Origin: a bacterium
GTDB lineage: Bacteria; Planctomycetota; Planctomycetia; Isosphaerales; Isosphaeraceae
DNA: 64,000 bases
Direction: 5' to 3'
Assembly: GCA_016125085.1 (NCBI GenBank)
Contig: WGMM01000026.1
Location: 62,001-126,000, forward strand
Translations under genes and position numbers: made by a program
In this document: one piece after another, positions 1 through 64,000 of the stretch
How positions within the stretch are numbered: position 1 is the first letter of the stretch
How the letters are laid out: each line of letters opens with the position of its first letter
The notes under the pieces: generated by a model
Seen by the model: only the letters and a program-made list of their open reading frames with translations
The model's database searches: none
What the model was told of the DNA's origin: nothing

Positions 1-238
1 CGTAATTGGCTACGTAGAGATTGCCTGAAGGGTCGAACGCCAGGCCACGAGGGTCATTCATGCCGTCGTTCGCGAAGATGCCGAGCGAATTGCCGGCGGT
101 GTCGAATTTGCGGACTGTGTTGTCCGACATGGTCACGTAAAGTACGTCAGCAGCGAATGTTTCGCGAATCGCCCCTGACAGGGTCGAGACAGCCATGGCG
201 ATCGCCGCGATCGCTGAGCGCATATTGCACCTGATCAT
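1..238 (-). CDS. Secreted NHL/SMP-30-type beta-propeller protein, 5' part only
   Basis: The gene runs off the left edge, so only its first 79 codons are present. The translation opens with a short basic stretch, then a hydrophobic Ala-rich segment (about residues 7-25) that reads as a signal peptide. It continues into text typical of NHL or SMP-30-like repeats, for example VRKFDTAGNSLGIFA and DPRGLAFDPSGNLYVANY. The start at 238 is preferred over the in-frame ATG at 223, because GGAGG lies 7 bases upstream of it. Such proteins are usually exported propellers of unknown ligand, and many in planctomycetes end in a PEP-CTERM anchor, but that end is not visible here. The family is fairly clear; the function is not known. 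Confidence 0.72.
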   Translation of the reverse strand, partial: MIRCNMRSAIAAIAMAVSTLSGAIRETFAADVLYVTMSDNTVRKFDTAGNSLGIFANDGMNDPRGLAFDPSGNLYVANY

Positions 239-446
239 TCGGATTCCTCCCTGAATCGATCGAATGAAGTGTCGAAACCGCAAGGCGGAACGAATCGTTC
301 GTTCCGCTCCGGGATCGTGAGCGCCCCGGTGTTCACACACCAGAGTTACCCCGATTCCAAAACCGGTACGACAACCATCAACGCGCCGAACTTGCAATCG
401 CCAGCGGAAATGAGAAATTTCAATAGGATTGCATCATATCATGAGG

Positions 447-487
447 AAATAAAAAACCTTCGAGGCACTGGAAATGCCCCGAAGGTT
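447..487 (-). terminator. Rho-independent terminator of the baeRF gene
   Basis: Read on the minus strand, an AACCTTCG-type stem closes over a loop of about ten bases and is followed directly by a T-rich run (A-rich at 447-456 on the plus strand). One stem pair is mismatched. It lies about 40 bases past the stop codon of the minus-strand gene at 525. Confidence 0.75.
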
Positions 488-524
488 CGAATGGATATCG
501 CGATTCGACCGGCTCAGGCCGGAA

Positions 525-1652
525 TCAGAACCGGTAGACGGCGGCGACGCCGGAATCGACCGGCATCAGGGCGTGGGGCAGGACGAGGACCTGGCCTTCC
601 GAACGGAAAACCATTTCCATGAGATCGTCGAGAACGTCGTCGATTTCCGGATTGGCCAGATTTTCCTTGTCGATGATGCCGTTGGAGGGGTCGATCCGGC
701 CCGGGATTTTCTTGTCGGCATCGACGAGCAGCGTACCCACGCGGCCGGTCGAGGCGGCGACGGCGATCTCGGCCAGGTCGGTCGAGCCCTTCTGGTGGGC
801 CTTGGCGGCTTCGACGTTGTCGAGCTGCTTGCGGACGAACTCATGCTGGTACTTTTCCAGCACAAGGAACGTCTTGTCCCGCAGGTCCTTCGGGTCCATG
901 TGGCTGGGGCTGTGCGAAACGCCTTCGGGCAGCAGCAGGTGATTCTTGGCGTGCTTGCGGAAAGTGCCCTGATGCTCGGAGAGAGCGACGAGAACCAGCG
1001 GCAGGTGAGTGCGCTTCGAAAGGTTCTTGTCGACGAACTGATCGACCTGATGGAAATAGGCTGCGTCGTCGGCTTTTTCGTCGGTGTCGTGGATCGAAAC
1101 GACTGCCCGGCCGAAGCCGCTGAAGTGTTGCTCGGCAACGCGGGTGCGGGCCCCCAGATCATGCGGCTTGCTGTGGTCGGGCATGTCGTCGAGCGCGATC
1201 GGGATGATGGCGTCGCGATTGGCTTCGAACAGGTGGGCCGTGTTGCGTTCCAGGGTCAGAATGTTGTAGCGGTCGGTCGTCTGCAGCACGCGGAAGATCG
1301 GCTTCAGGTGGAAGCTGTCGGCCACGACGACCGCGTTCGGCACGGGCCGGGGCACGTCGAACACGTGCAGGTGGCCGGCGTGCCAGAACATTGCCAGGCC
1401 GGGCGTGCGGTAGCGCCAGAATTTTTCGTCGGCCACGAACGGAGCGAAGGCCTCCAGAACGGGCTTGTAATCACGGCCCTTGAAGTGAGCGGCCAGCTCG
1501 GTTTCCAGCTGCTTCAGCAGAACCTTGTACTGGATCGGATTCTGCTCGGCTTCCGGATGGACCATGTAGGTCGTCTGATAAAGCGAGACGCACTTCTCGC
1601 CGGATTCGGGGTTCAGCAAATGTTTCAGATCGCCGGCCGTGATGAAGCTCAT
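525..1652 (-). CDS. Bacterial archaeo-eukaryotic release factor (baeRF) family protein
   Basis: The product has 375 residues. Its C-terminal third has the eRF1 domain-3/L7Ae-like pattern of the baeRF families: GRVGTLLVDADKKIPGRID, then a conserved acidic stretch, then the ending LPHALMPVDSGVAAVYRF. The family is related to eukaryotic and archaeal peptide release factors and is proposed to act on stalled ribosomes; this has not been shown for most bacterial members. The ATG at 1652 is chosen over a longer frame beginning at 1727, because MSFITAGDLKHLL is the natural family N-terminus and AGGGA sits upstream. The gene stands alone, with a terminator behind it. Family assignment is good; the molecular role is inferred from the family. 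Confidence 0.8.
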   Translation of the reverse strand: MSFITAGDLKHLLNPESGEKCVSLYQTTYMVHPEAEQNPIQYKVLLKQLETELAAHFKGRDYKPVLEAFAPFVADEKFWRYRTPGLAMFWHAGHLHVFDVPRPVPNAVVVADSFHLKPIFRVLQTTDRYNILTLERNTAHLFEANRDAIIPIALDDMPDHSKPHDLGARTRVAEQHFSGFGRAVVSIHDTDEKADDAAYFHQVDQFVDKNLSKRTHLPLVLVALSEHQGTFRKHAKNHLLLPEGVSHSPSHMDPKDLRDKTFLVLEKYQHEFVRKQLDNVEAAKAHQKGSTDLAEIAVAASTGRVGTLLVDADKKIPGRIDPSNGIIDKENLANPEIDDVLDDLMEMVFRSEGQVLVLPHALMPVDSGVAAVYRF

Positions 1653-1991
1653 CTTCGTTTCCCTGTTTTCTTTTTCGGATCGATACGAATCGGCCACCCG
1701 GCGAGTCCCCTCGGGATCGTCCGGCAACCTTACGTTTCGAGAGGGATTCTAGCAAATCGGACACGCAAGTCGCAACGCGATCGATCGCCGAATCCAACGA
1801 CGAAAACTCTCCGTAAAGAATCGTTTCCGAAACTTCGACAGGCCTGAAGGCTTGACCGGCACCTCCGGATCCATTGAACTTGATAGGCGACCGGCCTGAG
1901 CCGCTGCTCGCCGGGTCTCCCTCATTGCCGCAATCCGACCCAAGCCGCTTCCGATCCGTCCCGCCGCAGATCTCCCCAGAGGCCTGATTCC
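1653..1991. other. Intergenic region between divergent genes
   Basis: This stretch separates the divergent baeRF and dimethylformamidase-like genes and must hold both promoters. No convincing promoter hexamers, hairpin or small gene was recognised. Confidence 0.5.
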
Positions 1992-3518
1992 GTGAAAATC
2001 AACCGACGCCGTTCGATCGTGTCCGCCATTTTCGGGTCCAGTCTCACCGGGCTCTTTTCGAAAGGCCAGGCGGCCGCCGCTGACCAGCCGGTCAATCCGA
2101 TCACGACCGAAAACGCTCACGAAGGCTCGCGGGACTGGCAACTCACACGCGTCCGCCTGACCGACACGCACGGCTTCCGCAGCCCCTGGATCGAAGGCTA
2201 TTGCGACCGCCAGAGCGTCGCGGCCGGCGACCGGCTCAAGATCATGGTCTCCACGGCACCGGCTTCGAAGTTCACCATCGAAATCTTCCGCATGGGTTAT
2301 TACGGCGGCCGTGGGGCCCGGTTGATGCAGACCCTCGGCCCCTTCGAAGGCAAGCCGCAGGCCACTCCCAAGCCCGGCCACAAGAACATCCATGAATGCA
2401 CCTGGGAACCGGCGACCGAGCTGACCATCCCGGCCGACTGGACCAGCGGCGTCTATCTGGGCAGGCTTGCGACCGTTCCGCCGGACGGGAACTCTCCTTC
2501 CTATCAAAGCTATGTCGTCTTCATCGTTCGTGACGACCGTCCCGTCGATATCCTGTTTCAGTGCTCCGACAACACCTGGCAGGCCTACAACCGCTGGCCC
2601 GATAATTACAGCGTTTACACGGACAAGAAAGGCAACCAGGGCCCCTGGGCCGATGTCAGCTTCGACCGACCCTATGGCCGTGAGGCGCAGTTCGAAGGGG
2701 TCGTGAACGATCCGCTGACCGTCGGATCAGGCGAATTCCTGCCGTTCGAATTCCCCCTGGCCTATTGGCTCGAACAGCACGGCTACGACGTCTCTTACGT
2801 TTGCAATTCCGATATGATTTCGCCCGATCGGGGCCTGAAGGCCAAGGTTTTCATCTCGGTCGGCCACGACGAATACTGGGATATCCGCCAGTACGAAAGT
2901 GTCGTGAAAATGCGCGACGCCGGCGTGAATCTCATGTTCCTATCAGGTAATTCCGTCTGCTGGGTCACGCCGCTCACGCCCAATTCCGCCGGCCAGCCGC
3001 TGCGCACGATGTTTCGCGGCGGCCCTTACGGCGGCGATTACAAGTATGCCGTCGATCGCGAGAAAGTCCACGGGCCTTACCCCCATCGGGGCCCGGACGA
3101 AGGCTATCTCATGGGCGCCCGGAACGTGGAGCCGGTCAACGGCGGCGGCGACTGGGTTTGCGTGAAGCCCGATCACTGGATTTTCGAAGGTACCGGCATG
3201 AAAGCCGGCGACAAGGTCGCGGGGCTGATCGGCTGGGAATATCACGGCGACCCGCCGAAAGACATTCCTGGCCTGGAAGTCGTGGGTGCCGGCACGGCGT
3301 TCGTCGGCGGCGTGACGCCCCAGCAGTGGGCTGCCACGATTTATCCTGGCCCGAAAGGCAATTTCGTTTTCAACGCCAGTACCATCTTCTGGGCTCAGGG
3401 GCTTTCGAACCCGCCCGGTCACACTTTGCCCTGGACCCACTGGTGCCGTCCACATGGACCAGACGAACGCGTGCAGAAGATCACCGAGAATTTGCTGAAG
3501 CGGGCGTTGACCAAATGA
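1992..3518 (+). CDS. N,N-dimethylformamidase beta-subunit-like protein, exported
   Basis: The 508-residue product begins with a GTG codon and a basic RRRSIVSAIFGSSLTG leader that looks like an export signal, possibly Tat-type. The body matches the large-subunit family of N,N-dimethylformamidase: FRMGYYGGRGARL, the central WQAYNRWPDNYSVY, and SVGHDEYW followed by MFLSGNSVCWV. Characterised enzymes hydrolyse dimethylformamide with a small alpha subunit, which is not seen here, so the substrate is unknown and may differ. A DUF1501 gene follows after 28 bases on the same strand and is probably co-transcribed. The ribosome binding site before the GTG is weak. Confidence 0.75.
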   Translation: MKINRRRSIVSAIFGSSLTGLFSKGQAAAADQPVNPITTENAHEGSRDWQLTRVRLTDTHGFRSPWIEGYCDRQSVAAGDRLKIMVSTAPASKFTIEIFRMGYYGGRGARLMQTLGPFEGKPQATPKPGHKNIHECTWEPATELTIPADWTSGVYLGRLATVPPDGNSPSYQSYVVFIVRDDRPVDILFQCSDNTWQAYNRWPDNYSVYTDKKGNQGPWADVSFDRPYGREAQFEGVVNDPLTVGSGEFLPFEFPLAYWLEQHGYDVSYVCNSDMISPDRGLKAKVFISVGHDEYWDIRQYESVVKMRDAGVNLMFLSGNSVCWVTPLTPNSAGQPLRTMFRGGPYGGDYKYAVDREKVHGPYPHRGPDEGYLMGARNVEPVNGGGDWVCVKPDHWIFEGTGMKAGDKVAGLIGWEYHGDPPKDIPGLEVVGAGTAFVGGVTPQQWAATIYPGPKGNFVFNASTIFWAQGLSNPPGHTLPWTHWCRPHGPDERVQKITENLLKRALTK

Positions 3519-3546
3519 AATCGATTCGAAAGTCGAGAACCCCACG

Positions 3547-4983
3547 ATGATCACCCTGCTCGGCAGCCCGAAACGATGCTGCGACGGCCTCACCCGGCGC
3601 GAGGCCCTTCGTGCCGGGGCCATTTCCCTCGGCTCCGGCCTGGGGCTGAATCTGCCGCAGGCTCTCATGGCCGAACAGGCTGGGACACTGCCGGGCAAGG
3701 CCAAAAGCGTGATCGTGCTCTACCTGCTGGGCGGCGCGGCCACACAGGACATGGTCGACATGAAGCCCGACGCCCCGGCCGAGGTGCGCGGCGAATTCCG
3801 CCCGGTCAAAACCAGCGTTCCCGGGCTGGACATCTGCGAGCACCTGCCGCGAATGAACAAATGGGCTCATCGGCTTGCCGTCGTCCGGTCGATGACCCAT
3901 CGCGGCGGCTGCCACAACCCCTTACCCAGCTACACCGGCTGGGAGACGATCCCGCCCGACCTCGTCACCACCAGCGACACCTATCCGCCCAGCATGGGCT
4001 CAGTGTGCGAGTACTTGCGCGAGGGCTCTCGGCCCCTGCCTGATTATGTCTATCTGCCGAATTACCTGGGCTGGGGGCAGTCGATCCGCCGGCCCGGGCC
4101 ATATGCGGGATTTCTCGGCAAGCGGTTCGACCCGCTGCATAGCGAATGCGACCCTCGTAACGACCCAGGCGCACCGGCCGAAAAGCCGTGGTTCCCGCAA
4201 GTGATCCGCGGCGAGCCGAAGATTCCCGACGCCACACCTGGCGATGGCATCACGGTCGACCGGCTCGATCGCCGCCGGACGCTGCTACAGCAGGTCGAAG
4301 ATGGCCTGAGGTCGCAAGAAACTTCACAAGCCGGCGATTCGTACGACCGGAACCGGCAGAGGGCGTTCGACATGGTCAGTTCGCCCGCGGCCCGGCGTGC
4401 GTTCGACCTTTCGAAAGAAGACCCGCGACGTCTTGACCGGTATGGCCGCACCCTGTTCGGCAACAGTGCGGCGATCGCCCTGAGACTCGTTCAGGCCGGA
4501 GTAAGGTTCGTGAACGTCACCTGGGACGTCTACTGGGAACGCCTGATGCTCCAGCATGACGGCTGGGACACCCACGGCCGCAACTTCGCCATATTGAAAG
4601 AATACAATCTTCCCTATTTTGATTTGGCCTTCGACGCCCTGATGGGCGATCTCGAATCGACGGGCCTGATCGACGAGACGCTCGTGGTGGTGATGAGCGA
4701 AATGGGCCGGACTCCGAAGATCAACGGCAGCTCGGGCCGCGATCACTGGACTTACTGTTACAGCACGATTCTGGCCGGGGCGGGTATTCGGGGCGGTACG
4801 GTTTACGGCGCCTCGGACGCTCAGGCGGCCTTCGTGAAGGACATGCCCGTGCGGCCGGCTGACTTGTGTGCCACGATTTACCGCTGCCTGGGCATCGACC
4901 CGGAAATGACCGTGCTGGACAAAACCGCCCGGCCGGTCGCGATCGCCCAGGGCGGCAGCCCGATTCAGGCAATACTTGCATGA
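3547..4983 (+). CDS. DUF1501 domain protein, exported
   Basis: This 478-residue member of DUF1501, an alkaline-phosphatase/sulfatase-fold family, starts with TRREALRAGAISLGSGLGL, a Tat-like or Sec signal. Family landmarks are VIVLYLLGGAATQDMVDMKP, GEFRPVKTSVPGLDICEHLPR, GWDTHGRN, and VVVMSEMGRTPKINGSSGRDHW near the C-terminus. In planctomycetes these genes commonly sit with DUF1549/DUF1553 genes; here the partner is the dimethylformamidase-like gene 28 bases upstream. The biochemical role of the family is unresolved. The stop codon overlaps the first A of a REP-like half element. Confidence 0.88.
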   Translation: MITLLGSPKRCCDGLTRREALRAGAISLGSGLGLNLPQALMAEQAGTLPGKAKSVIVLYLLGGAATQDMVDMKPDAPAEVRGEFRPVKTSVPGLDICEHLPRMNKWAHRLAVVRSMTHRGGCHNPLPSYTGWETIPPDLVTTSDTYPPSMGSVCEYLREGSRPLPDYVYLPNYLGWGQSIRRPGPYAGFLGKRFDPLHSECDPRNDPGAPAEKPWFPQVIRGEPKIPDATPGDGITVDRLDRRRTLLQQVEDGLRSQETSQAGDSYDRNRQRAFDMVSSPAARRAFDLSKEDPRRLDRYGRTLFGNSAAIALRLVQAGVRFVNVTWDVYWERLMLQHDGWDTHGRNFAILKEYNLPYFDLAFDALMGDLESTGLIDETLVVVMSEMGRTPKINGSSGRDHWTYCYSTILAGAGIRGGTVYGASDAQAAFVKDMPVRPADLCATIYRCLGIDPEMTVLDKTARPVAIAQGGSPIQAILA

Positions 4984-5008
4984 AAAAGGGGACGGGGGTC
5001 ATTTCCTG
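4983..5008. repeat. REP-like half element
   Basis: This single copy of the module (A)n-GGGGACGGGGGTCATTT-CC abuts the stop codon of the DUF1501 gene. The same module occurs as an inverted pair near 7352 and 12309. Here the second arm is missing. Confidence 0.7.
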
Positions 5009-5068
5009 ATACCATTCGAAATGCACTCCGCCTGATCTTCGAAACTTTCGATCGAATCGAGACGCCGC

Positions 5069-5623
5069 ATGCCTGAGCCTCGCCGCACAAGAGATATCAT
5101 ACGAGAATTCGCCGCATCGGACGAAACCGTTCTGACATTGCAATTCGACGGCACGCACGAGAACGTCAGCGACCATTGGCACGCATTCCTCACGGACGAC
5201 CGGTGGAATTTCGTCAAAAAAGGGATCATCATCACGATCACGCGGAACATGTCGTCCGGTCGTGTGAAGAACTGGCTCTTGCGCAGGATGGGCATGAAGA
5301 TCGGCCGCAAGGTGTTCATCGCATCGGCCGTCGAGCTGGACATTCAATTTCCCGAGCTGATTACGATCGATGACGGCGCCATTCTGGGCATGCACAGCCA
5401 CATCGCCACGCATGAAGTTACTCACACGCACATTCGCCTGGGCAAGGTGCACGTCGGCAAAAACGCCCTCATCGGCGGCCAGGCGACGGTGCGCTCAGGC
5501 GTGAAGATCGGCGACAATTCCGTTGTCGCATTGCGGTCGTTCGTGACCGAAGACGTGCCGACGAACACTCTGGTCACCGGCATGCCCGCACGGGTGACCA
5601 AGCCGCTGCATGGGTCGGTGTAA
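5069..5623 (+). CDS. Left-handed beta-helix (hexapeptide) acyltransferase-like protein
   Basis: The 184-residue product has a divergent N-terminal 60 residues. Turns of a hexapeptide-repeat beta helix follow: IGRKVFIASAVELDIQFPEL, ITIDDGAILGMHSHIA, IRLGKVHVGKNALIGGQATV and VKIGDNSVVALRSFVTEDV, ending in the characteristic GMPARVTKPL. The His at HSHIATHE is in the position of the acyltransferase catalytic His. Such enzymes O- or N-acetylate sugars or other small acceptors; the acceptor cannot be told. The gene stands alone on the plus strand with a convergent neighbour. It could also be a non-catalytic beta-helix protein. Confidence 0.8.
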   Translation: MPEPRRTRDIIREFAASDETVLTLQFDGTHENVSDHWHAFLTDDRWNFVKKGIIITITRNMSSGRVKNWLLRRMGMKIGRKVFIASAVELDIQFPELITIDDGAILGMHSHIATHEVTHTHIRLGKVHVGKNALIGGQATVRSGVKIGDNSVVALRSFVTEDVPTNTLVTGMPARVTKPLHGSV

Positions 5624-5666
5624 GGGCAGGAATTCGAAGTCGGCGTTCGATTTCGAACAGGATCGA

Positions 5667-6185
5667 TCATTCGGACTCGTGGCGTTCGAGCGGCGAATTC
5701 GAACCTGACGTTTCGACGACATTCCAGGGATTCGAATCGAACTGTTCGATCAGCCGGATCGTGTCGAACGTGATTTCGAATTCCGAAGGCAGGCCGCAGG
5801 CGATCTCGATCGCATTTCCGGGCGATTTCGGATTCCGCGGATGTGCCAGTGTCATGTGCGGCCTGGCGTCGCGAATCGTGTCACTGCCGAGAATCGTCTG
5901 CCTCAGAATTCGAAATCTCTCGATGCCTTCGATACAGGGCAGCAGGATCCCGTGCCCGGCGAAAGATTCCGCCCGGCCGAAACGAAGAGTCTGCAGGATC
6001 ATTTCCGCCGGCATTGCGGCGAGCCGTTCCCGCCAGCCCTCGTACTTTTCGAGTTCGTCTTCACGGCAGAGGGTGACATGCGCCGGGATCAGGCTGTGCT
6101 GGACCGGATCGACGATGATACGAATGGCTTCGATCGGTCCGGCCAAGTTTTCCCGCACGAACATCGTCAATTGGGAGCGTTTCAT
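5667..6185 (-). CDS. 2'-5' RNA ligase / 2H phosphoesterase family protein
   Basis: The product has 172 residues and two HxT motifs, AHVTLCRE (about residue 35) and PHMTLAHP (about residue 110), which supply the paired catalytic histidines of the 2H phosphoesterase fold. Members cleave or form 2'-5' or cyclic phosphodiester bonds in RNA or nucleotides. The usual second-motif Thr is kept. The start codon overlaps the stop of the upstream membrane protein gene by 4 bases (ATGA), so the two are translationally coupled. The natural substrate is unknown. Confidence 0.82.
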   Translation of the reverse strand: MKRSQLTMFVRENLAGPIEAIRIIVDPVQHSLIPAHVTLCREDELEKYEGWRERLAAMPAEMILQTLRFGRAESFAGHGILLPCIEGIERFRILRQTILGSDTIRDARPHMTLAHPRNPKSPGNAIEIACGLPSEFEITFDTIRLIEQFDSNPWNVVETSGSNSPLERHESE

Positions 6186-6769
6186 TTGGCTTGATCCGCA
6201 TCCGTCGAGGAATGCCGCCGCTCATCCGAAGATTGCCGAGCTTCAGGGCGTTTCTCGTCCGGTTTTTCGACCGATCCGAGCAGATAACCCGCGATCGCGC
6301 CGAGGAGGCCAATCACGGGTGTCATTTGCTCGTTCGAATAGCCCGCGGTGACGAGCAGGATCGCACCCGTGATGATGAGCGTCAGTCCGTTGAAACGCAG
6401 GATGGCGTTCGGCGTCCAGTTCAGCGGCATTTTCACGACGAGCCACGTCTGAAGCGCGAAGACCATCGCCCCGAAAACCAGCACGGAGAAGCTCAGGACG
6501 ATTTCGATCGATGTCCATCGGCGTGTTTCGCCAGGCTGTTGCAGAACCGCAATTGGGGCTTGGCCGACAGGATGCTGATCGATTGGTTTTTCGGTCAGGA
6601 GATCAGGCGGCTGGCCGAAGATTTTCGACCTGTCGAGATCCTTGGCTGCCGAGGGTGGCTGAAATGCCCGGGGGGTCGTCTTGCCGGAATCCGGCGGCTG
6701 CTGCGCCCGGGCCGCAATTGGCGAAAAGATCAAAACCGACAGTGCGAATACGAGCCATTTGCATTTCAT
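6182..6769 (-). CDS. Small membrane protein, unrecognised
   Basis: The 195-residue product has a signal peptide (WLVFALSVLIFSPIAARAQ) and a Pro-rich stretch of about 50 residues. Two or three transmembrane helices follow (IEIVLSFSVLVFGAMVFAL, LTLIITGAILLVTAGY and IGLLGAIAGYLLGS), then a charged C-terminal tail. No family was recognised. It overlaps the 2H phosphoesterase gene by 4 bases and probably leads a two-gene operon. Confidence 0.7.
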   Translation of the reverse strand: MKCKWLVFALSVLIFSPIAARAQQPPDSGKTTPRAFQPPSAAKDLDRSKIFGQPPDLLTEKPIDQHPVGQAPIAVLQQPGETRRWTSIEIVLSFSVLVFGAMVFALQTWLVVKMPLNWTPNAILRFNGLTLIITGAILLVTAGYSNEQMTPVIGLLGAIAGYLLGSVEKPDEKRPEARQSSDERRHSSTDADQAK

Positions 6770-6837
6770 CGGTGCCGCTCAGTGATCAGAGATTCCGAAA
6801 ACGAGATTTTATCGCCTGATTTCTGGCCGGAATCGAA

Positions 6838-7223
6838 TCACGCGGGCATTCGTTCCGGTTGCAGCATGCCCAGAATGTTGCCGTCCGGGTCTTTCACATA
6901 GGCCAGCGAGCCGACTCCCGGCACCGGCATTTTCGGCACGGCGATCGAGGCCCCCAGGCTCAGGGCCTTCTCCAGCGAATCGTCGAGAGATTCGACGTCG
7001 ACGACGCAGACATAGGCGTTTACGGCCTGGCCGCTTTCGGACGGCGGCCCATGCGTTTGACGATCCCGCCGTCGATGCCGGGCGTCGACTTTTCTCCGGT
7101 GTCGATCAGCCAGTATTCCATGCCTTCGAATTTCGAAATCTTCCAACCGAAGAGTTCGGAGTAGAACGTGGCGACAGCCTCAGGTTCACTGGCATGAATT
7201 TCGAAGTGGATGACACGTGGCAT
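6838..7223 (-). pseudogene. VOC/glyoxalase family protein, broken by a one-base frameshift
   Basis: Two overlapping reading frames together make one complete VOC (vicinal oxygen chelate) protein of about 128 residues. The first frame gives MPRVIHFEIHASEPEAVATF through GIDGGIVKRMGRRP. The second frame resumes with SESGQAVNAYVCVVDV and ends with LAYVKDPDGNILGMLQPE. The join falls near 7045-7060, and restoring it needs one extra base. The start at 7223 has AGGAA upstream. VOC proteins are metal-dependent isomerases, dioxygenases or resistance proteins; the substrate is unknown. The break may be real decay or a sequencing error. Confidence 0.8.
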
Positions 7224-7348
7224 CGGCCGGTTTCCTAAGTTGCGACGATCGATCGGAAGTTTCGGACATGAAAGGATATGATCGTCCGTCCGGTGATCAC
7301 GGGCAATGGGCTCTCGCTTCCGCAAACGAAAAATAAGACCGGTCAAAA

Positions 7349-7401
7349 AAGCAAAAAGGGGACGGGGGTCATTTCCAGGAAATGACCCCCGTCCCCTTTG
7401 A
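7349..7401. repeat. REP-like inverted repeat, 22-base arms
   Basis: The arms (AAAGGGGACGGGGGTC... and its exact complement) are separated by a single base and would form a very stable hairpin. It lies between the upstream end of the VOC gene and the 3' end of the diacylglycerol kinase gene, both minus strand. The arm sequence is shared with 4983-5008 and 12309-12354. Confidence 0.85.
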
Positions 7402-7415
7402 TTCGTATGTAAGCG

Positions 7416-8090
7416 TCATTCCACCAGCAGTTCGTGAAGGCGCATGCCGAAGAGTGCGAGCGTTACGGCCGCGCCGACGATGACGCTCACCAGCACGCAG
7501 GCCGATCCGATATCACGCGCGGCCTGGGCGTGCTCGTCTTCGATCTGATCCGGTGTTTTTCCGGTTTCCACACGCGCAAGGGCGTCGATGGCCGAATTGA
7601 AAAGCTCGGAAAGGAGTATCAAACCGCCGCACAGCGAAAGGATGATCCAGGCCAGCGGGGGCAGCTGGATCATCACGCCGAACATGAGCACGATCGTGAA
7701 CCGGTAGCCGTGGGCGAAAAAGCTCGAATCGCCCCGGATGGCCAGTTTCAGGCCGTTCAGGCCCGCCCAGCTTTTGCCCAGGGTACCGCCGCGACGGTCG
7801 GCGCGGGTGAGCGGTTCTTCGGCAGGCAGAAGGAGTTCTTCGAGGATCTTGGGATCCGGCACGTTCACGGTCGCCGGCATCTGGTTCATAAGAGAAGGCG
7901 GCAGCTGATATTCCAGCGTCGGCTCTTCGTGGTCAAGCCGATAGGCGTCCGTGAACGACGTCAGCGTATAGCGCTTCGACGGCCGTTCCCGGTTCGGATC
8001 TCTGGGCCAGGCCGTTTCGGATCGGGGTCCGAGGGGAGCCCGGGTGTCATCCTTTCGAGGAGCTTCGTGAGGAGCGTTCCCGTTCTCCAT
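7416..8090 (-). CDS. Diacylglycerol kinase-like membrane protein with long N-terminal extension
   Basis: The last ~115 of 224 residues match the prokaryotic DgkA family: GLKLAIRGDSSFFAHGY, then LLSELFNSAIDAL carrying the catalytic Glu and Asn, then EHAQAARDIGSACVLVS. The third acidic position of the motif is Asp rather than Glu. DgkA phosphorylates diacylglycerol to phosphatidic acid, while relatives act on undecaprenol. The first ~110 residues are hydrophilic and disordered, not found in the classic ~120-residue enzyme. The ATG at 8090 is chosen because GGAGG lies 7 bases upstream; an in-frame GTG six bases earlier is less likely. Confidence 0.82.
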   Translation of the reverse strand: MENGNAPHEAPRKDDTRAPLGPRSETAWPRDPNRERPSKRYTLTSFTDAYRLDHEEPTLEYQLPPSLMNQMPATVNVPDPKILEELLLPAEEPLTRADRRGGTLGKSWAGLNGLKLAIRGDSSFFAHGYRFTIVLMFGVMIQLPPLAWIILSLCGGLILLSELFNSAIDALARVETGKTPDQIEDEHAQAARDIGSACVLVSVIVGAAVTLALFGMRLHELLVE

Positions 8091-8153
8091 CGTCACACCT
8101 CCCTGTGTCCGAACCCTGAATTCGTCGAATATCCGTCATGCCGTTTCAGCAGA

Positions 8154-11100
8154 TCACTGAGTCGGGGCGAACCGGCTGTCGAACCGGGGGCCGGCCGATT
8201 GGCCCAGCCGCAGGTTGGGGCTGAGACGCGGCGTGATTTCCACGGCGACCATCGTCGATTGCCGCTGCGGGTCGATCGCCAGGCCGATGCTCGTCAGGTA
8301 GTCGGCACCGATGCGGGTGACCGACACGTTCGAACCGAGCGAAATGCCGTTGCCGAAGTCGTAGCTCGTCATGAACGTGGAATACCATTTCGGGCTGATC
8401 CAGTAGCTATACGACAGGTTCAGGGCCGAGGTGTTCACCTCGCCGGTCTGAAGGATCGTGTAGCTGACGGTCGCGTTGCCCTTGGGCGGCCGGTTCGAAG
8501 AGAAGCCGGTCGTGATGATCTTCATGCCGAACGGGTCATTGGATCGATTCGGGTTGGTGTGGTTGAGCGCCTGGCCCTGAACATCCCAGAATTCGAACCA
8601 GCCGTTGGAGAACACGGTCGTGCGGTCCCCCACGTACCATTCCCAGTTATAGGTGTTCAGGCCCCAGTCCTGGCCGAAATTGTCGCGATCGGCCTGGGGG
8701 AAATACGTTGTGGAGAGGTCGAGGATCATCCAGTCGATCACGCGGCGCGCCCCTTCCGGGCCACGTTTCGTCTGAAGCCGGTGATTCCAGTTGAGCTGAA
8801 CCGTCTGCATGCTCTGAAGGACGTCCGTCGTACCCGTGATCGGCGACAGATTCCGGCGCGTGGCCAGCAGCAGCGGATTGTACTGAGGCGGCAGCACGCC
8901 GCCGCCGTAGTTGGTGAAGGCGAAATAGCGGCGGACGAACTCATAGGTGTTGTCGTCCAGCTCGTCCTGCACGCCGATCGCGTTCAGCGGCAGCGTCGAA
9001 TAGGCGTTGCGGTAATCGGCCCCGAAGTTCATCTTGTGATTCAGGCCGTGAACGTTGAGGATTTCGCTTTCGACCTCGTAGGCACGCCACATCATGATAT
9101 TGCCGCGGGCACCGGCAGCGCCCCAGAGACGGCCGACGAGCTGGTCGTTGCCGCTGCGGATGAGCTGCTGCACCTGATCAGGCGGGAGCGTGTAGGCCGG
9201 CAGTGCGTTATTGTATTGTCCGGACCAGCCGGCGGCCTGCCCCTGGGCATAGGGAGTGAACTTGAACGGGCCAAGATTCAGCGGCACGTCGACTTCGTGG
9301 CTCGTCCAAAGCCGGCCCGATCCGAACGCGCCGGAAGTCTGGCTGATCGGGTCATAAGGCTGGAATGCGAAAAGGTTCGGATTGTTGACCATCACGTCCG
9401 TGTGGACGTTCGCGTAATCGGCCCCGGAGTGGCTGTAGTGGGTGACGATGTCGCCCAGGAAGCTGTCGCCGATGCGGTAGTAATCGAGCTTAGGCAGCCA
9501 CTGAGTGTCCGTGTAGAACTGCTGCAGGTTGCCTTTGGCCAGAATGGAAAGGGCCTGATTTTCGTTCTGGCGGACCGCGTAAAAGGCCGTCTGGTGATCC
9601 AGGCCCGTGTCGTTGAGCCGTTTGTAGTATTGTTCCAGGAAGTAGCGGTCCGAAAGGTAGCCGAATTCCACCTGGAAGCGGGTGTCTTCGTCGAAGCGGG
9701 CATTGTCGCCCAGCAGGCTCTGCATGTGCCGATAGACCGTGCGGCCTCGCATGTTGTAGAAGTTCGGAATGTCGGAACGCTGGATACCCCGATTTCCGGC
9801 CGCGACCGGGTCGGTGATCACCGCGGGCCCAGTACCGAGAACGTCGTTACCGGTGTCCCAGATCCCCCAGATGTCGCCATAGCCGAAGTACGAGCCGGGG
9901 ATTCGGCCCCCGAACATGTCACGCCCGAAATAGCCGATTTCGGAGCCTGCCGCCGGGCCCCGGGCCGACAGATAGTCGAGGTCGAGGTTCCAGTTGTCGA
10001 TCCCCTTGGGCTTCTTCATGCCCAGGACTTTGAACATGGACCAGTCGGACAGGATCTGCTGGCCGAAGTAGTTGTTCGTACGGAACTGGAGCTGCTTGAG
10101 AGGCAGGTCGAGATCGTCCGGCGTCATTACGACACGCGGCAGATACAGAATCGGCAAGCTGCCCAGGTAGAACCGGTTGCGCCGGGCGTCGAGCTTCCAT
10201 TCGTAGTCGGTGCCCGGCATCGGATCGAGCGAGCCCGTGATCGGATTACGCAACGGCACTTCTTCCTGCGTGATCCGGATCAGGTCGCTGTCGAAACGGT
10301 AGCCGGGGTTCGGGAACCGGCTGCCCGTGGTGGACGTTCGGGAGACGTCGATCATCGGCCGGCCGATCTGCAGCGTACCATCTTCGCCCATCGCGGCTTC
10401 GCGCCACTGGCTGATGCGGTCGGCTTTCGTGCGGATCGGCGCCAGCAGGCCGGGGGCAAAAATGTTCAGCTCGGCCTGGATCGCCGTGAATCGGTCGGCA
10501 CGGGCATCGTAGTAGGCACTTTCGGCACGGACGACTCGTTCGTCGCCATTACCGGCGACTTTTCGTTCGTCCATCCGATACATCACGTTGCCTTCCAGAT
10601 AGACTTCCAGCGGTGCCTGGTTCGATTGCTTGAACTGGCCCGAGGGGTCGATCATCGTGGCCTTGGTCGTGTCGTCGTCCGTGATCCACAGGACGATTCG
10701 GTCGGCCGAAAGGTCGACTGTCCCGAACTGAGGGCCCGTTTCCATGACGATGTTCACGCCGCCCTGAATGACGACGATGCGCGTCTGCCCGACGAGCGGC
10801 AGCTCCTGAATCGAGAAATTGCGGCTGCTGTCGCGGGGAAAGATGCCGACGACACGCTGGGTTCCGGGAATGATCTCGGCCGGCCCGGCCTCTTCTTCCA
10901 GCGGCAGCGGCGCATCGCCCAGAATCAGGCTCGGCAACGGCATATTCGGCAGCGGGTCTTCCGGCAATGCCGGCGGCAGACCGCTCCGCGGCAGGCGCGT
11001 ATTGAGATCCCCTGCACCAGGGCCCGTGCGGCCCTGCGGCGGCTGACCGAATGCAGGCGGGGCGGCCTGGGGGTCATTCTCGGGCGCAGTGGCTGGCGGC

Positions 11101-12008
11101 TCGATCGTCGGCGGCCGGACGAGATCGGAAGGATCGTCGAGCGGGTTCGAAAGCACTGGGCCATCATCAGGATCGAGCGTCAATGGCGGCGATTGCGCAG
11201 GCACGACGGCGGCATCTTCACGAGCTTTCAGGGCAACCGGGGGCATCTCCGACAGACTTTTCGCTTCTGTCCGAGAGTCGGGCAGTTGCGGCAAATCCGC
11301 TGGTACGTCGGAACTCGCCGCGACGGCTGGTGCGGCCTCGGCGGTGATCGCTCCGGGTGTTTCGTTCGCAACGGCGGCTGAATTCTGGGCGGCTGATTCG
11401 CTGCCCGGTTCCGGCAGCCCCGGGGCCGCGGGGGGCGAATCGGGCTGCTGCATGGCCAGGTCCAGAGCGGCGCGTGCTTCATCGCCGAACGCCCCGATCA
11501 GGCGATTCCGGTCGATCGTTTCCGGTCCGATTTTGCGCATCCCGCCTTGTTCGTAAGGCTTGAGCCGCACGGGGAGCTTGCTTCGGAAGGTGAGATTCGT
11601 GCGATCCAGCGAGCTGGCCGGGCGCGAAGTGAGTCGGACATTGCCGGCGGCGCGCACTTCGATGCGCTGCATCTGCCGGTTGCCGTCACGGCCAGGCTCG
11701 ACGAGCACGACGGCTTCGTCGGCGCGGAGCCCCTCACCATCCTGCGCCACGGACACGCGTCCTGAGAGGATTACCCAGTGCCTGTCCGGATCGGACGACC
11801 AGACCTCGATGCGATCAGCGGCCAGGTCGACGGCCGGAGGATCGAGTCTCTGGAGAATCTGCCCCTGAACATCGCCAGGTATCAATGCCAGCGACAAAAT
11901 CAGGGCGATCGCCAACGTCGGCACGGTGAACCCGTTCCGGTGGCGGTTCCGAATCCATGATCGGGTGCCGGGCCATCCCTGGCCAGGCCATCGGTCCATG
12001 CGTAGCAC
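8154..12008 (-). CDS. LptD/OstA-like outer-membrane protein, very large
   Basis: The 1284-residue product has an N-terminal signal or anchor (about 28-46) and an OstA/LptA-like beta domain (about 55-160, with LAADRIEVW and LRADEAVVLVEPG). A Pro/Ala-rich linker of nearly 200 residues follows, then a second OstA-like domain (about 410-520, with VDLSADRIVLW and VVRAESAYYDARADRF). The rest is a long Tyr/Trp/Asn-rich region ending in alternating strands (about 600-1284), as expected of an LptD-type barrel. LptD inserts lipopolysaccharide into the outer leaflet with LptE. No cysteine was noticed, so it cannot form the disulfides of the E. coli protein. A GTG start at 12008 has a purine-rich stretch upstream; ATG at 11999 is possible. 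Confidence 0.72.
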   Translation of the reverse strand: MLRMDRWPGQGWPGTRSWIRNRHRNGFTVPTLAIALILSLALIPGDVQGQILQRLDPPAVDLAADRIEVWSSDPDRHWVILSGRVSVAQDGEGLRADEAVVLVEPGRDGNRQMQRIEVRAAGNVRLTSRPASSLDRTNLTFRSKLPVRLKPYEQGGMRKIGPETIDRNRLIGAFGDEARAALDLAMQQPDSPPAAPGLPEPGSESAAQNSAAVANETPGAITAEAAPAVAASSDVPADLPQLPDSRTEAKSLSEMPPVALKAREDAAVVPAQSPPLTLDPDDGPVLSNPLDDPSDLVRPPTIEPPATAPENDPQAAPPAFGQPPQGRTGPGAGDLNTRLPRSGLPPALPEDPLPNMPLPSLILGDAPLPLEEEAGPAEIIPGTQRVVGIFPRDSSRNFSIQELPLVGQTRIVVIQGGVNIVMETGPQFGTVDLSADRIVLWITDDDTTKATMIDPSGQFKQSNQAPLEVYLEGNVMYRMDERKVAGNGDERVVRAESAYYDARADRFTAIQAELNIFAPGLLAPIRTKADRISQWREAAMGEDGTLQIGRPMIDVSRTSTTGSRFPNPGYRFDSDLIRITQEEVPLRNPITGSLDPMPGTDYEWKLDARRNRFYLGSLPILYLPRVVMTPDDLDLPLKQLQFRTNNYFGQQILSDWSMFKVLGMKKPKGIDNWNLDLDYLSARGPAAGSEIGYFGRDMFGGRIPGSYFGYGDIWGIWDTGNDVLGTGPAVITDPVAAGNRGIQRSDIPNFYNMRGRTVYRHMQSLLGDNARFDEDTRFQVEFGYLSDRYFLEQYYKRLNDTGLDHQTAFYAVRQNENQALSILAKGNLQQFYTDTQWLPKLDYYRIGDSFLGDIVTHYSHSGADYANVHTDVMVNNPNLFAFQPYDPISQTSGAFGSGRLWTSHEVDVPLNLGPFKFTPYAQGQAAGWSGQYNNALPAYTLPPDQVQQLIRSGNDQLVGRLWGAAGARGNIMMWRAYEVESEILNVHGLNHKMNFGADYRNAYSTLPLNAIGVQDELDDNTYEFVRRYFAFTNYGGGVLPPQYNPLLLATRRNLSPITGTTDVLQSMQTVQLNWNHRLQTKRGPEGARRVIDWMILDLSTTYFPQADRDNFGQDWGLNTYNWEWYVGDRTTVFSNGWFEFWDVQGQALNHTNPNRSNDPFGMKIITTGFSSNRPPKGNATVSYTILQTGEVNTSALNLSYSYWISPKWYSTFMTSYDFGNGISLGSNVSVTRIGADYLTSIGLAIDPQRQSTMVAVEITPRLSPNLRLGQSAGPRFDSRFAPTQ

Positions 12009-12373
12009 GGCCCAACCCCCTCGCTTGTGCTAGGGTCGTTGACCTCAGGGCGGAATCTTCCATGATTCGCCCGATCGCGACCGTCATGCCTCGATTCCCC
12101 TGGAGGAACCCGGCCCACGTCCTGTCGGCCCGTCATGCCCGAAGTTCACCAGGAACGGTCGGACAATGTGCACGGACAATCGCGAACGGAGTCACTATGA
12201 CGAATCCGCAAAATCGGTCAAGGGCGAATTTCCCGGAAATCGATCCCGATTTCGGAAACTCCGGCCCCAAAGCCGAAATCGGTTGCGCGATCCGTGCGCC
12301 GAAAAAGAAAGGGGACGGGGGTCATTTTCTGGAAATGACCCCCGTCCCCTTTTTGATCGGTCGTAAATCGAAG
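12009..12373. other. Intergenic region holding a REP-like element
   Basis: This stretch separates the 3' end of the aminotransferase gene from the start of the LptD-like gene, both minus strand. Apart from the inverted repeat at 12309-12354 nothing was recognised. Confidence 0.5.
12309..12354. repeat. REP-like inverted repeat, ~20-base arms
   Basis: Two arms containing GGGGACGGGGGTCATTT face each other across a short loop with three mismatched bases (TCT). It is the third copy of the module seen at 4983 and 7349, placed just past the stop codon of the minus-strand aminotransferase gene, and it may also serve as a transcription terminator. Confidence 0.85.
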
Positions 12374-13483
12374 TCAGCGCCGCGCCATCTTGCGCAGCAC
12401 TTCCAGGCCACGGTCGAGGGTTTCGTCCTTCACGGCGTAACTGATGCGGAAGTGGGTGTCGCGTTTGCTGAAGGTGCTGCCGGCGATGATCAGAAGGTTG
12501 TGCTCGACGGCGGCGTTGACGAATTCCGTCGCCGTACCCCAGGGAGCCTTGGGGAAGACGTAGAACGCGCCGCCCGGAACGACCAGTTCGTAGTCGTTCT
12601 TGAGCGCCTCCACGACCCGGTCCCGCTTCGCCTTGTAGGCCGCCACCTGGTCCGACATGTCCGTCTTCAGGGCTTCAAGCCCGGCGTATTGCACCAGGCT
12701 CGGGGCACAGATGAAGCTGAACTGCTGCAGCTTGTTCATTTCCTGAATGATCGCCGCCGGGCCGTGGGCGAAGCCCAAGCGCCAGCCTGTCATCCCGTGC
12801 GTTTTCGAGAAGGCGTCGCAGACGACCACGTTCTCGTCGAACTCGGCCGGGCTGACGAACTCGCCGTCATACGTGAAGGCCGAATAGACTTCGTCGCTGA
12901 TAATCAGAACATTATGGCGGCGGCATACTTCGGCCAATTGCCGAAGCGTTTCGCGGTCCTGCACGAAGCCCGTCGGGTTCCCCGGCGAATTGACGATGAT
13001 GGCCTTCGTCCGCGGAGTGATCGCGGCTTCGACCCTGGCCGGATCGATGCGAAAATCGGGATAAGTGTCGACGAGTACGCCGACGCCGCCGACGAGCTGC
13101 AGGAGGTTGTTGTACATGACGAAGTAGGGATCGAAGACGATCACCTCATCGCCAGGGTTGACGCAGACGGAAAGGATCAGAGTCAGGCCGCCGGCGGTGC
13201 CGGAAGTCACCATCACGTCGCGGTCGGCGTGCGGCAACCGGGCGAGAACTTTATCCTTGATCCCCTGACGCAGCTCGGAAAGACCGGAAGTCAGGGTGTA
13301 TTCGGAACGGTCTTCGATGACGGCCCGGATCGCCGCCAGCTTCACCGGTTCGGCGACCGTGAAATCGGGCAGACCGATCGAAAGATTGATCGGGTCAGGT
13401 AATTTTTTGGCGAGTTCGAAGGCCCGGCGGATGCCGGAAACCTCCATTCGCCTCATCCGGTCGGCGATCCAGCGGTCGTTCAC
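12374..13483 (-). CDS. Class I/II pyridoxal-phosphate aminotransferase
   Basis: The 369-residue product has the fold-type I aminotransferase pattern: INLSIGLPDFTVAEPV, TSGTAGGLTLILSVCVNPGD, the NSPGNPTG substrate loop, IISDEVYSAFTYDG, the PLP-binding Lys in SKTHGMTGWRLGFA, and the C-terminal HFRISYAVKDE with its carboxylate-binding Arg. It transfers amino groups between amino and keto acids; it resembles aspartate/alanine-type transaminases but the substrate cannot be fixed from sequence. The GTG at 13483 (VNDRWIADRMRRMEVSGIRR) is chosen as the typical family N-terminus; another GTG at 13513 is in frame. Confidence 0.88.
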   Translation of the reverse strand: MNDRWIADRMRRMEVSGIRRAFELAKKLPDPINLSIGLPDFTVAEPVKLAAIRAVIEDRSEYTLTSGLSELRQGIKDKVLARLPHADRDVMVTSGTAGGLTLILSVCVNPGDEVIVFDPYFVMYNNLLQLVGGVGVLVDTYPDFRIDPARVEAAITPRTKAIIVNSPGNPTGFVQDRETLRQLAEVCRRHNVLIISDEVYSAFTYDGEFVSPAEFDENVVVCDAFSKTHGMTGWRLGFAHGPAAIIQEMNKLQQFSFICAPSLVQYAGLEALKTDMSDQVAAYKAKRDRVVEALKNDYELVVPGGAFYVFPKAPWGTATEFVNAAVEHNLLIIAGSTFSKRDTHFRISYAVKDETLDRGLEVLRKMARR

Positions 13484-13561
13484 GGGTCGTCTCAATCCAT
13501 TGGCGGATCGCACGACTCGGTCTGGAATCGAGCCTGCGATTCGGCCTGAATTCGGGTCAGC

Positions 13562-14125
13562 TTACTCGGCCCGAAGGCTGTGATGGGCGGCAATTTCGAT
13601 TCGATACGATTCGATCAGGGCAAGGCCCGTGAACAGAACGCCGGACCAGAGCAGGTCCGCTGCCAGCATGTTCCGGAAGAACGGCAAAGCCGCCGTATAG
13701 CAGGCGACCAGGCCAGCGAAAGTGCGATCGTACCATTCGCCACTCGCCCAGACGGCGAAGTTGGTCACGATGAAGAAAATGCCCGAACAAATGGCCGCGG
13801 AACCGGCGATGACGAGCGGTTTGCGGCGTTCGCCGATCAGGTTCGAGCCGACAAAGGCCGGAATGGCCATGCAGGCATATACGCTGACCATGACGAGGGG
13901 CTCGTAAGTGCCGAGGAACAGATCCGTGGCCATCAGAACGATCATCGGAAGAAGCAGGGCCGATCGCATGCCGAGAGCCGCGCCGGCAACAAGTGCCAGG
14001 GCCGCGGTCGGAGTCGCGTTCGGCTGGTGTGGCAGCATGCGGCCCATGATCCCGGCGACCGAAAGGAGGGGCAGCAGGAAAATTGCCGAGCCACGGTCTG
14101 TCAACATTCGCTTCGCGGAATTCAT
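13562..14125 (-). CDS. DUF6580-type membrane protein, putative transporter component
   Basis: The 187-residue hydrophobic product has about five transmembrane segments. It shows the pattern of the DUF6580 putative transport family: GRMLPHQPNATPTAALALVA, ALLLPMIVLMATDLFLG, FFIVTNFAVWASGEWYDRT, and LVACYTAALPFFRNMLAADL. The family resembles the substrate-binding S components of ECF vitamin transporters, but no energising module is present here. The ATG at 14125 is preferred; an upstream frame extends to 14200 but begins with hydrophilic, unlike-family sequence. The next gene upstream on this strand encodes a DUF4430 protein. Confidence 0.78.
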   Translation of the reverse strand: MNSAKRMLTDRGSAIFLLPLLSVAGIMGRMLPHQPNATPTAALALVAGAALGMRSALLLPMIVLMATDLFLGTYEPLVMVSVYACMAIPAFVGSNLIGERRKPLVIAGSAAICSGIFFIVTNFAVWASGEWYDRTFAGLVACYTAALPFFRNMLAADLLWSGVLFTGLALIESYRIEIAAHHSLRAE

Positions 14126-14523
14126 ATCTGAAGAGTCGCCTTCCTCGGTCTGATCTTTCCGAACCCGTTGAGTGACGATCCGCGAGTGCACCTGAAACAT
14201 CGACAGATCATTGCCGTGAATTCACTGCTTTCGATCCGCGGGCGTGTCGGCGGATATTATAGTGGCGAATGACCGACTTGGAAAGGTTGGACGAAGAAAA
14301 TGGCGGACGGAAGTCGAGTCAGAAGTCGATGCGACAGAACCGGATGAGGAAGTTCCGCGAAATTGGCTGAGTTCTGCCATGCCCCTCGCCCGGAAGAGCC
14401 TTGGACCACGTGCGAAATCCCGGGCTCCCGAACCCTGATCGAGCCAATTTCAGCGACGCTTCATGCTCGTCTCGGAACGTTCCCGGAATCGAGCGGCCAG
14501 CGAATGCGAACGTCACGGGTGCG
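14126..14523. other. Intergenic region with a possible promoter
   Basis: No gene is seen. A minus-strand promoter candidate for the DUF6580 gene lies at 14256-14284. The leader between it and the ATG (about 130 bases) was read for a cobalamin riboswitch and none of the expected conserved elements was found. Confidence 0.45.
14256..14284 (-). promoter_or_regulatory. Candidate sigma-70-type promoter for the DUF6580 gene
   Basis: On the minus strand TTTCCA and a perfect TATAAT are separated by 17 bases. Planctomycete promoter consensus is poorly known, so this is suggestive only. Confidence 0.35.
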
Positions 14524-14967
14524 TCATTCCGGCTCGTACTTGCCGAGATGCCAGAGGACCTTGTCGCCCGGCTTGAGAGCGTAAGCCCCGAAACTCCGGT
14601 CGCCGAGTTTCCCGTTCACGCGGTAGATCCAGAAATCCCTGCTCTGGCCGGATTGATTCGCGACACCGTCGATCGAAAGCAGAAACGCCGTCGCTCCGGT
14701 GCCCTTGTGTTCGAAGCGGAAGTCATTGGCCTTCTCGGACTTTACCGACGTCATGAGATCGGCGACGGTCATTCCCTTGCGAAAAGGGACATGATCGAAC
14801 TTCCGCGTTCGGCCGTCCGTGAAGCGTATGGACAGCTCGACCGTTTCCGCTCCGGTCACAGGCTTCGAATCAGCCGGCGCATCCTGTGACCTGGCTTCGC
14901 CGAGAGCCAGAACACATGCCAGAAGGCCGATCGCGAACGATCCGAAAGGTCGACGAATCCGTTTCAT
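14524..14967 (-). CDS. Exported DUF4430 (transcobalamin-like C-terminal) domain protein
   Basis: The 147-residue product has a signal peptide (basic start, then FGSFAIGLLACVLALGEARS) and one DUF4430 domain. The domain signature is the end DFWIYRVNGKLGDRSFGAYA followed by LKPGDKVLWHLGKYE. DUF4430 resembles the C-terminal domain of transcobalamin and intrinsic factor and is found in exported bacterial proteins, some linked to cobalamin uptake. The ATG at 14967 has GAGGCGG just upstream; the frame can be extended but the extension is Arg-rich and not credible. The next gene downstream encodes a DUF6580 membrane protein. Confidence 0.8.
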   Translation of the reverse strand: MKRIRRPFGSFAIGLLACVLALGEARSQDAPADSKPVTGAETVELSIRFTDGRTRKFDHVPFRKGMTVADLMTSVKSEKANDFRFEHKGTGATAFLLSIDGVANQSGQSRDFWIYRVNGKLGDRSFGAYALKPGDKVLWHLGKYEPE

Positions 14968-15159
14968 TTTCCGCCTCTTCTGCTTCCGAATCCTTGCGCC
15001 CGGGACATAGCCGCCAGGTCCGGCCGATCCGAAAATCGGCCGCCTGAACTCAATGATACACGACGCCGGTCGAAAGCGAATGCGGGAACGGTCTCGACCG
15101 GACAACATCCGCTTGGAAAAAGCGTGGTCTGTACATTACGATACGATCATACGACGACC

Positions 15160-18100
15160 ATGACGCTCGATCCGGACAAGGCAAAGGATCCCGTGAACCG
15201 AAGGCAGGAAAAACACGAGATCGCGAACGGCTCCCCGGGCCCGGTGCCAGGTTCGCGGCTTGTGGGCAGCGACAGGAATCGCATCGGCTGGAACGGATCG
15301 ATACGGTCCGCCGAAGGCGCATCGCTTTTCGGTTATACGGACGATGCCGTCGTCAGGTCGGCCTGCCCGGATGCCCGGATCGTGCCGGAACGGATATTAC
15401 GGCGGCTGGCACGTGAGCGGCTCACGGCGATCGACGAAGGCCGGATGATCCTGCATGACGACCTGGCCGTCGTGCCCGACGAACTCCTCGAGGGCGTCAT
15501 CGACGACGACGAACTGGGAGTGACGCCGGAGTGTACGCGGCCCGAAGTGTGGATTCTCCTGAGCGGGGCCGCCACACAGCGGCGCGATGACGGCGACGAA
15601 ACTCGCCAGAGACGAGACCTGTGGCGCAGGCTCTTCCACGGGATGGTCGATCAGTGGCTTCTGAAAAGACGCACTTCCGGCCAATGGCGCCGCTCGCTCG
15701 TGCGGTCATGGATCGAATCGCTCGGCGAAACGACACTCAAGGAGATCCGGTCGGTCCTCCGCGAAGACCGGCTGATCGGTTCGGACACCTCCGAGCCGCA
15801 AATCCTGGCCGAATTCGCCTCTTCTTATCTTGAACTCAAGTGGTTCGAACCTGAGGCTTTACCCCTTGTCTTTCCCGCTCTCGATCAGCTGAAAATCGAT
15901 TCGGTCCGCTGGATCGATGTCGAAGTGCCGGCCTCTCGACTGTTCGAAGCCTCGCGGCTGCCAGGTGCCAGCGACCGAAGCCCATGGGCCGATTCGGAAT
16001 GGATCACCGAAATGTGGCGGCCTTCCCAGGGCGACGAAGTTTCGGCCCGGGCTCATGAACGGCATGCCGGTTCGCTGGAGCCGCCCGAAGCCGTCACCGG
16101 TTCGATTCCGCCGGTACGCCCGAAGCCTGAGCCGGACGAACGCCGGGGTGGTTATCTGGCCTGGATCGTCCAGCGCATCCGGTGGCGTTTGTCTCCGAAG
16201 GCTGACAGGCCCCGGATCCTCCTGGCGCAGTCACGGGCCATGGGCCGGATCGCGGTGCGGCAGGGCAATTTCGTCCGCGCCGCGAAGCTGGCCGAATCCG
16301 AACGCAGGCTGGCGGACGAATCGAATCTGTCCGCGGATCGTTCGAGGGAACCGATTGCGCTTGTGGAGGCCCTTGCGGACCGACTCACCGACGCCCTGCG
16401 CATGCCGGAAAGCGCGGGAGCATGGCGTACGGTTCTGGTCCACCTTTTTCAGTCCGACCCGGGTGGTTTCTGGTCGAAAGATTCCCGGGCACTTTATGAC
16501 CTTCAGCGCGTGGCGATCGATGCCGAAAAACCGGTCTTCGTGATCGACTGGGGCCGCACTCTCCGCAGTTTCGGCCGCCAGCCCGCACGCCGCCTCTTGC
16601 CTGACGTGCCTTACGTGATGATGCTGCGGCACTTGCGAGCGGCACTCACTCGACTGCCGGCTCTGGCGATCGATGAGCCGGTCAAGCGCAGTCTTCGCCG
16701 GCTGCTGGAAGATGCGATCCACCGGACCGAAAACCGCTTCCGGGCTCATGTCCGGCCGCTTCTGGAAAGTTCCCTGGAGGACGCCGGCTTCGTACCGGCG
16801 AATCTGCCCGAACGGATCGCCATGCGCAGCACAGTCGATCAGTTGATCGACCAGGTCGTGGAATATGGCTACTTCGGCCTCGGGCACCTGCGTGACACGA
16901 TTTCACGCAACGCTGTGAAAATGCAGGACCTGAGCGGCCCCGAGGAGTGGCTTCGCGGCGATGCCCTTCTGCGAGCGGATGCCCTGCTCTCGGATAGGCT
17001 CGACGGGATCTACCGCCGGGGCGAAATTTACCTGCGGCTGCTGCAGCGAGCCAGTGCCGCGGTTTTCGCGGCGCCGGTCGGGCGGCTTGTCACCTGGTAC
17101 GGCATTCTGCCGTTCTTCGGCGCGTTCATGCTGATGGGCGGCCTCTATTTCATTCCCGAAGAACTCAATCACTGGGTTCTCGGCCGGTTCGACATGCACC
17201 TTTTCGTGCCTCATCAGCTCAATCCGATCACCCACACGTTCAACGTGTTCCTTGTCGGCATCTTTCTGATGGCCATGATTCATCTTCAGGGTTTTCGGGA
17301 ATGGGTGCTGCTTTCGCTGCGACGCTCGGGGCTTTACCTGCGCGGGATCGTCTGGGACTGGCCCCGGCGCGTCCTCGCAGTGCCGATCATCAAGATCGTC
17401 TTCGGCAGCTTTTACGTCGCCCAGGCCTGGAAGTGGGTTCTCAAGCCGCTCGTGTTCACCGGCCTGATCTGGTGGCGGATTCCGGGCAAGGATCTATCAC
17501 GCAATTCCGACCTTGTCGCCGGCCTGGGGGCGATCTACGTCACGATGGTCGTCGCGATCAACTCCCGCCCGGGCCGGGACTTCCAGGAACATGTCCTGGA
17601 ATGGGGCTCATGGCTCTGGCGGCGGTTCGGAATCGCCCTGGTCGTCAGCGTTTACCGCTTTCTGGCCGAAGTCTTCGATACCCTCAGCGAATCCGTGAAC
17701 CGCACACTTTACGCCATCGACGAATTCATCCGGTTCCGCCGTAGCCGCGGGCGTTATATGGAATGGTTCGCCGGTGCTCTGGGGCTGATCTGGGGCATGG
17801 CGCTTTATGTTTTCCGGTTCGTTTTCAACCTGCTCGTCGAGCCGCAGATCAACCCGATCAAACACTTCCCCGTGGTGACGGTTTCGCACAAGTTCCTGCT
17901 GCCGATGATCCCCGTGCTCACGGGCACGATTCTGCCCTTCTTCGACGACGACAAGAAGCAGGCGACCGCCGCCTCGACGCTGATCATGTCCGTCATTCCC
18001 GGGGCGATCGGGTTCATCGTCTGGGAGCTGAAGGAAAACTGGAAGCTTTACGAGGCCAACCGGCCCCGCACGATCGGCCCGGTGAGAATCGGCCACCACG

Positions 18101-18918
18101 GCGAGACGCTGCCGAGGCTCTTCACGAGCGGCTTTCACAGCGGCACGGTGCCTAAGCTCTTGCACAGGATGCGGCGATCACGCCAGAAGGGCCTTCGCAC
18201 TGGCAGAATGGGTAAGCTGGCAGAGCTTTCCCTGAAATACCAGCATGTAGAGCATGCGCTGAGAAACTTTTTCGAACGGGAGTGGCTTCGGCTCGTCAAC
18301 GGGTCAGCCGCGTTCCGTGACCGACCCCTGCGTGTCGGACCGATGTGGATCAGCAATCATGGCGTGACGGCGAAAGTCGTCACGGACGACGGCCACCCCG
18401 TCGTCACCGTTCGGTTCGACTCCGAGGACACCTGGATCATCGCCGAATCGCGGCTTCACCGGAAATCGGCCGACCTTCGTCCCGAACAATGGCAATGCCT
18501 GAAAGTGAGCCTGGCAGGCCTTTTCGCACAATGCGGCGTGGATATGACCACGACCCAGATCGAAAAGACCGGCCTGATGCGTCCCCTGGCCCGGGTGCTC
18601 GTCGATGAGGACGGGCTGGTCGTTTTCCCCGACCCGATGTACCGCCCGCGCGAGCGTTTCATTTACGACATTTCGCAGCCTGGGCAGATCGAGCCCCGAA
18701 CCAAGCCGTTTACGGACCCTCTTGCGATTCTCGACGGCATTCTGCCCGAATGGCGTCATTCCGAGGAGGACGACGATCCCTGGCCCGTTCTGGACGCCCA
18801 GAACGTGAACCTGAAGCGCACGCCCGTGACCTGGGCGGAGTGGGTCGCCTATTGGGGCAAAGGCGGCCGCCCCGGCCGACTGCCCGAACGCGCCCGGCTG
18901 GAGATCGTGCCGGAGTGA
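15160..18918 (+). CDS. Giant membrane protein of unknown function
   Basis: The 1252-residue product was not recognised. Its first ~640 residues are soluble, Arg- and Asp/Glu-rich and partly helical. Seven or eight hydrophobic segments lie between about 640 and 955, among them GILPFFGAFMLMGGLYFIP, FNVFLVGIFLMAMIHL, GLIWGMALYVFRFVFNLL and STLIMSVIPGAIGFIVWEL. The last ~300 residues are soluble, with a beta-rich stretch (VWMISNHG-like, VVTVRFDSEDTW). No Shine-Dalgarno sequence precedes the chosen ATG at 15160; an in-frame GTG at 15124 is possible. Codon use looks native. It may be an envelope scaffold or channel, but nothing proves it. Confidence 0.7.
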   Translation: MTLDPDKAKDPVNRRQEKHEIANGSPGPVPGSRLVGSDRNRIGWNGSIRSAEGASLFGYTDDAVVRSACPDARIVPERILRRLARERLTAIDEGRMILHDDLAVVPDELLEGVIDDDELGVTPECTRPEVWILLSGAATQRRDDGDETRQRRDLWRRLFHGMVDQWLLKRRTSGQWRRSLVRSWIESLGETTLKEIRSVLREDRLIGSDTSEPQILAEFASSYLELKWFEPEALPLVFPALDQLKIDSVRWIDVEVPASRLFEASRLPGASDRSPWADSEWITEMWRPSQGDEVSARAHERHAGSLEPPEAVTGSIPPVRPKPEPDERRGGYLAWIVQRIRWRLSPKADRPRILLAQSRAMGRIAVRQGNFVRAAKLAESERRLADESNLSADRSREPIALVEALADRLTDALRMPESAGAWRTVLVHLFQSDPGGFWSKDSRALYDLQRVAIDAEKPVFVIDWGRTLRSFGRQPARRLLPDVPYVMMLRHLRAALTRLPALAIDEPVKRSLRRLLEDAIHRTENRFRAHVRPLLESSLEDAGFVPANLPERIAMRSTVDQLIDQVVEYGYFGLGHLRDTISRNAVKMQDLSGPEEWLRGDALLRADALLSDRLDGIYRRGEIYLRLLQRASAAVFAAPVGRLVTWYGILPFFGAFMLMGGLYFIPEELNHWVLGRFDMHLFVPHQLNPITHTFNVFLVGIFLMAMIHLQGFREWVLLSLRRSGLYLRGIVWDWPRRVLAVPIIKIVFGSFYVAQAWKWVLKPLVFTGLIWWRIPGKDLSRNSDLVAGLGAIYVTMVVAINSRPGRDFQEHVLEWGSWLWRRFGIALVVSVYRFLAEVFDTLSESVNRTLYAIDEFIRFRRSRGRYMEWFAGALGLIWGMALYVFRFVFNLLVEPQINPIKHFPVVTVSHKFLLPMIPVLTGTILPFFDDDKKQATAASTLIMSVIPGAIGFIVWELKENWKLYEANRPRTIGPVRIGHHGETLPRLFTSGFHSGTVPKLLHRMRRSRQKGLRTGRMGKLAELSLKYQHVEHALRNFFEREWLRLVNGSAAFRDRPLRVGPMWISNHGVTAKVVTDDGHPVVTVRFDSEDTWIIAESRLHRKSADLRPEQWQCLKVSLAGLFAQCGVDMTTTQIEKTGLMRPLARVLVDEDGLVVFPDPMYRPRERFIYDISQPGQIEPRTKPFTDPLAILDGILPEWRHSEEDDDPWPVLDAQNVNLKRTPVTWAEWVAYWGKGGRPGRLPERARLEIVPE

Positions 18919-19088
18919 ACGATCGTATCGATCCGATAGCGACTGGCCGGAGTTAAAAGGGCCGTTGTGACTTCGCCATTTCTGGCGGCGTAATCTTGGG
19001 ATGACGGGCGAAATCGATTAGACTGAACGAACGCGCCAACATTCGTATCGGCCGCGACATCGGACTCCTGGCCCAGGTGCCCTGAAAT

Positions 19089-20405
19089 ATGCCCATTTTC
19101 GACCGCAAAACGCGCGCACGACCGAAAGCGGGCGAGCCAGTGGCCGATATGCGATTCGAGGCCCGATGCCCTTCCGGGCACGAACTGACGGGCCATCGCA
19201 CCGAGACTTTTCAGGCCGTCCGTTGCCGCGAATGCGGTGAAGGCGTCTTCGTCGGCCCCACGAGCTGGCTGCCTGTACCACCCGCCGCAGCCGTTTATGA
19301 CCTGATCCCCCTCGGGGCGATCCGGGATGTCGCTCCCGCCGGCAAGCCCCGCAAAAGTCCCGCAAGCGTCGACGACGAATCGATGCAGGGCTTCGGATCG
19401 ATTCCGCTCAAGGATTCCGAAGCCGTACCCGGCGGAGTATCCGGCGCGAAGCTGCCCGTCGACGACCCGGCGGCGAAGTTCGAAGTGAAACCGGCCCGGG
19501 AACTTGCCGACGGCGATTTTCAGAAGATGATCGGTAAGGATGCCGACCGCCAGGCCTCGGAAGCCCGCGATCAAGCCCGCGAACGGCAATTGCAGGAAAC
19601 TCGGCGTAAAGAAGAGGCCGCCCGAAAAGCGGCAGCCCTGCAGAACACGGACGAACCGGACGAAATCGAGCCGGAGCCGCAGCCACGAGTGCCGCTGTAT
19701 CGTCGCGTCAGCCCGAAAGTCTGGGTGGGTCTCGGCGTGGCCCTGATCATCGCGATGACGATCCGTGGCCAGATCCGCCAGAACTATCGGGACAGGATTC
19801 CTGAAATCGTCAAGAAAGCCCGCACGGAAGGTCTCGCGAGCCTGGATGCCGGCCGATTCGACGAAGCCAAGCAGATTCTCAACGATGCCGCCAGCGCGTT
19901 CGATTATCTTCGGGAGAATTCCGACGAGGCCAAAGAGATTCGCCAGGCGGCCCGGGAGGCTTCGATCCTGGCCGACCTCGTGGGCCGGCCGCTTGACGAG
20001 ATCATCGACCGGTTCGCCGCCGGTGAAGCGGGCAAGGCCGATTTCCGCAACCTCGACAAGGGGCGTTCCCTGGTGGTGGAGGCTCGTGTCACCGCAACTC
20101 CCGATCAGGGCGGCGGCTACGATCTCGACTTCCGCGTGCCGGTCGGCCCCGGGCCGAATCCCGCGCGACCGCTCGGGAAGCTGGACGTCAAAAACCTCGA
20201 ACTGCTGGCGAATCTCAGGCCGAATCTCGGCGAAACGATTCTGATCGGCGTTCGGCTGAGCGATCTCGAACTGGCGGACGGCGTCTGGTGGATCCGGCTC
20301 GACCCCAAAAGCGGCGTCCTGATGACCCGCTGGGCGGCACTCGGCTCGATCGGGTGGCCCGTCACCGAACGAGCCGCGGGCGATACGGAGGCCGACAAGC
20401 CATGA
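19089..20405 (+). CDS. Zinc-ribbon membrane-anchored protein, unrecognised
   Basis: The 438-residue product begins with a putative metal site, CPSGH (Cys27, His31) and CREC (Cys46, Cys49). A disordered stretch and an Ala/Glu/Arg-rich likely coiled coil (about 150-190) come next, then a single transmembrane helix (VWVGLGVALIIAMTI, about 211-226). The C-terminal ~200 residues would lie outside the cytoplasm and contain a helical repeat-like part (KKARTEGLASLDAGRFDEAK). Its stop codon overlaps the start of the next gene (ATGA), which encodes an exported protein, so the two probably function together. No known family was recognised. Confidence 0.72.
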   Translation: MPIFDRKTRARPKAGEPVADMRFEARCPSGHELTGHRTETFQAVRCRECGEGVFVGPTSWLPVPPAAAVYDLIPLGAIRDVAPAGKPRKSPASVDDESMQGFGSIPLKDSEAVPGGVSGAKLPVDDPAAKFEVKPARELADGDFQKMIGKDADRQASEARDQARERQLQETRRKEEAARKAAALQNTDEPDEIEPEPQPRVPLYRRVSPKVWVGLGVALIIAMTIRGQIRQNYRDRIPEIVKKARTEGLASLDAGRFDEAKQILNDAASAFDYLRENSDEAKEIRQAAREASILADLVGRPLDEIIDRFAAGEAGKADFRNLDKGRSLVVEARVTATPDQGGGYDLDFRVPVGPGPNPARPLGKLDVKNLELLANLRPNLGETILIGVRLSDLELADGVWWIRLDPKSGVLMTRWAALGSIGWPVTERAAGDTEADKP

Positions 20406-22069
20406 CACGATCTCGCCTCGTCCTGGGAATTCACCTCGGCATTTTGATGGCGATGCAGCCCGGCATGCCAGAAATCGCTGCACAGACGGCGAAGAATTCA
20501 CAGCGCAGCCTGCCCCGGGTTTCGCCGGACCAGCTTCATAAACCGGAGTGGCTCAACAAGACAGTCGAAGTGGAGGACCGGATCTCCGACTTCCGCAAGC
20601 ATGGCGGCAAGATCGACGAAATCGCCCTGAAAGGCACGCCGATCCCTCTGAAACTCGCCGGCCCGATGCGGCTGGACAAACCCAGCCCGATGCCGCGAGG
20701 ACGATTTCAGGGACGAGTGATCAAGGTTGGCAATCTGTTCCAGTTCATGGTCACGAACATGGAACTGCTGCCTTCGGAACGGGACGAACTGAACTCCAAA
20801 GTGGCCGCCCTGCCCGCCGGCGATGCTCAGAAACGGCTGGAACTCGCTGCCTGGGCTGACACGATCGGCGAACGATATTCCGATGCGAGATTGCGCGAAT
20901 CTGCCAGAACGCTGCGCACCGATGCGTTCAAAATTCTGGGGATGAAGGACGACTCGCCGGGAACGCCGCCCGGAACGACGGCGATCTCAGCCGCCCGCGA
21001 TGCCGCCAAGGCAGGTTCGGACCCGACGATCGTCCGATCGCTCGCGCATCTCGGCCTGGAGAAGGCTGTCGCCGGCACGAAGGACCAGGCCGGGCTCGAA
21101 CGCCTGACTCGCGAGATCGCAGACCTGCTCCCCGACGCCACCAAACCTCAACAGGGCAAACTGAGCGACCAGGCCGCGGCCCGCTACAAGACCGACCCGC
21201 TGAATGCCTATATCGAAGCCGGTGAAGAAGACAGGCGGCTGCTGGATCGCGACCTGATGGCCAGGGCCATGGAAAAGGGGCTGCTCAGTGCCGCGGCCAG
21301 CCAGCCGGATCATCTGGAATCGATGATCGACATCGCCAAAAACAACTTCCCGGACCGCCCGGCCATGGCCGAGTCGGTACGTGACCGTGGCTTGATCGCT
21401 CTGGTGGAGAATGCCAGATCGCTGCGCCGGGACGACCTGATCAAGCTGGTCGAGCAAGTACGGGAAAAGTACGGTCAGCCGGAGCTTTCGAAGCGTCTGG
21501 CCCGCGAATGGCTTGCGAGCCGGCAGTCAGAGAATCTTGCCGCGACCGACACCGAGGGGCGCCTGGCCATGGCGAAAGACTATCTGGCCCTGCTGGGCGA
21601 CAAACGCACGGCGGCGGCCCTGCTGCGTGAGGCTCAGTCGATCGATCCGAACCATGCCGCTTCGGCCGAATTGCTGGCATCGCTGGGCTGGCGCAAGGAC
21701 GGCGACCGCTGGATCGACCCGGACGAGCCCGACCCGAATCAGTCGACGGCCGAAGGCAAATTCCCCGCCCCGCAGCCGAACCTGCCGGGCGGCAAGCTCG
21801 CGAACGCCGGTGATGAGATTCCTCAGCCACCCCGCCCCTCACAGCCGCCCGCCACGGGTGCGGACCCTGAAACGCTGGCCGGAGCGAGCCAGGCCCAGAT
21901 TCAGGCCCGGTTCGGCATTCCGGATCGAAAAGTTCGGGCCCTGACCCAGGGCCTGCTGACAGAGCAATGGGTCTACGAAACGCCGAATGCCAGCCAGGTC
22001 GTCCAGTTCACCCGAAGGTCCGTCCGAAGCGAACCGATCGTGAAAGCCGTCTATCTGATTCCCAAGTGA
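20402..22069 (+). CDS. Exported protein coupled to the zinc-ribbon protein, unrecognised
   Basis: The 555-residue product has a signal peptide (LVLGIHLGILMAMQPGMPEIAAQ region) and a predominantly helical, charged body (about 100-440), which may be an alpha-solenoid. A Pro-rich linker follows, and the C-terminal ~60 residues read ASQAQIQARFGIPDRKVRA and then TEQWVYETPNASQVVQFTR. That ending resembles the short SmpA/BamE-like beta domains that follow a helix, which is a guess. The ATG overlaps the preceding stop by 4 bases. An upstream in-frame start at 20288 would lie inside the previous gene and is rejected. Confidence 0.72.
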   Translation: MTRSRLVLGIHLGILMAMQPGMPEIAAQTAKNSQRSLPRVSPDQLHKPEWLNKTVEVEDRISDFRKHGGKIDEIALKGTPIPLKLAGPMRLDKPSPMPRGRFQGRVIKVGNLFQFMVTNMELLPSERDELNSKVAALPAGDAQKRLELAAWADTIGERYSDARLRESARTLRTDAFKILGMKDDSPGTPPGTTAISAARDAAKAGSDPTIVRSLAHLGLEKAVAGTKDQAGLERLTREIADLLPDATKPQQGKLSDQAAARYKTDPLNAYIEAGEEDRRLLDRDLMARAMEKGLLSAAASQPDHLESMIDIAKNNFPDRPAMAESVRDRGLIALVENARSLRRDDLIKLVEQVREKYGQPELSKRLAREWLASRQSENLAATDTEGRLAMAKDYLALLGDKRTAAALLREAQSIDPNHAASAELLASLGWRKDGDRWIDPDEPDPNQSTAEGKFPAPQPNLPGGKLANAGDEIPQPPRPSQPPATGADPETLAGASQAQIQARFGIPDRKVRALTQGLLTEQWVYETPNASQVVQFTRRSVRSEPIVKAVYLIPK

Positions 22070-22176
22070 TCTGTCCGGGAAGATCGAGTATTCGTAGCGC
22101 TTGGAAGCGACGGATTTCCTTTCGAAGAAGCTGAGCGGCGAAACCCGGTCTGGCGGAATTTTCGCAAGAAAACCTG

Positions 22177-22185
22177 TGATATAAT
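22177..22185 (+). promoter_or_regulatory. Extended -10 promoter element
   Basis: The sequence TGATATAAT is a perfect extended -10 (TGnTATAAT), 78 bases before the hydrolase start. No good -35 element is visible, as often with extended -10 promoters. Confidence 0.45.
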
Positions 22186-22263
22186 TTCTCGCAGTCGATC
22201 GGTGTCGGACCGATTGAACTTGCCTGCAATATTTCGCTCGAGCACTCCCGGCCATCCGCCCTG

Positions 22264-23064
22264 ATGAGATCGACTGACGCATCCGCATTCGACCACGTTT
22301 CCGACCTCGGCCAGGGGCCCGTCGTCGTAATGCTGCATGCCCTCCTGCTCGATCATACGATGTTCGACCAGCAGTCGCAGGCTATCGCCAGCCAGGGCTA
22401 TCGGGTGATCACGCCGAGCTATGCAGGGCATGGCAAATCGAAGCGCGTCGACGGTCCCCCGACCGTTGCGGCCATGGCGGATCAGGTTTTCGGCCTGATG
22501 GATGCTCTTGGGGTCGAAGAGCCGGTCGTGCTCGGCGGGCTTTCGATGGGTGGTTACGTAACCTTCGCTGCCTGGGAGCGTTACCGCCAGCGGATCCGTT
22601 CGATCCTGCTGATGGACACCAGAGCGGTGCCGGATACGGCGGAAGAAGCGGCAAACCGCCACCGGGCTTGCGACCTGATTCTCAAGGCCGGCAGTGTCGG
22701 TCCACTGGCGGCGACCATGCTGCCGCGGCTACTCGGGAAAACGACGATCGGGCACAAACCGAATGTCTGGCGACAGGTTTCCGGGATTCTCGACTCCACC
22801 GACGTACATGCGGCTTGCGATGCCCTGAAAGCTCTGGCGGCCCGGCCGGACCGTCGCCCGATGCTGGCGGAAATCGACGTGCCGAGCCTGGTGCTCGTCG
22901 GTGAGGAAGATCTCATCAGCACACCGGCCGAAATGCGTGAGATCGCCGCCGCCCTGCCCAGGGCCAGCTTCGAAGTGATCGAAAAAGCCGGCCACCTGGC
23001 CAGCGTGGAGAAGCCTGAGGACGTCAACCGGACGATCCTCCGGTTTCTGGGCCACCTCAACTGA
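22264..23064 (+). CDS. Alpha/beta-fold hydrolase
   Basis: This 266-residue hydrolase has the nucleophile elbow GLSMGG (Ser94), the oxyanion region MLHALLLDHTMF, the Asp-bearing loop LVLVGEEDLISTP, and the catalytic His in KAGHLASVEKPEDV. The overall pattern matches small esterases and 3-oxoadipate enol-lactonase-like enzymes; the substrate is unknown. RNase D follows 45 bases downstream on the same strand and is possibly co-transcribed. Confidence 0.88.
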   Translation: MRSTDASAFDHVSDLGQGPVVVMLHALLLDHTMFDQQSQAIASQGYRVITPSYAGHGKSKRVDGPPTVAAMADQVFGLMDALGVEEPVVLGGLSMGGYVTFAAWERYRQRIRSILLMDTRAVPDTAEEAANRHRACDLILKAGSVGPLAATMLPRLLGKTTIGHKPNVWRQVSGILDSTDVHAACDALKALAARPDRRPMLAEIDVPSLVLVGEEDLISTPAEMREIAAALPRASFEVIEKAGHLASVEKPEDVNRTILRFLGHLN

Positions 23065-23109
23065 AATTGAGCGACGCTTTTCGCATCGCTCATCGAAAGA
23101 ACTTTCCGC

Positions 23110-24297
23110 ATGCCGTCGTCTCATTCCGAACACCACCTGATCAATACCCAGCGCGAGTTGGACGAACTCGTCGACCACATGCGCAGCTGCGGCACGTTCG
23201 CGTTCGACACTGAGTTCATCCCCGAGGAAACCTACGAGCCGGAACTGTGCCTGATCCAGGTCGCGACGACCGAACGGCTGGGCGTGGTCGATCCTCGAGT
23301 GATTCCCAAGCTCAGCGTGTTCTGGGACGCCGTCGTCGACCCCGCCATGCGGGTCGTCGTGCACGCCGGTTCGGAAGACCTGAGAATCTGCAACCTGCAG
23401 ACAGAACGCCTGCCTGAGAAGGTGTTCGACATTCAGCTTGCCGCGGGCCTGGTGGGCTCGGCCTATCCGGCGTCCCTCGGCGTACTGGTTCAGCGATTTC
23501 TCGGCCGGTCGGTCCTTTCGAGCGAAACCCGCACGGACTGGCGAAAAAGACCGCTCTCCCCAAGCCAGATCGAATACGCCCTTGACGACGTTCGCTATTT
23601 GCTGCCGATCGCCGATTCGCTGGAAAACAGGCTTCGTGAACTCGGCCGGCTGGAATGGCTCAATGAGGAAACGTCCATGCTGATGTCCGAGATCGCCATG
23701 CGCGACTCGGCAGACCGTTGGACACGCATCTCGGGCATCCACACCCTCAATCGGCGTGGCCTCGAAATCGCCCGCAGGCTTTACAAATGGCGGCTCGAAA
23801 CCGCCCAGACGAACAACAGACCGGTGCGACAGCTGATTCGCGACGACCTTCTGATCGGCATCGCCAAGCGCCAGCCGAAATCGCGGACCGACCTGGAAAA
23901 CCTGCGAGACTTCAACCGCCCTGGCCTGATCAAGGCCTCGGGCGAGATCATGCGGATCGTCGATGAAGCCCGCCAGATGCCGGACGACCAGTTACCTCGC
24001 TTGCCGGACCGGGTCGACGACCTGCCCGGTTCGGGCATGCTTCTGGGCATCCTCACGGCTGCTCTCGCCTATGCCTGCAATAAGGCCCAGGTATCGCAGT
24101 CGCTCGTGGCTACCATGGGCGACCTGAAAGACCTGGTACGCTGGTCGCTGGACGGACGCCCTGCGGCGGACCCTCCGTTTCTGCTTCGATCCTGGCGCGC
24201 GGAGCTTTGCGGCCAACTTTTGATGGACGTTCTGGAAGGCAAAAAAATGATGCGGGTGAGCGATCCTTCCGGGCCCGTTCCGATCACGATCGAATGA
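23110..24297 (+). CDS. rnd: Ribonuclease D
   Basis: The 395-residue product is a DEDDy exonuclease: FAFDTEFI (Asp33, Glu35), VHAGSEDLR with the third acidic residue, and QIEYALDDVRYLLP with the Tyr and final Asp. A first HRDC-type helical domain follows (about 210-290), then a second C-terminal helical region. RNase D trims 3' ends of tRNA precursors and other stable RNAs. Length and domain order fit the family. Paired stem-loops follow the stop before the convergent gene. Confidence 0.92.
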   Translation: MPSSHSEHHLINTQRELDELVDHMRSCGTFAFDTEFIPEETYEPELCLIQVATTERLGVVDPRVIPKLSVFWDAVVDPAMRVVVHAGSEDLRICNLQTERLPEKVFDIQLAAGLVGSAYPASLGVLVQRFLGRSVLSSETRTDWRKRPLSPSQIEYALDDVRYLLPIADSLENRLRELGRLEWLNEETSMLMSEIAMRDSADRWTRISGIHTLNRRGLEIARRLYKWRLETAQTNNRPVRQLIRDDLLIGIAKRQPKSRTDLENLRDFNRPGLIKASGEIMRIVDEARQMPDDQLPRLPDRVDDLPGSGMLLGILTAALAYACNKAQVSQSLVATMGDLKDLVRWSLDGRPAADPPFLLRSWRAELCGQLLMDVLEGKKMMRVSDPSGPVPITIE

Positions 24298-24368
24298 ACC
24301 GGCTTATTCCAAGCCAGTTCATGGTTTAGGAGAAGTATTGGTGATGCGGCGGATTCCACCGCATCACC
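24296..24368. terminator. Hairpins between convergent genes
   Basis: A perfect 10-base stem GGTGATGCGG/CCGCATCACC (24340-24368) lies between the convergent RNase D and efflux-adaptor genes. A weaker stem with one mismatch at 24296-24322 precedes it. A T-run is lacking, so termination strength is uncertain; either strand could use it. Confidence 0.6.
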
Positions 24369-24372
24369 GATA

Positions 24373-26340
24373 TCATTCGCGGCCGACTTCGACGCCCGCG
24401 GCAGGTGGCGCAGCTTCGGGCTGAGCGATCGGTTCCACAGGTACCGCAGCGGGATTATCGTTAGCGGCCGGGCGGTCATCGCTCTGGACGACAGGCAGAG
24501 GGATGGACAGTCTCGAGGGACTGGCCACAATCTTGTCGGACTCGGCGATTCCGGACTTCAACTCGGCATAGCTTTCGCTCATCAGTCCGATATCGATGGG
24601 ACGCCATTCGAACGACTTGCCGCTGGGGATGGCGACGAAGGGCTTTTCCTTCACGAACATGATCGAATCGACAGGAATGCGGGTCGTATCGTTCTTGGTA
24701 GTCACGTCAAAGCTGACTTCGGCCGTCATGCCTGGACGAAGGGCGTCAAAACCGCCGCTGTCGATACTGACCGTGGCGACATAAGCCCGAATGTCCGTCG
24801 AAAAACCTTTCGGCGGAGCGGGAATGGCCGTAATTTCCTCGACCGTGCCGGCCAGAGGCGTTTCAGGGAAAGCGTCGACCAGGATCATCGCACGCTGCCC
24901 CTTGCGTATGTAGGAAATCTTCGACTCGTTAATCTGGGCCTTCACCAGCATCTTGTTGGGATTGGGCACCTTGAACACCGCCTGGCCCTCACGGACAGTC
25001 GCGCCTTCCTGAATCTGGGCCTCCGTACGGCCCCACATGTTGGATTCGTTCGCGTACACGACGATTCCCTCACGAGGTGCCGTCAGCTTGCAGTTGGCGA
25101 TCATTTCCTCGATCTTCCGCTGCCGGTCCACTTCGAGCTGATAGGCGTTCTTGATCGCGAAATAATCAGTCCGCACGGCTTCGATCCGTGCCTGCAACTC
25201 CTTGAGAATCCGAGGGGCCGTGAACTTTTCGAGCCGCTCCTTCATGCCCTGGGCTTCTTCCAGCATGATCTTGTATTTTTCGAATTCGTTTTCGTCGGCC
25301 CGCAGCGCGGTGCTGGCGCGCAGACCCTTCGCAACCTGGTCCTTCGACCAGGCCAGGTTCTTTCTTGCCTGGTCGGATCGCAGCTCGCACTGGGCTATGT
25401 ACTGGCCCAGAAGCATTTTGTCCTGCGGAAAAACGCCGTCGCGATATTCCTCAAGACTGATCTCGGCGACTTTGAGCGTATTGCTGACCTGCTCCAGGTC
25501 GCCCTTGACCCCGGCGACCCGAATTTTCTGCTGATCGAGTTCGAGACGGAAATTGGCCGAGTCGAGTTCGGCGACGAGTTCGCCCGGCTTGACCCAGGTC
25601 CCTTCCGGCAGAATCGAGATGATCGTCGTGGACCCGGCCGTCGTCATGCCGCCCATCATTCCGCCACCACCGCCGCCGCCACGACCACCACTACCGCCGC
25701 CACCGCCGCCGCCACGACCACCACCACCGCCGCCGCTCATCCCGCCGCTTCCGCCCATTCCGCCACGGGAGCTGCCGCCGCGTGATCCGCCACCGCCGAC
25801 AGCTCTCAGCGAGGATGCATAAGGAGGGATGTTGTAAGTGAAGCTGCGGATCTGCGGACGCGTCAAAGTGGGCATCGAAGCACCGCCGCCACCACCGCCT
25901 CCGCGACCACCACTCATGCCGCCGCCCGCCGCGCCGCCGCGGGCTCCGGTAGCTCCACCACCTGCTCCGCCTGCTCCACCACGGCCACCGCCAGTGCCAC
26001 CGCCCGTTCCTCCGCCAGAGCCGCCCATCCCGCCACCGCCTGTGCCGCCCATGCCTGCACCCGTGACTCCGCCAGAACGGGCACCGGCCATCGAACCGCC
26101 GGCCATCGAAGAGCCGCTCGACACGGTGCCGAGGATCGCTTCGACTTTGCACTTCACCGTGGCGTTGTCCGCACTTTCGAGAGCACCGCTCTCCACGACG
26201 GTCACAGAGATCGGCCCACGATCGGCACTCGCCAGGGCGATCGTAGGATCAAGTTTGTCCCCGCGGTCGATACTCGCAAATACCCCGTAACCGGCTGCCG
26301 AGAATATCCCCAGAAAGAAAATCCACTTCAGGGCTCGCAT
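24373..26340 (-). CDS. HlyD/MacA-type periplasmic adaptor with Gly-rich insertion
   Basis: The 655-residue product has an N-terminal membrane anchor (about 4-22) and the start of the lipoyl/barrel region (RGPISVTVVESGALESADNA). About 165 glycine-rich residues (roughly 70-235) interrupt it before the normal fold resumes at STTIISILPEGTWVKPGELV. A long alpha-helical hairpin (about 270-400), a second lipoyl half (CKLTAPREGIVVYANES) and a beta-barrel plus membrane-proximal region (RKGQRAMILVDAFPETPLAG) follow. Such adaptors bridge an inner-membrane pump to an outer-membrane channel; neither partner is next door. The ATG at 26340 has AAGGAG ten bases upstream; a longer frame to 26544 is not credible. 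Confidence 0.85.
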   Translation of the reverse strand: MRALKWIFFLGIFSAAGYGVFASIDRGDKLDPTIALASADRGPISVTVVESGALESADNATVKCKVEAILGTVSSGSSMAGGSMAGARSGGVTGAGMGGTGGGGMGGSGGGTGGGTGGGRGGAGGAGGGATGARGGAAGGGMSGGRGGGGGGGASMPTLTRPQIRSFTYNIPPYASSLRAVGGGGSRGGSSRGGMGGSGGMSGGGGGGRGGGGGGGSGGRGGGGGGGMMGGMTTAGSTTIISILPEGTWVKPGELVAELDSANFRLELDQQKIRVAGVKGDLEQVSNTLKVAEISLEEYRDGVFPQDKMLLGQYIAQCELRSDQARKNLAWSKDQVAKGLRASTALRADENEFEKYKIMLEEAQGMKERLEKFTAPRILKELQARIEAVRTDYFAIKNAYQLEVDRQRKIEEMIANCKLTAPREGIVVYANESNMWGRTEAQIQEGATVREGQAVFKVPNPNKMLVKAQINESKISYIRKGQRAMILVDAFPETPLAGTVEEITAIPAPPKGFSTDIRAYVATVSIDSGGFDALRPGMTAEVSFDVTTKNDTTRIPVDSIMFVKEKPFVAIPSGKSFEWRPIDIGLMSESYAELKSGIAESDKIVASPSRLSIPLPVVQSDDRPAANDNPAAVPVEPIAQPEAAPPAAGVEVGRE

Positions 26341-27126
26341 CGGTACGGAACTCCTTCGTGGCCCGCTCCCATAACCTGCCGCAACTGCCCGCATGCGTGC
26401 AGTTTTCGTTCGGAACCGGTTCGTACAGCGTCGCACTCTACTGTCGTAAGCGTCAGATCGGTCCGGTTCGTGCCGAATTTTTCCCGAAATTCCGGTAGAC
26501 AGTCCCCATATGATTATCGGCAGATTTCGGACCAGCGTCAACAAACCTGTTGTCTATCACGTAATTCCTCTTTGCGATCGATAAAATTCCACGGCCATCG
26601 GTCCAAGCGCCGTCGAAACCGAACGTGAACTTTTGCCGAATGCCGCTGCTGGCGAATCCCCCGCGCCCATTCAGAAATTTACCGGAAATTCTGCCGAATC
26701 GTCCTAAAGGATTCTCCCTGAAAGACCTCTTGAAAATCACCTTAGAACCCCTGCTTTGCGAAGAATCCGCATACATCTTACAACCCCGGCAACCCTCATT
26801 TTCGGCATGAAGCTCAATCCCGATTTCCGGCATAACCGGATAGGGACTTTAGGAAAAAATCAGAAATCGGGTCCAAAAAAAGCGATCGTGTCACCTATGC
26901 TGTTTCGAAGGTCTCATGATCGTTCCAGCGGAACCGGGAATGGCCAGGCGACATACCGTCATGGCCTCATCGATTCGTTACGAACGCATGTCACGACCAT
27001 GGATTCAGGGAAGGGAAAGATCGGCGTCCCGGCCTTCGCGGGAATCACGCCGCTGGCGGAGCCATCGTAAGTCACCGTGCGCCAATTCCTCCTGACCTGC
27101 ATCCTCGTCGTACATCGGAGTTCGCA
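26341..27126. other. Long intergenic region between divergent genes
   Basis: This 786-base stretch separates the efflux-adaptor and matrixin genes and must carry both promoters. It is noticeably less GC-rich than the flanking genes around 26,450-26,900. No gene, tRNA or strong hairpin was recognised. A possible REP-type sequence at 27020-27050 is listed separately. Confidence 0.5.
27020..27050 (-). repeat. Possible REP-type sequence
   Basis: Read on the minus strand, ATTCCCGCGAAGGCCGGGA resembles the widespread extragenic repeat with core ATTCCCGCGAAAGCGGGAAT found in many Gram-negative genomes. It can form only a short hairpin here. A single copy in this window cannot prove it is a repeat. 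Confidence 0.35.
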
Positions 27127-28548
27127 ATGGATCGATGGATTCATCCGTTGTTGCGGCCGTTCGGCCTGTCGAACGGGCCCCGGCACAAAGCCGGAAACGG
27201 TCGAAAACCCGCCTTTCTGAGTGTCGAAACTCTTGAATGCAGAGAGGTTCTGTCGAATTACGCTTTTCTTCCGAATCGCTGGCCGACGAAAACCAGGCTG
27301 ACATACTCGTTGCCCAGCGACGGCGTCTACTGGTTCAAATCGACGAACGTAATGCAGGCTTCGCTCGACAATGCACTTGGCGCCAACTGGCGTACGACCG
27401 TCGCGGAGGCTGTCTATCAGTGGTCGAGCGTTTCGGATCTCGACATCGCGCAGGTTCCCGACGGTGCCTTCGCAGGCGATTATTACGTCTCTCCGGCGGC
27501 TTCCGCCCCATTCGGCGACATCCGCATCGGTGGCTATGATTTCGCCAATTCGCAGATTCTGGCCTCGACTTTCGGTCCGCCACCTGACGGCTGGTCACGA
27601 GCCGGGGATATTTCCGTCAACGTCGGCGTAAACTGGAACCTTGGCAGCAACATCGACTTGCGAACAGTCATCCTGCACGAGGTCGGACACAGTCTCGGCC
27701 TGGATCACCCTTCGGATACGCAGTCGATCATGTACGAAAGCTATCAGGGCGTTCGGCCGACGCTCGCCGCGGGTGATATCGCAGGGATTCAGGCCCTTTA
27801 CGGCGCCCGGCGTGACGATTCCTACACCCTCGCCGGAATCGGCGTATCGGCGGCCAATCCGATCTCGCTGGCCGCCCCCGCACTGGGAGAACGCGCGACA
27901 GCCCTGGGAGGCATCGAGCTGGCGGCCGCGGGGGCCGCCGATTATTTCCGAATCGACGTGCCTGAAGGATTCGTCGGCACCAGCTTGAAAATGACGGTTT
28001 CGGCGAACGCGATCAGTATGCTGAGCCCGGCCTTGAGCCTGGTGGGTGCGGACGGATCGACGATCCGAAGCGCCTCTGCCGCTGGCCAGTGGGGCTCGAC
28101 AGTGACGATCGACCTGGGGCCCGTCCTGGCAGGTCAGTCGTTCGTCTTCAAGGTCAATTCCGCGGAGTCGAATCGTTTCGCCATCGGGGGCTACCGGGTT
28201 CAGGCCGATTTCGCGGGCGGCCAGGTCCCCCAGCCGACACCACCTGCGCCGACTCCCGAACCCACGCCGGTCACGCCCCCACCGGTCGTCATCGTCCCGC
28301 CCGTGACTCCACCTGCTCCTGTCACGCCGCCGCAAACCACACCGGTGACGCCTCCCGTCACGACTCCGACCGTGCCGAAACGATTTCGGCCACTACGCAA
28401 ACTGCCCGCTCCGATTCGTGCTCCTGTGAACAAGCCGAAGCCGGTCGTAAAAACGCCAGCGATCAAAAAACCGGTGACCGCCCCCGTGGCCGCGAAGCCG
28501 AAAACGAGTCTTTCGGCTCTGGCGAAAGTGCTTCTGGCGAAGAAATGA
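27127..28548 (+). CDS. Matrixin-family zinc metalloprotease, secreted
   Basis: The 473-residue product opens with a basic stretch and [13 protein letters not shown], resembling the planctomycete LEPR-XLL-type N-terminal motif (LExRxxLS). The protease domain spans about 45-235, with the zinc site [11 protein letters not shown] and the Met-turn SIMY. A beta-rich region that looks like a pre-peptidase C-terminal-type domain (about 245-360) follows. A Pro/Thr-rich linker with repeated TPP units and a Lys-rich end complete it. The active-site spacing HExxHxxGxxH is intact, so it should be active. The substrate is unknown. It is followed by the superoxide dismutase gene in the same direction. Confidence 0.88.
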
Positions 28549-28678
28549 TCGTGGCGAAATTCCCTTGAATTCCGCCCTGAATCGCTATAACAATCAGTGG
28601 AAGGTGGAGGCCGGTCCGACTCCGGGATGTCGTCGGCCTCTCTGGTCCTGTCCGAAGACTCAAGGAAAGACAAAGACG

Positions 28679-29296
28679 ATGGCTGAATTCACATTACCGC
28701 CCCTTCCGTATGATCATTCGGCTCTTGAGCCGCACATCGACGCCCAGACGATGCAGATCCATCATACGAAGCATCATCAGGCCTACATCACCAATCTGAA
28801 CAATGCCCTGAAGGACCATCCCGACCTTCAGAACAAGACTCTCGAACAACTGCTGACGAATCTGGACGCCGTTCCGGAATCGATCCGCATGGCCGTTCGC
28901 AACAACGGCGGCGGCCACTACAATCACTCGCTGTTCTGGCAGATCATGGGCCCGGGTGGCGGTGGCGAACCGACCGGTGCCGTGGCCGACGCGATCGCGG
29001 CCGATCTGGGCGGTTTCGCCGCCTTCAAGGAAGCCTTCACCAAAGCCGGCCTGACCCGCTTCGGCAGCGGCTGGGCATGGCTTTACGTCGGTAAGGACGG
29101 CAAGCTGGCCGTCGGATCGAGCCCGAATCAGGATAGCCCCCTGATGGACGGCGCCACGCCGATCCTGGGCAACGACGTCTGGGAACACGCCTACTACCTG
29201 AAGTATCAGAACCGCCGGCCCGACTACATGGCCGCCTGGTTCGAAACGATCAACTGGAACGAAGTGAATCGCCGCTATCTCGCCGCCAAGGGCTGA
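28679..29296 (+). CDS. sodA: Manganese-type superoxide dismutase
   Basis: The 205-residue product is a complete Fe/Mn superoxide dismutase. The metal ligands are His28 in [11 protein letters not shown], the His in [13 protein letters not shown], and Asp and His in [13 protein letters not shown]. The [10 protein letters not shown] and [13 protein letters not shown] stretches, with Gln in the outer-sphere position, favour manganese over iron. No signal peptide is present, so it is cytoplasmic. It converts superoxide to oxygen and peroxide. A GC-rich hairpin follows the stop. Confidence 0.93.
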
Positions 29297-29311
29297 GTCG
29301 GCTATCGCATT

Positions 29312-29390
29312 TCCCTGTCGCTTTCGAGACGGGGAAGCGATTCTTGCGGATCGATCAGCGGAAGCCGCCGGACGGGCGGCTTCCGTGCTT
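29312..29390 (+). terminator. Terminator-like hairpins after sodA
   Basis: The stem GGAAGCCGCC/GGCGGCTTCC (29360-29384) closes over five bases and is followed by GTGCTTTCT. A weaker stem at 29312-29336 precedes it. Confidence 0.65.
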
Positions 29391-29486
29391 TCTACGATTC
29401 ACGAAGACTGGACTTGCCAAATTACGTCGATTCAGGAAGATAGGGAATCGAATCGGTCCGTCTGACGGTCAGGAAGGAGCCTTGCC

Positions 29487-30062
29487 GTGAAGCGTTCGTG
29501 CGTGTGGGGAATTCTGATGCTGGCATGGACCGGAGTGATTTCCGGCGGCGGATGTCGAACGACTCGGCCGGAAGTGCCCCCGCCCCCGTCGTTCGCGCGC
29601 GACGGCCAGAAGCTCGGCAGCAAGCCCGTCGCATTCGGTTCGGCCCCCAAGGCCGGCTACATGATCGACGCTTCAACACAACTGGCTCCGGGTATTGCGG
29701 CCCCGGGGGGGGATCGCACGTCCGTCGCCAGCCGCGAAGGATTACGCGACTCCCCGACCGCGACGATCCAGGAAGGCTCGACATCGAAGGGCACACTTGG
29801 CCGCATGTTCGACGGGCTCAGCTCGAATTCTTCAGGTGCGAAGCGTGACGAAGCGGTCGGCAAGGCCGGATTCGAACTCGATACGCCCGCTTCGGCGCCG
29901 ATCGATCCGCCCGTGAATCTTCCGCCCCCACCGCTGATTCCGCCCCCTTCGGCCACCAGCGACCCCGCACCGCCGCCAGCGAAAGCATCGGGCAATTCGT
30001 CGCCGCAACCGTTACCCGGTGAATCAGCCCTTCCGCCACTCGTTCCAGAGCCCGTGCCGTGA
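29487..30062 (+). CDS. Proline-rich lipoprotein, unrecognised
   Basis: The 191-residue product starts at GTG with GGAG seven bases upstream. It has a lipoprotein signal ending in the lipobox-like SGGGC, cleavable before Cys23. The rest is low-complexity, with Pro- and Ser-rich stretches such as NLPPPPLIPPP. No domain was recognised. The stop codon overlaps the start of the pseudouridine synthase gene by 4 bases, which suggests coupling but no shared function is obvious. Confidence 0.68.
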   Translation: MKRSCVWGILMLAWTGVISGGGCRTTRPEVPPPPSFARDGQKLGSKPVAFGSAPKAGYMIDASTQLAPGIAAPGGDRTSVASREGLRDSPTATIQEGSTSKGTLGRMFDGLSSNSSGAKRDEAVGKAGFELDTPASAPIDPPVNLPPPPLIPPPSATSDPAPPPAKASGNSSPQPLPGESALPPLVPEPVP

Positions 30063-30877
30063 CAGATTCCGATACGCCGAAGCCACTTGAGACAGAAGAA
30101 GAACCCGCCGAATCCGCTCGTGTCGCAGCCCTGACAAAGCCTGAGATCTTCTTCGAAGACGCGCACCTGGCCCTGATCTTCAAGCCCGCCGGCTGGCTTT
30201 CGGTTCCGGGCATGCCCGGATCGCTCTCTGCTCGCGACCCCTCCGTTCAGCAGTGGCTGGCGAAACGGTGGGCACCGGGCGACAGCGGAGAAGGCTTCGT
30301 GGGCACGGTGCACAGGCTGGACAGGCCGGTCTCGGGCGTCATGGTGTGGGCGAAATCGCCAAGAGCGGCCCGAAGGCTCTCCGAACAGTTCGCAAGCGGC
30401 AAAGTCGTGAAACAGTATTGGGCCGTCGTCGCGGGCGGACCATCGGCGAACTCGGGGGTCTGGGAAGACTGGCTGGCTCTGCAGCGTGTCGAAGGCCGCA
30501 ATAGCGTACTTCGATGTTCGCCCGGGGCTCCCGGCGGACAACCGGCCCGCACCGACTGGCAAAAACTCGACGCCACTGGCCTGAACCAGGGCCTGGCCTG
30601 GCTGAGCCTGTGGCCGCGCACGGGCCGAATGCATCAGTTGCGGGTTCAGTGTGCGGAACGGGGCTGGCCGATCGTGGGCGACACCCAGTACGGCTCGACC
30701 GAGCCTTGGCCGCATCCCTGGAAAATGGCCCTGCATGCACGTTCGCTGACGTTCCGCCACCCGGAAACACAGGAGCAGTTCCTGGCGGAATCGCCGGTTC
30801 CGGAGCACTGGTACTCTCTGGGCGAAGTCGTCGCCTGGCGTGACGGCGGCGAACATTCGACGATCCGGAAGTCGTAA
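30059..30877 (+). CDS. RluA-family RNA pseudouridine synthase
   Basis: The 272-residue product has the RluA signature GTVHRLDRPVSGVMVWAKS with catalytic Asp88, the upstream FEDAHLALIFKPAGWLSVPG, and the C-terminal RTGRMHQLRVQCAERGWPIV. It isomerises uridine to pseudouridine in rRNA or tRNA; no S4 domain is present and the target is not known. A GTG start at 30059 overlaps the previous gene by 4 bases. Confidence 0.9.
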   Translation: MTDSDTPKPLETEEEPAESARVAALTKPEIFFEDAHLALIFKPAGWLSVPGMPGSLSARDPSVQQWLAKRWAPGDSGEGFVGTVHRLDRPVSGVMVWAKSPRAARRLSEQFASGKVVKQYWAVVAGGPSANSGVWEDWLALQRVEGRNSVLRCSPGAPGGQPARTDWQKLDATGLNQGLAWLSLWPRTGRMHQLRVQCAERGWPIVGDTQYGSTEPWPHPWKMALHARSLTFRHPETQEQFLAESPVPEHWYSLGEVVAWRDGGEHSTIRKS

Positions 30878-31292
30878 TCGATTCAGCGACCAGGGCCAAG
30901 CTTGTCGAAGAAATGTCCCGGGGTACGTCGGACGAAAAATCGGCGATCGGGACAGTCGTACATGACCCGGTCTTTCGCGACTTCGAAGTCATCCATTCGC
31001 CCATATCTTTTCAGGCCTTGTTTTCGACAGGCTGGTGAGCAGTCTCGCTTGCGAACCATTTTTTGTTTGACGGATCCGTGCGAAATTTCAGCACGGGTTT
31101 CTTTGCCCCGGGCGAATACGCGGATTCGAACGGCCCGGCTGTTTCGATAGGATAAGTCGAACGCAAACGTGCTTCGAAGCCGGCTGCCGAACCAGGCCGT
31201 GCAATCATTTCGCACGAATTTGCGCCATTTCTCCCCGGCTTGCGATTTCGTCGATAACACCTGTCCGTTTTCTCCAGCGTTCGAGGTCTCCG
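30878..31292. other. Intergenic region upstream of the sigma factor gene
   Basis: No gene or clear hairpin was seen in this 415-base stretch. It should include the promoter of the sigma factor/kinase pair; no recognisable promoter was found, consistent with a possible autoregulated ECF promoter. Confidence 0.4.
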
Positions 31293-31922
31293 ATGATCGA
31301 CAGCACAGAACCCTCGGCGAATGCGACGGTCCGGAAAATGATCGGCGACGTTCGGGAAAAGAACACTCAGGCCGAACAGGAATTTTTCGATTATTTCGCG
31401 CCCCGGATCGAGAGGGTCTGCGCGCGGGTTCTGGGTTCTCTGCCGAATCGTCCCGGGGCGATCGTCTCACCTGAGAGCAAGGCCATCAGCGCCATGCGCA
31501 GCCTGATGACCGGTCTTCAGAAGGGGCGATTCGGCGATTTATCTGACGAAACAGGCCTGCTGAGGCTATTGATCACGATCGCGACCCGTAAATGCCGCGA
31601 TGCCCAGCGAGCCCACTTCGCCCAGTCACGTGGCGCGGGCAGGCTGGTTCGGCCATCCGAATACGCCGATGAAGACAGCCCCGAGGACTGCCTGGACCAG
31701 CTCGGCAAGATCATGGAAACGCCGCTGTTCGAAGTCGAAATGCAGGAACGGTGCGAGCGGCTCATGAGCATGCTTTCGCCCAAGGATCAGATCATCGCCC
31801 AGAAACGGCTCGAAGGTTACACCGAGGAAGAAATCGCCGACCTGATCGGCATGGCCCGGCGATCGGTGCAATTGCATATCGACAAAATTCGCAAGACCTG
31901 GAGTCGCGTTCTTGAGGAATGA
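31293..31922 (+). CDS. ECF-type RNA polymerase sigma factor
   Basis: The 209-residue product has a region-2 helix set ending LLRLLITIATRKCRDAQRAHF and a region-4 helix-turn-helix: LSPKDQIIAQKRLEGYTEEE then IADLIGMARRSVQLHIDKIRK. Its size and lack of regions 1 and 3 mark it as an extracytoplasmic-function sigma factor. The next gene is a protein kinase that begins before this one ends. That pairing is typical of planctomycete ECF groups in which a Hanks-type kinase replaces the anti-sigma factor as regulator. The kinase is probably its signal input. Confidence 0.85.
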   Translation: MIDSTEPSANATVRKMIGDVREKNTQAEQEFFDYFAPRIERVCARVLGSLPNRPGAIVSPESKAISAMRSLMTGLQKGRFGDLSDETGLLRLLITIATRKCRDAQRAHFAQSRGAGRLVRPSEYADEDSPEDCLDQLGKIMETPLFEVEMQERCERLMSMLSPKDQIIAQKRLEGYTEEEIADLIGMARRSVQLHIDKIRKTWSRVLEE

Positions 31923-33549
31923 TCCGCTGGACGACCGCGATGTCGATCCGACTGATCCAGGCCCGGGACCTGGCGACCCGGAATGCGCTCAGGTCTCGGA
32001 AGATCCGTTCGATGCGGACCTTGCGGAAATCCCCATCGAAATCATCGATTCCTTCGACGAAGCCTGGTTCCTGGGCAGGTCGCCAGTGCTCGAAGAATTT
32101 CTGAAGCAAGTCCCGGCAAAGCATCGCCCCCGGTTGCTCATGGAACTGCTGAGCATCGAGTGGGATCATCGCAAGCGTATCGGTGCTCGCTGCGAATATC
32201 AGGATTATCTTGCCCGATTCCCCCAGGCGACGAACTGGCTCGATCGGCACTGGCGATCGACGTTTCCCGTCGAGGACCGGACGCCGCTGGCGACACCGAA
32301 AAAACCGGGCAGGTCCGACAAACCCGTCGACCGAAAATCGGCCGAACCGAGATACCGCATCGAGAAGCGCATCGGCCGCGGGCAATTCGGAGAGGTCTAT
32401 CTGGCTTTCGATCGCACCCTCTTACGTCATGTCGCTCTGAAGATCATGCGTTCCGAATGGGTGCTCGACCCGAACGCGAGACGCAGATTCCGCCGTGAAG
32501 TCGAGGTCATCGGCAGGCTCACGCACCCGGGGATCATTCCGATCTATGATTACGGCCATTTCACGAATGGCGAACCGTTTTATGCGATGAGGTACGTCGA
32601 GGCCGTCGAATCGCTCGCGTCGCGGATCCGCCATGCCTATCGAAATGCGACATTCGACGATACGGCATCGGACTTCCCACACGCCGAAGGCCCGGAGGCT
32701 GGGCGTCCGGAATGTGTCGATGAAGTCAGCGAGACCGGGAAAAAACAAGGATTCCGTGGTCGACTCGCTCGGCGATTCGAACGCGATCAAGATGGCGAAT
32801 CAAGTTCACCGGATCCGCCCGAACCGATAGAAATCCGATATCTGCTGGAAAAGTTCCTCGCTCTGATCGATGCCGTCGCATACGCACATGAAAATGGCAT
32901 CATTCACCGCGACATCAAGCCGGAGCACTTGATTCTCGGATCGTTCGGCGAATCGTTTCTGGTCGACTGGGGCATGGCACTCGTTGCCGATCAGAAACCC
33001 GAAACGGATTCGGACGAAAATGGTTCCGCCTTCGGCTCGTTCAGCGAGTCGGCCTTCGAAATCCTTTCGGATCGCCCGGGAGCCTTCGCAGGAACTCCTC
33101 AATATTGCTCGCCGGAACAGGCTCTTGGGCTGCCATGCAACCGGGCCTGCGACATTTATTCGCTGGGGGCGACGCTCTATCACATCATGACCGGCCGGCC
33201 GCCCCGCATCGTCAGCCCGGATCGCCCTTGCCTGATCGAAGCCGCGCGCAAAAACGACTTCGACCCGCCGCGTTCAGTCATGCCCGGCCTGGACAAAGCG
33301 ATGGAGCAGGTCATCCTGAAAGCCATGCAGGGCAAGCCGCAGCGACGCTACGCATCAGCCCGGGCACTCGGTGACGACGTGCGCCGCTGGATGGCCGACG
33401 AACCGGTACAAGCCTGGAAAGAGCCCTGGCCGCGCAGAGCCGGAAGGGTCATCAGGCGCAAGCGACGCGCTGTCATGATCGGAGGCCTGGCGACGATCGT
33501 CATCCTGGCCATCGCTTCGCAACTGTTCGATGCCGGCTTCCCTGGTTAA
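31912..33549 (+). CDS. Hanks-type Ser/Thr protein kinase paired with the ECF sigma factor
   Basis: The 545-residue product has an N-terminal ~145-residue region, then a kinase domain with GRGQFGEVY, Lys177 in HVALKIM, HRDIKPEHL (Asp334), VDWG in place of DFG, and GTPQYCSPEQALG. About 65 Asp/Arg-rich residues (240-305) are inserted before the catalytic loop. The loop residue that is normally the metal-binding Asn is His. A C-terminal helix (MIGGLATIVILAIASQLF) anchors it in the membrane. The TTG start at 31912 overlaps the sigma gene by 11 bases; the start is the least certain part. The stop shares TTAA with the convergent trpD. Confidence 0.85.
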   Translation: MRNDPLDDRDVDPTDPGPGPGDPECAQVSEDPFDADLAEIPIEIIDSFDEAWFLGRSPVLEEFLKQVPAKHRPRLLMELLSIEWDHRKRIGARCEYQDYLARFPQATNWLDRHWRSTFPVEDRTPLATPKKPGRSDKPVDRKSAEPRYRIEKRIGRGQFGEVYLAFDRTLLRHVALKIMRSEWVLDPNARRRFRREVEVIGRLTHPGIIPIYDYGHFTNGEPFYAMRYVEAVESLASRIRHAYRNATFDDTASDFPHAEGPEAGRPECVDEVSETGKKQGFRGRLARRFERDQDGESSSPDPPEPIEIRYLLEKFLALIDAVAYAHENGIIHRDIKPEHLILGSFGESFLVDWGMALVADQKPETDSDENGSAFGSFSESAFEILSDRPGAFAGTPQYCSPEQALGLPCNRACDIYSLGATLYHIMTGRPPRIVSPDRPCLIEAARKNDFDPPRSVMPGLDKAMEQVILKAMQGKPQRRYASARALGDDVRRWMADEPVQAWKEPWPRRAGRVIRRKRRAVMIGGLATIVILAIASQLFDAGFPG

Positions 33550-34589
33550 CCCTGACCGGCTCTCGAGAATGCCGCATACGATTCAAGCGTTTCGGCAGCC
33601 TTGCCGGAGGCGATCGCTTGGCGTGCGGCCTGAACGCCATCGCCTGGCGTCGGCACCTTCTCCGTAACCCACAAACCAGCGGCCGCGTTGGCGACGATGT
33701 ATGCTTCGTCGGCTGGATGCTCGGCTTTTCCGGCGAACACCGCACGAATCCGCCGGGCACTCTCTTCCGGAGATTCCACGCGAATTTCGCGAGGCTCATG
33801 CATCGGAAGCCTGAAGGTCAGTTCCGGGTGCCACAAATGTTCTTCGACACCTTCGGGCGTGACCAGCAGTGCACGAGTCGGTGCCCCCAGGGTGACTTCG
33901 TCCAGACCGTCCTGACCAGTCACGATCACGGATCGCTGAACACCTGATATGCGAAGCACTTGCGCGAAAAGGTCCGCCAGGGCGGCATCCGGAACCCCCA
34001 GAAGCTGGTGCGTCGGCCGCGCCGGATTGGCCAGCGGCCCGATCAGGTTGAAAACCGTGCGGAACGGCAGCGCGGCACGCACCGGGGCCAGCGATTTCAA
34101 GGCCGGATGAAATGCCGGTGCGAACAGAAAAGCGAAACCGAACCGGCGAGCGGCTTCCTGCAAAGCCGGCGGGGAAAGGTCAAGCCGCACGCCAAGCGCT
34201 TCGAGCACCTGCGAGCTGCCCGACTTCCCCGTGGCGGCGCGGTTGCCGTGCTTGATCACCGGCACGCCGGCCGCGGCACACACGATCGCTGAAGCCGTGG
34301 ACACATTCAGGCTGCTGGCGTGATCGCCGCCGGTGCCGCAGGTGTCGAGCCGGACAGGTCCGATCGATTCAGGATCGCCGAAAGGCACCATGCGGGCCAG
34401 CACGGCTTCGAGCGCGGCCGAGAGCGTTTCGGCACGTTCGCCACTCATGCGAAGAGCTGTGAGGAATGAAGCCACAATAGCAGGCGGAGCATCAGGTTCC
34501 AGAATATCGTCGAAGGCGAGCCGCAGCTGGGCGACACTCGGAAACAGCCCCTGCACCATCAGCGAGATGGCATCTTTCGTACGGTTCAT
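33546..34589 (-). CDS. trpD: Anthranilate phosphoribosyltransferase
   Basis: The 347-residue product has the family signature DTCGTGGDHASSLNVSTASA, KHGNRAATGKSGSSQVLEAL and FRTVFNLIGPLANPARP, and matches TrpD in length. It transfers phosphoribose to anthranilate, the second step of tryptophan synthesis. The start codon overlaps the stop of the upstream HtrA-like protease (ATGA), so it is translated from an htrA-trpD message. No other trp genes are in the window. Confidence 0.93.
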   Translation of the reverse strand: MNRTKDAISLMVQGLFPSVAQLRLAFDDILEPDAPPAIVASFLTALRMSGERAETLSAALEAVLARMVPFGDPESIGPVRLDTCGTGGDHASSLNVSTASAIVCAAAGVPVIKHGNRAATGKSGSSQVLEALGVRLDLSPPALQEAARRFGFAFLFAPAFHPALKSLAPVRAALPFRTVFNLIGPLANPARPTHQLLGVPDAALADLFAQVLRISGVQRSVIVTGQDGLDEVTLGAPTRALLVTPEGVEEHLWHPELTFRLPMHEPREIRVESPEESARRIRAVFAGKAEHPADEAYIVANAAAGLWVTEKVPTPGDGVQAARQAIASGKAAETLESYAAFSRAGQG

Positions 34590-36172
34590 GCATCGACCTT
34601 CAATACGAATACCTGGATCGGCTGGCCCGGCTCCGACCTGATGACTTCGATCTCAAGCGCCCGGCCCGTTTCGGCCGGCTTATCGCCCGGCACTTCCTCG
34701 ATCGCCTGCCGGAGGGCATCCATCAGCCCGTCCGCGGCCGTGAACCGCTTGCCGTTGATGGCCGTGATCACATCGCCCGTCTGAAGTTCTTCAGCCAGCG
34801 GGCTGGTTTCCTGCACACGCACGACGAACGCACCTAAAGTCGCCGCCGGCAGGCCGATACGGCGGGCCAGCGAGGGATTGAGCGACCGCACCTTCAGCCC
34901 CCAGGGGCCATCCAGCAGCGCGGCAGCGTCGACATTCCCGGTGCCTGCGCCAGGCTGGCCGCCCCGTTTTTCGTCGATCGTCTTCGAGAGGATTCGGTCC
35001 CGCTCGCCGACGGTCACGCGCACCTGCACTTTGGCTCGATCACGCCAGATGACGAGTTCGACCGGCCGGCCGATCGGCGTCATGCTGACCAGGTTGATCA
35101 GGTGGTTCAAGTCGGTCACTTCGCGGGTGTCGAAGCTGAGGATCACGTCCTTGTCTCGCAACCCGGCCCGCATGGCCGGCGAATCGGGATGCACAGCCGT
35201 GATCAACGCCCCCCGGGGCAATTCCAGGCCCAGATCCGTCGCTTTTTCGAGGTTGAGGTCGTCGAGGTCGACACCCATCGCGCCCCGGTTCACTCGACCG
35301 TGCGTCAGCAACTGATCCATGATCCAGCGGGCCAGGTTGATGGGAATCGTGAAGCCGACCCCCTCGCTGCCGCCCCCCTGGGAAGCGATCGCCGTGTTGA
35401 TTCCGATGACCTCACCCTTCAGATTCGCCAGCGGCCCGCCCGAATTGCCGGGATTGATCGCCGCGTCGGTCTGCAGAAAGTCCTGATTTTCGACACCGTC
35501 CTGAAACAGGCCCATTTCATGCCGCCCGCGCGCGGAAATGATGCCGTGAGACACGGAATGCGTCAGGCCGAACGGACTGCCGAGAGCCATAACCCATGTA
35601 CCCACAGAGACTTCGTCCGAGTTGCCCATAACGGCAGGCTTGAGGATCGGGGCATTCGGGGCAAGGCGGATCACGGCGATATCGGCCTTCTCGTCGGCCC
35701 AGACTTTCTCAGGCACGAGCACGCGGCCGTCGGCCAGTTGAATCCGGATATTCGAAGGTACGGAGTCCATTACGACGTGATTGTTCGTCAGAACGTATTG
35801 CCCGGGATATTTCGTGGCGACGACGACGCCGGAGCCGCTCTCTTCCAGCTCTGCGGCACCTTCGGCCGGCTTTTTGCGTGCGACGATGTGCACGACGGAT
35901 GGCGACATCACCTTGGCCACCCGCTGGAAGACGGTGTTCACCGGGGCGAACGCCGCATAGGTTTTCGCAAGTTCCGGGTCGACAGTCGGTGCGGCTACGG
36001 TCGAAGCCCCATTGCCAGCCGCCGCGACATTCGGGGCTGCCGATGCCCTGGTCGGGTTCTGGGCCGAGATCCTGCGGCCCCGGAATTCACCGATCCGCAG
36101 GCCGAGATCGACCCCGAGCAGCAAAGTCGGAATCAACCAGACGAGAGCGATGCGTCGATGGCCGAACTTCAT
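34586..36172 (-). CDS. HtrA/DegP-type serine protease with two PDZ domains
   Basis: The 528-residue product has an N-terminal hydrophobic segment (about 8-25), an Ala/Pro-rich linker, and a trypsin-like domain with His in LTNNHVVMD, Asp in EKADIAVIRL and Ser in AAINPGNSGGPLANL. Two PDZ domains follow: about 290-380 (AVHPDSPAMRAGLRDKDVIL) and about 420-520 (QETSPLAEELQTGDVITAI). It is expected in the periplasm or anchored to the membrane, acting in protein quality control. The ATG at 36172 has AGGAGG five bases upstream. It overlaps trpD by 4 bases. Confidence 0.92.
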   Translation of the reverse strand: MKFGHRRIALVWLIPTLLLGVDLGLRIGEFRGRRISAQNPTRASAAPNVAAAGNGASTVAAPTVDPELAKTYAAFAPVNTVFQRVAKVMSPSVVHIVARKKPAEGAAELEESGSGVVVATKYPGQYVLTNNHVVMDSVPSNIRIQLADGRVLVPEKVWADEKADIAVIRLAPNAPILKPAVMGNSDEVSVGTWVMALGSPFGLTHSVSHGIISARGRHEMGLFQDGVENQDFLQTDAAINPGNSGGPLANLKGEVIGINTAIASQGGGSEGVGFTIPINLARWIMDQLLTHGRVNRGAMGVDLDDLNLEKATDLGLELPRGALITAVHPDSPAMRAGLRDKDVILSFDTREVTDLNHLINLVSMTPIGRPVELVIWRDRAKVQVRVTVGERDRILSKTIDEKRGGQPGAGTGNVDAAALLDGPWGLKVRSLNPSLARRIGLPAATLGAFVVRVQETSPLAEELQTGDVITAINGKRFTAADGLMDALRQAIEEVPGDKPAETGRALEIEVIRSEPGQPIQVFVLKVDA

Positions 36173-36277
36173 CCTGACCTCCTGCCTGGCATGCTCCGGG
36201 CTTCGCACGCCATAGTTTCACCCGACTCGATTCTGACACGCCATATCCTAAACGAGCGAGAAAGCCGGAAGAAATCG

Positions 36278-36326
36278 AAAAAAAAGGAGCGAGCCGCGAT
36301 CGATCGGCAGGATCGAAGGCGGCTCG
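36278..36326 (-). terminator. Rho-independent terminator of the DksA-like gene
   Basis: On the minus strand a CGAGCCGC/GCGGCTCG stem is followed within five bases by eight T residues. Confidence 0.8.
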
Positions 36327-36400
36327 TCTCAAGATGCGGACTCAATTGGAACTTACGATCAGGCAGCCCTTGCCGGGAGAGGGCAGGACCGCCGGTTCGG

Positions 36401-36880
36401 TCAGCGGCCGGAGTCGCTGTAGTCGACTTCGAAATCGCTCAGGTTGACGCGGCTTTCGGTGTTCGTGTCGCGAACGGCCGACCAGCGGGCACCCGATTGA
36501 GGGCTGCGCCGCATCATTCCCATCGAACCGCGCCGCTCCATTTCACGGGCACATTCGATACAGCAATTCGTATACGGCAGAGCATTCAGCCGTTCGATGG
36601 CGATCTTGCCGCCGCAGTATTCGCACTGACCGTAAACACCGCGGGCGATGAGGGTCAGGGCATGTTCGATCTGTTCCAGCTCGCGGCTTTCGATTTCCAC
36701 GAGCATCGTGTTGACTTCTTCGTTGGCGGCGTCGACGGCGGCGTCGACCGTATCGCCCACGTAATTCTCGGCGGCCACTTCTCGGAGACTGTTCAGATCG
36801 CCCGAAAGTGCCCGGCGAAGAGCATCGCGGCGCTTGGTCAGCCGCTGTTGCAGGCGTTGCATCGAATCTTTACGGAGCAT
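36401..36880 (-). CDS. DksA/TraR-family zinc-finger protein
   Basis: The 159-residue product has a helical N-terminal half with acidic residues (ENYVGDTVDAAVDAANEEVN). A four-cysteine zinc finger follows: CEYC and CIEC around GGKIAIERLNALPYTNC, about 87-111. An unusual ~45-residue polar tail completes it. DksA-like proteins bind RNA polymerase through its secondary channel and alter transcription, usually with ppGpp. GGAGG lies seven bases before the ATG. A terminator follows, so it forms its own unit. Confidence 0.87.
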   Translation of the reverse strand: MLRKDSMQRLQQRLTKRRDALRRALSGDLNSLREVAAENYVGDTVDAAVDAANEEVNTMLVEIESRELEQIEHALTLIARGVYGQCEYCGGKIAIERLNALPYTNCCIECAREMERRGSMGMMRRSPQSGARWSAVRDTNTESRVNLSDFEVDYSDSGR

Positions 36881-37479
36881 GTCAATTCCTCCCGGTCCTG
36901 GGCTCTATTGCTTTCGGAGTTCGTGTCGGATGACCCGGGAACTCGGCGCGTCGAGAAAAGGGAAGGATGATTTCGCGGGACGACTCCCGCATGAATTTCC
37001 TACGTGCCGACCGAAGTCGCGTGACACGACATCACGCGGCTTTCCCAGTTTACCCGCCTGGCGCAAATCTCAAGGCGATTGACCTTGACAAATTCGACGC
37101 CTCCCCACACGTACTCGCGAGGGGTCTGAAGTTAAATACGCGAAACCCCGGGAAAAGTTTGATAAAATCCGGAACCTTTTTTGCTCTCCTGGCGTATTCC
37201 TGCAGCAAACCTTGAATTTACAGAAGGTTACGGACTACGGAAATTCATGCGCGAATTTCGGATTTCTGCAGATTCGCCCGTACCGGAGTCTTGACTCGAC
37301 CGCTCAACGATCTCATCGAAATTCGGAAAACTTGCGAAACAATTTCGATTCAACGGTGTAATAAATTGCGGTACAATAAGAATCCCTGCCGGTCAAGGCT
37401 TCCGAATACCCTTCGCCCGACCATTCCAGCCTGCCCGAACTCACTGCCTATCCAAGGTTTCCGAGGATGAAACGAATCC
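36881..37479. other. Intergenic region between divergent genes
   Basis: This 599-base stretch lies between the DksA-like gene and the DUF1549/DUF1553 gene. The second half is relatively AT-rich. TACAAT at 37372-37377 could be a -10 element for the plus-strand gene, with a weak TTCAAC 17 bases before it. No small gene or RNA was recognised. Confidence 0.35.
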
Positions 37480-39915
37480 ATGAAACCACTCGCTAATTCC
37501 CCGATGCGTCACCTGGTTCTTGCGACCGGGCTCATTCTTTGCCGGTTCAGCGGATTTTGCCCCGCCAGCGAAATCGAATCGGGCACCAGGCCCGTCGATT
37601 TCGAGCGTCATGTGGTTGGGCTCCTCGGCAAGCTCGGGTGCAATGCAGGCGCATGTCACGGGTCCTTCCAGGGCAAGGGCGGCCTGTTCCTGAGCCTTTT
37701 CTCTTATGCCCCGGAAAAAGACTATAAGTCACTCGTAAAAGACGCTTTCGGACGACGCATCGACACGCTCGCCCCATCCTCGAGCCTGCTCCTTCTGAAG
37801 GCGACCGGCCAGGTGCCCCACGGTGGCGGCCAAAGGCTGAAACCCGACTCCGAGGCCTATGCGGCACTCCTCGCCTGGATTTCTCAGGGTGCGAAACGCG
37901 TCCCGGATTCGGGATCACTCGGCAAGTTGATCCTGACGCCTGACGGCGGCCAGCTCGAACCCGGGCAAAGCGTGAAGCTCAGGCTGATCGCGGAGTTTTC
38001 GGATGGTTCAAGGGAGGACGTGACTCACCTGACCGACTTCAAGGCCCAGGACGAGGGAATCCTCGAAGTGACGGGGGAGGGAACGGTTCGTGCGCGTCGC
38101 CCAGGGTCGACAGCCGTGGTGGCTTCTTACCTTGGCGATGTCGTCACCGGAGCGTTCCACATGCCGTATGACCCGGCAGAACCTCCTGATTCGCAGAATG
38201 TTACGAAGTCGGATCATCCGATCGACCGGATCATCGACGCGGATCTGGCCCGGATGAATCTCGTTCCGTCCGCCGCTGTCGACGATATGACGTTCCTCCG
38301 TCGAATCACTCTCGACACGATCGGCAGGCTGCCGACCGTGGGCGAGCAGGAGGAGTTTCTGTCGGACGATTCGGCCGACAAACGCGAGAGGAAAATCGAC
38401 GGACTCCTGGCCCACCCACTGCACGCATCTCTCTGGGCGACCAAGCTTTCGGACTGGACTCTCAACAGTCTCGTCACCATGGAGAACCGGCAGGACACTT
38501 ACCGCAACATGCGGCCGAAGTGGTCCCGGATGTGGTGGGACTGGCTGCGCGTAAGAGTCGCCGAGAACAAGCCATATGACCAGATCGTCAGACAGTTGCT
38601 GACGGCCACGAGCCGGGATGATCAGTCGCCAGAGGCCTGGTTCGATAACTGGCGCAAGCTCAACGACAAAGCGGCCAATTCGTTCGACTCCGATTATGCA
38701 GCCAAGCCGACGAACGACCTGTTCTGGCGTCGCCAGGGGTTCAACAAGGAGCAGACGATCGAGCTGATCGCGTCGTCGTTCCTTGGCCTGCAAATCCAGT
38801 GCGCACAATGCCATAAGCATCCTTTCGACCGCTGGACGCAGGCCGATTACAGGGCCTTCGAAAATATCGTGATGCCCGTCCGGTTCGATTCCAACGAGCC
38901 CGATGCTCGTGCCATGCTCAAGCAGGAAGCCGACGGCCGCCGCGAGAAAGAACCTGACGAACTGAAGAAGCGGCAAATCCAGCCCCATCGCGGGGTTTAT
39001 GTCCAGAAGGCCAAGCAAGGCAATTACTTGCGGCACCCGGACACGAACGCCCCCCTGCCCTTGCGTCCGCCCGGGGGGCCGGATCTGTTACCCGCTGCGC
39101 GGCAGATGCCGTCCGACGATTTTCGCGATGAACTGGCCGACTGGATGGCGAAGCCGGAGAACCCCTATTTCGCAGCCAATTTCGCGAACCGGGTGTGGGC
39201 TCACTATTTCGGTGTGGGAATCGTCAATCCCGTCGACAATTTCGCGGTCGGCAACCCGCCTTCGAATCCGGTTCTGCTCAAAGCCCTCGCGGCGAAATTC
39301 GTCGAGCTGAAGTTCGATATCCGGGCGTTCGAAAAGTTCGTCCTGACTTCGGCCGCTTATTCCCGTTCGAGCGTTCCGAGCGTGAACAATTCGGATGACG
39401 ACCGCCATTTTTCCCGCTACATCCCCCACCCGCTGATGGCCGAAATTGCGGCCGATGTCGTGGCGGACGCGATCGCGTGGAAGGCCGACCCGCGGACGAT
39501 GCCCGATATCGCTCCCGGCTCACGGGCCATCGAAGTGCCTGGCAACCAGGTCACCCAGCGCGATCTGGCGTTCCAGTTCCGCATTTTCGGACGACCGCCT
39601 CGCTCGGTTTCTTGCGAATGCGAACGCGCGGCCGATCCGGCACTGCCTCAGTCGCTCTTCATGGCGGGCGATGAGTTCGTGGTCAAAGGTATCGCCCAGA
39701 GCCCCTGGATGAACTGGGCAAAGGATTACGAATGGCCGGATGAGGATCTGGTCGAACAGGCCTTCCGGCGTCTTCTGGCCCGCGAACCTTCGGAAGAAGA
39801 AAGAGCGGTGTCTCTGGCACGGCTTCAGGGCAAATCGGGCAAAGAACGGGCTGATGCCCTGGCGGATGTGCTCTGGGCCCTGATGAACACACGGGAATTC
39901 CTGCTCAACTACTGA
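37480..39915 (+). CDS. Planctomycete cytochrome-type DUF1549/DUF1553 protein
   Basis: The 811-residue exported product has a signal peptide and a PSCyt1-type region with GCNAGACHGSFQGKGG. A small Ig-like (Big2) domain lies at about 150-225. A DUF1549 domain contains LGLQIQCAQCHKHPFDRWTQ (a CxxCH heme-type site), and a DUF1553 domain ends the protein (YFAANFANRVWAHYFGVGIV, and QSLFMAGDEFV). Two heme-type CxnCH motifs suggest electron transfer or a metal role in the periplasm, but the family function is not known. The next gene is DUF1501, the usual partner, 108 bases downstream. Confidence 0.9.
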   Translation: MKPLANSPMRHLVLATGLILCRFSGFCPASEIESGTRPVDFERHVVGLLGKLGCNAGACHGSFQGKGGLFLSLFSYAPEKDYKSLVKDAFGRRIDTLAPSSSLLLLKATGQVPHGGGQRLKPDSEAYAALLAWISQGAKRVPDSGSLGKLILTPDGGQLEPGQSVKLRLIAEFSDGSREDVTHLTDFKAQDEGILEVTGEGTVRARRPGSTAVVASYLGDVVTGAFHMPYDPAEPPDSQNVTKSDHPIDRIIDADLARMNLVPSAAVDDMTFLRRITLDTIGRLPTVGEQEEFLSDDSADKRERKIDGLLAHPLHASLWATKLSDWTLNSLVTMENRQDTYRNMRPKWSRMWWDWLRVRVAENKPYDQIVRQLLTATSRDDQSPEAWFDNWRKLNDKAANSFDSDYAAKPTNDLFWRRQGFNKEQTIELIASSFLGLQIQCAQCHKHPFDRWTQADYRAFENIVMPVRFDSNEPDARAMLKQEADGRREKEPDELKKRQIQPHRGVYVQKAKQGNYLRHPDTNAPLPLRPPGGPDLLPAARQMPSDDFRDELADWMAKPENPYFAANFANRVWAHYFGVGIVNPVDNFAVGNPPSNPVLLKALAAKFVELKFDIRAFEKFVLTSAAYSRSSVPSVNNSDDDRHFSRYIPHPLMAEIAADVVADAIAWKADPRTMPDIAPGSRAIEVPGNQVTQRDLAFQFRIFGRPPRSVSCECERAADPALPQSLFMAGDEFVVKGIAQSPWMNWAKDYEWPDEDLVEQAFRRLLAREPSEEERAVSLARLQGKSGKERADALADVLWALMNTREFLLNY

Positions 39916-40023
39916 TCCGAAAAAAGCGTTCCGTGCGTCCCCGGATCGGGGCGACAGGGCGGAACCGGCGTGATCGAATGTCCGAAGGTCCTGAAACGGG
40001 ATCGCACTTTCCGGAGGTATCTG

Positions 40024-41385
40024 ATGAGTCGTCGCGAACGATGGTTTTCGGACTGCGAGGGTTTTCACCGGCGCGACTTTCTCAAAGTCGGATCGGCGGG
40101 CCTGTTGGGACTGAATCTGGTCGACCTGCTGCGTGCCGAGGCTGCCGCGAGCGAATCGAAGCTTGACGGTGGAACGGTTTCCGACCTGAACCAGCCGACC
40201 CGGTCCGGAACGAAGGCCCGCAGCGTGATCATGGTCTGGCTGGCGGGCGGCCCTGCGACGATCGACATGTGGGACCCCCGTCCGGATGCCCCCGACACGA
40301 TCCGGGGCGAGTTCCGCCCGATCGAAACCGCCGTGCCGGGGCTGTCGTTCGCGGAACATCTTCCCCGGATAGCCCAGATTGCCGATCGCACGACGGTCAT
40401 CAGGTCGATGCATCACACGATCGCGGCCCATGAACTGGGCACGCAATACATGACGACCGGCAACAAGCCGAACCCGGCCCTGGTCTATCCGGCGATGGGC
40501 TCGATCGGTGCGATGATGCTCGATACTCCTGTGGGTGTCCCGCCTTACGTCACTTTCCAGCAACTTCGGGGTGGCCAGGCGGGCGGTGCGGGATACCTCG
40601 GCCCGGCCTACAATCCGTTTCCGGTGGAAGCGGGTGGTGGCGGGCGTCTGCGAGTACGCGGGGTGAGCCTTCCGAAAGAGCTGACCGTCACGCAACTCAA
40701 TAACCGCGAAAAGCTGAGAGACACATTCGACCGACGGTTCCGGGCGATGGAAGAAGGTGTCGACGTGGCCGCCGGGCTCGACCGGTTCCATACCCAGGCA
40801 CTGGATATTCTCCGTAACGACCGAACCCAAAAAGCATTCCAGCTCGAAAGCGAACCCGCGAACGTCCGCGAAGCTTACGGCCCGACTCCGTTCGGTCAAT
40901 CGGCTCTGGCGGCGCGTCGGCTGATCGAAGCGGGCGTGCGGTTCGTGACCGTTTCGCTGGGGGGCTGGGACACGCACAGGGATAACTTCGTGGCCCTGCG
41001 AACGAGGCTTCTGCCACAGGTCGACAAGGTATTGTCGACCTTGATCGTCGACCTCGACAGACGCGGCCTTTTGGACGAAACCATCGTTTACTGTGCCGGC
41101 GAGTTCGGACGTACTCCGAACATCAACAAAACGGCCGGGCGCGACCACTGGGCGCGATCGATGTCGGTCGTCGTCGCCGGTGGCGGATTCAAGCGGGGAT
41201 ACGCTCACGGGACGACGCAGACCGACGGCATGGCCCCTGCGACCGATCCTGTTTCTCCAGCGGACCTTGCTGCGACGATGTTCCGCCAGCTGGGCATCGA
41301 TCCGCACAAGGAGCTGCAGACGAATAACGGCCGGCCGATGCAGATCGTTCGCGACGGAACGATCATGCCGGAACTGCTCGGCTGA
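40024..41385 (+). CDS. DUF1501 protein with Tat signal
   Basis: The 453-residue product starts at ATG 40024, where GGAGG lies six bases upstream; a GTG at 39970 in frame is rejected. A twin-arginine signal (FHRRDFLKVGSAGLLGLNL) is near the N-terminus. Family landmarks are IMVWLAGGPATIDMWDPRPD, FRPIETAVPGLSFAEHLPRI, LGGWDTHRDNF and YCAGEFGRTPNINKTAGRDH. It is expected in the periplasm with the preceding DUF1549/DUF1553 protein, a standard planctomycete pair. The biochemical function is unresolved. Confidence 0.9.
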   Translation: MSRRERWFSDCEGFHRRDFLKVGSAGLLGLNLVDLLRAEAAASESKLDGGTVSDLNQPTRSGTKARSVIMVWLAGGPATIDMWDPRPDAPDTIRGEFRPIETAVPGLSFAEHLPRIAQIADRTTVIRSMHHTIAAHELGTQYMTTGNKPNPALVYPAMGSIGAMMLDTPVGVPPYVTFQQLRGGQAGGAGYLGPAYNPFPVEAGGGGRLRVRGVSLPKELTVTQLNNREKLRDTFDRRFRAMEEGVDVAAGLDRFHTQALDILRNDRTQKAFQLESEPANVREAYGPTPFGQSALAARRLIEAGVRFVTVSLGGWDTHRDNFVALRTRLLPQVDKVLSTLIVDLDRRGLLDETIVYCAGEFGRTPNINKTAGRDHWARSMSVVVAGGGFKRGYAHGTTQTDGMAPATDPVSPADLAATMFRQLGIDPHKELQTNNGRPMQIVRDGTIMPELLG

Positions 41386-41410
41386 ACCTGCGGTAAACAT
41401 CGAATACGAA

Positions 41411-41450
41411 GAACGGGCTCCGGATCGACTCCGGAGCCCGTTCGATTTTA
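41411..41450. terminator. Strong hairpin between convergent genes
   Basis: A perfect 14-base stem (GAACGGGCTCCGGA and its complement) with a 5-base loop is followed by GATTTTATTG on the plus strand. It serves the DUF1501 gene and possibly terC. Confidence 0.85.
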
Positions 41451-41479
41451 TTGCGGATGCGATCACCGGTCAGGCGGAA

Positions 41480-42424
41480 TCAGTGGGGATTCCTGGAATT
41501 GTCCGGATCGGGCGTCATGACGTCTTCCACGGAATCGATCGTTTCTCCGGCGGCCTGATCGATGGTCTTTTCCATCTGGCCCAGGTCGCGCATGGTCTCG
41601 ACGAATTCGGGGTCGAGCCGCGACCGCTTCGAAAGGCTGCGCAGGAGGGCGATGCCGATGATGGCCAGCATGACCGTCCAGAAGATCGGCTCAGGGATTT
41701 CCAGGTGCGAATCGAGCAGCCATTGCGGGACATATTGCCGCCAGCCGGATTTCACGTCGGCCGATTTCAGATGGAAGGCCTGATCGAGTCCGCTGGCGAA
41801 AAGTTTGATGCCGATCCACATGACGAGCTGATAGGCCGCGCTGGCCAGCCCCGGAAGCTTGTCGAGCAGAGAGATGAACAGGCCGGCGACATAACGCATG
41901 GTGACGATGCCGAGCAGGCCGCCGATCCAGACCGTCCAGATTTCGAGCGATTGCCCGAGGAATTCCGTTTCCTTGATCGCGGGGCGCAGCCCCTCGGCCA
42001 TGGCGACGGCGGCGAGGATCGAATCGATCGAGAAGGCGATATCCGCCAGTTCGACACCGATGACGGTGCGCCAGAATCCGTGCTTTCTGGCGACGACGAT
42101 TTCTTCGTCATGCCCTTCGCCCAGAAAGTGCTTCATCGCAAGAATGATCAGATAAGCCGCGCCGACGATTTTGAAAATCCAGTATTCCAGAAGAATCGCG
42201 GCGAAGAGCACGGCGATGAAACGAAACACGAACGCGCCGATGATGCCGTAACGGAGAGCCCTTTTCTGCTGCTCTTTCGGCAGGTGACGTACGAGCACGG
42301 CAAGCACCAGAGCGTTGTCCGCGCTCAGGAGGCCTTCCAGAATGATCAGCAGGAGGATCGTAACGGCCATCTGTCCGTAGTCAGATGACGTCAAAGCGGT
42401 CGAGAGTAGGAAGAGGGAGTCCAC
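41480..42424 (-). CDS. TerC-family membrane protein
   Basis: The 314-residue product has about seven transmembrane segments and the TerC motifs EGLLSADNALVLAVLV and VELADIAFSIDSILAAVAMA, in which acidic residues sit inside the membrane and are thought to bind metal. Relatives export manganese or assist metallation of secreted proteins; others relate to tellurite resistance. The C-terminal ~40 residues are acidic and soluble. The GTG at 42424 is the first start; no strong ribosome binding site is seen. Confidence 0.88.
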   Translation of the reverse strand: MDSLFLLSTALTSSDYGQMAVTILLLIILEGLLSADNALVLAVLVRHLPKEQQKRALRYGIIGAFVFRFIAVLFAAILLEYWIFKIVGAAYLIILAMKHFLGEGHDEEIVVARKHGFWRTVIGVELADIAFSIDSILAAVAMAEGLRPAIKETEFLGQSLEIWTVWIGGLLGIVTMRYVAGLFISLLDKLPGLASAAYQLVMWIGIKLFASGLDQAFHLKSADVKSGWRQYVPQWLLDSHLEIPEPIFWTVMLAIIGIALLRSLSKRSRLDPEFVETMRDLGQMEKTIDQAAGETIDSVEDVMTPDPDNSRNPH

Positions 42425-42652
42425 AGCAGGCTCAGTGGTTGGTCGTATCGGAGTGTCCGGTCGGTTTCTCGCCTCGCGGGTTCACGGACGAGCCTTTCGC
42501 ATGAGCGAATGATGACAAACCGGACATGATCCGGCAAGTGAACAGGCTTATCGTTTCGTCGCAGAAATTCGGCAGGATCTATCGGATCCAGCGCTATTCC
42601 GCCCGGAACTGCAAGGTTAAGATGAATGCAACGAGACCGGGAGAATTCGTGA

Positions 42653-43393
42653 ATGAAATACCTGAATTCACTTGCGATGATCACTCAAGGCGGATCGGTA
42701 CGGTCGATCGTGCTGACGGCGCTGTTGATCTGCATATACGTCACACCCATATCGATCGCCCAGACCGCGAAAAAGCGGCAAAGCCGCGACCGAACGGCGG
42801 AAGAGCCTCCCAAGGTCATGTCTTCCGAGCAGTTTCGCCAGACATACCTGCCTTCGTTCGCCCCAAAAGAGCAAAGCGGATCGTACCGATCGCCAGGCAC
42901 GCATCGCACCCGGTTTTTCGGCACCGAAGCATCCGGCGATACGATCGTTTTCGTGATCGACAACTCCACGAGCATGCAGGAAGGAGGTCGGCTGGAACGG
43001 GCGCACAGTGAGCTGGTCCGGGCGATTTCGCAGCTGGAATGGCCGCAGAAATTTCACGTGATCGCGTTCGACCACCAGACCCTCGAACTGCCATGGGGGC
43101 CATACGTTTCAGCAGGTTCGGACAAAGTCCGACAAGTCGGCCCCTGGCTGCGAAGCCTGCAGCAGGGTGACGACACCCAACCGGCCCAGGCCCTGAAAAC
43201 GGCCCTGGGTTTGAAGCCGGACTGCATTTTCTTCCTGACCGATGGCGATTTCGCCGTTCCGACGCCTGAAGCGATTCGTGGATGGAACACCGCCGGTGTG
43301 CCGGTGCACGTGATCGACCTGAATAACCGTGTCGAGTTCGCACCGCTCAAGCGAATCGCGGCGGATTCACGCGGCACGTATCGAAGGCCCTGA
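42653..43393 (+). CDS. Exported von Willebrand factor A-domain protein
   Basis: The 246-residue product has a signal peptide (VLTALLICIYVTPISIAQ) and a VWA domain (about 92-245). The MIDAS DxSxS is intact in VIDNSTSMQEGG, with later metal-site residues in QPAQALKTAL and FFLTDGDF. Such domains bind divalent metal and mediate protein contacts. An alternative start is at 42677. The neighbouring minus-strand envelope pair is convergent. Confidence 0.8.
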   Translation: MKYLNSLAMITQGGSVRSIVLTALLICIYVTPISIAQTAKKRQSRDRTAEEPPKVMSSEQFRQTYLPSFAPKEQSGSYRSPGTHRTRFFGTEASGDTIVFVIDNSTSMQEGGRLERAHSELVRAISQLEWPQKFHVIAFDHQTLELPWGPYVSAGSDKVRQVGPWLRSLQQGDDTQPAQALKTALGLKPDCIFFLTDGDFAVPTPEAIRGWNTAGVPVHVIDLNNRVEFAPLKRIAADSRGTYRRP

Positions 43394-43439
43394 CCGCATC
43401 GCCGGGAATCGCCCGAATTCCACGGATAATTCACGCAGA

Positions 43440-44573
43440 TCACTGCCCCGCCGAGATTGAGCCCATCGGGCTGCCACGCACGGGTATGTCTTGCGGCAAA
43501 GGCCGCGCAGCCACCATGAAGCCGAGTGCATGCAGCCGGTCACGCATGATCCGGAACGTCCCGAAGCCGTCGGGATAGACCCACATGGTGATCGTGGCGC
43601 TCGACGGGCTTAACCGGCGGATCGTCCGGTCGAATTCCGAAAGAGCCTGAGCCGAGCGTTCCACCGTTTCGCCACGTGGATCCCGCGCCGGGACGACCTC
43701 CCAGCCTTTGAGGCCCACACCCGTGCCGCCCAGCATGTCGTTCATCGGACCGATTTCGTAGGCCAGGCCGAAATCGCCGACGGGACCGACCTCGGACTGA
43801 ATCCCGCGCGGCGAGCCGCTCAGCCGCATGCGGATCTGGACATCCTTCTTGACCAGTTCCAGCAATTGCTGAATATCGATGAACGCGATCCGGTCGCCCC
43901 GTACTTCGAAGTGATATTCCTGACCCTTGGCCGGTTTCGCGACGGGGCTGTAGCCCGAAAGTGCCTCTCGCGGCGGCTTCGGCGTTTTGAGAACTTGTGC
44001 CGTTTCCGCAGTCAGTTCCTTATAGCGGCGATTCATCGATTCGACTGTGGCCGCGGCCGCCTGGCGATTCAGGGCCGCTGTTTCAGCTGCGATGCGTGAA
44101 GAGACAGCCGTGCCCAGCATCTTTTTCCAGCCGGTCACAGCATCGGTAATCGCTGAAGAATCGGCCTGCGATTTCGCCTGATTTTCCGCGGCCTCGCGCT
44201 CAAGCCGCTCGGCTTCCTGCCTGCGGGCTGCGATCTCTTCTTCCGAATAAGCTGGAAGGGGTGCGACCGGTTCTATCGGCGGCGGCTCGACAGCGACGGG
44301 GGCTGGCTCGACTTTCGTGGCCGGTGCTGCGACCGGCTCAGCCTGAGTTGAGACGGCGACAGGCTCAGATCGATCCGGTGACCGTGACACCCACTGAAAC
44401 ACCGCCAGCGAAACCGACCCGGCGGCCATCATCAGGGCGGTGAGCACCAGGCCCAGGACGCCTTTGGATGATGTGGGCCTGGAACCATTGGGAGTATCCG
44501 GGCGAAATTTCGCGTGCGGGACCGGCGGATGCGTTTCGGAAATCGCCTGAGAAGGCTCTTCGAGAGGGTTCAT
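43440..44573 (-). CDS. Single-pass envelope protein, smaller of a pair
   Basis: The 377-residue product has a cytoplasmic N-terminus, one transmembrane helix (GLVLTALMMAAGSVSLAVF, about 40-60), a Pro/Ala-rich stretch, a coiled coil (EEEIAARRQEAERLEREAAE, about 109-140), and a C-terminal domain. That domain has HFEVRGDRIAFIDIQQLLEL and ends ATITMWVYPDGFGTFRIMRD followed by LHALGFMVAARPLP. The same layout and ending pattern occur in the 831-residue neighbour, which overlaps its start by 4 bases. It resembles ExbD/TolR in topology only. No function is known. Confidence 0.72.
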   Translation of the reverse strand: MNPLEEPSQAISETHPPVPHAKFRPDTPNGSRPTSSKGVLGLVLTALMMAAGSVSLAVFQWVSRSPDRSEPVAVSTQAEPVAAPATKVEPAPVAVEPPPIEPVAPLPAYSEEEIAARRQEAERLEREAAENQAKSQADSSAITDAVTGWKKMLGTAVSSRIAAETAALNRQAAAATVESMNRRYKELTAETAQVLKTPKPPREALSGYSPVAKPAKGQEYHFEVRGDRIAFIDIQQLLELVKKDVQIRMRLSGSPRGIQSEVGPVGDFGLAYEIGPMNDMLGGTGVGLKGWEVVPARDPRGETVERSAQALSEFDRTIRRLSPSSATITMWVYPDGFGTFRIMRDRLHALGFMVAARPLPQDIPVRGSPMGSISAGQ

Positions 44574-47065
44574 CGTGCAGCCTCCCTGTTCGTGGCGGCG
44601 ACCGGCTCAAGGATCGCGGGCCAGCGCACAAAGCCCTGAGCAAGCTGACTTTGCGAAAGGCCCATGAGCGGCTCACCGCCTGCCGCGATTCGATATTTCA
44701 CGTAGGGCCGCCAGTACCGCTCGGGGTTTTCCCGCACGTGGCGTTCGAACATGGATTGCAGCGTTCTCGGCAGCAGATCGGGGTCGCCCTGAAGGTCGTT
44801 CAGGCTCAACCGGTGCTCACCAGGGCGGATCGTCAATCCGCCGGCATCGCACGTCAGACTCACCTCCCACGATTTTTCGGGCAGCCGTTCCTCACCGCCG
44901 AAAATCCGCTTCAACCCGTTCTTGATTCCGAACTTCGGGGCATCCGGAGCAGGCGAGCCACCCGACGACGGTGCGCCGGCCGAGCCTGACGGCATGCCTC
45001 CGTTCGTCGAAGTCGAACCATTCGCACTCCGGTTTGCGGATGAACCTGCCGAGCCGTTGGAAGGTGTTGCGCCGGAGGGATTTCCTTCGCCGGAATCCGA
45101 AGCCGGTTCCGAGCCGCTCGCCGAAGTCGCTGGCACGGAATTTGCGACTGAACTTCCTGCAGAAGCAGAATTTGCGCCAGTCGATTTCGAATCCCCATTT
45201 GCCGTCGGTGCCGGTTCGAATCGGGGCAGAGTCGGCGGGGTCGTTCCGAAGGGAGAGCCCCCCGTCGAGGCCGCCGGTTGCCCGCCTGCCATGCGACGGC
45301 TCGCGGCACCGGGCTCGCGAGGCTGCGAACCGCCACCGCCGAATGGAGAAGCTTGACGATCCTCAAACTCTTCGGCAAGGTCGCCAGGCGTTATCGCTAC
45401 AGCCCCGGGCCGTGTCAGCGAACGCGCCGACGATGCATCGCTCTGGGCCGCCAGTTCGGCGACAAGCCCTTCGAAAGTACCGCTGCCGTTACCCTTTGCG
45501 GCATTCGAACCGCCCGCGGGCCCATCTGGCATGGCTTGACCGGCATTGATGCCGCCGCCCGAAGAGGAACCGGCTACGGAACCTCCAGGCCTGCGCGGAT
45601 CGGGTCTTTCGCCCCAGGGCGGTTCCAGATTCGGTACGGAGGATCGACCTGCACCTGGCGAGCCGCCAGCCATGCCGCCAGCACCTCCACCCACCCCGGA
45701 ACCCAATTTAGTTGAAGGACTTACGCCTTGACCAGGCAACATGCCGCCAGTGACGTTTCGACCTGATCCGGACCGGCCGAGCTGGCTCAATGTGCCAGGG
45801 CCGAAATCCACGCGGGGAGAATTGCCGCCGACGCCTCCGCCTGGCTCGATCGAAGTGCCTGGCATCATGTTCGCACCGCCCGGGCCGAATCCGGCTGTGC
45901 CATTCGGCCCACCAGAGGGAGCGCCGTCGCCACCATCGGCACGTCCTGGCCGCTTGCCATCGAGCCCCTCACGCCAGACGAAGAGCCCCGATTCGTTCTG
46001 GCCGTGACCGCCGCCGGAGCCTGCGAGCCCGGGCCCGTTACCGGACGTTCCTGGCAGACTTCCGCCGATCGGCTCGGCGGCCAGCGCGTCGGCGATTTCG
46101 TCCGAAGGCACATAGCCTGGCCATTCCGCAAGGTTGCCCAGGTCGGGATAATCGATCGGCGTGGTCTCGTCGATTAGCTCATAACCGAACGCCACGCCCT
46201 GCGCCTGCAGGCGGGCCCTGGCTTCATAATAAGCCTTGATTCCACTTGGCCTTACGACGAACAGGACATACACCGTCGGGGCGTCGCCATCGGGCGTGGC
46301 CTGGGCCGCGGCTTTCCGAATCGCCAGCTCCACGATCCGCGCGAAGAGGCTGTTGCGAGTCAGCCCCGAGAGTTCCAGATCGATCAGGCGGAAGCTTGGC
46401 CCCCCGGGCATGATCTGGGCGATGTCGCGCGAGCATTCGATCGGTAAAGGCCGCTGCCAGGCTCCGTTCTGGCCTCGATAAGGCAGAATCGAATAGCCCT
46501 TTCGACTTTTGGCGGCTTCGAGTTTGGATTTGGCGTCGTCACGTTTGAGTTCGAGCCGGGCGACGGCGTCGGCGATTTGCGACGCATGATCACGCAGCCG
46601 GCTCGCTTCCGCCGCCGCTTTCTCACCTGAATCCAGCGCGCCGGCGGCTTGGGCTTCGGCCTGTTTCGCACGATTTTTCAGCCAGTCGGCCGCCTTCTGG
46701 GCCGTCCAGGCGAATAGATCGCTTTTCGCCTTGGCCTCGCGTGCTTTGGCGATCCGGGCATCGAGTTCCCGGGCGATTTCGGCCGAGTTGTCCGGCGGGG
46801 GTGGCTCAGGCCGAGTTGGCTTGACTTCGGCCACAACGGCCGAGGGAGGATCCGGTGTGACCGGAACCGGCGCTGGCGGCGCAGGTGCCTGAGCCTTCAC
46901 AATCTCCGAAGTCTTTCGGCGATGGCCGTTTTCGATAAAAAGGAACACTGCGGCGAATGTCGCGACGAGGCTGACGAGGACAGCCCCGACGACCAGCGCT
47001 TCGACGAGGATCGTTCGGGCCGGTGTGGATTTTCCGGCTATCGGCGAACGGTTGTCGGGCGGCAT
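44570..47065 (-). CDS. Single-pass envelope protein, larger of a pair, low-complexity middle
   Basis: The 831-residue product has a transmembrane helix (about 20-44), a Pro-rich stretch, and a long Ala/Lys/Glu-rich coiled coil (about 92-188). A domain with GYSILPYRGQNGAWQRPLP and VYVLFVVRPSGIKAYYEARA follows (about 190-300). A disordered Gly/Ser/Pro/Ala-rich region covers about 330-725, and a C-terminal segment ends near EPVAATNREAAR. The short domain parallels the C-terminus of the neighbour it overlaps by 4 bases. The combination suggests a scaffold spanning the envelope; no family was recognised. Confidence 0.72.
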   Translation of the reverse strand: MPPDNRSPIAGKSTPARTILVEALVVGAVLVSLVATFAAVFLFIENGHRRKTSEIVKAQAPAPPAPVPVTPDPPSAVVAEVKPTRPEPPPPDNSAEIARELDARIAKAREAKAKSDLFAWTAQKAADWLKNRAKQAEAQAAGALDSGEKAAAEASRLRDHASQIADAVARLELKRDDAKSKLEAAKSRKGYSILPYRGQNGAWQRPLPIECSRDIAQIMPGGPSFRLIDLELSGLTRNSLFARIVELAIRKAAAQATPDGDAPTVYVLFVVRPSGIKAYYEARARLQAQGVAFGYELIDETTPIDYPDLGNLAEWPGYVPSDEIADALAAEPIGGSLPGTSGNGPGLAGSGGGHGQNESGLFVWREGLDGKRPGRADGGDGAPSGGPNGTAGFGPGGANMMPGTSIEPGGGVGGNSPRVDFGPGTLSQLGRSGSGRNVTGGMLPGQGVSPSTKLGSGVGGGAGGMAGGSPGAGRSSVPNLEPPWGERPDPRRPGGSVAGSSSGGGINAGQAMPDGPAGGSNAAKGNGSGTFEGLVAELAAQSDASSARSLTRPGAVAITPGDLAEEFEDRQASPFGGGGSQPREPGAASRRMAGGQPAASTGGSPFGTTPPTLPRFEPAPTANGDSKSTGANSASAGSSVANSVPATSASGSEPASDSGEGNPSGATPSNGSAGSSANRSANGSTSTNGGMPSGSAGAPSSGGSPAPDAPKFGIKNGLKRIFGGEERLPEKSWEVSLTCDAGGLTIRPGEHRLSLNDLQGDPDLLPRTLQSMFERHVRENPERYWRPYVKYRIAAGGEPLMGLSQSQLAQGFVRWPAILEPVAATNREAAR

Positions 47066-47227
47066 GTGCGATCACGTCCCGGTCGAGTGCGTGAGCCGAG
47101 ATCGAATCCAGGCACGAGCCCGGGTGCGAATCGGCTCCGAATCTCACCGGTAGGTACATCGACACGACCGAGGGATCGGCTTGAACGGGTCATGCCGATT
47201 CGATCGAAATCGCCGGTCGTACGGATT

Positions 47228-48808
47228 TCAGGAATCGCGACGGACGGCAGTGCTTCGAGAGGGCTCCTCGACCGACGCGAAGTTCGGCCTGGGCGGAACT
47301 TGCGTCGCGGCGTGGCCGGCGTCGGGGCGAAGCGAACCGCGCCCGGCGCGTTCGATCATGCGGGTCGTGGAATGGCCGGCGACGATATTCACCAGGACCA
47401 GTTTGCCGCCCCAGCTTTCCACCTCTTCCCGGCCGACGACTTCGTGCGGGGCATAGTCGCCGCCCTTGACCAGAACGTCAGGCCTTAAAGCCTCGATCAG
47501 TTCGCGGGGCGTGTCTTCCTCGAAGATCGTGACACAGCCGACCGAACCGATCGCGGCAAGCACTTCGGCTCGCGCGGCTTCGGCGTTCACGGGCCGGGTT
47601 TCGCCTTTGAGACGCCTTACGCTGGCATCGGAATTCAGGCCGACGACGAGGAAGTCGCCCTGATCGGCCGCCTCAGCCAGTAGCCGTACGTGGCCGACAT
47701 GCAGCAAGTCGAAGCAGCCATTGGTGAAAACGACCTTCTGCCCGGCCCGTCGGCGCCGATGGCATTCTTCCGCTGCCGAAGCCCGGGAAAGAACTTTCGT
47801 CCCGCCTGAGCCGTGGTGTTCGACAAGGTCCGTAAGGATCTCCTGCCGGGACAAGAGGGCGACGCCGATCTTTTCGACTTCGAGCCCGCCAGCCACGTTG
47901 CCGAGGGCCACGGCTTCTTCATAAGAACCACCGGCCGCGAGCACCAGGCCGATGACGGAAAGAACCATGTCACCGGCACCGGTGATGTCATAAACCTGTC
48001 GCTGGCGGGTCGGATGGATCGACTTGCCGCCGGCGGGATCGATCAGGGCCATGCCGTCACGGTCGAGCGTGACGATGGAGGCTTCCATCCCCAGACGGCT
48101 CTGCAGCGATTCAGCCGCCGAGATGGCGTCCTCATGGCTGCGGATGTTCATGCCCGTGGCCAGCCCGGCTTCCAGGCGGTTGGGCGTCATGCAGTGCACG
48201 CCAGCATATTTCGCATAATCGCCGCCGCGGATCGGGTCGGCCAGGACACGCTTGCCCTGACGCCTGGCTTCGGCGATCAGGGCGCGAAGCAGGCCGGGCG
48301 TGCAGACGCCCTTGTCGTAGTCCGAGATGAGTATGATGTCGGCATCGCTGACGGCCCGGGCGATTCCTGCCTCGAATCGTTTTTCGATTTCGCCGCCGAT
48401 CGGGTCTCGCACTTCGTAGTCGACCCGGATCATCTGCTGCGGGTGCCGGTCCTGGGCACGACCGATGTAGCGTTCCTTGACGGTCGTAGGGCGGTCGTCG
48501 ACGGTGGCGACATGGCTGTCATCGATCCCCTGCTCGCGCAGGATTTCGCGCACCAGGGCCGCGTTTTCGTCGCGGCCGACGACGCCCATCAGGCGCACTT
48601 TCGCCCCCAGGGCGGCCAGCATCGTCGCCACGCTCGAAGCCCCGCCCAGCCTGTGTTCACGCTGGTCGGCACGAAGCAGGGCCACGGGCGCTTCCTGACT
48701 GATGCGCTCGGCATAGCCCCAGATGTAGCGGTCCAGAATCAGGTCGCCCACCACCAGAACCTGCGGTTGGCCCAAATTTTCGAGGCGAGAGATCAGTGGG
48801 TCGATCAT
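47228..48808 (-). CDS. hldE: Bifunctional heptose 7-phosphate kinase / heptose 1-phosphate adenylyltransferase
   Basis: The 526-residue product has two domains. The first (about 1-320) is a PfkB-type kinase with VVGDLILDRYIWG, RLGGASSVATMLAALGA and the catalytic DITGAGDM. The second (about 350-480) is a nucleotidyltransferase with FTNGCFDLLHVGHVRLL and LVVGLNSDASVRRLKG. Together they turn heptose 7-phosphate into ADP-heptose, a building block of lipopolysaccharide inner core. The C-terminal ~45 residues are an extra disordered tail. AAGGAGG lies about nine bases before the ATG. It supports a lipopolysaccharide-type envelope together with the LptD-like protein. Confidence 0.93.
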   Translation of the reverse strand: MIDPLISRLENLGQPQVLVVGDLILDRYIWGYAERISQEAPVALLRADQREHRLGGASSVATMLAALGAKVRLMGVVGRDENAALVREILREQGIDDSHVATVDDRPTTVKERYIGRAQDRHPQQMIRVDYEVRDPIGGEIEKRFEAGIARAVSDADIILISDYDKGVCTPGLLRALIAEARRQGKRVLADPIRGGDYAKYAGVHCMTPNRLEAGLATGMNIRSHEDAISAAESLQSRLGMEASIVTLDRDGMALIDPAGGKSIHPTRQRQVYDITGAGDMVLSVIGLVLAAGGSYEEAVALGNVAGGLEVEKIGVALLSRQEILTDLVEHHGSGGTKVLSRASAAEECHRRRRAGQKVVFTNGCFDLLHVGHVRLLAEAADQGDFLVVGLNSDASVRRLKGETRPVNAEAARAEVLAAIGSVGCVTIFEEDTPRELIEALRPDVLVKGGDYAPHEVVGREEVESWGGKLVLVNIVAGHSTTRMIERAGRGSLRPDAGHAATQVPPRPNFASVEEPSRSTAVRRDS

Positions 48809-48970
48809 CGGCGCGGTCCTCCTTGACCCCTGGCCCGACAGGCGATTCTTACGTCCGCCCCAAGAACGAAATGTATCGGGGACGGATCATGTACGGATTG
48901 ATGGCTTCTTTTCGCCGAATCAGCCCGATTTGTCAACGTCGAACCGACGAGTTCCCCGGATGCCCGTCAA

Positions 48971-49897
48971 TCAGGCCATGTCGATCGACTTCGAGCGGCG
49001 TTCCGCTTTGCCCAGGCCCAGCATACGCTTGACCGGAACCGCTAACCGGTAATACCGGGCCGATATTTCACGCGAACGGCACCGGAAAAGGCCATGCACC
49101 GAATCGGCCCGCCACGTTTTCGTGATGGCCGGATCGACGAACTCATGCGCCATTTCGTCCGCCGGATATCCATTTTCCGCAAGCCAATCGCCCAGCATCC
49201 TGTGCATCAGGGCACGCTCCTGAGCCGTGGCCAGATCTCTCCAGCCCCGCGCTTCGGGGCGGATGTGATTCCAGTGCAGAAGTGTCTGCGGGTCATAAAC
49301 TTCGGCCACATCTTCAGCCTTCGGGTCGACGCCTTTGCGGGAAAGTGCCTGCCGTGTTTCTCTCGTTCGCTTGAGGTTGGCTTCACGCGAATACGCCGCC
49401 GCGATCCGGGCGGCTTCACCTGCTGGCAATGCGATACCGAGGAACGACGCGATCTCCACGATCGCCTGCTCCGGCCGGGCCATGATTTCGTCGTACCGCT
49501 GCACCAGGACGTGCGACTGGCTGCGCCAGAATCGGTCGTTCACCAGGACCTGATGGATCATTCCTGTGCGTACGATTTCGCGGAAGCTCTGCTGCCGCTT
49601 GTACATGAGCGAAAAAATCACGTCCCGGGCATCGCGGTGGGCATAAAGACCGAGGCCGCAGACCTGATCGATCGCCCGCGTGAACGACGGATGCCCTTCA
49701 TGCGCTTTCATGATCCGGATCGTCCGGCGATCCTGGCTGGCAGGTGATTCGCCGTCATATTCTGGCCCGGTGCGGTATCCGATCGGCAGGACTTCGACCG
49801 GTTCGCCCTCAATGAAAGCGTGCCGGAGGATTTCGATCGCGACCTCATATTGCCACGTCGAACACGAGCGATACATGCCGCAACAGAAGATGTCCAT
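48971..49897 (-). CDS. Sulfotransferase-family protein
   Basis: The 308-residue product has the 5'-phosphosulfate-binding motif near the N-terminus (FCCGMYRSCSTWQYEVA) and the 3'-phosphate-binding stretch LYAHRDARDVIFSLMYK, followed by the typical VQRYDEIMARPEQAIVEIAS. It would transfer sulfate from PAPS to a sugar, lipid or other acceptor. The ATG at 49897 is chosen for its match to family N-termini, although a TTG 51 bases earlier has a better upstream GGAGG. It lies upstream of hldE on the same strand, so a role in envelope polysaccharide modification is possible but unproven. Confidence 0.78.
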   Translation of the reverse strand: MDIFCCGMYRSCSTWQYEVAIEILRHAFIEGEPVEVLPIGYRTGPEYDGESPASQDRRTIRIMKAHEGHPSFTRAIDQVCGLGLYAHRDARDVIFSLMYKRQQSFREIVRTGMIHQVLVNDRFWRSQSHVLVQRYDEIMARPEQAIVEIASFLGIALPAGEAARIAAAYSREANLKRTRETRQALSRKGVDPKAEDVAEVYDPQTLLHWNHIRPEARGWRDLATAQERALMHRMLGDWLAENGYPADEMAHEFVDPAITKTWRADSVHGLFRCRSREISARYYRLAVPVKRMLGLGKAERRSKSIDMA

Positions 49898-50432
49898 CGA
49901 TGTCGAGCGGCCCGTCCGCTCCCTCCACTTAATGAGCCGCAAGTTCAAGTGATTTCAGCGGTTCGCACTGACCACCCGCACGGCCACGAACTCCTTGCGA
50001 TCGACCGACCGGTTCCGAAATAGCACGATTCCGCCCAACGGTAAACCCCAATCGAAGAAAGCGATCGCATCGATCCACAAGACTTTGAGAGCTCCGACAT
50101 ATCACGCTTCGGACCTCGTTTCGACCTCATTCCCCGCGGGCGGACTCATCTCCACCGATACTTGCATCGCTCCTGATCGTAAAACCTAATACATTACTAA
50201 CATCATGTTTTTTATAATTATTAATCTTGACTATCATAGTCATCGAGATAATTATTGTGATCGTCATCGAATCTGGCGAAACGTGCGTCAGAGGTCGGGC
50301 AGCATTCATTCCCGGGGAATTCGGCTGGTCTCGTGTATGAGCCGGGGCTCGGGGATGAAGCGGAGCGATCGAAAGCGGTCTCGCAAGGAATCGAGACGAC
50401 AAGACAACGAACCGAAGATTCAGGAAAAACTG
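49898..50432. other. Intergenic region between divergent genes
   Basis: The stretch 50160-50260 is strikingly AT-rich for this genome and contains a palindrome over a promoter-like element, listed separately. No gene was recognised. Confidence 0.45.
50227..50254 (+). promoter_or_regulatory. Candidate promoter with palindromic operator
   Basis: TTGACT at 50227 is a -35-like element and GATAATTA follows at 50247. A perfect 15-base palindrome TGACTAT-C-ATAGTCA at 50228-50242 overlaps the -35 element, as expected of a repressor site. It lies about 180 bases upstream of the DUF1559 start. Confidence 0.45.
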
Positions 50433-51419
50433 ATGAACGCAAGAACGGACAAAAGGGCATTCACCCTCATCGAACTGCTGGTGGTCATCGCCATCATCGC
50501 CGTGTTGATTTCGCTGCTGCTGCCGGCCGTGCAGTCGGCCCGCGAAGCCGCCCGGCGCGCCCAGTGCATCAATAACCTCAAGCAGATCGGCCTGACGGTG
50601 CACGGGTTTCACGACGTCAATGGCCACTTCCCGTCGAGCGTCCGGCCGTCGGGTTTGACGAACCTGCCGCGGATCGCCGGCACGTTGAGGCTTCTGCCTT
50701 ATCTGGAACAGAAGCAGGCCTATGACAATTACAACCTGGAGCACACCTGGGGCAACGCGCCGAACACGACGATCGCGGCGATTCGATTTTCGATGTTCCT
50801 GTGCCCATCAAGCCCGGCCGACACGAACCGGCTGGACGGCATCCCGGAACTCTCACCCTGGACACCGAACATCGCTGCGATCACGGATTACAGCGGGATC
50901 GCCAATATTGACTCACGGCTTTACGCACAAGGCCTTCTGACCAAAACCGGCAGCGGCAACGGAATCCTGCAGAAAAACGCGACCGTGACGATCGCAGCGG
51001 TTTCGGACGGTCTTTCGAATACGATTCTGTTCGCCGAATCGGCGGGCCGGCCTTTCAAATATCGTGCCGGCGGCAAACTGGCGGTGAGCGATCAGAAACT
51101 CTCCCGCGTCAATGGCGGCGGCTGGGTCCGCCCTGCCAGTGATATCACTTTCAAAGGATCGACGCAGGACGGCTCGCAAGTCATCGGCAAGTGCGCCCTG
51201 AATTGCACCAATGGCGACGACATCGCCCAGTCCCCGTTCCCGCACCCCCTGTACGTCACGGAAGGCACATCGGAAGTCTACGGATTTCATCCCGGCGGGG
51301 CTGGAATTCTGCTGGGCGACGGCTCGGTGCGGTTCGTGAAGCAGACGATCGACTTCAAGGTGTTCGCCTCACTCGTCACTCGCGACGGTGGTGAAGTGAT
51401 ATCGGCCGATTCCTGGTGA
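50433..51419 (+). CDS. DUF1559 pseudopilin-like protein, first copy
   Basis: The 328-residue product has a type IV pilin-like N-terminus (RAFTLIELLVVIAIIAVLIS then LLLPAVQSAREAARRAQC), a family-typical NNLKQIGLTVHGFHDVNG, and an H-x-G box near the C-terminus (GFHPGGAGILLGDGSVRF). DUF1559 is greatly expanded in planctomycetes and is thought to form extracellular or periplasmic structures through type II/IV-like machinery. AGGA lies eight bases before the ATG. A hairpin pair follows the stop. Confidence 0.9.
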   Translation: MNARTDKRAFTLIELLVVIAIIAVLISLLLPAVQSAREAARRAQCINNLKQIGLTVHGFHDVNGHFPSSVRPSGLTNLPRIAGTLRLLPYLEQKQAYDNYNLEHTWGNAPNTTIAAIRFSMFLCPSSPADTNRLDGIPELSPWTPNIAAITDYSGIANIDSRLYAQGLLTKTGSGNGILQKNATVTIAAVSDGLSNTILFAESAGRPFKYRAGGKLAVSDQKLSRVNGGGWVRPASDITFKGSTQDGSQVIGKCALNCTNGDDIAQSPFPHPLYVTEGTSEVYGFHPGGAGILLGDGSVRFVKQTIDFKVFASLVTRDGGEVISADSW

Positions 51420-51463
51420 CGTCGCCCGCGATCTGTCGCATTGCATTCACTTGCGTAATGACA

Positions 51464-51563
51464 GGAAGCACGGGTCGCCGGGTCGAAGACCAGCGAGCCG
51501 TGCTTCCGGGAGATGCGATCGAAATCGCTCGAAGCCCGGATCCGAAAATCCGGGCTTCGAGCG
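51464..51563. terminator. Two hairpins between convergent genes
   Basis: A 10-base stem (GGAAGCACGG, 51464-51507) and a perfect 16-base stem (CGCTCGAAGCCCGGAT, 51526-51563) with a 6-base loop lie between the DUF1559 and PEP-CTERM genes. No T-run follows. Confidence 0.7.
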
Positions 51564-51592
51564 TGAATCGATTTCGCTCAGAATGACGAACC

Positions 51593-52276
51593 TCAGGCGA
51601 TCGACCGCAACCTGCGGCGGTACAGGCCGATCGAAACGAGCCCGCAAGCCGTCAGAGCGATGGACGCCGGTTCGGGAACGGCGGCCGATCCGGGGTTGAC
51701 TTGAGAAGTGAACACGAATCGGTCAAGTTGCCCGATCCCGTCTTCAGGGATATAGATCAACAGCTTCTGCAGCGGCGAATCGGAAATGAAACCGATGAAA
51801 GAGGCCCCATTCACGGAGTCCATTTCATAGCTTTCGAGATTCGCCAGGGTGAACCGGAAACGAGTCGGGCTGGCGCCGAGCGATCGCCCGAAATCGAATC
51901 CGACGGCCAGTGTGTCGGCCGGCAGGTCGATTCGAAGCTCGTTGTCTGCACCGACATTGTATTGCCAGGAAAGGACCACGCCGTCGCCCAGCCCGTACGT
52001 ACCGGGATCATAGGCCGGATCGATGGCATAGAGATAGGCGTCCGCTTTCGCCGTGAAGGTGACGCCGGCGAGCGTAACGGTGCCGCCAGGATACGGGGCG
52101 TAATTGGTGTAGAGATCCGGCGGCGTGACCTGGTCATTGAAGTCGATCGTCGTCGGTGCGATCAGCTCTGCCTCGAACAGCGAGCGATCGGTGTAAAGGA
52201 CAGTGGATGCCCGTGAAGAGCCAGCGGCCAGGATCAGGGCCGCCATGCTGATGAGAAAAGAACGTTGTATTGACAT
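51593..52276 (-). CDS. PEP-CTERM-anchored exported protein
   Basis: The 227-residue product has a signal peptide (SFLISMAALILAAGSSRAS), a beta-rich body (about 25-195), and a PEP-CTERM signal: VPEPASIALTACGLVSIGLY followed by Arg-rich RRRLRS. PEP-CTERM proteins are processed by an exosortase and sent to the envelope or extracellular matrix. The ATG at 52276 has GGAG seven bases upstream. The body has no recognised function. Confidence 0.87.
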   Translation of the reverse strand: MSIQRSFLISMAALILAAGSSRASTVLYTDRSLFEAELIAPTTIDFNDQVTPPDLYTNYAPYPGGTVTLAGVTFTAKADAYLYAIDPAYDPGTYGLGDGVVLSWQYNVGADNELRIDLPADTLAVGFDFGRSLGASPTRFRFTLANLESYEMDSVNGASFIGFISDSPLQKLLIYIPEDGIGQLDRFVFTSQVNPGSAAVPEPASIALTACGLVSIGLYRRRLRSIA

Positions 52277-52666
52277 TGTACGCTCCAGGCGAATCCGAAA
52301 CGGGATGGATTCGATTCCGTACGAAAGAATCTTTGTCCGCAATCAGATTCGTCTCGTGCGATTCGAAATACAAATCGATTCTTACGAACGAACGAAAGTG
52401 AAGTTGCGAATTGTCAACCACGGAAGGCGGAATTCGTCGAAGTGGTTCGATACATACGGAATAACGGCGAACGCGTGACGATTCGCACTCGCAACATGTC
52501 TTTATCAAGCCACAGGCCGAACCGGTTCCGAACGATCGTGCACAAGCCGTACGCACAGCCGTTCGCAATTGCAATTGAGCGGAGACTTGCCTTTCGATTC
52601 GGAACGCGACCGCACGGATTCGTTCGCAACGCCGCCCGGGCAAGCGATCGAATCCGCACGGAACCG
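52277..52666. other. Intergenic region upstream of the PEP-CTERM gene
   Basis: This region runs from the 3' end of hemP to the PEP-CTERM start; both genes are on the minus strand. No promoter, hairpin or gene was recognised, although GATTCG/CGAATC-rich text recurs, a general feature of this genome. Confidence 0.4.
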
Positions 52667-52876
52667 TCATTTGTTGAGGATCAATTTCCCGTTCCGAGTC
52701 GCCCTGAGCTGATAGCACTGCCCCCGATAAGTGACGCACACGACTTTCGCACCCCTTGCGAGCGAATCGAAGTCGAGTACCGTCACCGGCTCAGGCTGGC
52801 CTGTGACAAGATTCGAACATGGTTTCGGGCAATCATGGCCCGCTTCGCATCCGGCGATTCGATCCCCTTCGAACAT
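52667..52876 (-). CDS. hemP: HemP-like hemin uptake protein, Cys-rich N-terminus
   Basis: This 69-residue gene has the HemP signature over its second half: [35 protein letters not shown]. HemP proteins are small, iron-regulated and linked to heme uptake. The ATG at 52876 has GAGG six bases upstream; a longer frame to 53089 would cross the regulatory palindrome and is not needed. The N-terminus is unusual in carrying three cysteines and a histidine ([11 protein letters not shown]), with Cys47 and Cys54 further on. It is divergent from a DUF1559 gene, and a Fur-box-like site lies between them. Confidence 0.78.
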
Positions 52877-52988
52877 GTGAAACCTCGTTCGGTCCTGATT
52901 TCGGATTGCCCCGTGAACGCTCACCATGCAGAGGATTTTCGGAGAATTCCCCACCCACCTCTTGCACCCGACCTCTGCCCGGCCTATC

Positions 52989-53015
52989 ATACTGACATTG
53001 AGACTCAGTATCAAT
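52989..53015. promoter_or_regulatory. Fur-box-like palindrome between hemP and DUF1559
   Basis: The 19-base ATTGAGACTCAGTATCAAT (52997-53015) is a 9-1-9 inverted repeat with one mismatch, the layout of a Fur box, and contains TGA-xAx-T/A-xTx-TCA. An overlapping perfect repeat ATACTGA-9-TCAGTAT spans 52989-53011. It sits 121 bases from the hemP start and 145 from the DUF1559 start, so it could control both. Confidence 0.6.
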
Positions 53016-53159
53016 ACGGTCTCGATGTCAGCCAGCTCCCTGGCGGGGATGCACACCGCCAGATCGCCAGCCATATCGGTCGAAGCCATCGTTTCGGCAA
53101 TTGAAGTGCCGCACGAACCGGGCTTCGGACACTTTCAAGGCGATACCTGGAGAAGGCCC

Positions 53160-54287
53160 ATGTCGTTCGTAAACGTCTGCCCGCGATATCTTTCGACAAC
53201 CCGGCCCCTGCCTCGAATACGGCGAGGATTCACGCTGATCGAACTGCTGGTCGTCATCGCGATCATCGCGGTGCTGATCTCGCTGCTGCTTCCTGCCGTG
53301 CAATCCGCACGTGAGGCCGCAAGACGCATCCAGTGCGTCAACAATCTCAAACAGATTGGCCTGGCGATCCATAACTATCACGACACCGTCGGCGTCCTTC
53401 CGCCAGCCTACCAGGGCGGTGCCGTGTCGCTCTACATGAACTTCACCGGCTTCGCCTTCCTGCTGCCGTATCTGGAACAGACAGCGGCCCAGAATTCGAT
53501 GAACTTCGACCTGAACATGGACGGCAATCCGCCGTATTACGGCTGGGCCATGCCAGGCAACACCACGGCCTTCGGCATGCAGTTTTCCGTGTTCCTGTGT
53601 CCGTCGAACCGGCCGAAGACCGAAGTCAGCGCGTCGTTTTCGTTCGGCGCGATCCATTGGGAAGTCGCCCGCCCCGCCGTCACCGACTATCTCTTCAATG
53701 GCGGCGCGAACCGTTATGCGGCCAAAGGTTACGGCGACCAGAACCTGGCCGGCCCGTTCGGTATCGACACCGCCACGAGTATCGGTCAGGTCACCGACGG
53801 AACCAGCAACACGATCGCCATGGGCGAATCGGCCGGAGGCAACGCGGCCAACAAGTTCCGGTCTCTCGGCACAGGTACGTCGCGAGTTTGCGTGCCCCTG
53901 GCCACGCCGCTGAGCTACGCCCCTTCGGCCACGGTGCATCACGACAACATCATGTTCATGGCTTACGGCCGTGCACGCAACTGGGGCACCGACAAGCGCG
54001 TGATCGGCGGCGTCCTGGCCCGGTCCGTCGACGCCACCGGTTACCCCTATCGCCTGAACGACTGCGTTTCGGACACCTGGGCCGACCTGTTCATCCCCGC
54101 CCCCGGGCTGCCCTCGCCTGCCGCCGGCCAGACTTTTCCGAACTTCCGATCGACTCACCCCGGCATCGTCAACACCGTTTTTCTCGATGGCTCGGTGCGT
54201 GCTCTCAAGGAAACGATCGGCGACGCACCCCTGACCGGACTCTCCACGATCCGGGGCGGCGAAGTGCTCTCCGCCGATTCCTACTGA
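53160..54287 (+). CDS. DUF1559 pseudopilin-like protein, second copy
   Basis: The 375-residue product has the same pilin-like start as the copy at 50433 (RGFTLIELLVVIAIIAVLIS, then PAVQSAREAARR), preceded by a ~20-residue basic leader. The family pattern is complete: NNLKQIGLAIHNYHDT, QVTDGTSNTIAMGES, and FRSTHPGIVNTVFLDGSVRA at the C-terminus. The ATG at 53160 has GGAGA seven bases upstream. It leads a plus-strand set of three genes: DUF1559, small lipoprotein and DUF4198/Kelch protein. The Fur-like box upstream suggests metal control. Confidence 0.88.
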   Translation: MSFVNVCPRYLSTTRPLPRIRRGFTLIELLVVIAIIAVLISLLLPAVQSAREAARRIQCVNNLKQIGLAIHNYHDTVGVLPPAYQGGAVSLYMNFTGFAFLLPYLEQTAAQNSMNFDLNMDGNPPYYGWAMPGNTTAFGMQFSVFLCPSNRPKTEVSASFSFGAIHWEVARPAVTDYLFNGGANRYAAKGYGDQNLAGPFGIDTATSIGQVTDGTSNTIAMGESAGGNAANKFRSLGTGTSRVCVPLATPLSYAPSATVHHDNIMFMAYGRARNWGTDKRVIGGVLARSVDATGYPYRLNDCVSDTWADLFIPAPGLPSPAAGQTFPNFRSTHPGIVNTVFLDGSVRALKETIGDAPLTGLSTIRGGEVLSADSY

Positions 54288-54311
54288 CCGGCCTAATGAG
54301 GACATCCACGC

Positions 54312-54533
54312 ATGCACCATAAACGCGTGTTCTTCTGGACGACGGCCGCTCTCGTAGCCCTTTCTTCGCCTGGCTGCGGCACATCGGAACAGACGATGGC
54401 CGTATCGAAACTCGCATCCCCCGATTCGCCAGAATTCCACAAAGCCCAGGAAGATGCGAATCGCACCCTCCAGCGGCAGGAGCAGGACGAAGCCCGCCTG
54501 CGCAAGCGACGCAAACTGCCGCAGGACGAATGA
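54312..54533 (+). CDS. Small lipoprotein
   Basis: The 73-residue product has a lipoprotein signal ending LSSPGC (Cys at about 22) and a short, highly charged helical tail (EDANRTLQRQEQDEARLRKR). It starts 24 bases after the DUF1559 stop. No family was recognised; such small lipoproteins often sit behind DUF1559 genes. Confidence 0.75.
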   Translation: MHHKRVFFWTTAALVALSSPGCGTSEQTMAVSKLASPDSPEFHKAQEDANRTLQRQEQDEARLRKRRKLPQDE

Positions 54534-54554
54534 AACCCGCAGATCATCCTGTCA

Positions 54555-54581
54555 AACTGAGACTGAATCCGAGTCTCAGTT
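54555..54581. promoter_or_regulatory. Palindrome upstream of the DUF4198/Kelch gene
   Basis: The perfect 10-7-10 inverted repeat AACTGAGACT/AGTCTCAGTT shares TGAGACT with the Fur-like box at 52997. It lies 22 bases past the lipoprotein stop and 53 before the next start. No T-run follows, so an operator is favoured over a terminator, but neither is proven. Confidence 0.5.
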
Positions 54582-54634
54582 CGTTCGAGCTTCCAACATC
54601 ACAAAACCCCCGACTCACATTGGAGCTACCGAAG

Positions 54635-56311
54635 ATGTCGTATTTCGCCGGATCGGCCCGCCGTTGGGCCGCTGCATTCCTGTCCGCCTTCCTGATCAGC
54701 TCAGCCGCATCGCCCGCCCGGGCCCACTTCCTCTGGATCGTGGTCGAGCCGGACGCATCCGCCAATTCGCCCCTGGTGCATCAGGCCCATGTGTTCCTCT
54801 CGGAAACGCCGGTGCCTGAAAGCGAAAAGATGCTGAAATTCGTCAACGGAGTACAAGTCAAAACGCCGCAAGGGGCCGTCTTCCCGCTGACCACGGGCAG
54901 TGAAAGCCGTGAAGGCACCTGGCTGGGTGCCCTGCCCGCCACGCTCGATGCCGAACGCGACATGGGCGTGATGACCAGAGGCGACAAATCGTTCCAGCTC
55001 GCCTACACAGCCCGAATGCAGGCCGCCCCCGCGAAAGCCGACGATGCCGAAAAGCTCAAGGGGCTGCGAGTGCGCCTGATCGAACGCACGGGCAGTGAGC
55101 CGGCGTTGCAGGTCGTCAATGACGGCAAACCCGTCGCGGACGCTCGCGTGCGTGTCTATCCCGATACCGGCGATCATTTCGAAGTGAAGACGGATTCAGC
55201 CGGTATCGTGCAACTCACCGACAAAGCTCACAGGAAATCGCTGGCCGATGGGCACCTTGCCGTCTTCGCCACCTGGACCGACCCGACTCCGGGCAAATCG
55301 GGTGAAAAGCCCTACTCGGAAACCCGTCATTACGCCACCTGGACAGCCTCTCCCGGAATCGGCAAATCAAATGCAACCGCCGGGATGCCTTCAGTCATCG
55401 GCCACATGCCCTCACCGGCCGTAAACGCCTTCGGCGGAGCCGTTCTGGGCGACTGGCTTTACGTCTATTCCGGCCACATCGGCAAAACGCACAAATACGA
55501 CACCGGCACGACGACCAGGACATTCCGAAGATTCAATCTCAAGGATCGCAAAACCTGGGAAGATCTGCCGATCGAGCGTGATCTGCAGGGTGTCGCGCTG
55601 GTGTCCGACGGCAAATACCTGTATCGCACGGGCGGCATGTACGCTTCGAACCCCCGTGGCGAAACCGCCGTGCTGCACAGCGTGGCCGAATGCGAGCGCT
55701 TCGACCCGGAAACGAAAACCTGGACGAAGCTGCCCGACATGCCCGAGCCTCGATCGACGCACGACGCTTATGTGATCGGCCGGACGATGTTCGTCGCCGG
55801 CGGCTGGAATCTCGTGGGATCGACGGACGAAAGCGACTTCCACACGCACATGATTTCGTTGAATCTGGATGCCCCGGAAAAAGGCTGGAGCAAGGTGGAA
55901 CAGCCTTTCGAACGCCGGGCGCTTTCCGTGGCCGAATCGGGCGGCAAGCTGTACGTTCTGGGCGGGCTGATGAGCGACAGCGGCGTTTCGCGCCAGGTCG
56001 ACATTTACGACCCGGCCAGCGGGCAATGGTCAAAAGGCCCGGAATTGCCAGCCGGAACGAAGGCCGAAGGCTTCGGCACCGCGGCATTCACCGTAAACGG
56101 CCGATTGTATTACAACGGCGTAACCGGCCCGATCTATCGCCTTTCGAAAGATGGCCTCAATTGGGAAGCCGTCGGCCAGTGGCACATCCCGCGCATCACG
56201 CACAGGATTCTGCCGGGCCTTGACGGCGACCTGCTGGCCGTCGGCGGTAACGTCGGCCGCGAGCAGACGCGCGTGATCGAATCGCTGCCGGTGCGGGTTT
56301 TGAAGGATTGA
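54635..56311 (+). CDS. Exported DUF4198-like / Kelch-repeat fusion protein
   Basis: The 558-residue product has a signal peptide (AAAFLSAFLISSAASPARA). The following ~230 residues start HFLWIVVEPDASAN and resemble DUF4198-type proteins, including DARVRVYPDTGDHFEVKTDS. The C-terminal ~310 residues form Kelch-like beta-propeller blades, for example GDWLYVYSGHIGKTHKYDTG, YLYRTGGMYASNPRGETAV and MFVAGGWNLVGSTDESDFHT. DUF4198 proteins are often tied to metal uptake. The palindrome upstream resembles the one by hemP. The family reading is good for both halves; function is not known. Confidence 0.8.
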   Translation: MSYFAGSARRWAAAFLSAFLISSAASPARAHFLWIVVEPDASANSPLVHQAHVFLSETPVPESEKMLKFVNGVQVKTPQGAVFPLTTGSESREGTWLGALPATLDAERDMGVMTRGDKSFQLAYTARMQAAPAKADDAEKLKGLRVRLIERTGSEPALQVVNDGKPVADARVRVYPDTGDHFEVKTDSAGIVQLTDKAHRKSLADGHLAVFATWTDPTPGKSGEKPYSETRHYATWTASPGIGKSNATAGMPSVIGHMPSPAVNAFGGAVLGDWLYVYSGHIGKTHKYDTGTTTRTFRRFNLKDRKTWEDLPIERDLQGVALVSDGKYLYRTGGMYASNPRGETAVLHSVAECERFDPETKTWTKLPDMPEPRSTHDAYVIGRTMFVAGGWNLVGSTDESDFHTHMISLNLDAPEKGWSKVEQPFERRALSVAESGGKLYVLGGLMSDSGVSRQVDIYDPASGQWSKGPELPAGTKAEGFGTAAFTVNGRLYYNGVTGPIYRLSKDGLNWEAVGQWHIPRITHRILPGLDGDLLAVGGNVGREQTRVIESLPVRVLKD

Positions 56312-56321
56312 ATTCCGATCG

Positions 56322-56410
56322 CCCCCACGAGCTCCAGCTCGGGGGTATTCTCCGACGGAGATCGATGTTCGAAACGAGTCATCCCGAAATCCCCGAGCTG
56401 GAGCTCGGGG
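56322..56410. repeat. Two related GC-rich hairpins between convergent genes
   Basis: CCCCCACGAGCT/AGCTCGGGGG (56322-56345) and CCCCGAGCT-GG-AGCTCGGGG (56391-56410) share the core GAGCT-AGCTCGGGG. They lie between the convergent DUF4198/Kelch and SCO genes and may act as bidirectional terminators or be copies of a repeat element. Confidence 0.7.
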
Positions 56411-56541
56411 GGCCCGGGAGTTTCATTTTCGACCAGGTCACGTTAGTTGTGATGATCGAATGTCCGACCTGAAGTGCTTCGCTCACATAGCCGGCGTCTT
56501 CGAAATCAGACCGTCAACTTCGCCTGATTCCCGACTGATCT

Positions 56542-57558
56542 TCACTCTGCCTTCGCCGCTGTCGTTTTCACGATCGTGGCCACCATTTCGTCGATCGTCC
56601 ATTCACCGCCGGCCTTGCCGACGTCCAGTCGGGCGATCGTACCGTCGGGCGCGATCACGGCCGTGCACAGGTTGTGCATGATTTCCTTTTCGCCGGGCCC
56701 GTAGATCAAACCGAGCTGTGGGCCGAATTTGCCAAGCTCTTCGTGCGAGGCGACCGAATAGGTCCACAGAGGCGGCTTCGCTCCGCGCGCTTTAGCATGG
56801 CTGGTCAGCACCTCAGGCGTATCATGTTCCGGGTCGAAGCTGATCGAAAGCAGCCGCACCTTGTCCTCGCGCGGGGTGTTCCGCAGCCGGGCGGCCAGTT
56901 CGCCGAACTTGCGGTCCATCAGCGGGCAGAAAGTCGGCACCGGGCAGCGGGTGTAGACGAAAGTCAGCACGAGCGTTTTGCCCCGATAGTCACTGATTTT
57001 GGCCGATTTGCCGTCCTGCAGCGTCACGGTCATGTCCGGAGCCAGTTCTCCGGGCGAAAGCACCACGGGCTTGGCCTTCACCTCGACCTTGCCGTCCGGG
57101 CCGATGGAAATCGCCGCCGGCGGGGCGGGGTTGGTGATGACGACGTCCTTGAGCAGCATGTCGTCGGGCTTCACCACGAGGCTGCCCTCGATCTCGTCGC
57201 CCACGAACAGCTCGCCCAGCACTTCCTGCCCCTTCAGGTCGAAGGGCATCGTCATGGCTTTCATGAAGCCGGGGATTTCCTCGTGGCGGACCATCACCTC
57301 GCCGGTGTCCTTGTCGATCTCACGCACGATGCCCTTGAGCTTGTAAGTCTTTTCGCCTGGCTTTTCCTGCTTGCCCGCTTCGGCCTTCTCGGCCGATGCA
57401 GGAACGGCAGAAGCAGTCGATTCGCCCGCATTCGCCGGAGCCGCCACAGGAGGAGCCACTGGAGGCGGCGCGACGGTCTTCGAGACCTTCAATACGCCGA
57501 AATTCAATGCTGCGGCGATGGCCGCAATGACGACTAACGGGACCGTATAGCGCGACAT
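56542..57558 (-). CDS. SCO1/SenC-family copper protein with CusF-like domain
   Basis: The 338-residue product has an N-terminal membrane anchor (VPLVVIAAIAAALNFGVL), a Pro/Ala-rich linker, and a CusF-type copper-binding domain with VRHEEIPGFMKAMTMPFDLK (about 90-110). A thioredoxin-like SCO domain (about 180-335) follows, with the metal-site cysteines in TRCPVPTFCPLMDRKF (spacing CX5C) and the His in MHNLCTAVIAPDG. SCO proteins deliver copper to cytochrome oxidase. The start codon overlaps the stop of the creatininase gene by one base. Confidence 0.9.
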   Translation of the reverse strand: MSRYTVPLVVIAAIAAALNFGVLKVSKTVAPPPVAPPVAAPANAGESTASAVPASAEKAEAGKQEKPGEKTYKLKGIVREIDKDTGEVMVRHEEIPGFMKAMTMPFDLKGQEVLGELFVGDEIEGSLVVKPDDMLLKDVVITNPAPPAAISIGPDGKVEVKAKPVVLSPGELAPDMTVTLQDGKSAKISDYRGKTLVLTFVYTRCPVPTFCPLMDRKFGELAARLRNTPREDKVRLLSISFDPEHDTPEVLTSHAKARGAKPPLWTYSVASHEELGKFGPQLGLIYGPGEKEIMHNLCTAVIAPDGTIARLDVGKAGGEWTIDEMVATIVKTTAAKAE

Positions 57559-58346
57559 CAGTGAGACTCCATCGGAAAGTCGGCATCCACATCAGCCGCG
57601 GCCAGTTCGACGAGGAACGACGAGAACCGGTCGACGAACACGTCCGCCAGCTTCCGCCCTTTTTCCGCCGTCGCCTGGCTCGGGTTGCCTGCCCCGGTGT
57701 TCGTCGTCAGCACGTGCCAGGGGCGGGAATATTCCACCCAGCCTTTTTTGAGCGTCTCCAGCCGCGCCGGCCTCATCGATCCGGCGTCGGCTTCGGCCAT
57801 TTGCACCAGGTCGGGCCGAAGGTGCAGCATCATCGACGTTTCCAGCTCGTCGGCATGGTCGCCGTCGAGATCGTCAAGAACATCTTTGCGGATGTCGGCG
57901 ATCATACGGAACCAGTGGCAGATGAACAGGTGCACGTCAGCCTTGCCGTACCACTCGCGCAGGACCCACTTGAGTTCGTTGCCGCCGTGGCCGTTGAGGA
58001 GCACAAGCTTTTTCACGCCATGCTGTTCCAGCGATTCGACGATATCGCCGATCATCCGCCCCAGGGTCGAAGGGTTCACGTTGATCGTGAGCGGAAACCG
58101 CATCAGGTTCGTCTCGGTGCCGAACGGAATCGCCGGCAGCATCCAGACCGAAGCCCCTTTCGCGACGGCATCCGCACAGGCACGTTCGGCCAGAGCCGTT
58201 ACCTGATAGGTGTCCGTGCCGTAAGGCAGGTGCAGGTTATGGGGCTCGGTGGCGCCCAGCGGCAGCACGGCCACCTGGGGCTTGGGGGCGTCCAGAACGT
58301 GCTTGTAGGTGCTTGCGGCCAGGTCGAACGGTTTGGGGCTGCTCAT
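57558..58346 (-). CDS. Creatininase-family metal-dependent amidohydrolase
   Basis: The 262-residue product has the metal-site pattern of creatininase/MftE-like enzymes: LPLGATEPHNLHLPYGTDT, NGHGGNELKWVLREW and DHADELETSMMLHLRPDLV. It likely cleaves a cyclic or linear amide; the substrate is unknown. The ATG at 58346 is chosen on family length, although it lacks a clear ribosome binding site; a TTG 48 bases upstream is in frame. Its stop overlaps the SCO start, so the two are co-transcribed. Confidence 0.82.
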   Translation of the reverse strand: MSSPKPFDLAASTYKHVLDAPKPQVAVLPLGATEPHNLHLPYGTDTYQVTALAERACADAVAKGASVWMLPAIPFGTETNLMRFPLTINVNPSTLGRMIGDIVESLEQHGVKKLVLLNGHGGNELKWVLREWYGKADVHLFICHWFRMIADIRKDVLDDLDGDHADELETSMMLHLRPDLVQMAEADAGSMRPARLETLKKGWVEYSRPWHVLTTNTGAGNPSQATAEKGRKLADVFVDRFSSFLVELAAADVDADFPMESH

Positions 58347-58554
58347 CGGGGAGGGGCTCGGCGGCAGGTGCTTCGGCAAAACATCACTACCCAATCGTGC
58401 CGATCAGGCAGTAAACTTGGCTTCAATCTTCAAGATACAAATTCGGGGGCCCGCTTCACAAGCGCGGCGAACGTCGCCGTGTCGTCAAGACAGGATCCCC
58501 CGGGCCGATTCGCCAGCATCGGCAAAACGATTCAAGGAAGGCAGAAATTCGCAC

Positions 58555-59784
58555 ATGCGCAGCACCGAAGCCGTCGCCTACTATTTCGACCACGCCGCCG
58601 AAGCATTGGGGCTTTCCGCCAACCTGCGCAAGCTGCTGCTGACGCCTGAACGGAGCATCAAGGTCGAAGTCTCCATCCCGCTCGACGACGGCCAGATCGG
58701 CAACTTCGTCGGCTATCGCGTGCAGCACGACAGCTCGCGCGGGCCCTTCAAGGGCGGCCTGCGCTATCACCACGACGTCGACACCGACGAAGTCGCCGCC
58801 CTGGCCAGCCTGATGACCTGGAAAACGGCCGTGGTCGACGTTCCCTACGGTGGCGGCAAGGGCGGCATTCAGTGCGACCCGAAAGCCCTCAGCCGTAACG
58901 AGCTGGAACGCCTGACCCGCAAGTTCGTGCAGCGCATCCACGACTTCATCGGCCCCAAGATCGACATCCCCGCCCCCGACATGGGCACCGACGGCCAGGT
59001 GATGGCCTGGATCGCCAACGAATACGCCAAGTTCCACGGCTTCGAACCGGGCGTCGTGACCGGCAAGCCGGTCGACCTGCACGGGATCGTCGGCCGCGAG
59101 GAAGCCACCGGCCGTGGCGTGGCCCGGATGGTGCACGAAGTTTACAAGCGAGAGAACAAATCGCCCGTCGGGGCGACCGTCGCCGTGCAGGGTTTCGGCA
59201 ATGTCGGCAGCGCGGCCGCCCGGTTCCTGGCCGAAATGGGTGCGAAGGTCGTGGCCGTGAGCGACGTCACCGGCGGCCTTTACGACGAAAAAGGCCTGAA
59301 CCTGGCCGAAATTGCCGCCCATGTGAAGGCCCGCAAGCCGCTGGCGACTTTTGGCCAGGGCAAGCTGATCGACAATGAAGAGTTGTTGACGCTCCCCGTC
59401 GATATTCTTGTGCCGGCGGCTCTGGGCGACGTGATTCACGAGGAAGTCGCGAAGAAGATCAAGGCCCCACTGATCGTCGAAGGTGCGAACAACCCGACCT
59501 TCCCCGACGCTGACCGGATTCTGCACGAGCGTGGCATTCTCGTCGTGCCCGACATCCTGGCCAACGCCGGCGGCGTGATCGTCAGCTATTTCGAATGGGT
59601 CCAGAACCTGCAGAACTTCCGCTGGACGTTCGACCAGGTCGTGCGCGAGCAGGATTCGAAAATGTCGCAGGCCTTCGAACACGTACACAGCGTGGCCAAA
59701 TCGACGAACGTGTCGATGCGCTTCGCCGCCTTCCGCGTTGCGATCGAACGCGTCGCCCGCGCGACGGAGCTGGGCGGGTATTGA
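58555..59784 (+). CDS. gdhA: Glutamate dehydrogenase
   Basis: The 409-residue product is a Glu/Leu/Phe/Val dehydrogenase with HDSSRGPFKGGLRYH, the catalytic Lys in PYGGGKGGI, the dinucleotide-binding VAVQGFGNVGSAAARFL, and LANAGGVIVSYFEWVQN. It interconverts glutamate and 2-oxoglutarate with ammonia. The layout and length match archaeal and bacterial catabolic-type enzymes; specificity for NAD or NADP is not decided. The ATG at 58555 has AAGGAAGG upstream. A 16-base inverted repeat follows. Confidence 0.9.
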   Translation: MRSTEAVAYYFDHAAEALGLSANLRKLLLTPERSIKVEVSIPLDDGQIGNFVGYRVQHDSSRGPFKGGLRYHHDVDTDEVAALASLMTWKTAVVDVPYGGGKGGIQCDPKALSRNELERLTRKFVQRIHDFIGPKIDIPAPDMGTDGQVMAWIANEYAKFHGFEPGVVTGKPVDLHGIVGREEATGRGVARMVHEVYKRENKSPVGATVAVQGFGNVGSAAARFLAEMGAKVVAVSDVTGGLYDEKGLNLAEIAAHVKARKPLATFGQGKLIDNEELLTLPVDILVPAALGDVIHEEVAKKIKAPLIVEGANNPTFPDADRILHERGILVVPDILANAGGVIVSYFEWVQNLQNFRWTFDQVVREQDSKMSQAFEHVHSVAKSTNVSMRFAAFRVAIERVARATELGGY

Positions 59785-60113
59785 AAGCAAAGATGGCATT
59801 TCGAGCTCGTATTCATGAGCGTCACACCGCGACAGCTCATGAATACGAGCCGGAAGTGTGAGCAATGGGAGAGGTAGCAGATCAGGAATCGCAATTCGAA
59901 TGTAATTTCACGAATTGAGGCATACCCTCTTCATTCACCGACAAACTGTTTCTGCATCTTTCCCTCGAATTCAAATCCACAGATGATGGAATGACCGCCA
60001 CTGACGTGTCCGGCTCATTCGCTTCGCTCGAAATCACCAGAGCCATTGCCAGCTGATTTCGATTGAGCGGGCCTGCGGACAGGTTTCGTTTCCGAATTCT
60101 CGAGGTGCCGACC
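59785..60113. other. Intergenic region after gdhA
   Basis: Contains a 16-base inverted repeat at 59805-59850 (listed separately). The rest is less GC-rich than the flanks, and no gene was recognised. Confidence 0.45.
59805..59850. repeat. Perfect 16-base inverted repeat after gdhA
   Basis: GCTCGTATTCATGAGC at 59805-59820 is exactly complemented at 59835-59850, with a 14-base loop. No T-run follows, so it may be a terminator, an RNA stabiliser or a repeat element. Confidence 0.75.
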
Positions 60114-60648
60114 ATGCTTCGACCGAATCCCCGGGCATTCAGTCGGTTCGTGCCTGTGACAAAAATGCTCTCAGCGTCCTTGCGAATATCGCCCGCACTC
60201 ATGGTGTGTTCGATCATTTTCGGCACGCTTGCACAAACCCCACAGGCGGAATCGACGAAGATCTCGGCCCGGCTGGAAGCGACGGCCACGACCGATTGCA
60301 TCAAGGCGAAGTATTTCCTCAAAAACGAAGGTGCGGACCCCCATCGAGATCGTCTACGGCCACGGCGGAATGGTCCAGGACGTCGTCCCGGAGTTTTATA
60401 CGCAATTCCTGACGATTACCCCGAGCATCGTCAGACGTCCCGGCCGGCGATCGATGATGGCCGACATCCTGACGATCCCGCCCGGCGAAGAGGTGGAATA
60501 CGGAACGTACATCCTGACGAACCCCTTCACCCCGGGGCGTGGCATGTCCGACACCCGCAAGGAATACCTGGAAGGCCGATTCGTGTATCGGGAAGGAGCC
60601 ACGATCGGTCGGACGAAGATCGATGTGAAATCGAACCGGATTGAGTGA
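60114..60648 (+). pseudogene. Exported protein broken by a one-base frameshift
   Basis: Two frames together give one protein of about 177 residues. The first frame has a signal-like stretch (ISPALMVCSIIFGTLAQTPQA) and then ATATTDCIKAKYFLKNEG. The second continues TPIEIVYGHGGMVQDVVPEF and runs to SNRIE. The break is in the C5 run of GGACCCCCATC near 60340; a sixth C would restore NEGADPPIEIVYG. This makes either a homopolymer sequencing error or a recent mutation likely. No family was recognised. GAGG lies nine bases before the ATG. Confidence 0.75.
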
Positions 60649-60926
60649 AAGGTTCTGGCAAACTGATACAGAATTGGTAGCGAAACGGGATTGGCGATCA
60701 CTTGTTGTTAAAGCTTCGTTTCGATAAGATACTCTATGTAGTGGCATGATGCTTGTGGACAATCTACCCGGTTGAATCCATATACGTTTCAATGTCGCAG
60801 TCCTTCAAACAGTCATTCAGAATGGCCAATTCGTCGAAAGTCTCAATGCACTTAGCCATCCTTCGCATGACCATCTAAGTTGTCGACCGGACGATGGAGT
60901 CAGGTGTTTATCTGGGGTGATGTACT

Positions 60927-62264
60927 ATGGCAGCGAATGGTTATATATTCACTCGAACGCCTGAAGGCGAACCATATAGCAAAGACGAAAAGTACGCGCC
61001 GCGAGAACTGTTACAATTAATTTTCAACTCTACCAAAGAAAATGCAGATGGATCACGGCAACTATATTTTGACACAGAACACTATATCTCGCTGCTTACT
61101 TCAGCAATAATTATCAAAGAGCCTTCGACTGAACGAATATTAAACACCGATGATTCAGAATCCATAATTCGATCGGGCTTATATGAGGCAATCTCAAATC
61201 AAAAAGGCAAGCTCTTCAATTACGAGGCACTCAGAGCATCCTTACACAAAAAAGCGAAAGAGTTTTTCTCAAGACCGCAAACACCCTACTCTGTCATAAC
61301 TTCAATTGCGGTTACTAACTTCAAAAAGCCTCGCATCAATACCAGCGACTACACCCTGAGATTTGGGGATTCAAAACAAGTCAACGCCATGTTCAAGACG
61401 ATCGATGACTCCAATCACCATTTATCTGATTATATAGGCAAGCACCAGAGCTGCAAGTTCACACCGCTAACAATCGACACTTCTGGAAGAACCAAATCGG
61501 AAGCATTCCATCTAGCAATGCAATCGGCAGATTTGATCCGGGCGATCTGGACAACCTTTTCAACCAAGGGCTCTTGGAAGTACAACTTTGGCCACCCATC
61601 CATTGATCCAATTACAATAATGCCTTATGGGCCAGCGTTTTTCATATACAATAAATCGAAAAGACGGATGTCGAGTATATTCTGGGTAAACCGAAGCCAC
61701 CCAATCAACCCAAAGTTCAATCAGTTTGATGGCAAGAAACAATGGCCCAATATCGAATCTATCAGACTAAAGGCGATGAGGTCGATCAATAAACAACCAT
61801 ATAAAGACAAGCTGAAACAAATCCTGGTTCGTTACATAAACGCCCTCGATAGCCTCGACCACTCAACTTCTTTCCTTCACTTATGGAGCATCCTTGAAGC
61901 AATAACGATACCAAATACAATGCAGTATGACAAGCTAATCGATCGGGCGTCGCGCCCATTCAACCGCAACAGTCGCCCAATCGCAAAAGAGATACTAAAG
62001 TTAATCCGAACGGAGAGAAACAATCTAACTCATGATGCAGAACTAAAATCCGATGCGACTCATCTAACCTACCATCTCAAACGCGTCATCGATCACCACA
62101 TCCAATCACTTATATTCAACAGCCTAAATGTCGACTCGATTAACGAATACGCGGAAATTCTGGATCTTTCAACTGATACCAATATTTTGCAGAAGAAACG
62201 TCGAATGATTCAAACCATGCTAAAGCGCGAATCTCTGCATAGCTCAACTAAACCACAACCTTGA
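60927..62264 (+). CDS. AT-rich orphan gene with HEPN-type RX4H motif
   Basis: The 445-residue product differs from all its neighbours in base and codon use: it is AT-rich and rich in Asn, Ile, Lys and Ser. The C-terminal third (about 300-400) is helical and contains FLHLWSILEAITI, then ILKLIRTERNNLTHDAELKS. RNNLTH (Arg364-His369) fits the RX4-6H motif, with polar residues after the Arg, of HEPN RNases. No clear domain was recognised in the N-terminal 300 residues. Many HEPN proteins act in phage defence by cleaving RNA. No toxin/antitoxin partner or phage gene is visible beside it. Recent horizontal acquisition is likely. Confidence 0.75.
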   Translation: MAANGYIFTRTPEGEPYSKDEKYAPRELLQLIFNSTKENADGSRQLYFDTEHYISLLTSAIIIKEPSTERILNTDDSESIIRSGLYEAISNQKGKLFNYEALRASLHKKAKEFFSRPQTPYSVITSIAVTNFKKPRINTSDYTLRFGDSKQVNAMFKTIDDSNHHLSDYIGKHQSCKFTPLTIDTSGRTKSEAFHLAMQSADLIRAIWTTFSTKGSWKYNFGHPSIDPITIMPYGPAFFIYNKSKRRMSSIFWVNRSHPINPKFNQFDGKKQWPNIESIRLKAMRSINKQPYKDKLKQILVRYINALDSLDHSTSFLHLWSILEAITIPNTMQYDKLIDRASRPFNRNSRPIAKEILKLIRTERNNLTHDAELKSDATHLTYHLKRVIDHHIQSLIFNSLNVDSINEYAEILDLSTDTNILQKKRRMIQTMLKRESLHSSTKPQP

Positions 62265-62454
62265 CTGAGACTGAATTCGATCATTTGTCTTGGAGCGATC
62301 TTGCGAATCAGAAGTAGTCCATTTCAAGATTCCGCCTGAATCGGTTACGATGCCTCTTTGCGACGTGGCCGCCGGGCAAATGCCCCCCGGAAACGCATCG
62401 CCACCATCAGCACGACAAAACGACACCGAACCAGCCCTCGAACCGATCACACCG

Positions 62455-63888
62455 ATGTCCGACAACCTCGCTTTCGACAATGTCCTCGTCACCCGGTATG
62501 CCTCGAAGGCCATGAGCGGCCTGTGGTCGGCCCAAACCCGCTATGGCCTGTGGCGGCGGCTCTGGCTGTCGCTCGCCAGGGCCGAGAAGGATCTGGGCCT
62601 GCCCATCACCGATGACCAGATCGCCGAACTGGCCGGGCACCTGGACGACATCGACTTCGCCGCCGTCGCCGCTTACGAGAAAAAGCTGCGGCACGATGTC
62701 ATGGCCCACGTGCATGCTTATGGTGACGTCGCGCCCAAGGCCAGGCCCATCATTCACCTGGGTGCCACGAGCTGCTACGTCACCGACAACGGCGACCTGG
62801 TGCAGCTGCGTGATGCCCTGAAGCTGGTGCGCGACACGCTCATCGGCGTGATCGACGCCATGGCCCGGTTCGCCGATCGCTGGAAGAATCAGCCTTGCCT
62901 GGGCTATACGCACTATCAGCCGGCCCAGCTCGTGACCGTCGGCAAGCGGGCCACGCTGTGGTGCCAGGATCTGCTGATGGACCTGCAGGAAGTCGAGCGG
63001 CGCATCGCCGACCTGAAATTCCTGGGCGTGAAGGGCACGACGGGCACCCAGGCGAGCTTTCTGGCCCTGTTCGAAGGCGACGAGACGAAAGTCGTCGATC
63101 TGGAGAAACGGGTCGCCGGCGATTTCGGTTTCGACGCCGTATTGCCTGTCTCAGGGCAGACTTACACGCGCAAGATCGACTCGCAGATTCTCGGCACGCT
63201 CGGCCAACTGGCCGAAACGGCCCACAAGTTCGGGTCGGACATGCGGCTTTTGAGCCACGACCGCGAGCTGGACGAACCGTTCGAATCAGGCCAGATCGGC
63301 TCGTCGGCCATGGCGTACAAGAAGAACCCGATGCGGTCCGAACGGCTTTGCTCGCTGGCCAGGTTCGTGCTGAGCCTGCCCCAGGCCGCGGCGGCAACGG
63401 CGGCGACGCAGTGGCTGGAACGCACGCTGGACGATTCGGCCGTGCGCCGGCTGATCCTGCCCCAGGCCTTTCTGGCGACTGACGCCATGCTGCGGATCTA
63501 TCTGAATGTGGTGCCGGGGATTGTCGTGAATACGGCGATCATCGACCGTAACGTGCGCCGGGAGCTGCCCTTCATGGCGACGGAAAACCTGATGATGGCG
63601 GCCGTGAAGGCCGGTGCGGACAGGCAGGACGTGCATGAGGTGATCCGCGAGAAGTCGATCGAGGCGGTCACAGCCTACAAGGCCGGCGAAACCGGCGAGA
63701 TCGACTTGATGGACAAGCTGCGGGCGACACCGACATTTGCCGGTGTGGATCTGGACGCGGCCCTGAACCCGGCGGAATACGTTGGCCGATCGGCGCGGCA
63801 GGTGGATGATTTCATCGCCCGGGAAGTCGAGCCGGTGCGGAAGCGATATCCGCAATTGCTCAGCCAGTCGGCCGAACTGCATGTCTGA
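62455..63888 (+). CDS. purB: Adenylosuccinate lyase
   Basis: The 477-residue product has the fumarase/aspartase-superfamily signature GQIGSSAMAYKKNPMRSER, the catalytic His in LGYTHYQPAQLVT, and HLGATSCYVTDNGDL at the usual place. It carries out two steps of purine synthesis, releasing fumarate from SAICAR and adenylosuccinate. The length fits the longer eukaryote-like branch. The ATG at 62455 (MSDNLAFDNVLVTRYASKAM) is preferred over a longer frame to 62290. Confidence 0.93.
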   Translation: MSDNLAFDNVLVTRYASKAMSGLWSAQTRYGLWRRLWLSLARAEKDLGLPITDDQIAELAGHLDDIDFAAVAAYEKKLRHDVMAHVHAYGDVAPKARPIIHLGATSCYVTDNGDLVQLRDALKLVRDTLIGVIDAMARFADRWKNQPCLGYTHYQPAQLVTVGKRATLWCQDLLMDLQEVERRIADLKFLGVKGTTGTQASFLALFEGDETKVVDLEKRVAGDFGFDAVLPVSGQTYTRKIDSQILGTLGQLAETAHKFGSDMRLLSHDRELDEPFESGQIGSSAMAYKKNPMRSERLCSLARFVLSLPQAAAATAATQWLERTLDDSAVRRLILPQAFLATDAMLRIYLNVVPGIVVNTAIIDRNVRRELPFMATENLMMAAVKAGADRQDVHEVIREKSIEAVTAYKAGETGEIDLMDKLRATPTFAGVDLDAALNPAEYVGRSARQVDDFIAREVEPVRKRYPQLLSQSAELHV

Positions 63889-64000
63889 CAGGCCGGAATA
63901 CGTCACTTCAGGAATCGCCTGATTGAGCGTTTCGGCCGATCCTTCAGCCGAACTCAGGCCCCAGGATGGCACAGACATCACCGGCAAGAGGTGGCGTCTC
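63889..64000. other. Right edge, nothing recognised
   Basis: The last 112 bases after purB show no clear coding or structural signal. Confidence 0.3.

Follow-up and report, generated by a model that had tools for sequence, protein, structure and literature searches.

A HemP-family gene opposite a pseudopilin-like cassette across a predicted Fur-type operator in a planctomycete genome

The window, the whole stretch of 64,000 nucleotides analysed here, encodes on its minus strand a predicted HemP/HmuP-family protein (hemP, 52667..52876), which lies divergent from a cassette of pseudopilin-like surface genes with a predicted Fur-type operator between the two. This hemP-operator-DUF1559 arrangement recurs, as judged from gene content, across planctomycete families. 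We propose that hemP is part of a Fur-repressed iron-starvation locus in which the pilin-like surface cassette takes the usual place of the TonB heme receptor, a reading that stands about an even chance of being right. The linkage of hemP with the cassette, the operator and the location of FeoAB behind the same operator can be read directly from the sequence, while Fur regulation and a role of the hemP locus in iron or heme uptake are predicted. The neighbourhood of hemP, operator and cassette matters more than the cysteine-rich N-terminal tail of HemP to which an earlier note had drawn attention; the tail alone would matter little.

The hemP gene and its predicted operator

A HemP-like protein had been recognised at this position by the earlier note, and profile search of the translated ORF bore this out: the product of 69 aa (plus stop codon) scored 43.2 bits to PF10636 (hemP; cut-off 25) over residues 35-69 (52670..52774, minus strand). 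The planctomycete origin of the DNA also held. The best start of hemP is ATG 52876, six bases downstream of a Shine-Dalgarno GAGG (52883..52886, minus strand). It lies upstream of the cysteines, which disposes of the suspicion that the true start might lie downstream of them. GTG 52786, without a clear Shine-Dalgarno, was the sole in-frame start seen in the next 39 codons. Alternative in-frame starts further upstream (GTG 52924, ATG 52927, GTG 52954 and five higher up) would lengthen HemP, with the cysteines retained either way, and those from 52990 upward fall inside or above the predicted hemP promoter. Translation from a longer ORF of 140 aa (ATG 53089) was rejected because its start lies above this promoter.

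Only one copy of hemP was found in the genome that carries the window. Its C-terminal core is retained, including the invariant Tyr55, LxxT and GKLILNK, the last of which presents the KLILxK motif as KLILNK. The domain also contains C47, C54 and Tyr50, the last within the I-x-H-x-G-x-x-Y stretch, where 95 of 118 planctomycete HemPs have a His; the other residues at this place are Tyr (8, the window HemP counted), Leu (7), Phe (6) and Asn (2). In these sequences the His is variable and not defining, with 22 other planctomycete HemPs also lacking it. A structural model of HemP gave pLDDT values of 87-94 in the domain versus 58-63 in residues 1-30. Its four best fold matches in Foldseek were to 4YNX (two chains), 2LOJ and 2JRA (E 0.0099-0.046), and such matches of a model to HemP-family structures are supportive rather than decisive. 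By sequence, YdiE aligns to residues 16-69 of the protein (E 0.0077).

The 7-1-7 palindrome TGAGACTCAGTATCA (52999..53013) separates hemP from the divergent cassette and covers the predicted -35 element and spacer of the hemP promoter, which consists of TTGATA (53014-53009), a 17-bp spacer and TATGAT (52991-52986) and spans 52986..53014 on the minus strand. The scans employed the 7-1-7 Fur consensus and the sigma-70 hexamers, and the operator pattern was fixed after the window site had been seen. A second, overlapping match to the operator (14/15) lies at 52993-53007. The promoter search by itself is weak, with one promoter found compared to a shuffle mean of 0.4. A box of 14 or 15 of 15 positions was present upstream of hemP in 84 of the 118 loci with at least 300 bp of upstream sequence, and in 7 of 1124 random segments, 6 of these 7 being within cassette loci of the window's own family. 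The first, stricter pattern was found in 83/118 hemP upstream regions, where shuffling of mononucleotides gave an expectation of ~0.1. Near the box, a promoter with no more than two mismatches was located in 40 of the 84 loci (0.5 expected from shuffles), an excess that is partly built in because the box contains TTGA.

Scanning the 6.09-Mb genome with the exact pattern (TGABAHTNADTVTCA) returned four sites, and none in the control. These are the hemP locus itself, FeoA-FeoB, a second DUF1559 gene and the region of a small hypothetical ORF. One Fur-family protein was found encoded in the same genome. The strongest indication that the box is a Fur operator is the presence of FeoAB behind it. 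From its sequence, 52999-53013 is annotated here as a Fur-type operator that overlaps the hemP promoter prediction. The second DUF1559 gene (L242:3164-4189, minus strand) has its exact box at 4230, 41 bp upstream of the ATG, and is not accompanied by hemP; it is followed by a further DUF1559 gene and a thioredoxin-like gene, both on the opposite strand. The fourth site (L246, near 5343) adjoins a small hypothetical ORF of ~108 codons on the minus strand, identified by eye, and an Hsp20 gene. After FeoB lies a 70-aa ORF with a Cys-rich end (L247:2677-2889, minus strand; no Pfam or NCBIfam match), which has the look of what we take to be a FeoB-associated Cys-rich membrane protein. In a look for the HmuP-responsive element, GCCAGCC occurred once, at 53066.

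The divergent cassette and its linkage to hemP

The first gene of the cassette (53160..54287, plus strand) encodes a pseudopilin-like protein with N_methyl, SBP_bac_10 and H-X9-DG matches, the prepilin N-terminus, PF07596 and the H-X9-DG end (TIGR04294) placing it in the DUF1559 family. Its start is assigned to ATG 53160 after GGAGAAGG (GGAG); the mechanical ORF begins at 52926. Structural modelling gave a long N-terminal helix, and fold search with this model returned weak pilin matches only (best 1AY2, E 0.22). The gene is followed by a small lipoprotein-like ORF of 73 aa (54312..54533, plus strand) with a Cys after a hydrophobic stretch, as judged by eye, and no Pfam match. Next comes a kelch protein, predicted to be secreted and DUF4198-like in its N-terminal part (54530..56311, plus strand; likely start ATG 54635), scoring 75 bits to Kelch_1 and 26.9 bits to DUF4198, the latter below the cut-off of 34; two of its relatives reach 33.9 and 42.4 bits to DUF4198. 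No transporter was found in the cassette by profile search of the neighbouring genes. A further DUF1559 gene 2.5 kb away (50205-51419, plus strand) has no operator (best 13/15); DUF1559 paralogues differ in control. Elsewhere in the neighbourhood, 56542-57558 (minus strand) encodes CusF-like copper-binding and SCO1/SenC domains in one protein, and the product of 51593-52342 (minus strand) has a PEP-CTERM-like end (VPEPASIALTACGLVSIGLYRRR) and no Pfam match.

Among 115 planctomycete hemP loci with at least 1200 bp of upstream sequence, the window counted, 55 have a divergent DUF1559 gene within 900 bp and 60 do not. The chance expectation is 0.55 at the mean DUF1559 density of 12 genomes, or ~1 at the highest density with unscored candidates. 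The operator is present in 53/55 of the linked loci versus 31/63 of the others, and 32 of 118 hemP loci have neither the divergent DUF1559 gene nor the operator. The 55 linked loci carry at least six family labels and are related, so they do not represent 55 independent events. Where at least 4.4 kb of upstream sequence was available, a kelch/DUF4198-type gene also lay downstream in 12 of 24 linked versus 4 of 31 unlinked loci.

A tree was built from 90 DUF1559 proteins (55 linked, 14 from hemP-less cassettes of the window's own family and 21 unlinked), on which the linked label takes 6 changes versus a shuffled mean of 28.1. The linked proteins are clustered and do not form one clade, indicating that more than one DUF1559 lineage, at least two, came to lie beside hemP. 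The window protein groups with the cassettes of its own family (100/100). Two unlinked proteins fall inside the linked clade, one from the same genome as the window with an operator and one from G310 without; the expectation of an operator at such unlinked members was thus borne out by one of the two.

The cassette also occurs without hemP. Matches to the kelch protein occurred in 25/45 family genomes, in 20 of these (the window's own included) at E below 1e-80; the 3 other genomes of the genus had none. In 13 relatives with hemP-less cassettes, a box of 14 or 15 of 15 was found upstream of 14/14 DUF1559 genes, and no HemP-like ORF lay opposite DUF1559. The cassette therefore does not need HemP, because hemP is missing in 44 family genomes yet the cassette persists in many.

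The TonB plug domain PF07715 was found in 0/45 family genomes, including that of the window (3 of 14 control genomes were positive), and no TonB-dependent receptor was found among the tested neighbouring genes of the window hemP. Of 30 hand-picked hemP-bearing genomes, 12 had a PF07715 match. The plug was present in 4/20 genomes with a DUF1559-linked hemP versus 7/9 without (Fisher p = 0.010). G700 was left out of this count; the fetched stretch around its hemP shows no DUF1559 gene and no TonB receptor, so that its inclusion would give 8/10 among genomes without linked DUF1559. A TonB receptor lay no more than 3 kb from hemP in 0/55 linked versus 11/64 other records (0/27 versus 8/39 for records with 2.9 kb on both sides), and some of these receptors occupy the same divergent place as DUF1559. 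One locus, L184, has two HemP matches ~120 bp apart (6001-6117 and 6235-6348, minus strand) and a divergent TonB receptor (7307-9844). A HemP subgroup with the end CLKATSNGRLYLTK is found in L068, L070, L038 and L042, with a divergent TonB receptor in the last two.

The cassette could instead be a Fur-controlled bystander that makes adhesion or biofilm fibres under iron starvation, with hemP sharing the operator by promoter adjacency only, which we regard as possible though somewhat unlikely. It would fit with the sheer number of DUF1559 genes (49-101 matches per genome in 12 genomes) and their reported stress response in Rhodopirellula (PMC2754498), as well as with the persistence of the cassette without hemP and the lack of a detected transporter in it. 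At least two separate DUF1559 lineages adjoin hemP, however, and TonB receptors lie near hemP where DUF1559 does not, in part at the same divergent place, both of which argue against mere adjacency. In Caulobacter, moreover, DUF4198 genes rank with those most strongly induced by iron starvation, and one of them adjoins a hemin receptor (PMC3751524).

Distribution of hemP and its cysteine-rich N-terminus

hemP is present in 1 of 45 family genomes, that of the window, with no match in the 3 other genomes of the genus or in the 44 others of the family, whereas 248 of the 397 genomes sampled from the class had a match. A same-genus match in G036 (31%, residues 5-52 only) contains two in-frame stops and is not HemP. 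Its presence in 1/45 family genomes could mean that hemP is being lost from this lineage and survives here as a decaying remnant, in which case the cysteines, the lost His and the low score (43.6 bits in the phylum-wide search, near the bottom of the 53 listed matches) would all represent drift. We consider this distinctly unlikely, as the open frame, Shine-Dalgarno, predicted promoter and operator are all intact and Tyr55, LxxT and GKLILNK are retained at the C-terminus.

The earlier note had also reported cysteines before the HemP domain and two more inside it, and translation located these at C10, C16 and C20 (spacing C-x5-C-x3-C; codons of residues 10-20 at 52817..52849, minus strand) and at C47 and C54. 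At the Cys frequency of 0.78% in 24 long ORFs of the window, three or more Cys in 29 residues have P = 0.0015, uncorrected for the dozens of genes scanned, and for at least five across all 69 residues P is 0.0002, likewise uncorrected; the Cys content is unusual, not overwhelming. A sample of 119 distinct planctomycete hemP loci was then considered, 118 of them with a predicted start (L160 was dropped, no start being found), and any Cys before the last 40 residues was counted as N-terminal. There was none in 103 HemPs, one in 14 and three in the window HemP alone. That such a start is unusual for HemP was thus well observed, two or more N-terminal Cys being found in 0/117 other planctomycete HemPs examined. 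In the nearest relatives found (L002, L158, L161, L162, L067, L075 and others; 45-63% across the C-terminal region) the set is not shared, and alignment starts no earlier than about residue 15. A 17-residue match along the Cys stretch in L016 (Geminicoccus) was discarded as spurious, with no HemP at that locus. The hemP-less relatives were also screened, upstream of DUF1559, for a divergent small protein from which the tail might derive, and nothing similar to it turned up.

The further suggestion of an iron, heme or metal-cluster site fared less well. The conservation check was run on planctomycete HemPs, a sample without hemP-bearing close relatives, and the set was absent from all 117 others; the segment is also the low-confidence part of the model, and no other Pfam family matched the protein at E up to 1. 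A working metal/heme site (C10, C16, C20, perhaps H14, C47 and C54), gained recently in this lineage alone and after loss of the His, is highly doubtful: although five Cys in so short a protein, Tyr50 at the place of the His, the Cys-Pro pair C16-P17, which we take to be a heme-regulatory motif, and the HemP of L056, whose last 48 residues contain four Cys at positions unlike those here, would speak for it, the Cys spacing was not recognised by motif search, and near relatives with Tyr or Phe at the His place (L002, L161, L163) do not have these Cys, indicating that Cys is not a needed replacement for His. Most likely the N-terminal tail is flexible, private to this HemP and has no conserved role; it looks like a one-genome oddity.

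A possible iron-starvation locus and its known counterparts

HemP/HmuP proteins are known from proteobacteria as regulators needed for heme use and as partners of TonB-dependent heme receptors (PMC9131926, PMC9241770). ChuP binds heme with a Kd of about 18 uM and raises expression of TonB-receptor genes, possibly after transcription (PMC9131926), and Stenotrophomonas HemP represses (PMC9241770). The C-terminal His and Tyr of HemP take part in heme binding, and the KLILxK motif was described in the same work (PMC9241770); of these reported residues, the window HemP has kept Tyr55 and not the His. Among the matches listed in literature searches, none linked iron regulation to DUF1559 or to planctomycete HemP.

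In the proposed Fur-repressed locus, Fur-Fe2+ would repress both directions, hemP and the cassette, when iron is plentiful, and both would be expressed upon iron starvation. HemP would then act as a small regulator aiding expression of the neighbouring surface gene, as in proteobacteria, the gene served being the pseudopilin cassette here and a TonB-dependent receptor elsewhere. The pilin-like proteins and the DUF4198/kelch protein may assist in collecting iron or heme, either on the cell surface or in the periplasm. If so, this would be a first specific role for part of DUF1559, a family with dozens of paralogues per genome, and an iron acquisition route without TonB receptors. DUF1559 is the largest paralogue group in Planctopirus, its function being stated as unknown (PMC10632474), and as a large paralogous family it is likely to have other roles as well (PMC10632474, PMC2754498). 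In Planctopirus and Gemmata, pili-like fibres bind gold-dextran (PMC5394234). Against the proposed locus count the 60 hemP loci with no divergent DUF1559 gene within 900 bp, the Tyr at the His place, the persistence of the cassette without hemP and the DUF4198 score below its cut-off.

A more speculative version, which we hold to be rather unlikely, is that TonB-less planctomycetes have a Fur-controlled, pilin-like uptake in which HemP senses heme and tunes the cassette, and in which Cys ligands have replaced the lost His. The DUF1559 pseudopilin would collect the ligand, whether on fibres or on the cell surface, and the lipoprotein and DUF4198/kelch proteins would receive it; the Cys ligands, the Cys-Pro pair among them, would belong to the window lineage alone.

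Returning to the Fur-repressed iron-starvation locus as the preferred reading, the window HemP resembles the HemP/HmuP/ChuP proteins (PF10636) of proteobacteria in its domain, the C-terminal KLILxK, the predicted fold, the Fur-type operator upstream and the surface-protein neighbours. Unlike these systems, its neighbour is a DUF1559 pseudopilin cassette, with no TonB-dependent receptor found in the genome, and the protein itself has Tyr for the usual His and carries three additional cysteines at its N-terminus. The best matches to its model were the solved HemP-fold proteins E. coli YdiE (4YNX), Salmonella TSTM1273 (2LOJ) and RPA2121 (2JRA), a comparison that covered fold and, for YdiE, also sequence. 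Similar to the Caulobacter clusters CC2191-2197 and CC3059-3063, in each of which a DUF4198 gene is the most iron- and Fur-responsive (PMC3751524), the cassette combines a DUF4198-like gene with Fur control, which is predicted in the window. However, the Caulobacter clusters contain TonB receptors and other transport genes (PMC3751524), whereas the weak DUF4198 match here is fused to kelch and lies behind a pseudopilin. The pseudopilin gene shares its PF07596, N_methyl and TIGR04294 matches with other planctomycete DUF1559/H-X9-DG proteins, from which the window lineage differs in its position behind a predicted Fur-type operator.

Follow-up and report, generated by a model that had tools for sequence, protein, structure and literature searches.

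PrrC and RloC are anticodon nucleases in which a HEPN domain is fused to an ABC-ATPase, and the defence systems of Planctomycetota are little studied. RNase-active HEPN domains carry an Rx4-6H catalytic motif where helix 3 ends, and the residue following the arginine is polar (usually N, D or H); helix 2, further upstream, contributes an acidic residue to the signature, typically as Ex3[KR] (PMC3710099). The DUF3644 and EC042_2821 HEPN families are associated with restriction-modification (R-M) systems (PMC3710099). Further, Tha is a tail-activated HEPN anti-phage system of 301 aa from S. aureus prophages, acting by abortive infection (PMC11087260), and DS-11 is a one-gene DefensePredictor system that combines CBS and HEPN domains (PMC13092281).

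The window, which is the whole 64,000-nt stretch of DNA analysed here, contains an intact 445-codon ORF on the + strand (60927..62264; 445 aa, MAANGYIFTRTPEG...), whose extent agrees with near-full-length relatives and whose protein start fits their N-terminal pattern, M-x-x-Y-x-F-W-x-x-P-x-G. As originally predicted, the gene is AT-rich amid high-GC neighbours: it has a GC content of 42% and a GC3 of 46%, the lowest among the ORFs picked across the window, whereas purB has a GC3 of 83% and the glutamate dehydrogenase (GDH) gene upstream one of 80%. A promoter and terminator scan, together with an Rfam search, returned nothing exceeding chance.

The tblastn-type and profile searches found 12 near-full-length relatives with 17-29% identity to the window protein, and all-against-all BLASTP links the window protein and these relatives as a single family. 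The gene had been called an orphan, which holds for the window locus, where it stands alone, but not for the gene itself, as its relatives are diverse. They lie mostly in Planctomycetota genomes; two more occur in metagenome-assembled genomes (L018, Phycisphaeraceae; L019, unclassified) and one is borne on a Shewanella plasmid. The spread is patchy, with matches in 9 of 398 genomes at class level and 6 of 382 at phylum level, counts that take in the window's own genome and some fragmentary matches. At most of the other loci, the family gene is AT-richer than its flanks. In addition, stop-interrupted or truncated copies are present in two genomes, G660 (L076:9491-10321) and G523 (L072), consistent with rapid gain and loss of the family gene. 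There were no relatives among 50,697 phage records, and back-translated pattern scans of viral contigs with the window protein and its relatives, which are not very sensitive, found none either.

The alignment of the 13 proteins (A8; the window protein plus 12 relatives, which within A8 are 17-27% identical to it) has only seven columns that are invariant in 13/13 sequences (G42, Y303, W320, E324, R364, N365 and H369), and the HEPN RNase signature accounts for four of them (E324, R364, N365 and H369). The RNNLTH string named in the original prediction can be read directly at residues 364-369 (62016..62033, +), in the helical C-terminus, where R364-N365-N-L-T-H369 is the putative RNase active site at the modelled end of helix 3. 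All 13 proteins have the Rx4-6H spacing and the polar residue after the arginine, as R364-N365-x3-H369. The upstream acidic residue is E324 (61896..61898, +), which the alignment and the domain model place in helix 2, although it departs from the exact Ex3[KR] spacing. A chance RxxxxH is by itself of little meaning; here, the invariance of R364, N365, H369 and E324 at 17-29% identity indicates that the motif is not due to chance.

These residues lie within a putative HEPN core (residues 293-396; 61803..62114, +), which a low-confidence full-length model and a domain model predict to consist of four long helices and a short insert helix. The domain model was built from the C-terminal 176 aa of the L017 relative, with the window sequence included in its alignment, and has a moderate confidence (pLDDT 75, pTM 0.68). 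Its helices span positions 30-44, 49-64 (containing E61), 71-78, 89-103 (containing R99 and N100, with H104 next) and 112-132. As modelled, the helix order is that of HEPN domains, with the insert between helices 2 and 3, and the motif closes helix 3, ahead of the loop that leads into helix 4. Profile and Foldseek searches had been expected to place the motif inside a HEPN four-helix core; it occupies that position in the model, which has a HEPN-like core rather than a fold lacking one, but no profile or fold match was significant. In particular, a Foldseek search of the domain model against the PDB returned nothing at E 0.001, the top HEPN structure being 2hsb at rank 37 (E 9), and its search against viral structures returned no significant match. 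The full-length AF2 model was too poor for this purpose (pLDDT 50), and its PDB Foldseek matches were discarded as meaningless.

An HHalign comparison of the C-terminal part with the ApeA HEPN alignment put the two RN-x3-H motifs in register at a borderline probability of 5-6%; column-shuffled controls scored as high in 0/300 and 1/150 cases, as compared to 4/150 for the full-length comparison. Moreover, the C-terminal regions of different relatives have sub-threshold profile matches to HEC-08 (6.5e-5), DUF3644 (6.6e-4), PD-T4-2_B (0.0043), DUF4145 (0.016) and RiboL-PSP-HEPN (0.07), none of which is secure and which are interspersed with unrelated weak matches; we read HEC-08 and PD-T4-2_B as HEPN-type from the alignment position. 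Overall, the family very likely belongs to the HEPN superfamily, a judgement made because of the conservation pattern rather than any significant match, and the predicted HEPN RNase is strongly supported by the family-wide invariance of the active-site residues and by their helix placement in the domain model.

Upstream of this core, residues 1-265 (60927..61721, +; boundary approximate) comprise one or more undescribed putative sensor domains, whose conserved columns in A8 include the invariant G42 as well as R205, which is kept at 90% or more. The N-terminal 300 residues had been said to match nothing known, and indeed Pfam, PADLOC, NCBIfam, PHROGs and the PDB sequences offer no match for the N-terminal ~300 residues. 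Searches of Pfam, PADLOC and the PDB sequences with the whole window protein alone were likewise empty, and the family has no secure match in NCBIfam or PHROGs. The conservation of the ~265-aa N-terminus suggests built-in control.

The gene is placed, as first described, between a broken gene and purB, within an insertion flanked on the left by a GDH ORF (58309..59784, +; the protein probably starts inside it and has 409 aa) and on the right by purB (62455..63888, +; ATG at 62455). The spacing between GDH and purB is 2.67 kb in the window, as compared to 45-150 bp in seven genomes of the same family, where the two genes are adjacent as the original prediction of an empty site would have it (loci L026, L027, L029, L030, L031, L033 and L034). 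The family gene is absent from three genomes of the same genus, two of which are 64% and 77% complete, and from more than 30 genomes of the same taxonomic family. Judged by base composition, these absences and the empty site, the locus is a lateral insertion, and a vertical inheritance with normal composition was not found among the relatives. No tRNA that could serve as an integration site is present in the window. A same-genus genome, G393, has 11 kb of other genes between GDH and purB (L045:4292-17956), so that the site seems to have undergone rearrangement within the genus; the gene in front of purB in G394 is a ribD homologue.

A degraded duplicate of the GDH 3′ end (60791..60899, +; 71% DNA identity over 109 nt, E 3e-14) sits 27 bp ahead of the start codon of the HEPN gene, with the last ~40 codons matched in frame apart from one stop, which suggests the scar of a tandem duplication or of an insertion at that end of GDH. 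Just past the GDH stop codon, there is a 24-nt inverted repeat (59797-59858) with 88% complementarity and a 14-nt loop, possibly a terminator-like hairpin. The broken gene, which extends over two frames (60063..60648, +) and also belongs to the inserted stretch, lacks a homologue in any of 39 relatives, and its 3′ half has no Pfam match; it was considered as a partner and rejected, as it has no such homologue and no counterpart beside the family relatives.

The neighbourhoods of the relatives repeatedly contain known defence genes. For example, the L077 family gene is embedded in a type I R-M operon, with hsdS on one side, hsdM on the other and a 4-bp overlap with each, and McrBC is near, while type I R-M genes occur at most 3 kb from the family gene in L017 and L020. 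In L048, tyrosine integrases are on one side of the gene and a type I-E CRISPR-Cas operon (Cas3, Cse1, Cas7 and a WYL regulator) is on the other. In L073, a true ApeA gene, which scores 109 bits for ApeA_NTD1 and 61 bits for HEPN_Apea, follows the family gene at a distance of 50 bp, and a C5 methylase and an integrase lie upstream. In L019, HipA_2 and DUF3037 genes are within 5 kb, a pair that makes up the validated defence system DS-6 (PMC13092281). As a control, the 11 family-carrying genomes have eight HsdM loci, three of them within 3 kb of the family gene, where uniform placement would put an estimated 0.03 or so within 10 kb. By gene content, the relatives cluster with defence systems.

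Two further observations concern these loci. L073:9463-12320 holds two different HEPN-type genes in tandem, and the family gene of L017 is flanked by small unannotated proteins (L017:743-1336 and L017:4813-5532) with RCNLLHG and RCQLVHG, which are HEPN-like Rx4H motifs in proteins with no significant Pfam match.

Ordinary genes surround the window copy and at least four relatives (L018, L049, L074 and L075). The candidate defence function is supported by the context of the relatives, but the window copy itself is outside any defence island. Type I R-M subunits excepted, no recurring partner was found among the relatives' neighbours. The claim that no recognised partner is present was correct: the window copy's neighbours are GDH, the broken gene and purB, and no partner gene recurs beside the relatives, an absence that fits a one-gene system.

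We consider it fairly probable that the gene is horizontally mobile and by itself encodes an anti-phage HEPN RNase working through abortive infection; the defence reading is adopted because the relatives repeatedly occur in known anti-phage gene clusters. In the proposed mechanism, residues ~293-396 would form the HEPN domain, and, on the model of other HEPN RNases, the protein would dimerise so that two R364-N365-H369 sites, together with E324, make up a single metal-independent centre for RNA cleavage. The N-terminal ~265 residues would keep the RNase silent and sense infection. A phage cue would then release the RNase, and the resulting RNA cleavage would stop translation and shut down the infected cell.

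A different source of control would be a type I restriction complex, as in PrrC, with the Hsd proteins silencing the HEPN RNase until phage inhibition of restriction releases it. The overlapping hsdS-hsdM position of the L077 gene and the hsdM genes within 3 kb of the L017 and L020 genes favour such a guard, as does the frequent location of the PrrC and RloC HEPN RNases in R-M operons (PMC3710099). However, the window genome, an incomplete assembly of 60 contigs (93.5% complete), has zero HsdM_N matches and most relatives have no type I genes nearby, so that restriction guarding cannot be the general mechanism; together with the lack of the ABC-ATPase part that PrrC and RloC have, this makes it an unlikely account of the family.

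The same RNase activity could instead serve, with no phage sensing, as the toxin of a toxin-antitoxin (TA) pair or of a plasmid or island maintenance module. HEPN-MNT toxins exist (PMC4621449), and the Shewanella plasmid that carries a family gene also bears several TA pairs; nevertheless, the comparison of neighbour families gave no conserved adjacent antitoxin or MNT gene, the chromosomal copies are single and flanked by housekeeping genes, and the conserved N-terminus again speaks for control within the protein, leaving this reading improbable. Finally, the protein could be a HEPN-like helical nucleotide or RNA binder that is not a nuclease, or have another helical fold in which RNxxxH is a coincidence. 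Such a protein would explain why no fold or profile match is statistically secure, but it is very hard to reconcile with an arginine, asparagine, histidine and upstream glutamate kept in all 13 proteins at correct helix positions; moreover, the Rx4-6H motif is partly or wholly gone from a number of HEPN families regarded as inactive (PMC3710099). We therefore regard it as highly improbable.

Compared with described systems, the anti-phage RNase proposed here shares its layout with ApeA. Both are encoded by one gene of similar length (about 450-490 aa), with an N-terminal part of ~270-300 aa and a C-terminal HEPN domain that has R-N-x3-H and an upstream E, and both are mobile and found near R-M genes. 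In contrast, the N-terminus of the window family does not have the G-x-W-W-L-P opening and the profile similarity is borderline. The window protein, its relatives and the family consensus have no Pfam match to ApeA_NTD1 (PF18862) and none above cut-off to HEPN_Apea (PF18739), while the true ApeA of L073 scores 109 bits for ApeA_NTD1; membership in ApeA was rejected because neither defining domain was found. Tha is likewise a single protein with a C-terminal HEPN R-N-x3-H and an N-terminus with no recognisable domain (PMC11087260); it is prophage-borne, whereas the window copy lies between GDH and purB and matched no phage record.

The resemblance to PrrC and RloC is one of context, a HEPN RNase in or beside a type I R-M operon, as in the three linked relatives (L077, L017 and L020); the window family differs in having no ATPase match in Pfam and the window genome in having no HsdM match. 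DS-11, too, is a HEPN defence protein encoded by one gene and has a putative sensor domain (PMC13092281), but the window family has no CBS domain match; compared by description, the window family may be identical with another of the DefensePredictor HEPN systems. The likeness to the DUF3644 and EC042_2821 families is the sub-threshold match over the motif region of the L020 relative (E 6.6e-4); these families were not matched by the window protein or other members and have another N-terminal architecture. As for HEPN-MNT pairs, the window locus has no adjacent MNT antitoxin gene and no neighbour family recurs, with MNT profiles scanned against part of the neighbours.

If the proposed function is true, these genes extend the known HEPN-effector defence families by one whose sensor architecture is new and which occurs mainly in Planctomycetota; the 13 sequences with clear catalytic residues are a testable set, and the L077 member within a type I R-M operon allows a direct test of whether a HEPN RNase unrelated to PrrC guards restriction. 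Overall, by analogy, the window family resembles ApeA and Tha in working as a single protein with a C-terminal HEPN, and the most fitting description is that of a new HEPN family whose N-terminal architecture is its own, although one of the DefensePredictor HEPN systems may be a relative. More tentatively, and with somewhat more doubt than belief, it may be a new, widely scattered one-gene anti-phage family that PADLOC and Pfam do not contain, its HEPN RNase being controlled by an N-terminal sensor of an undescribed kind; its L077 branch would have been co-opted between hsdS and hsdM as a restriction guard, so that a protein unrelated to PrrC would have arrived at a PrrC-like arrangement.
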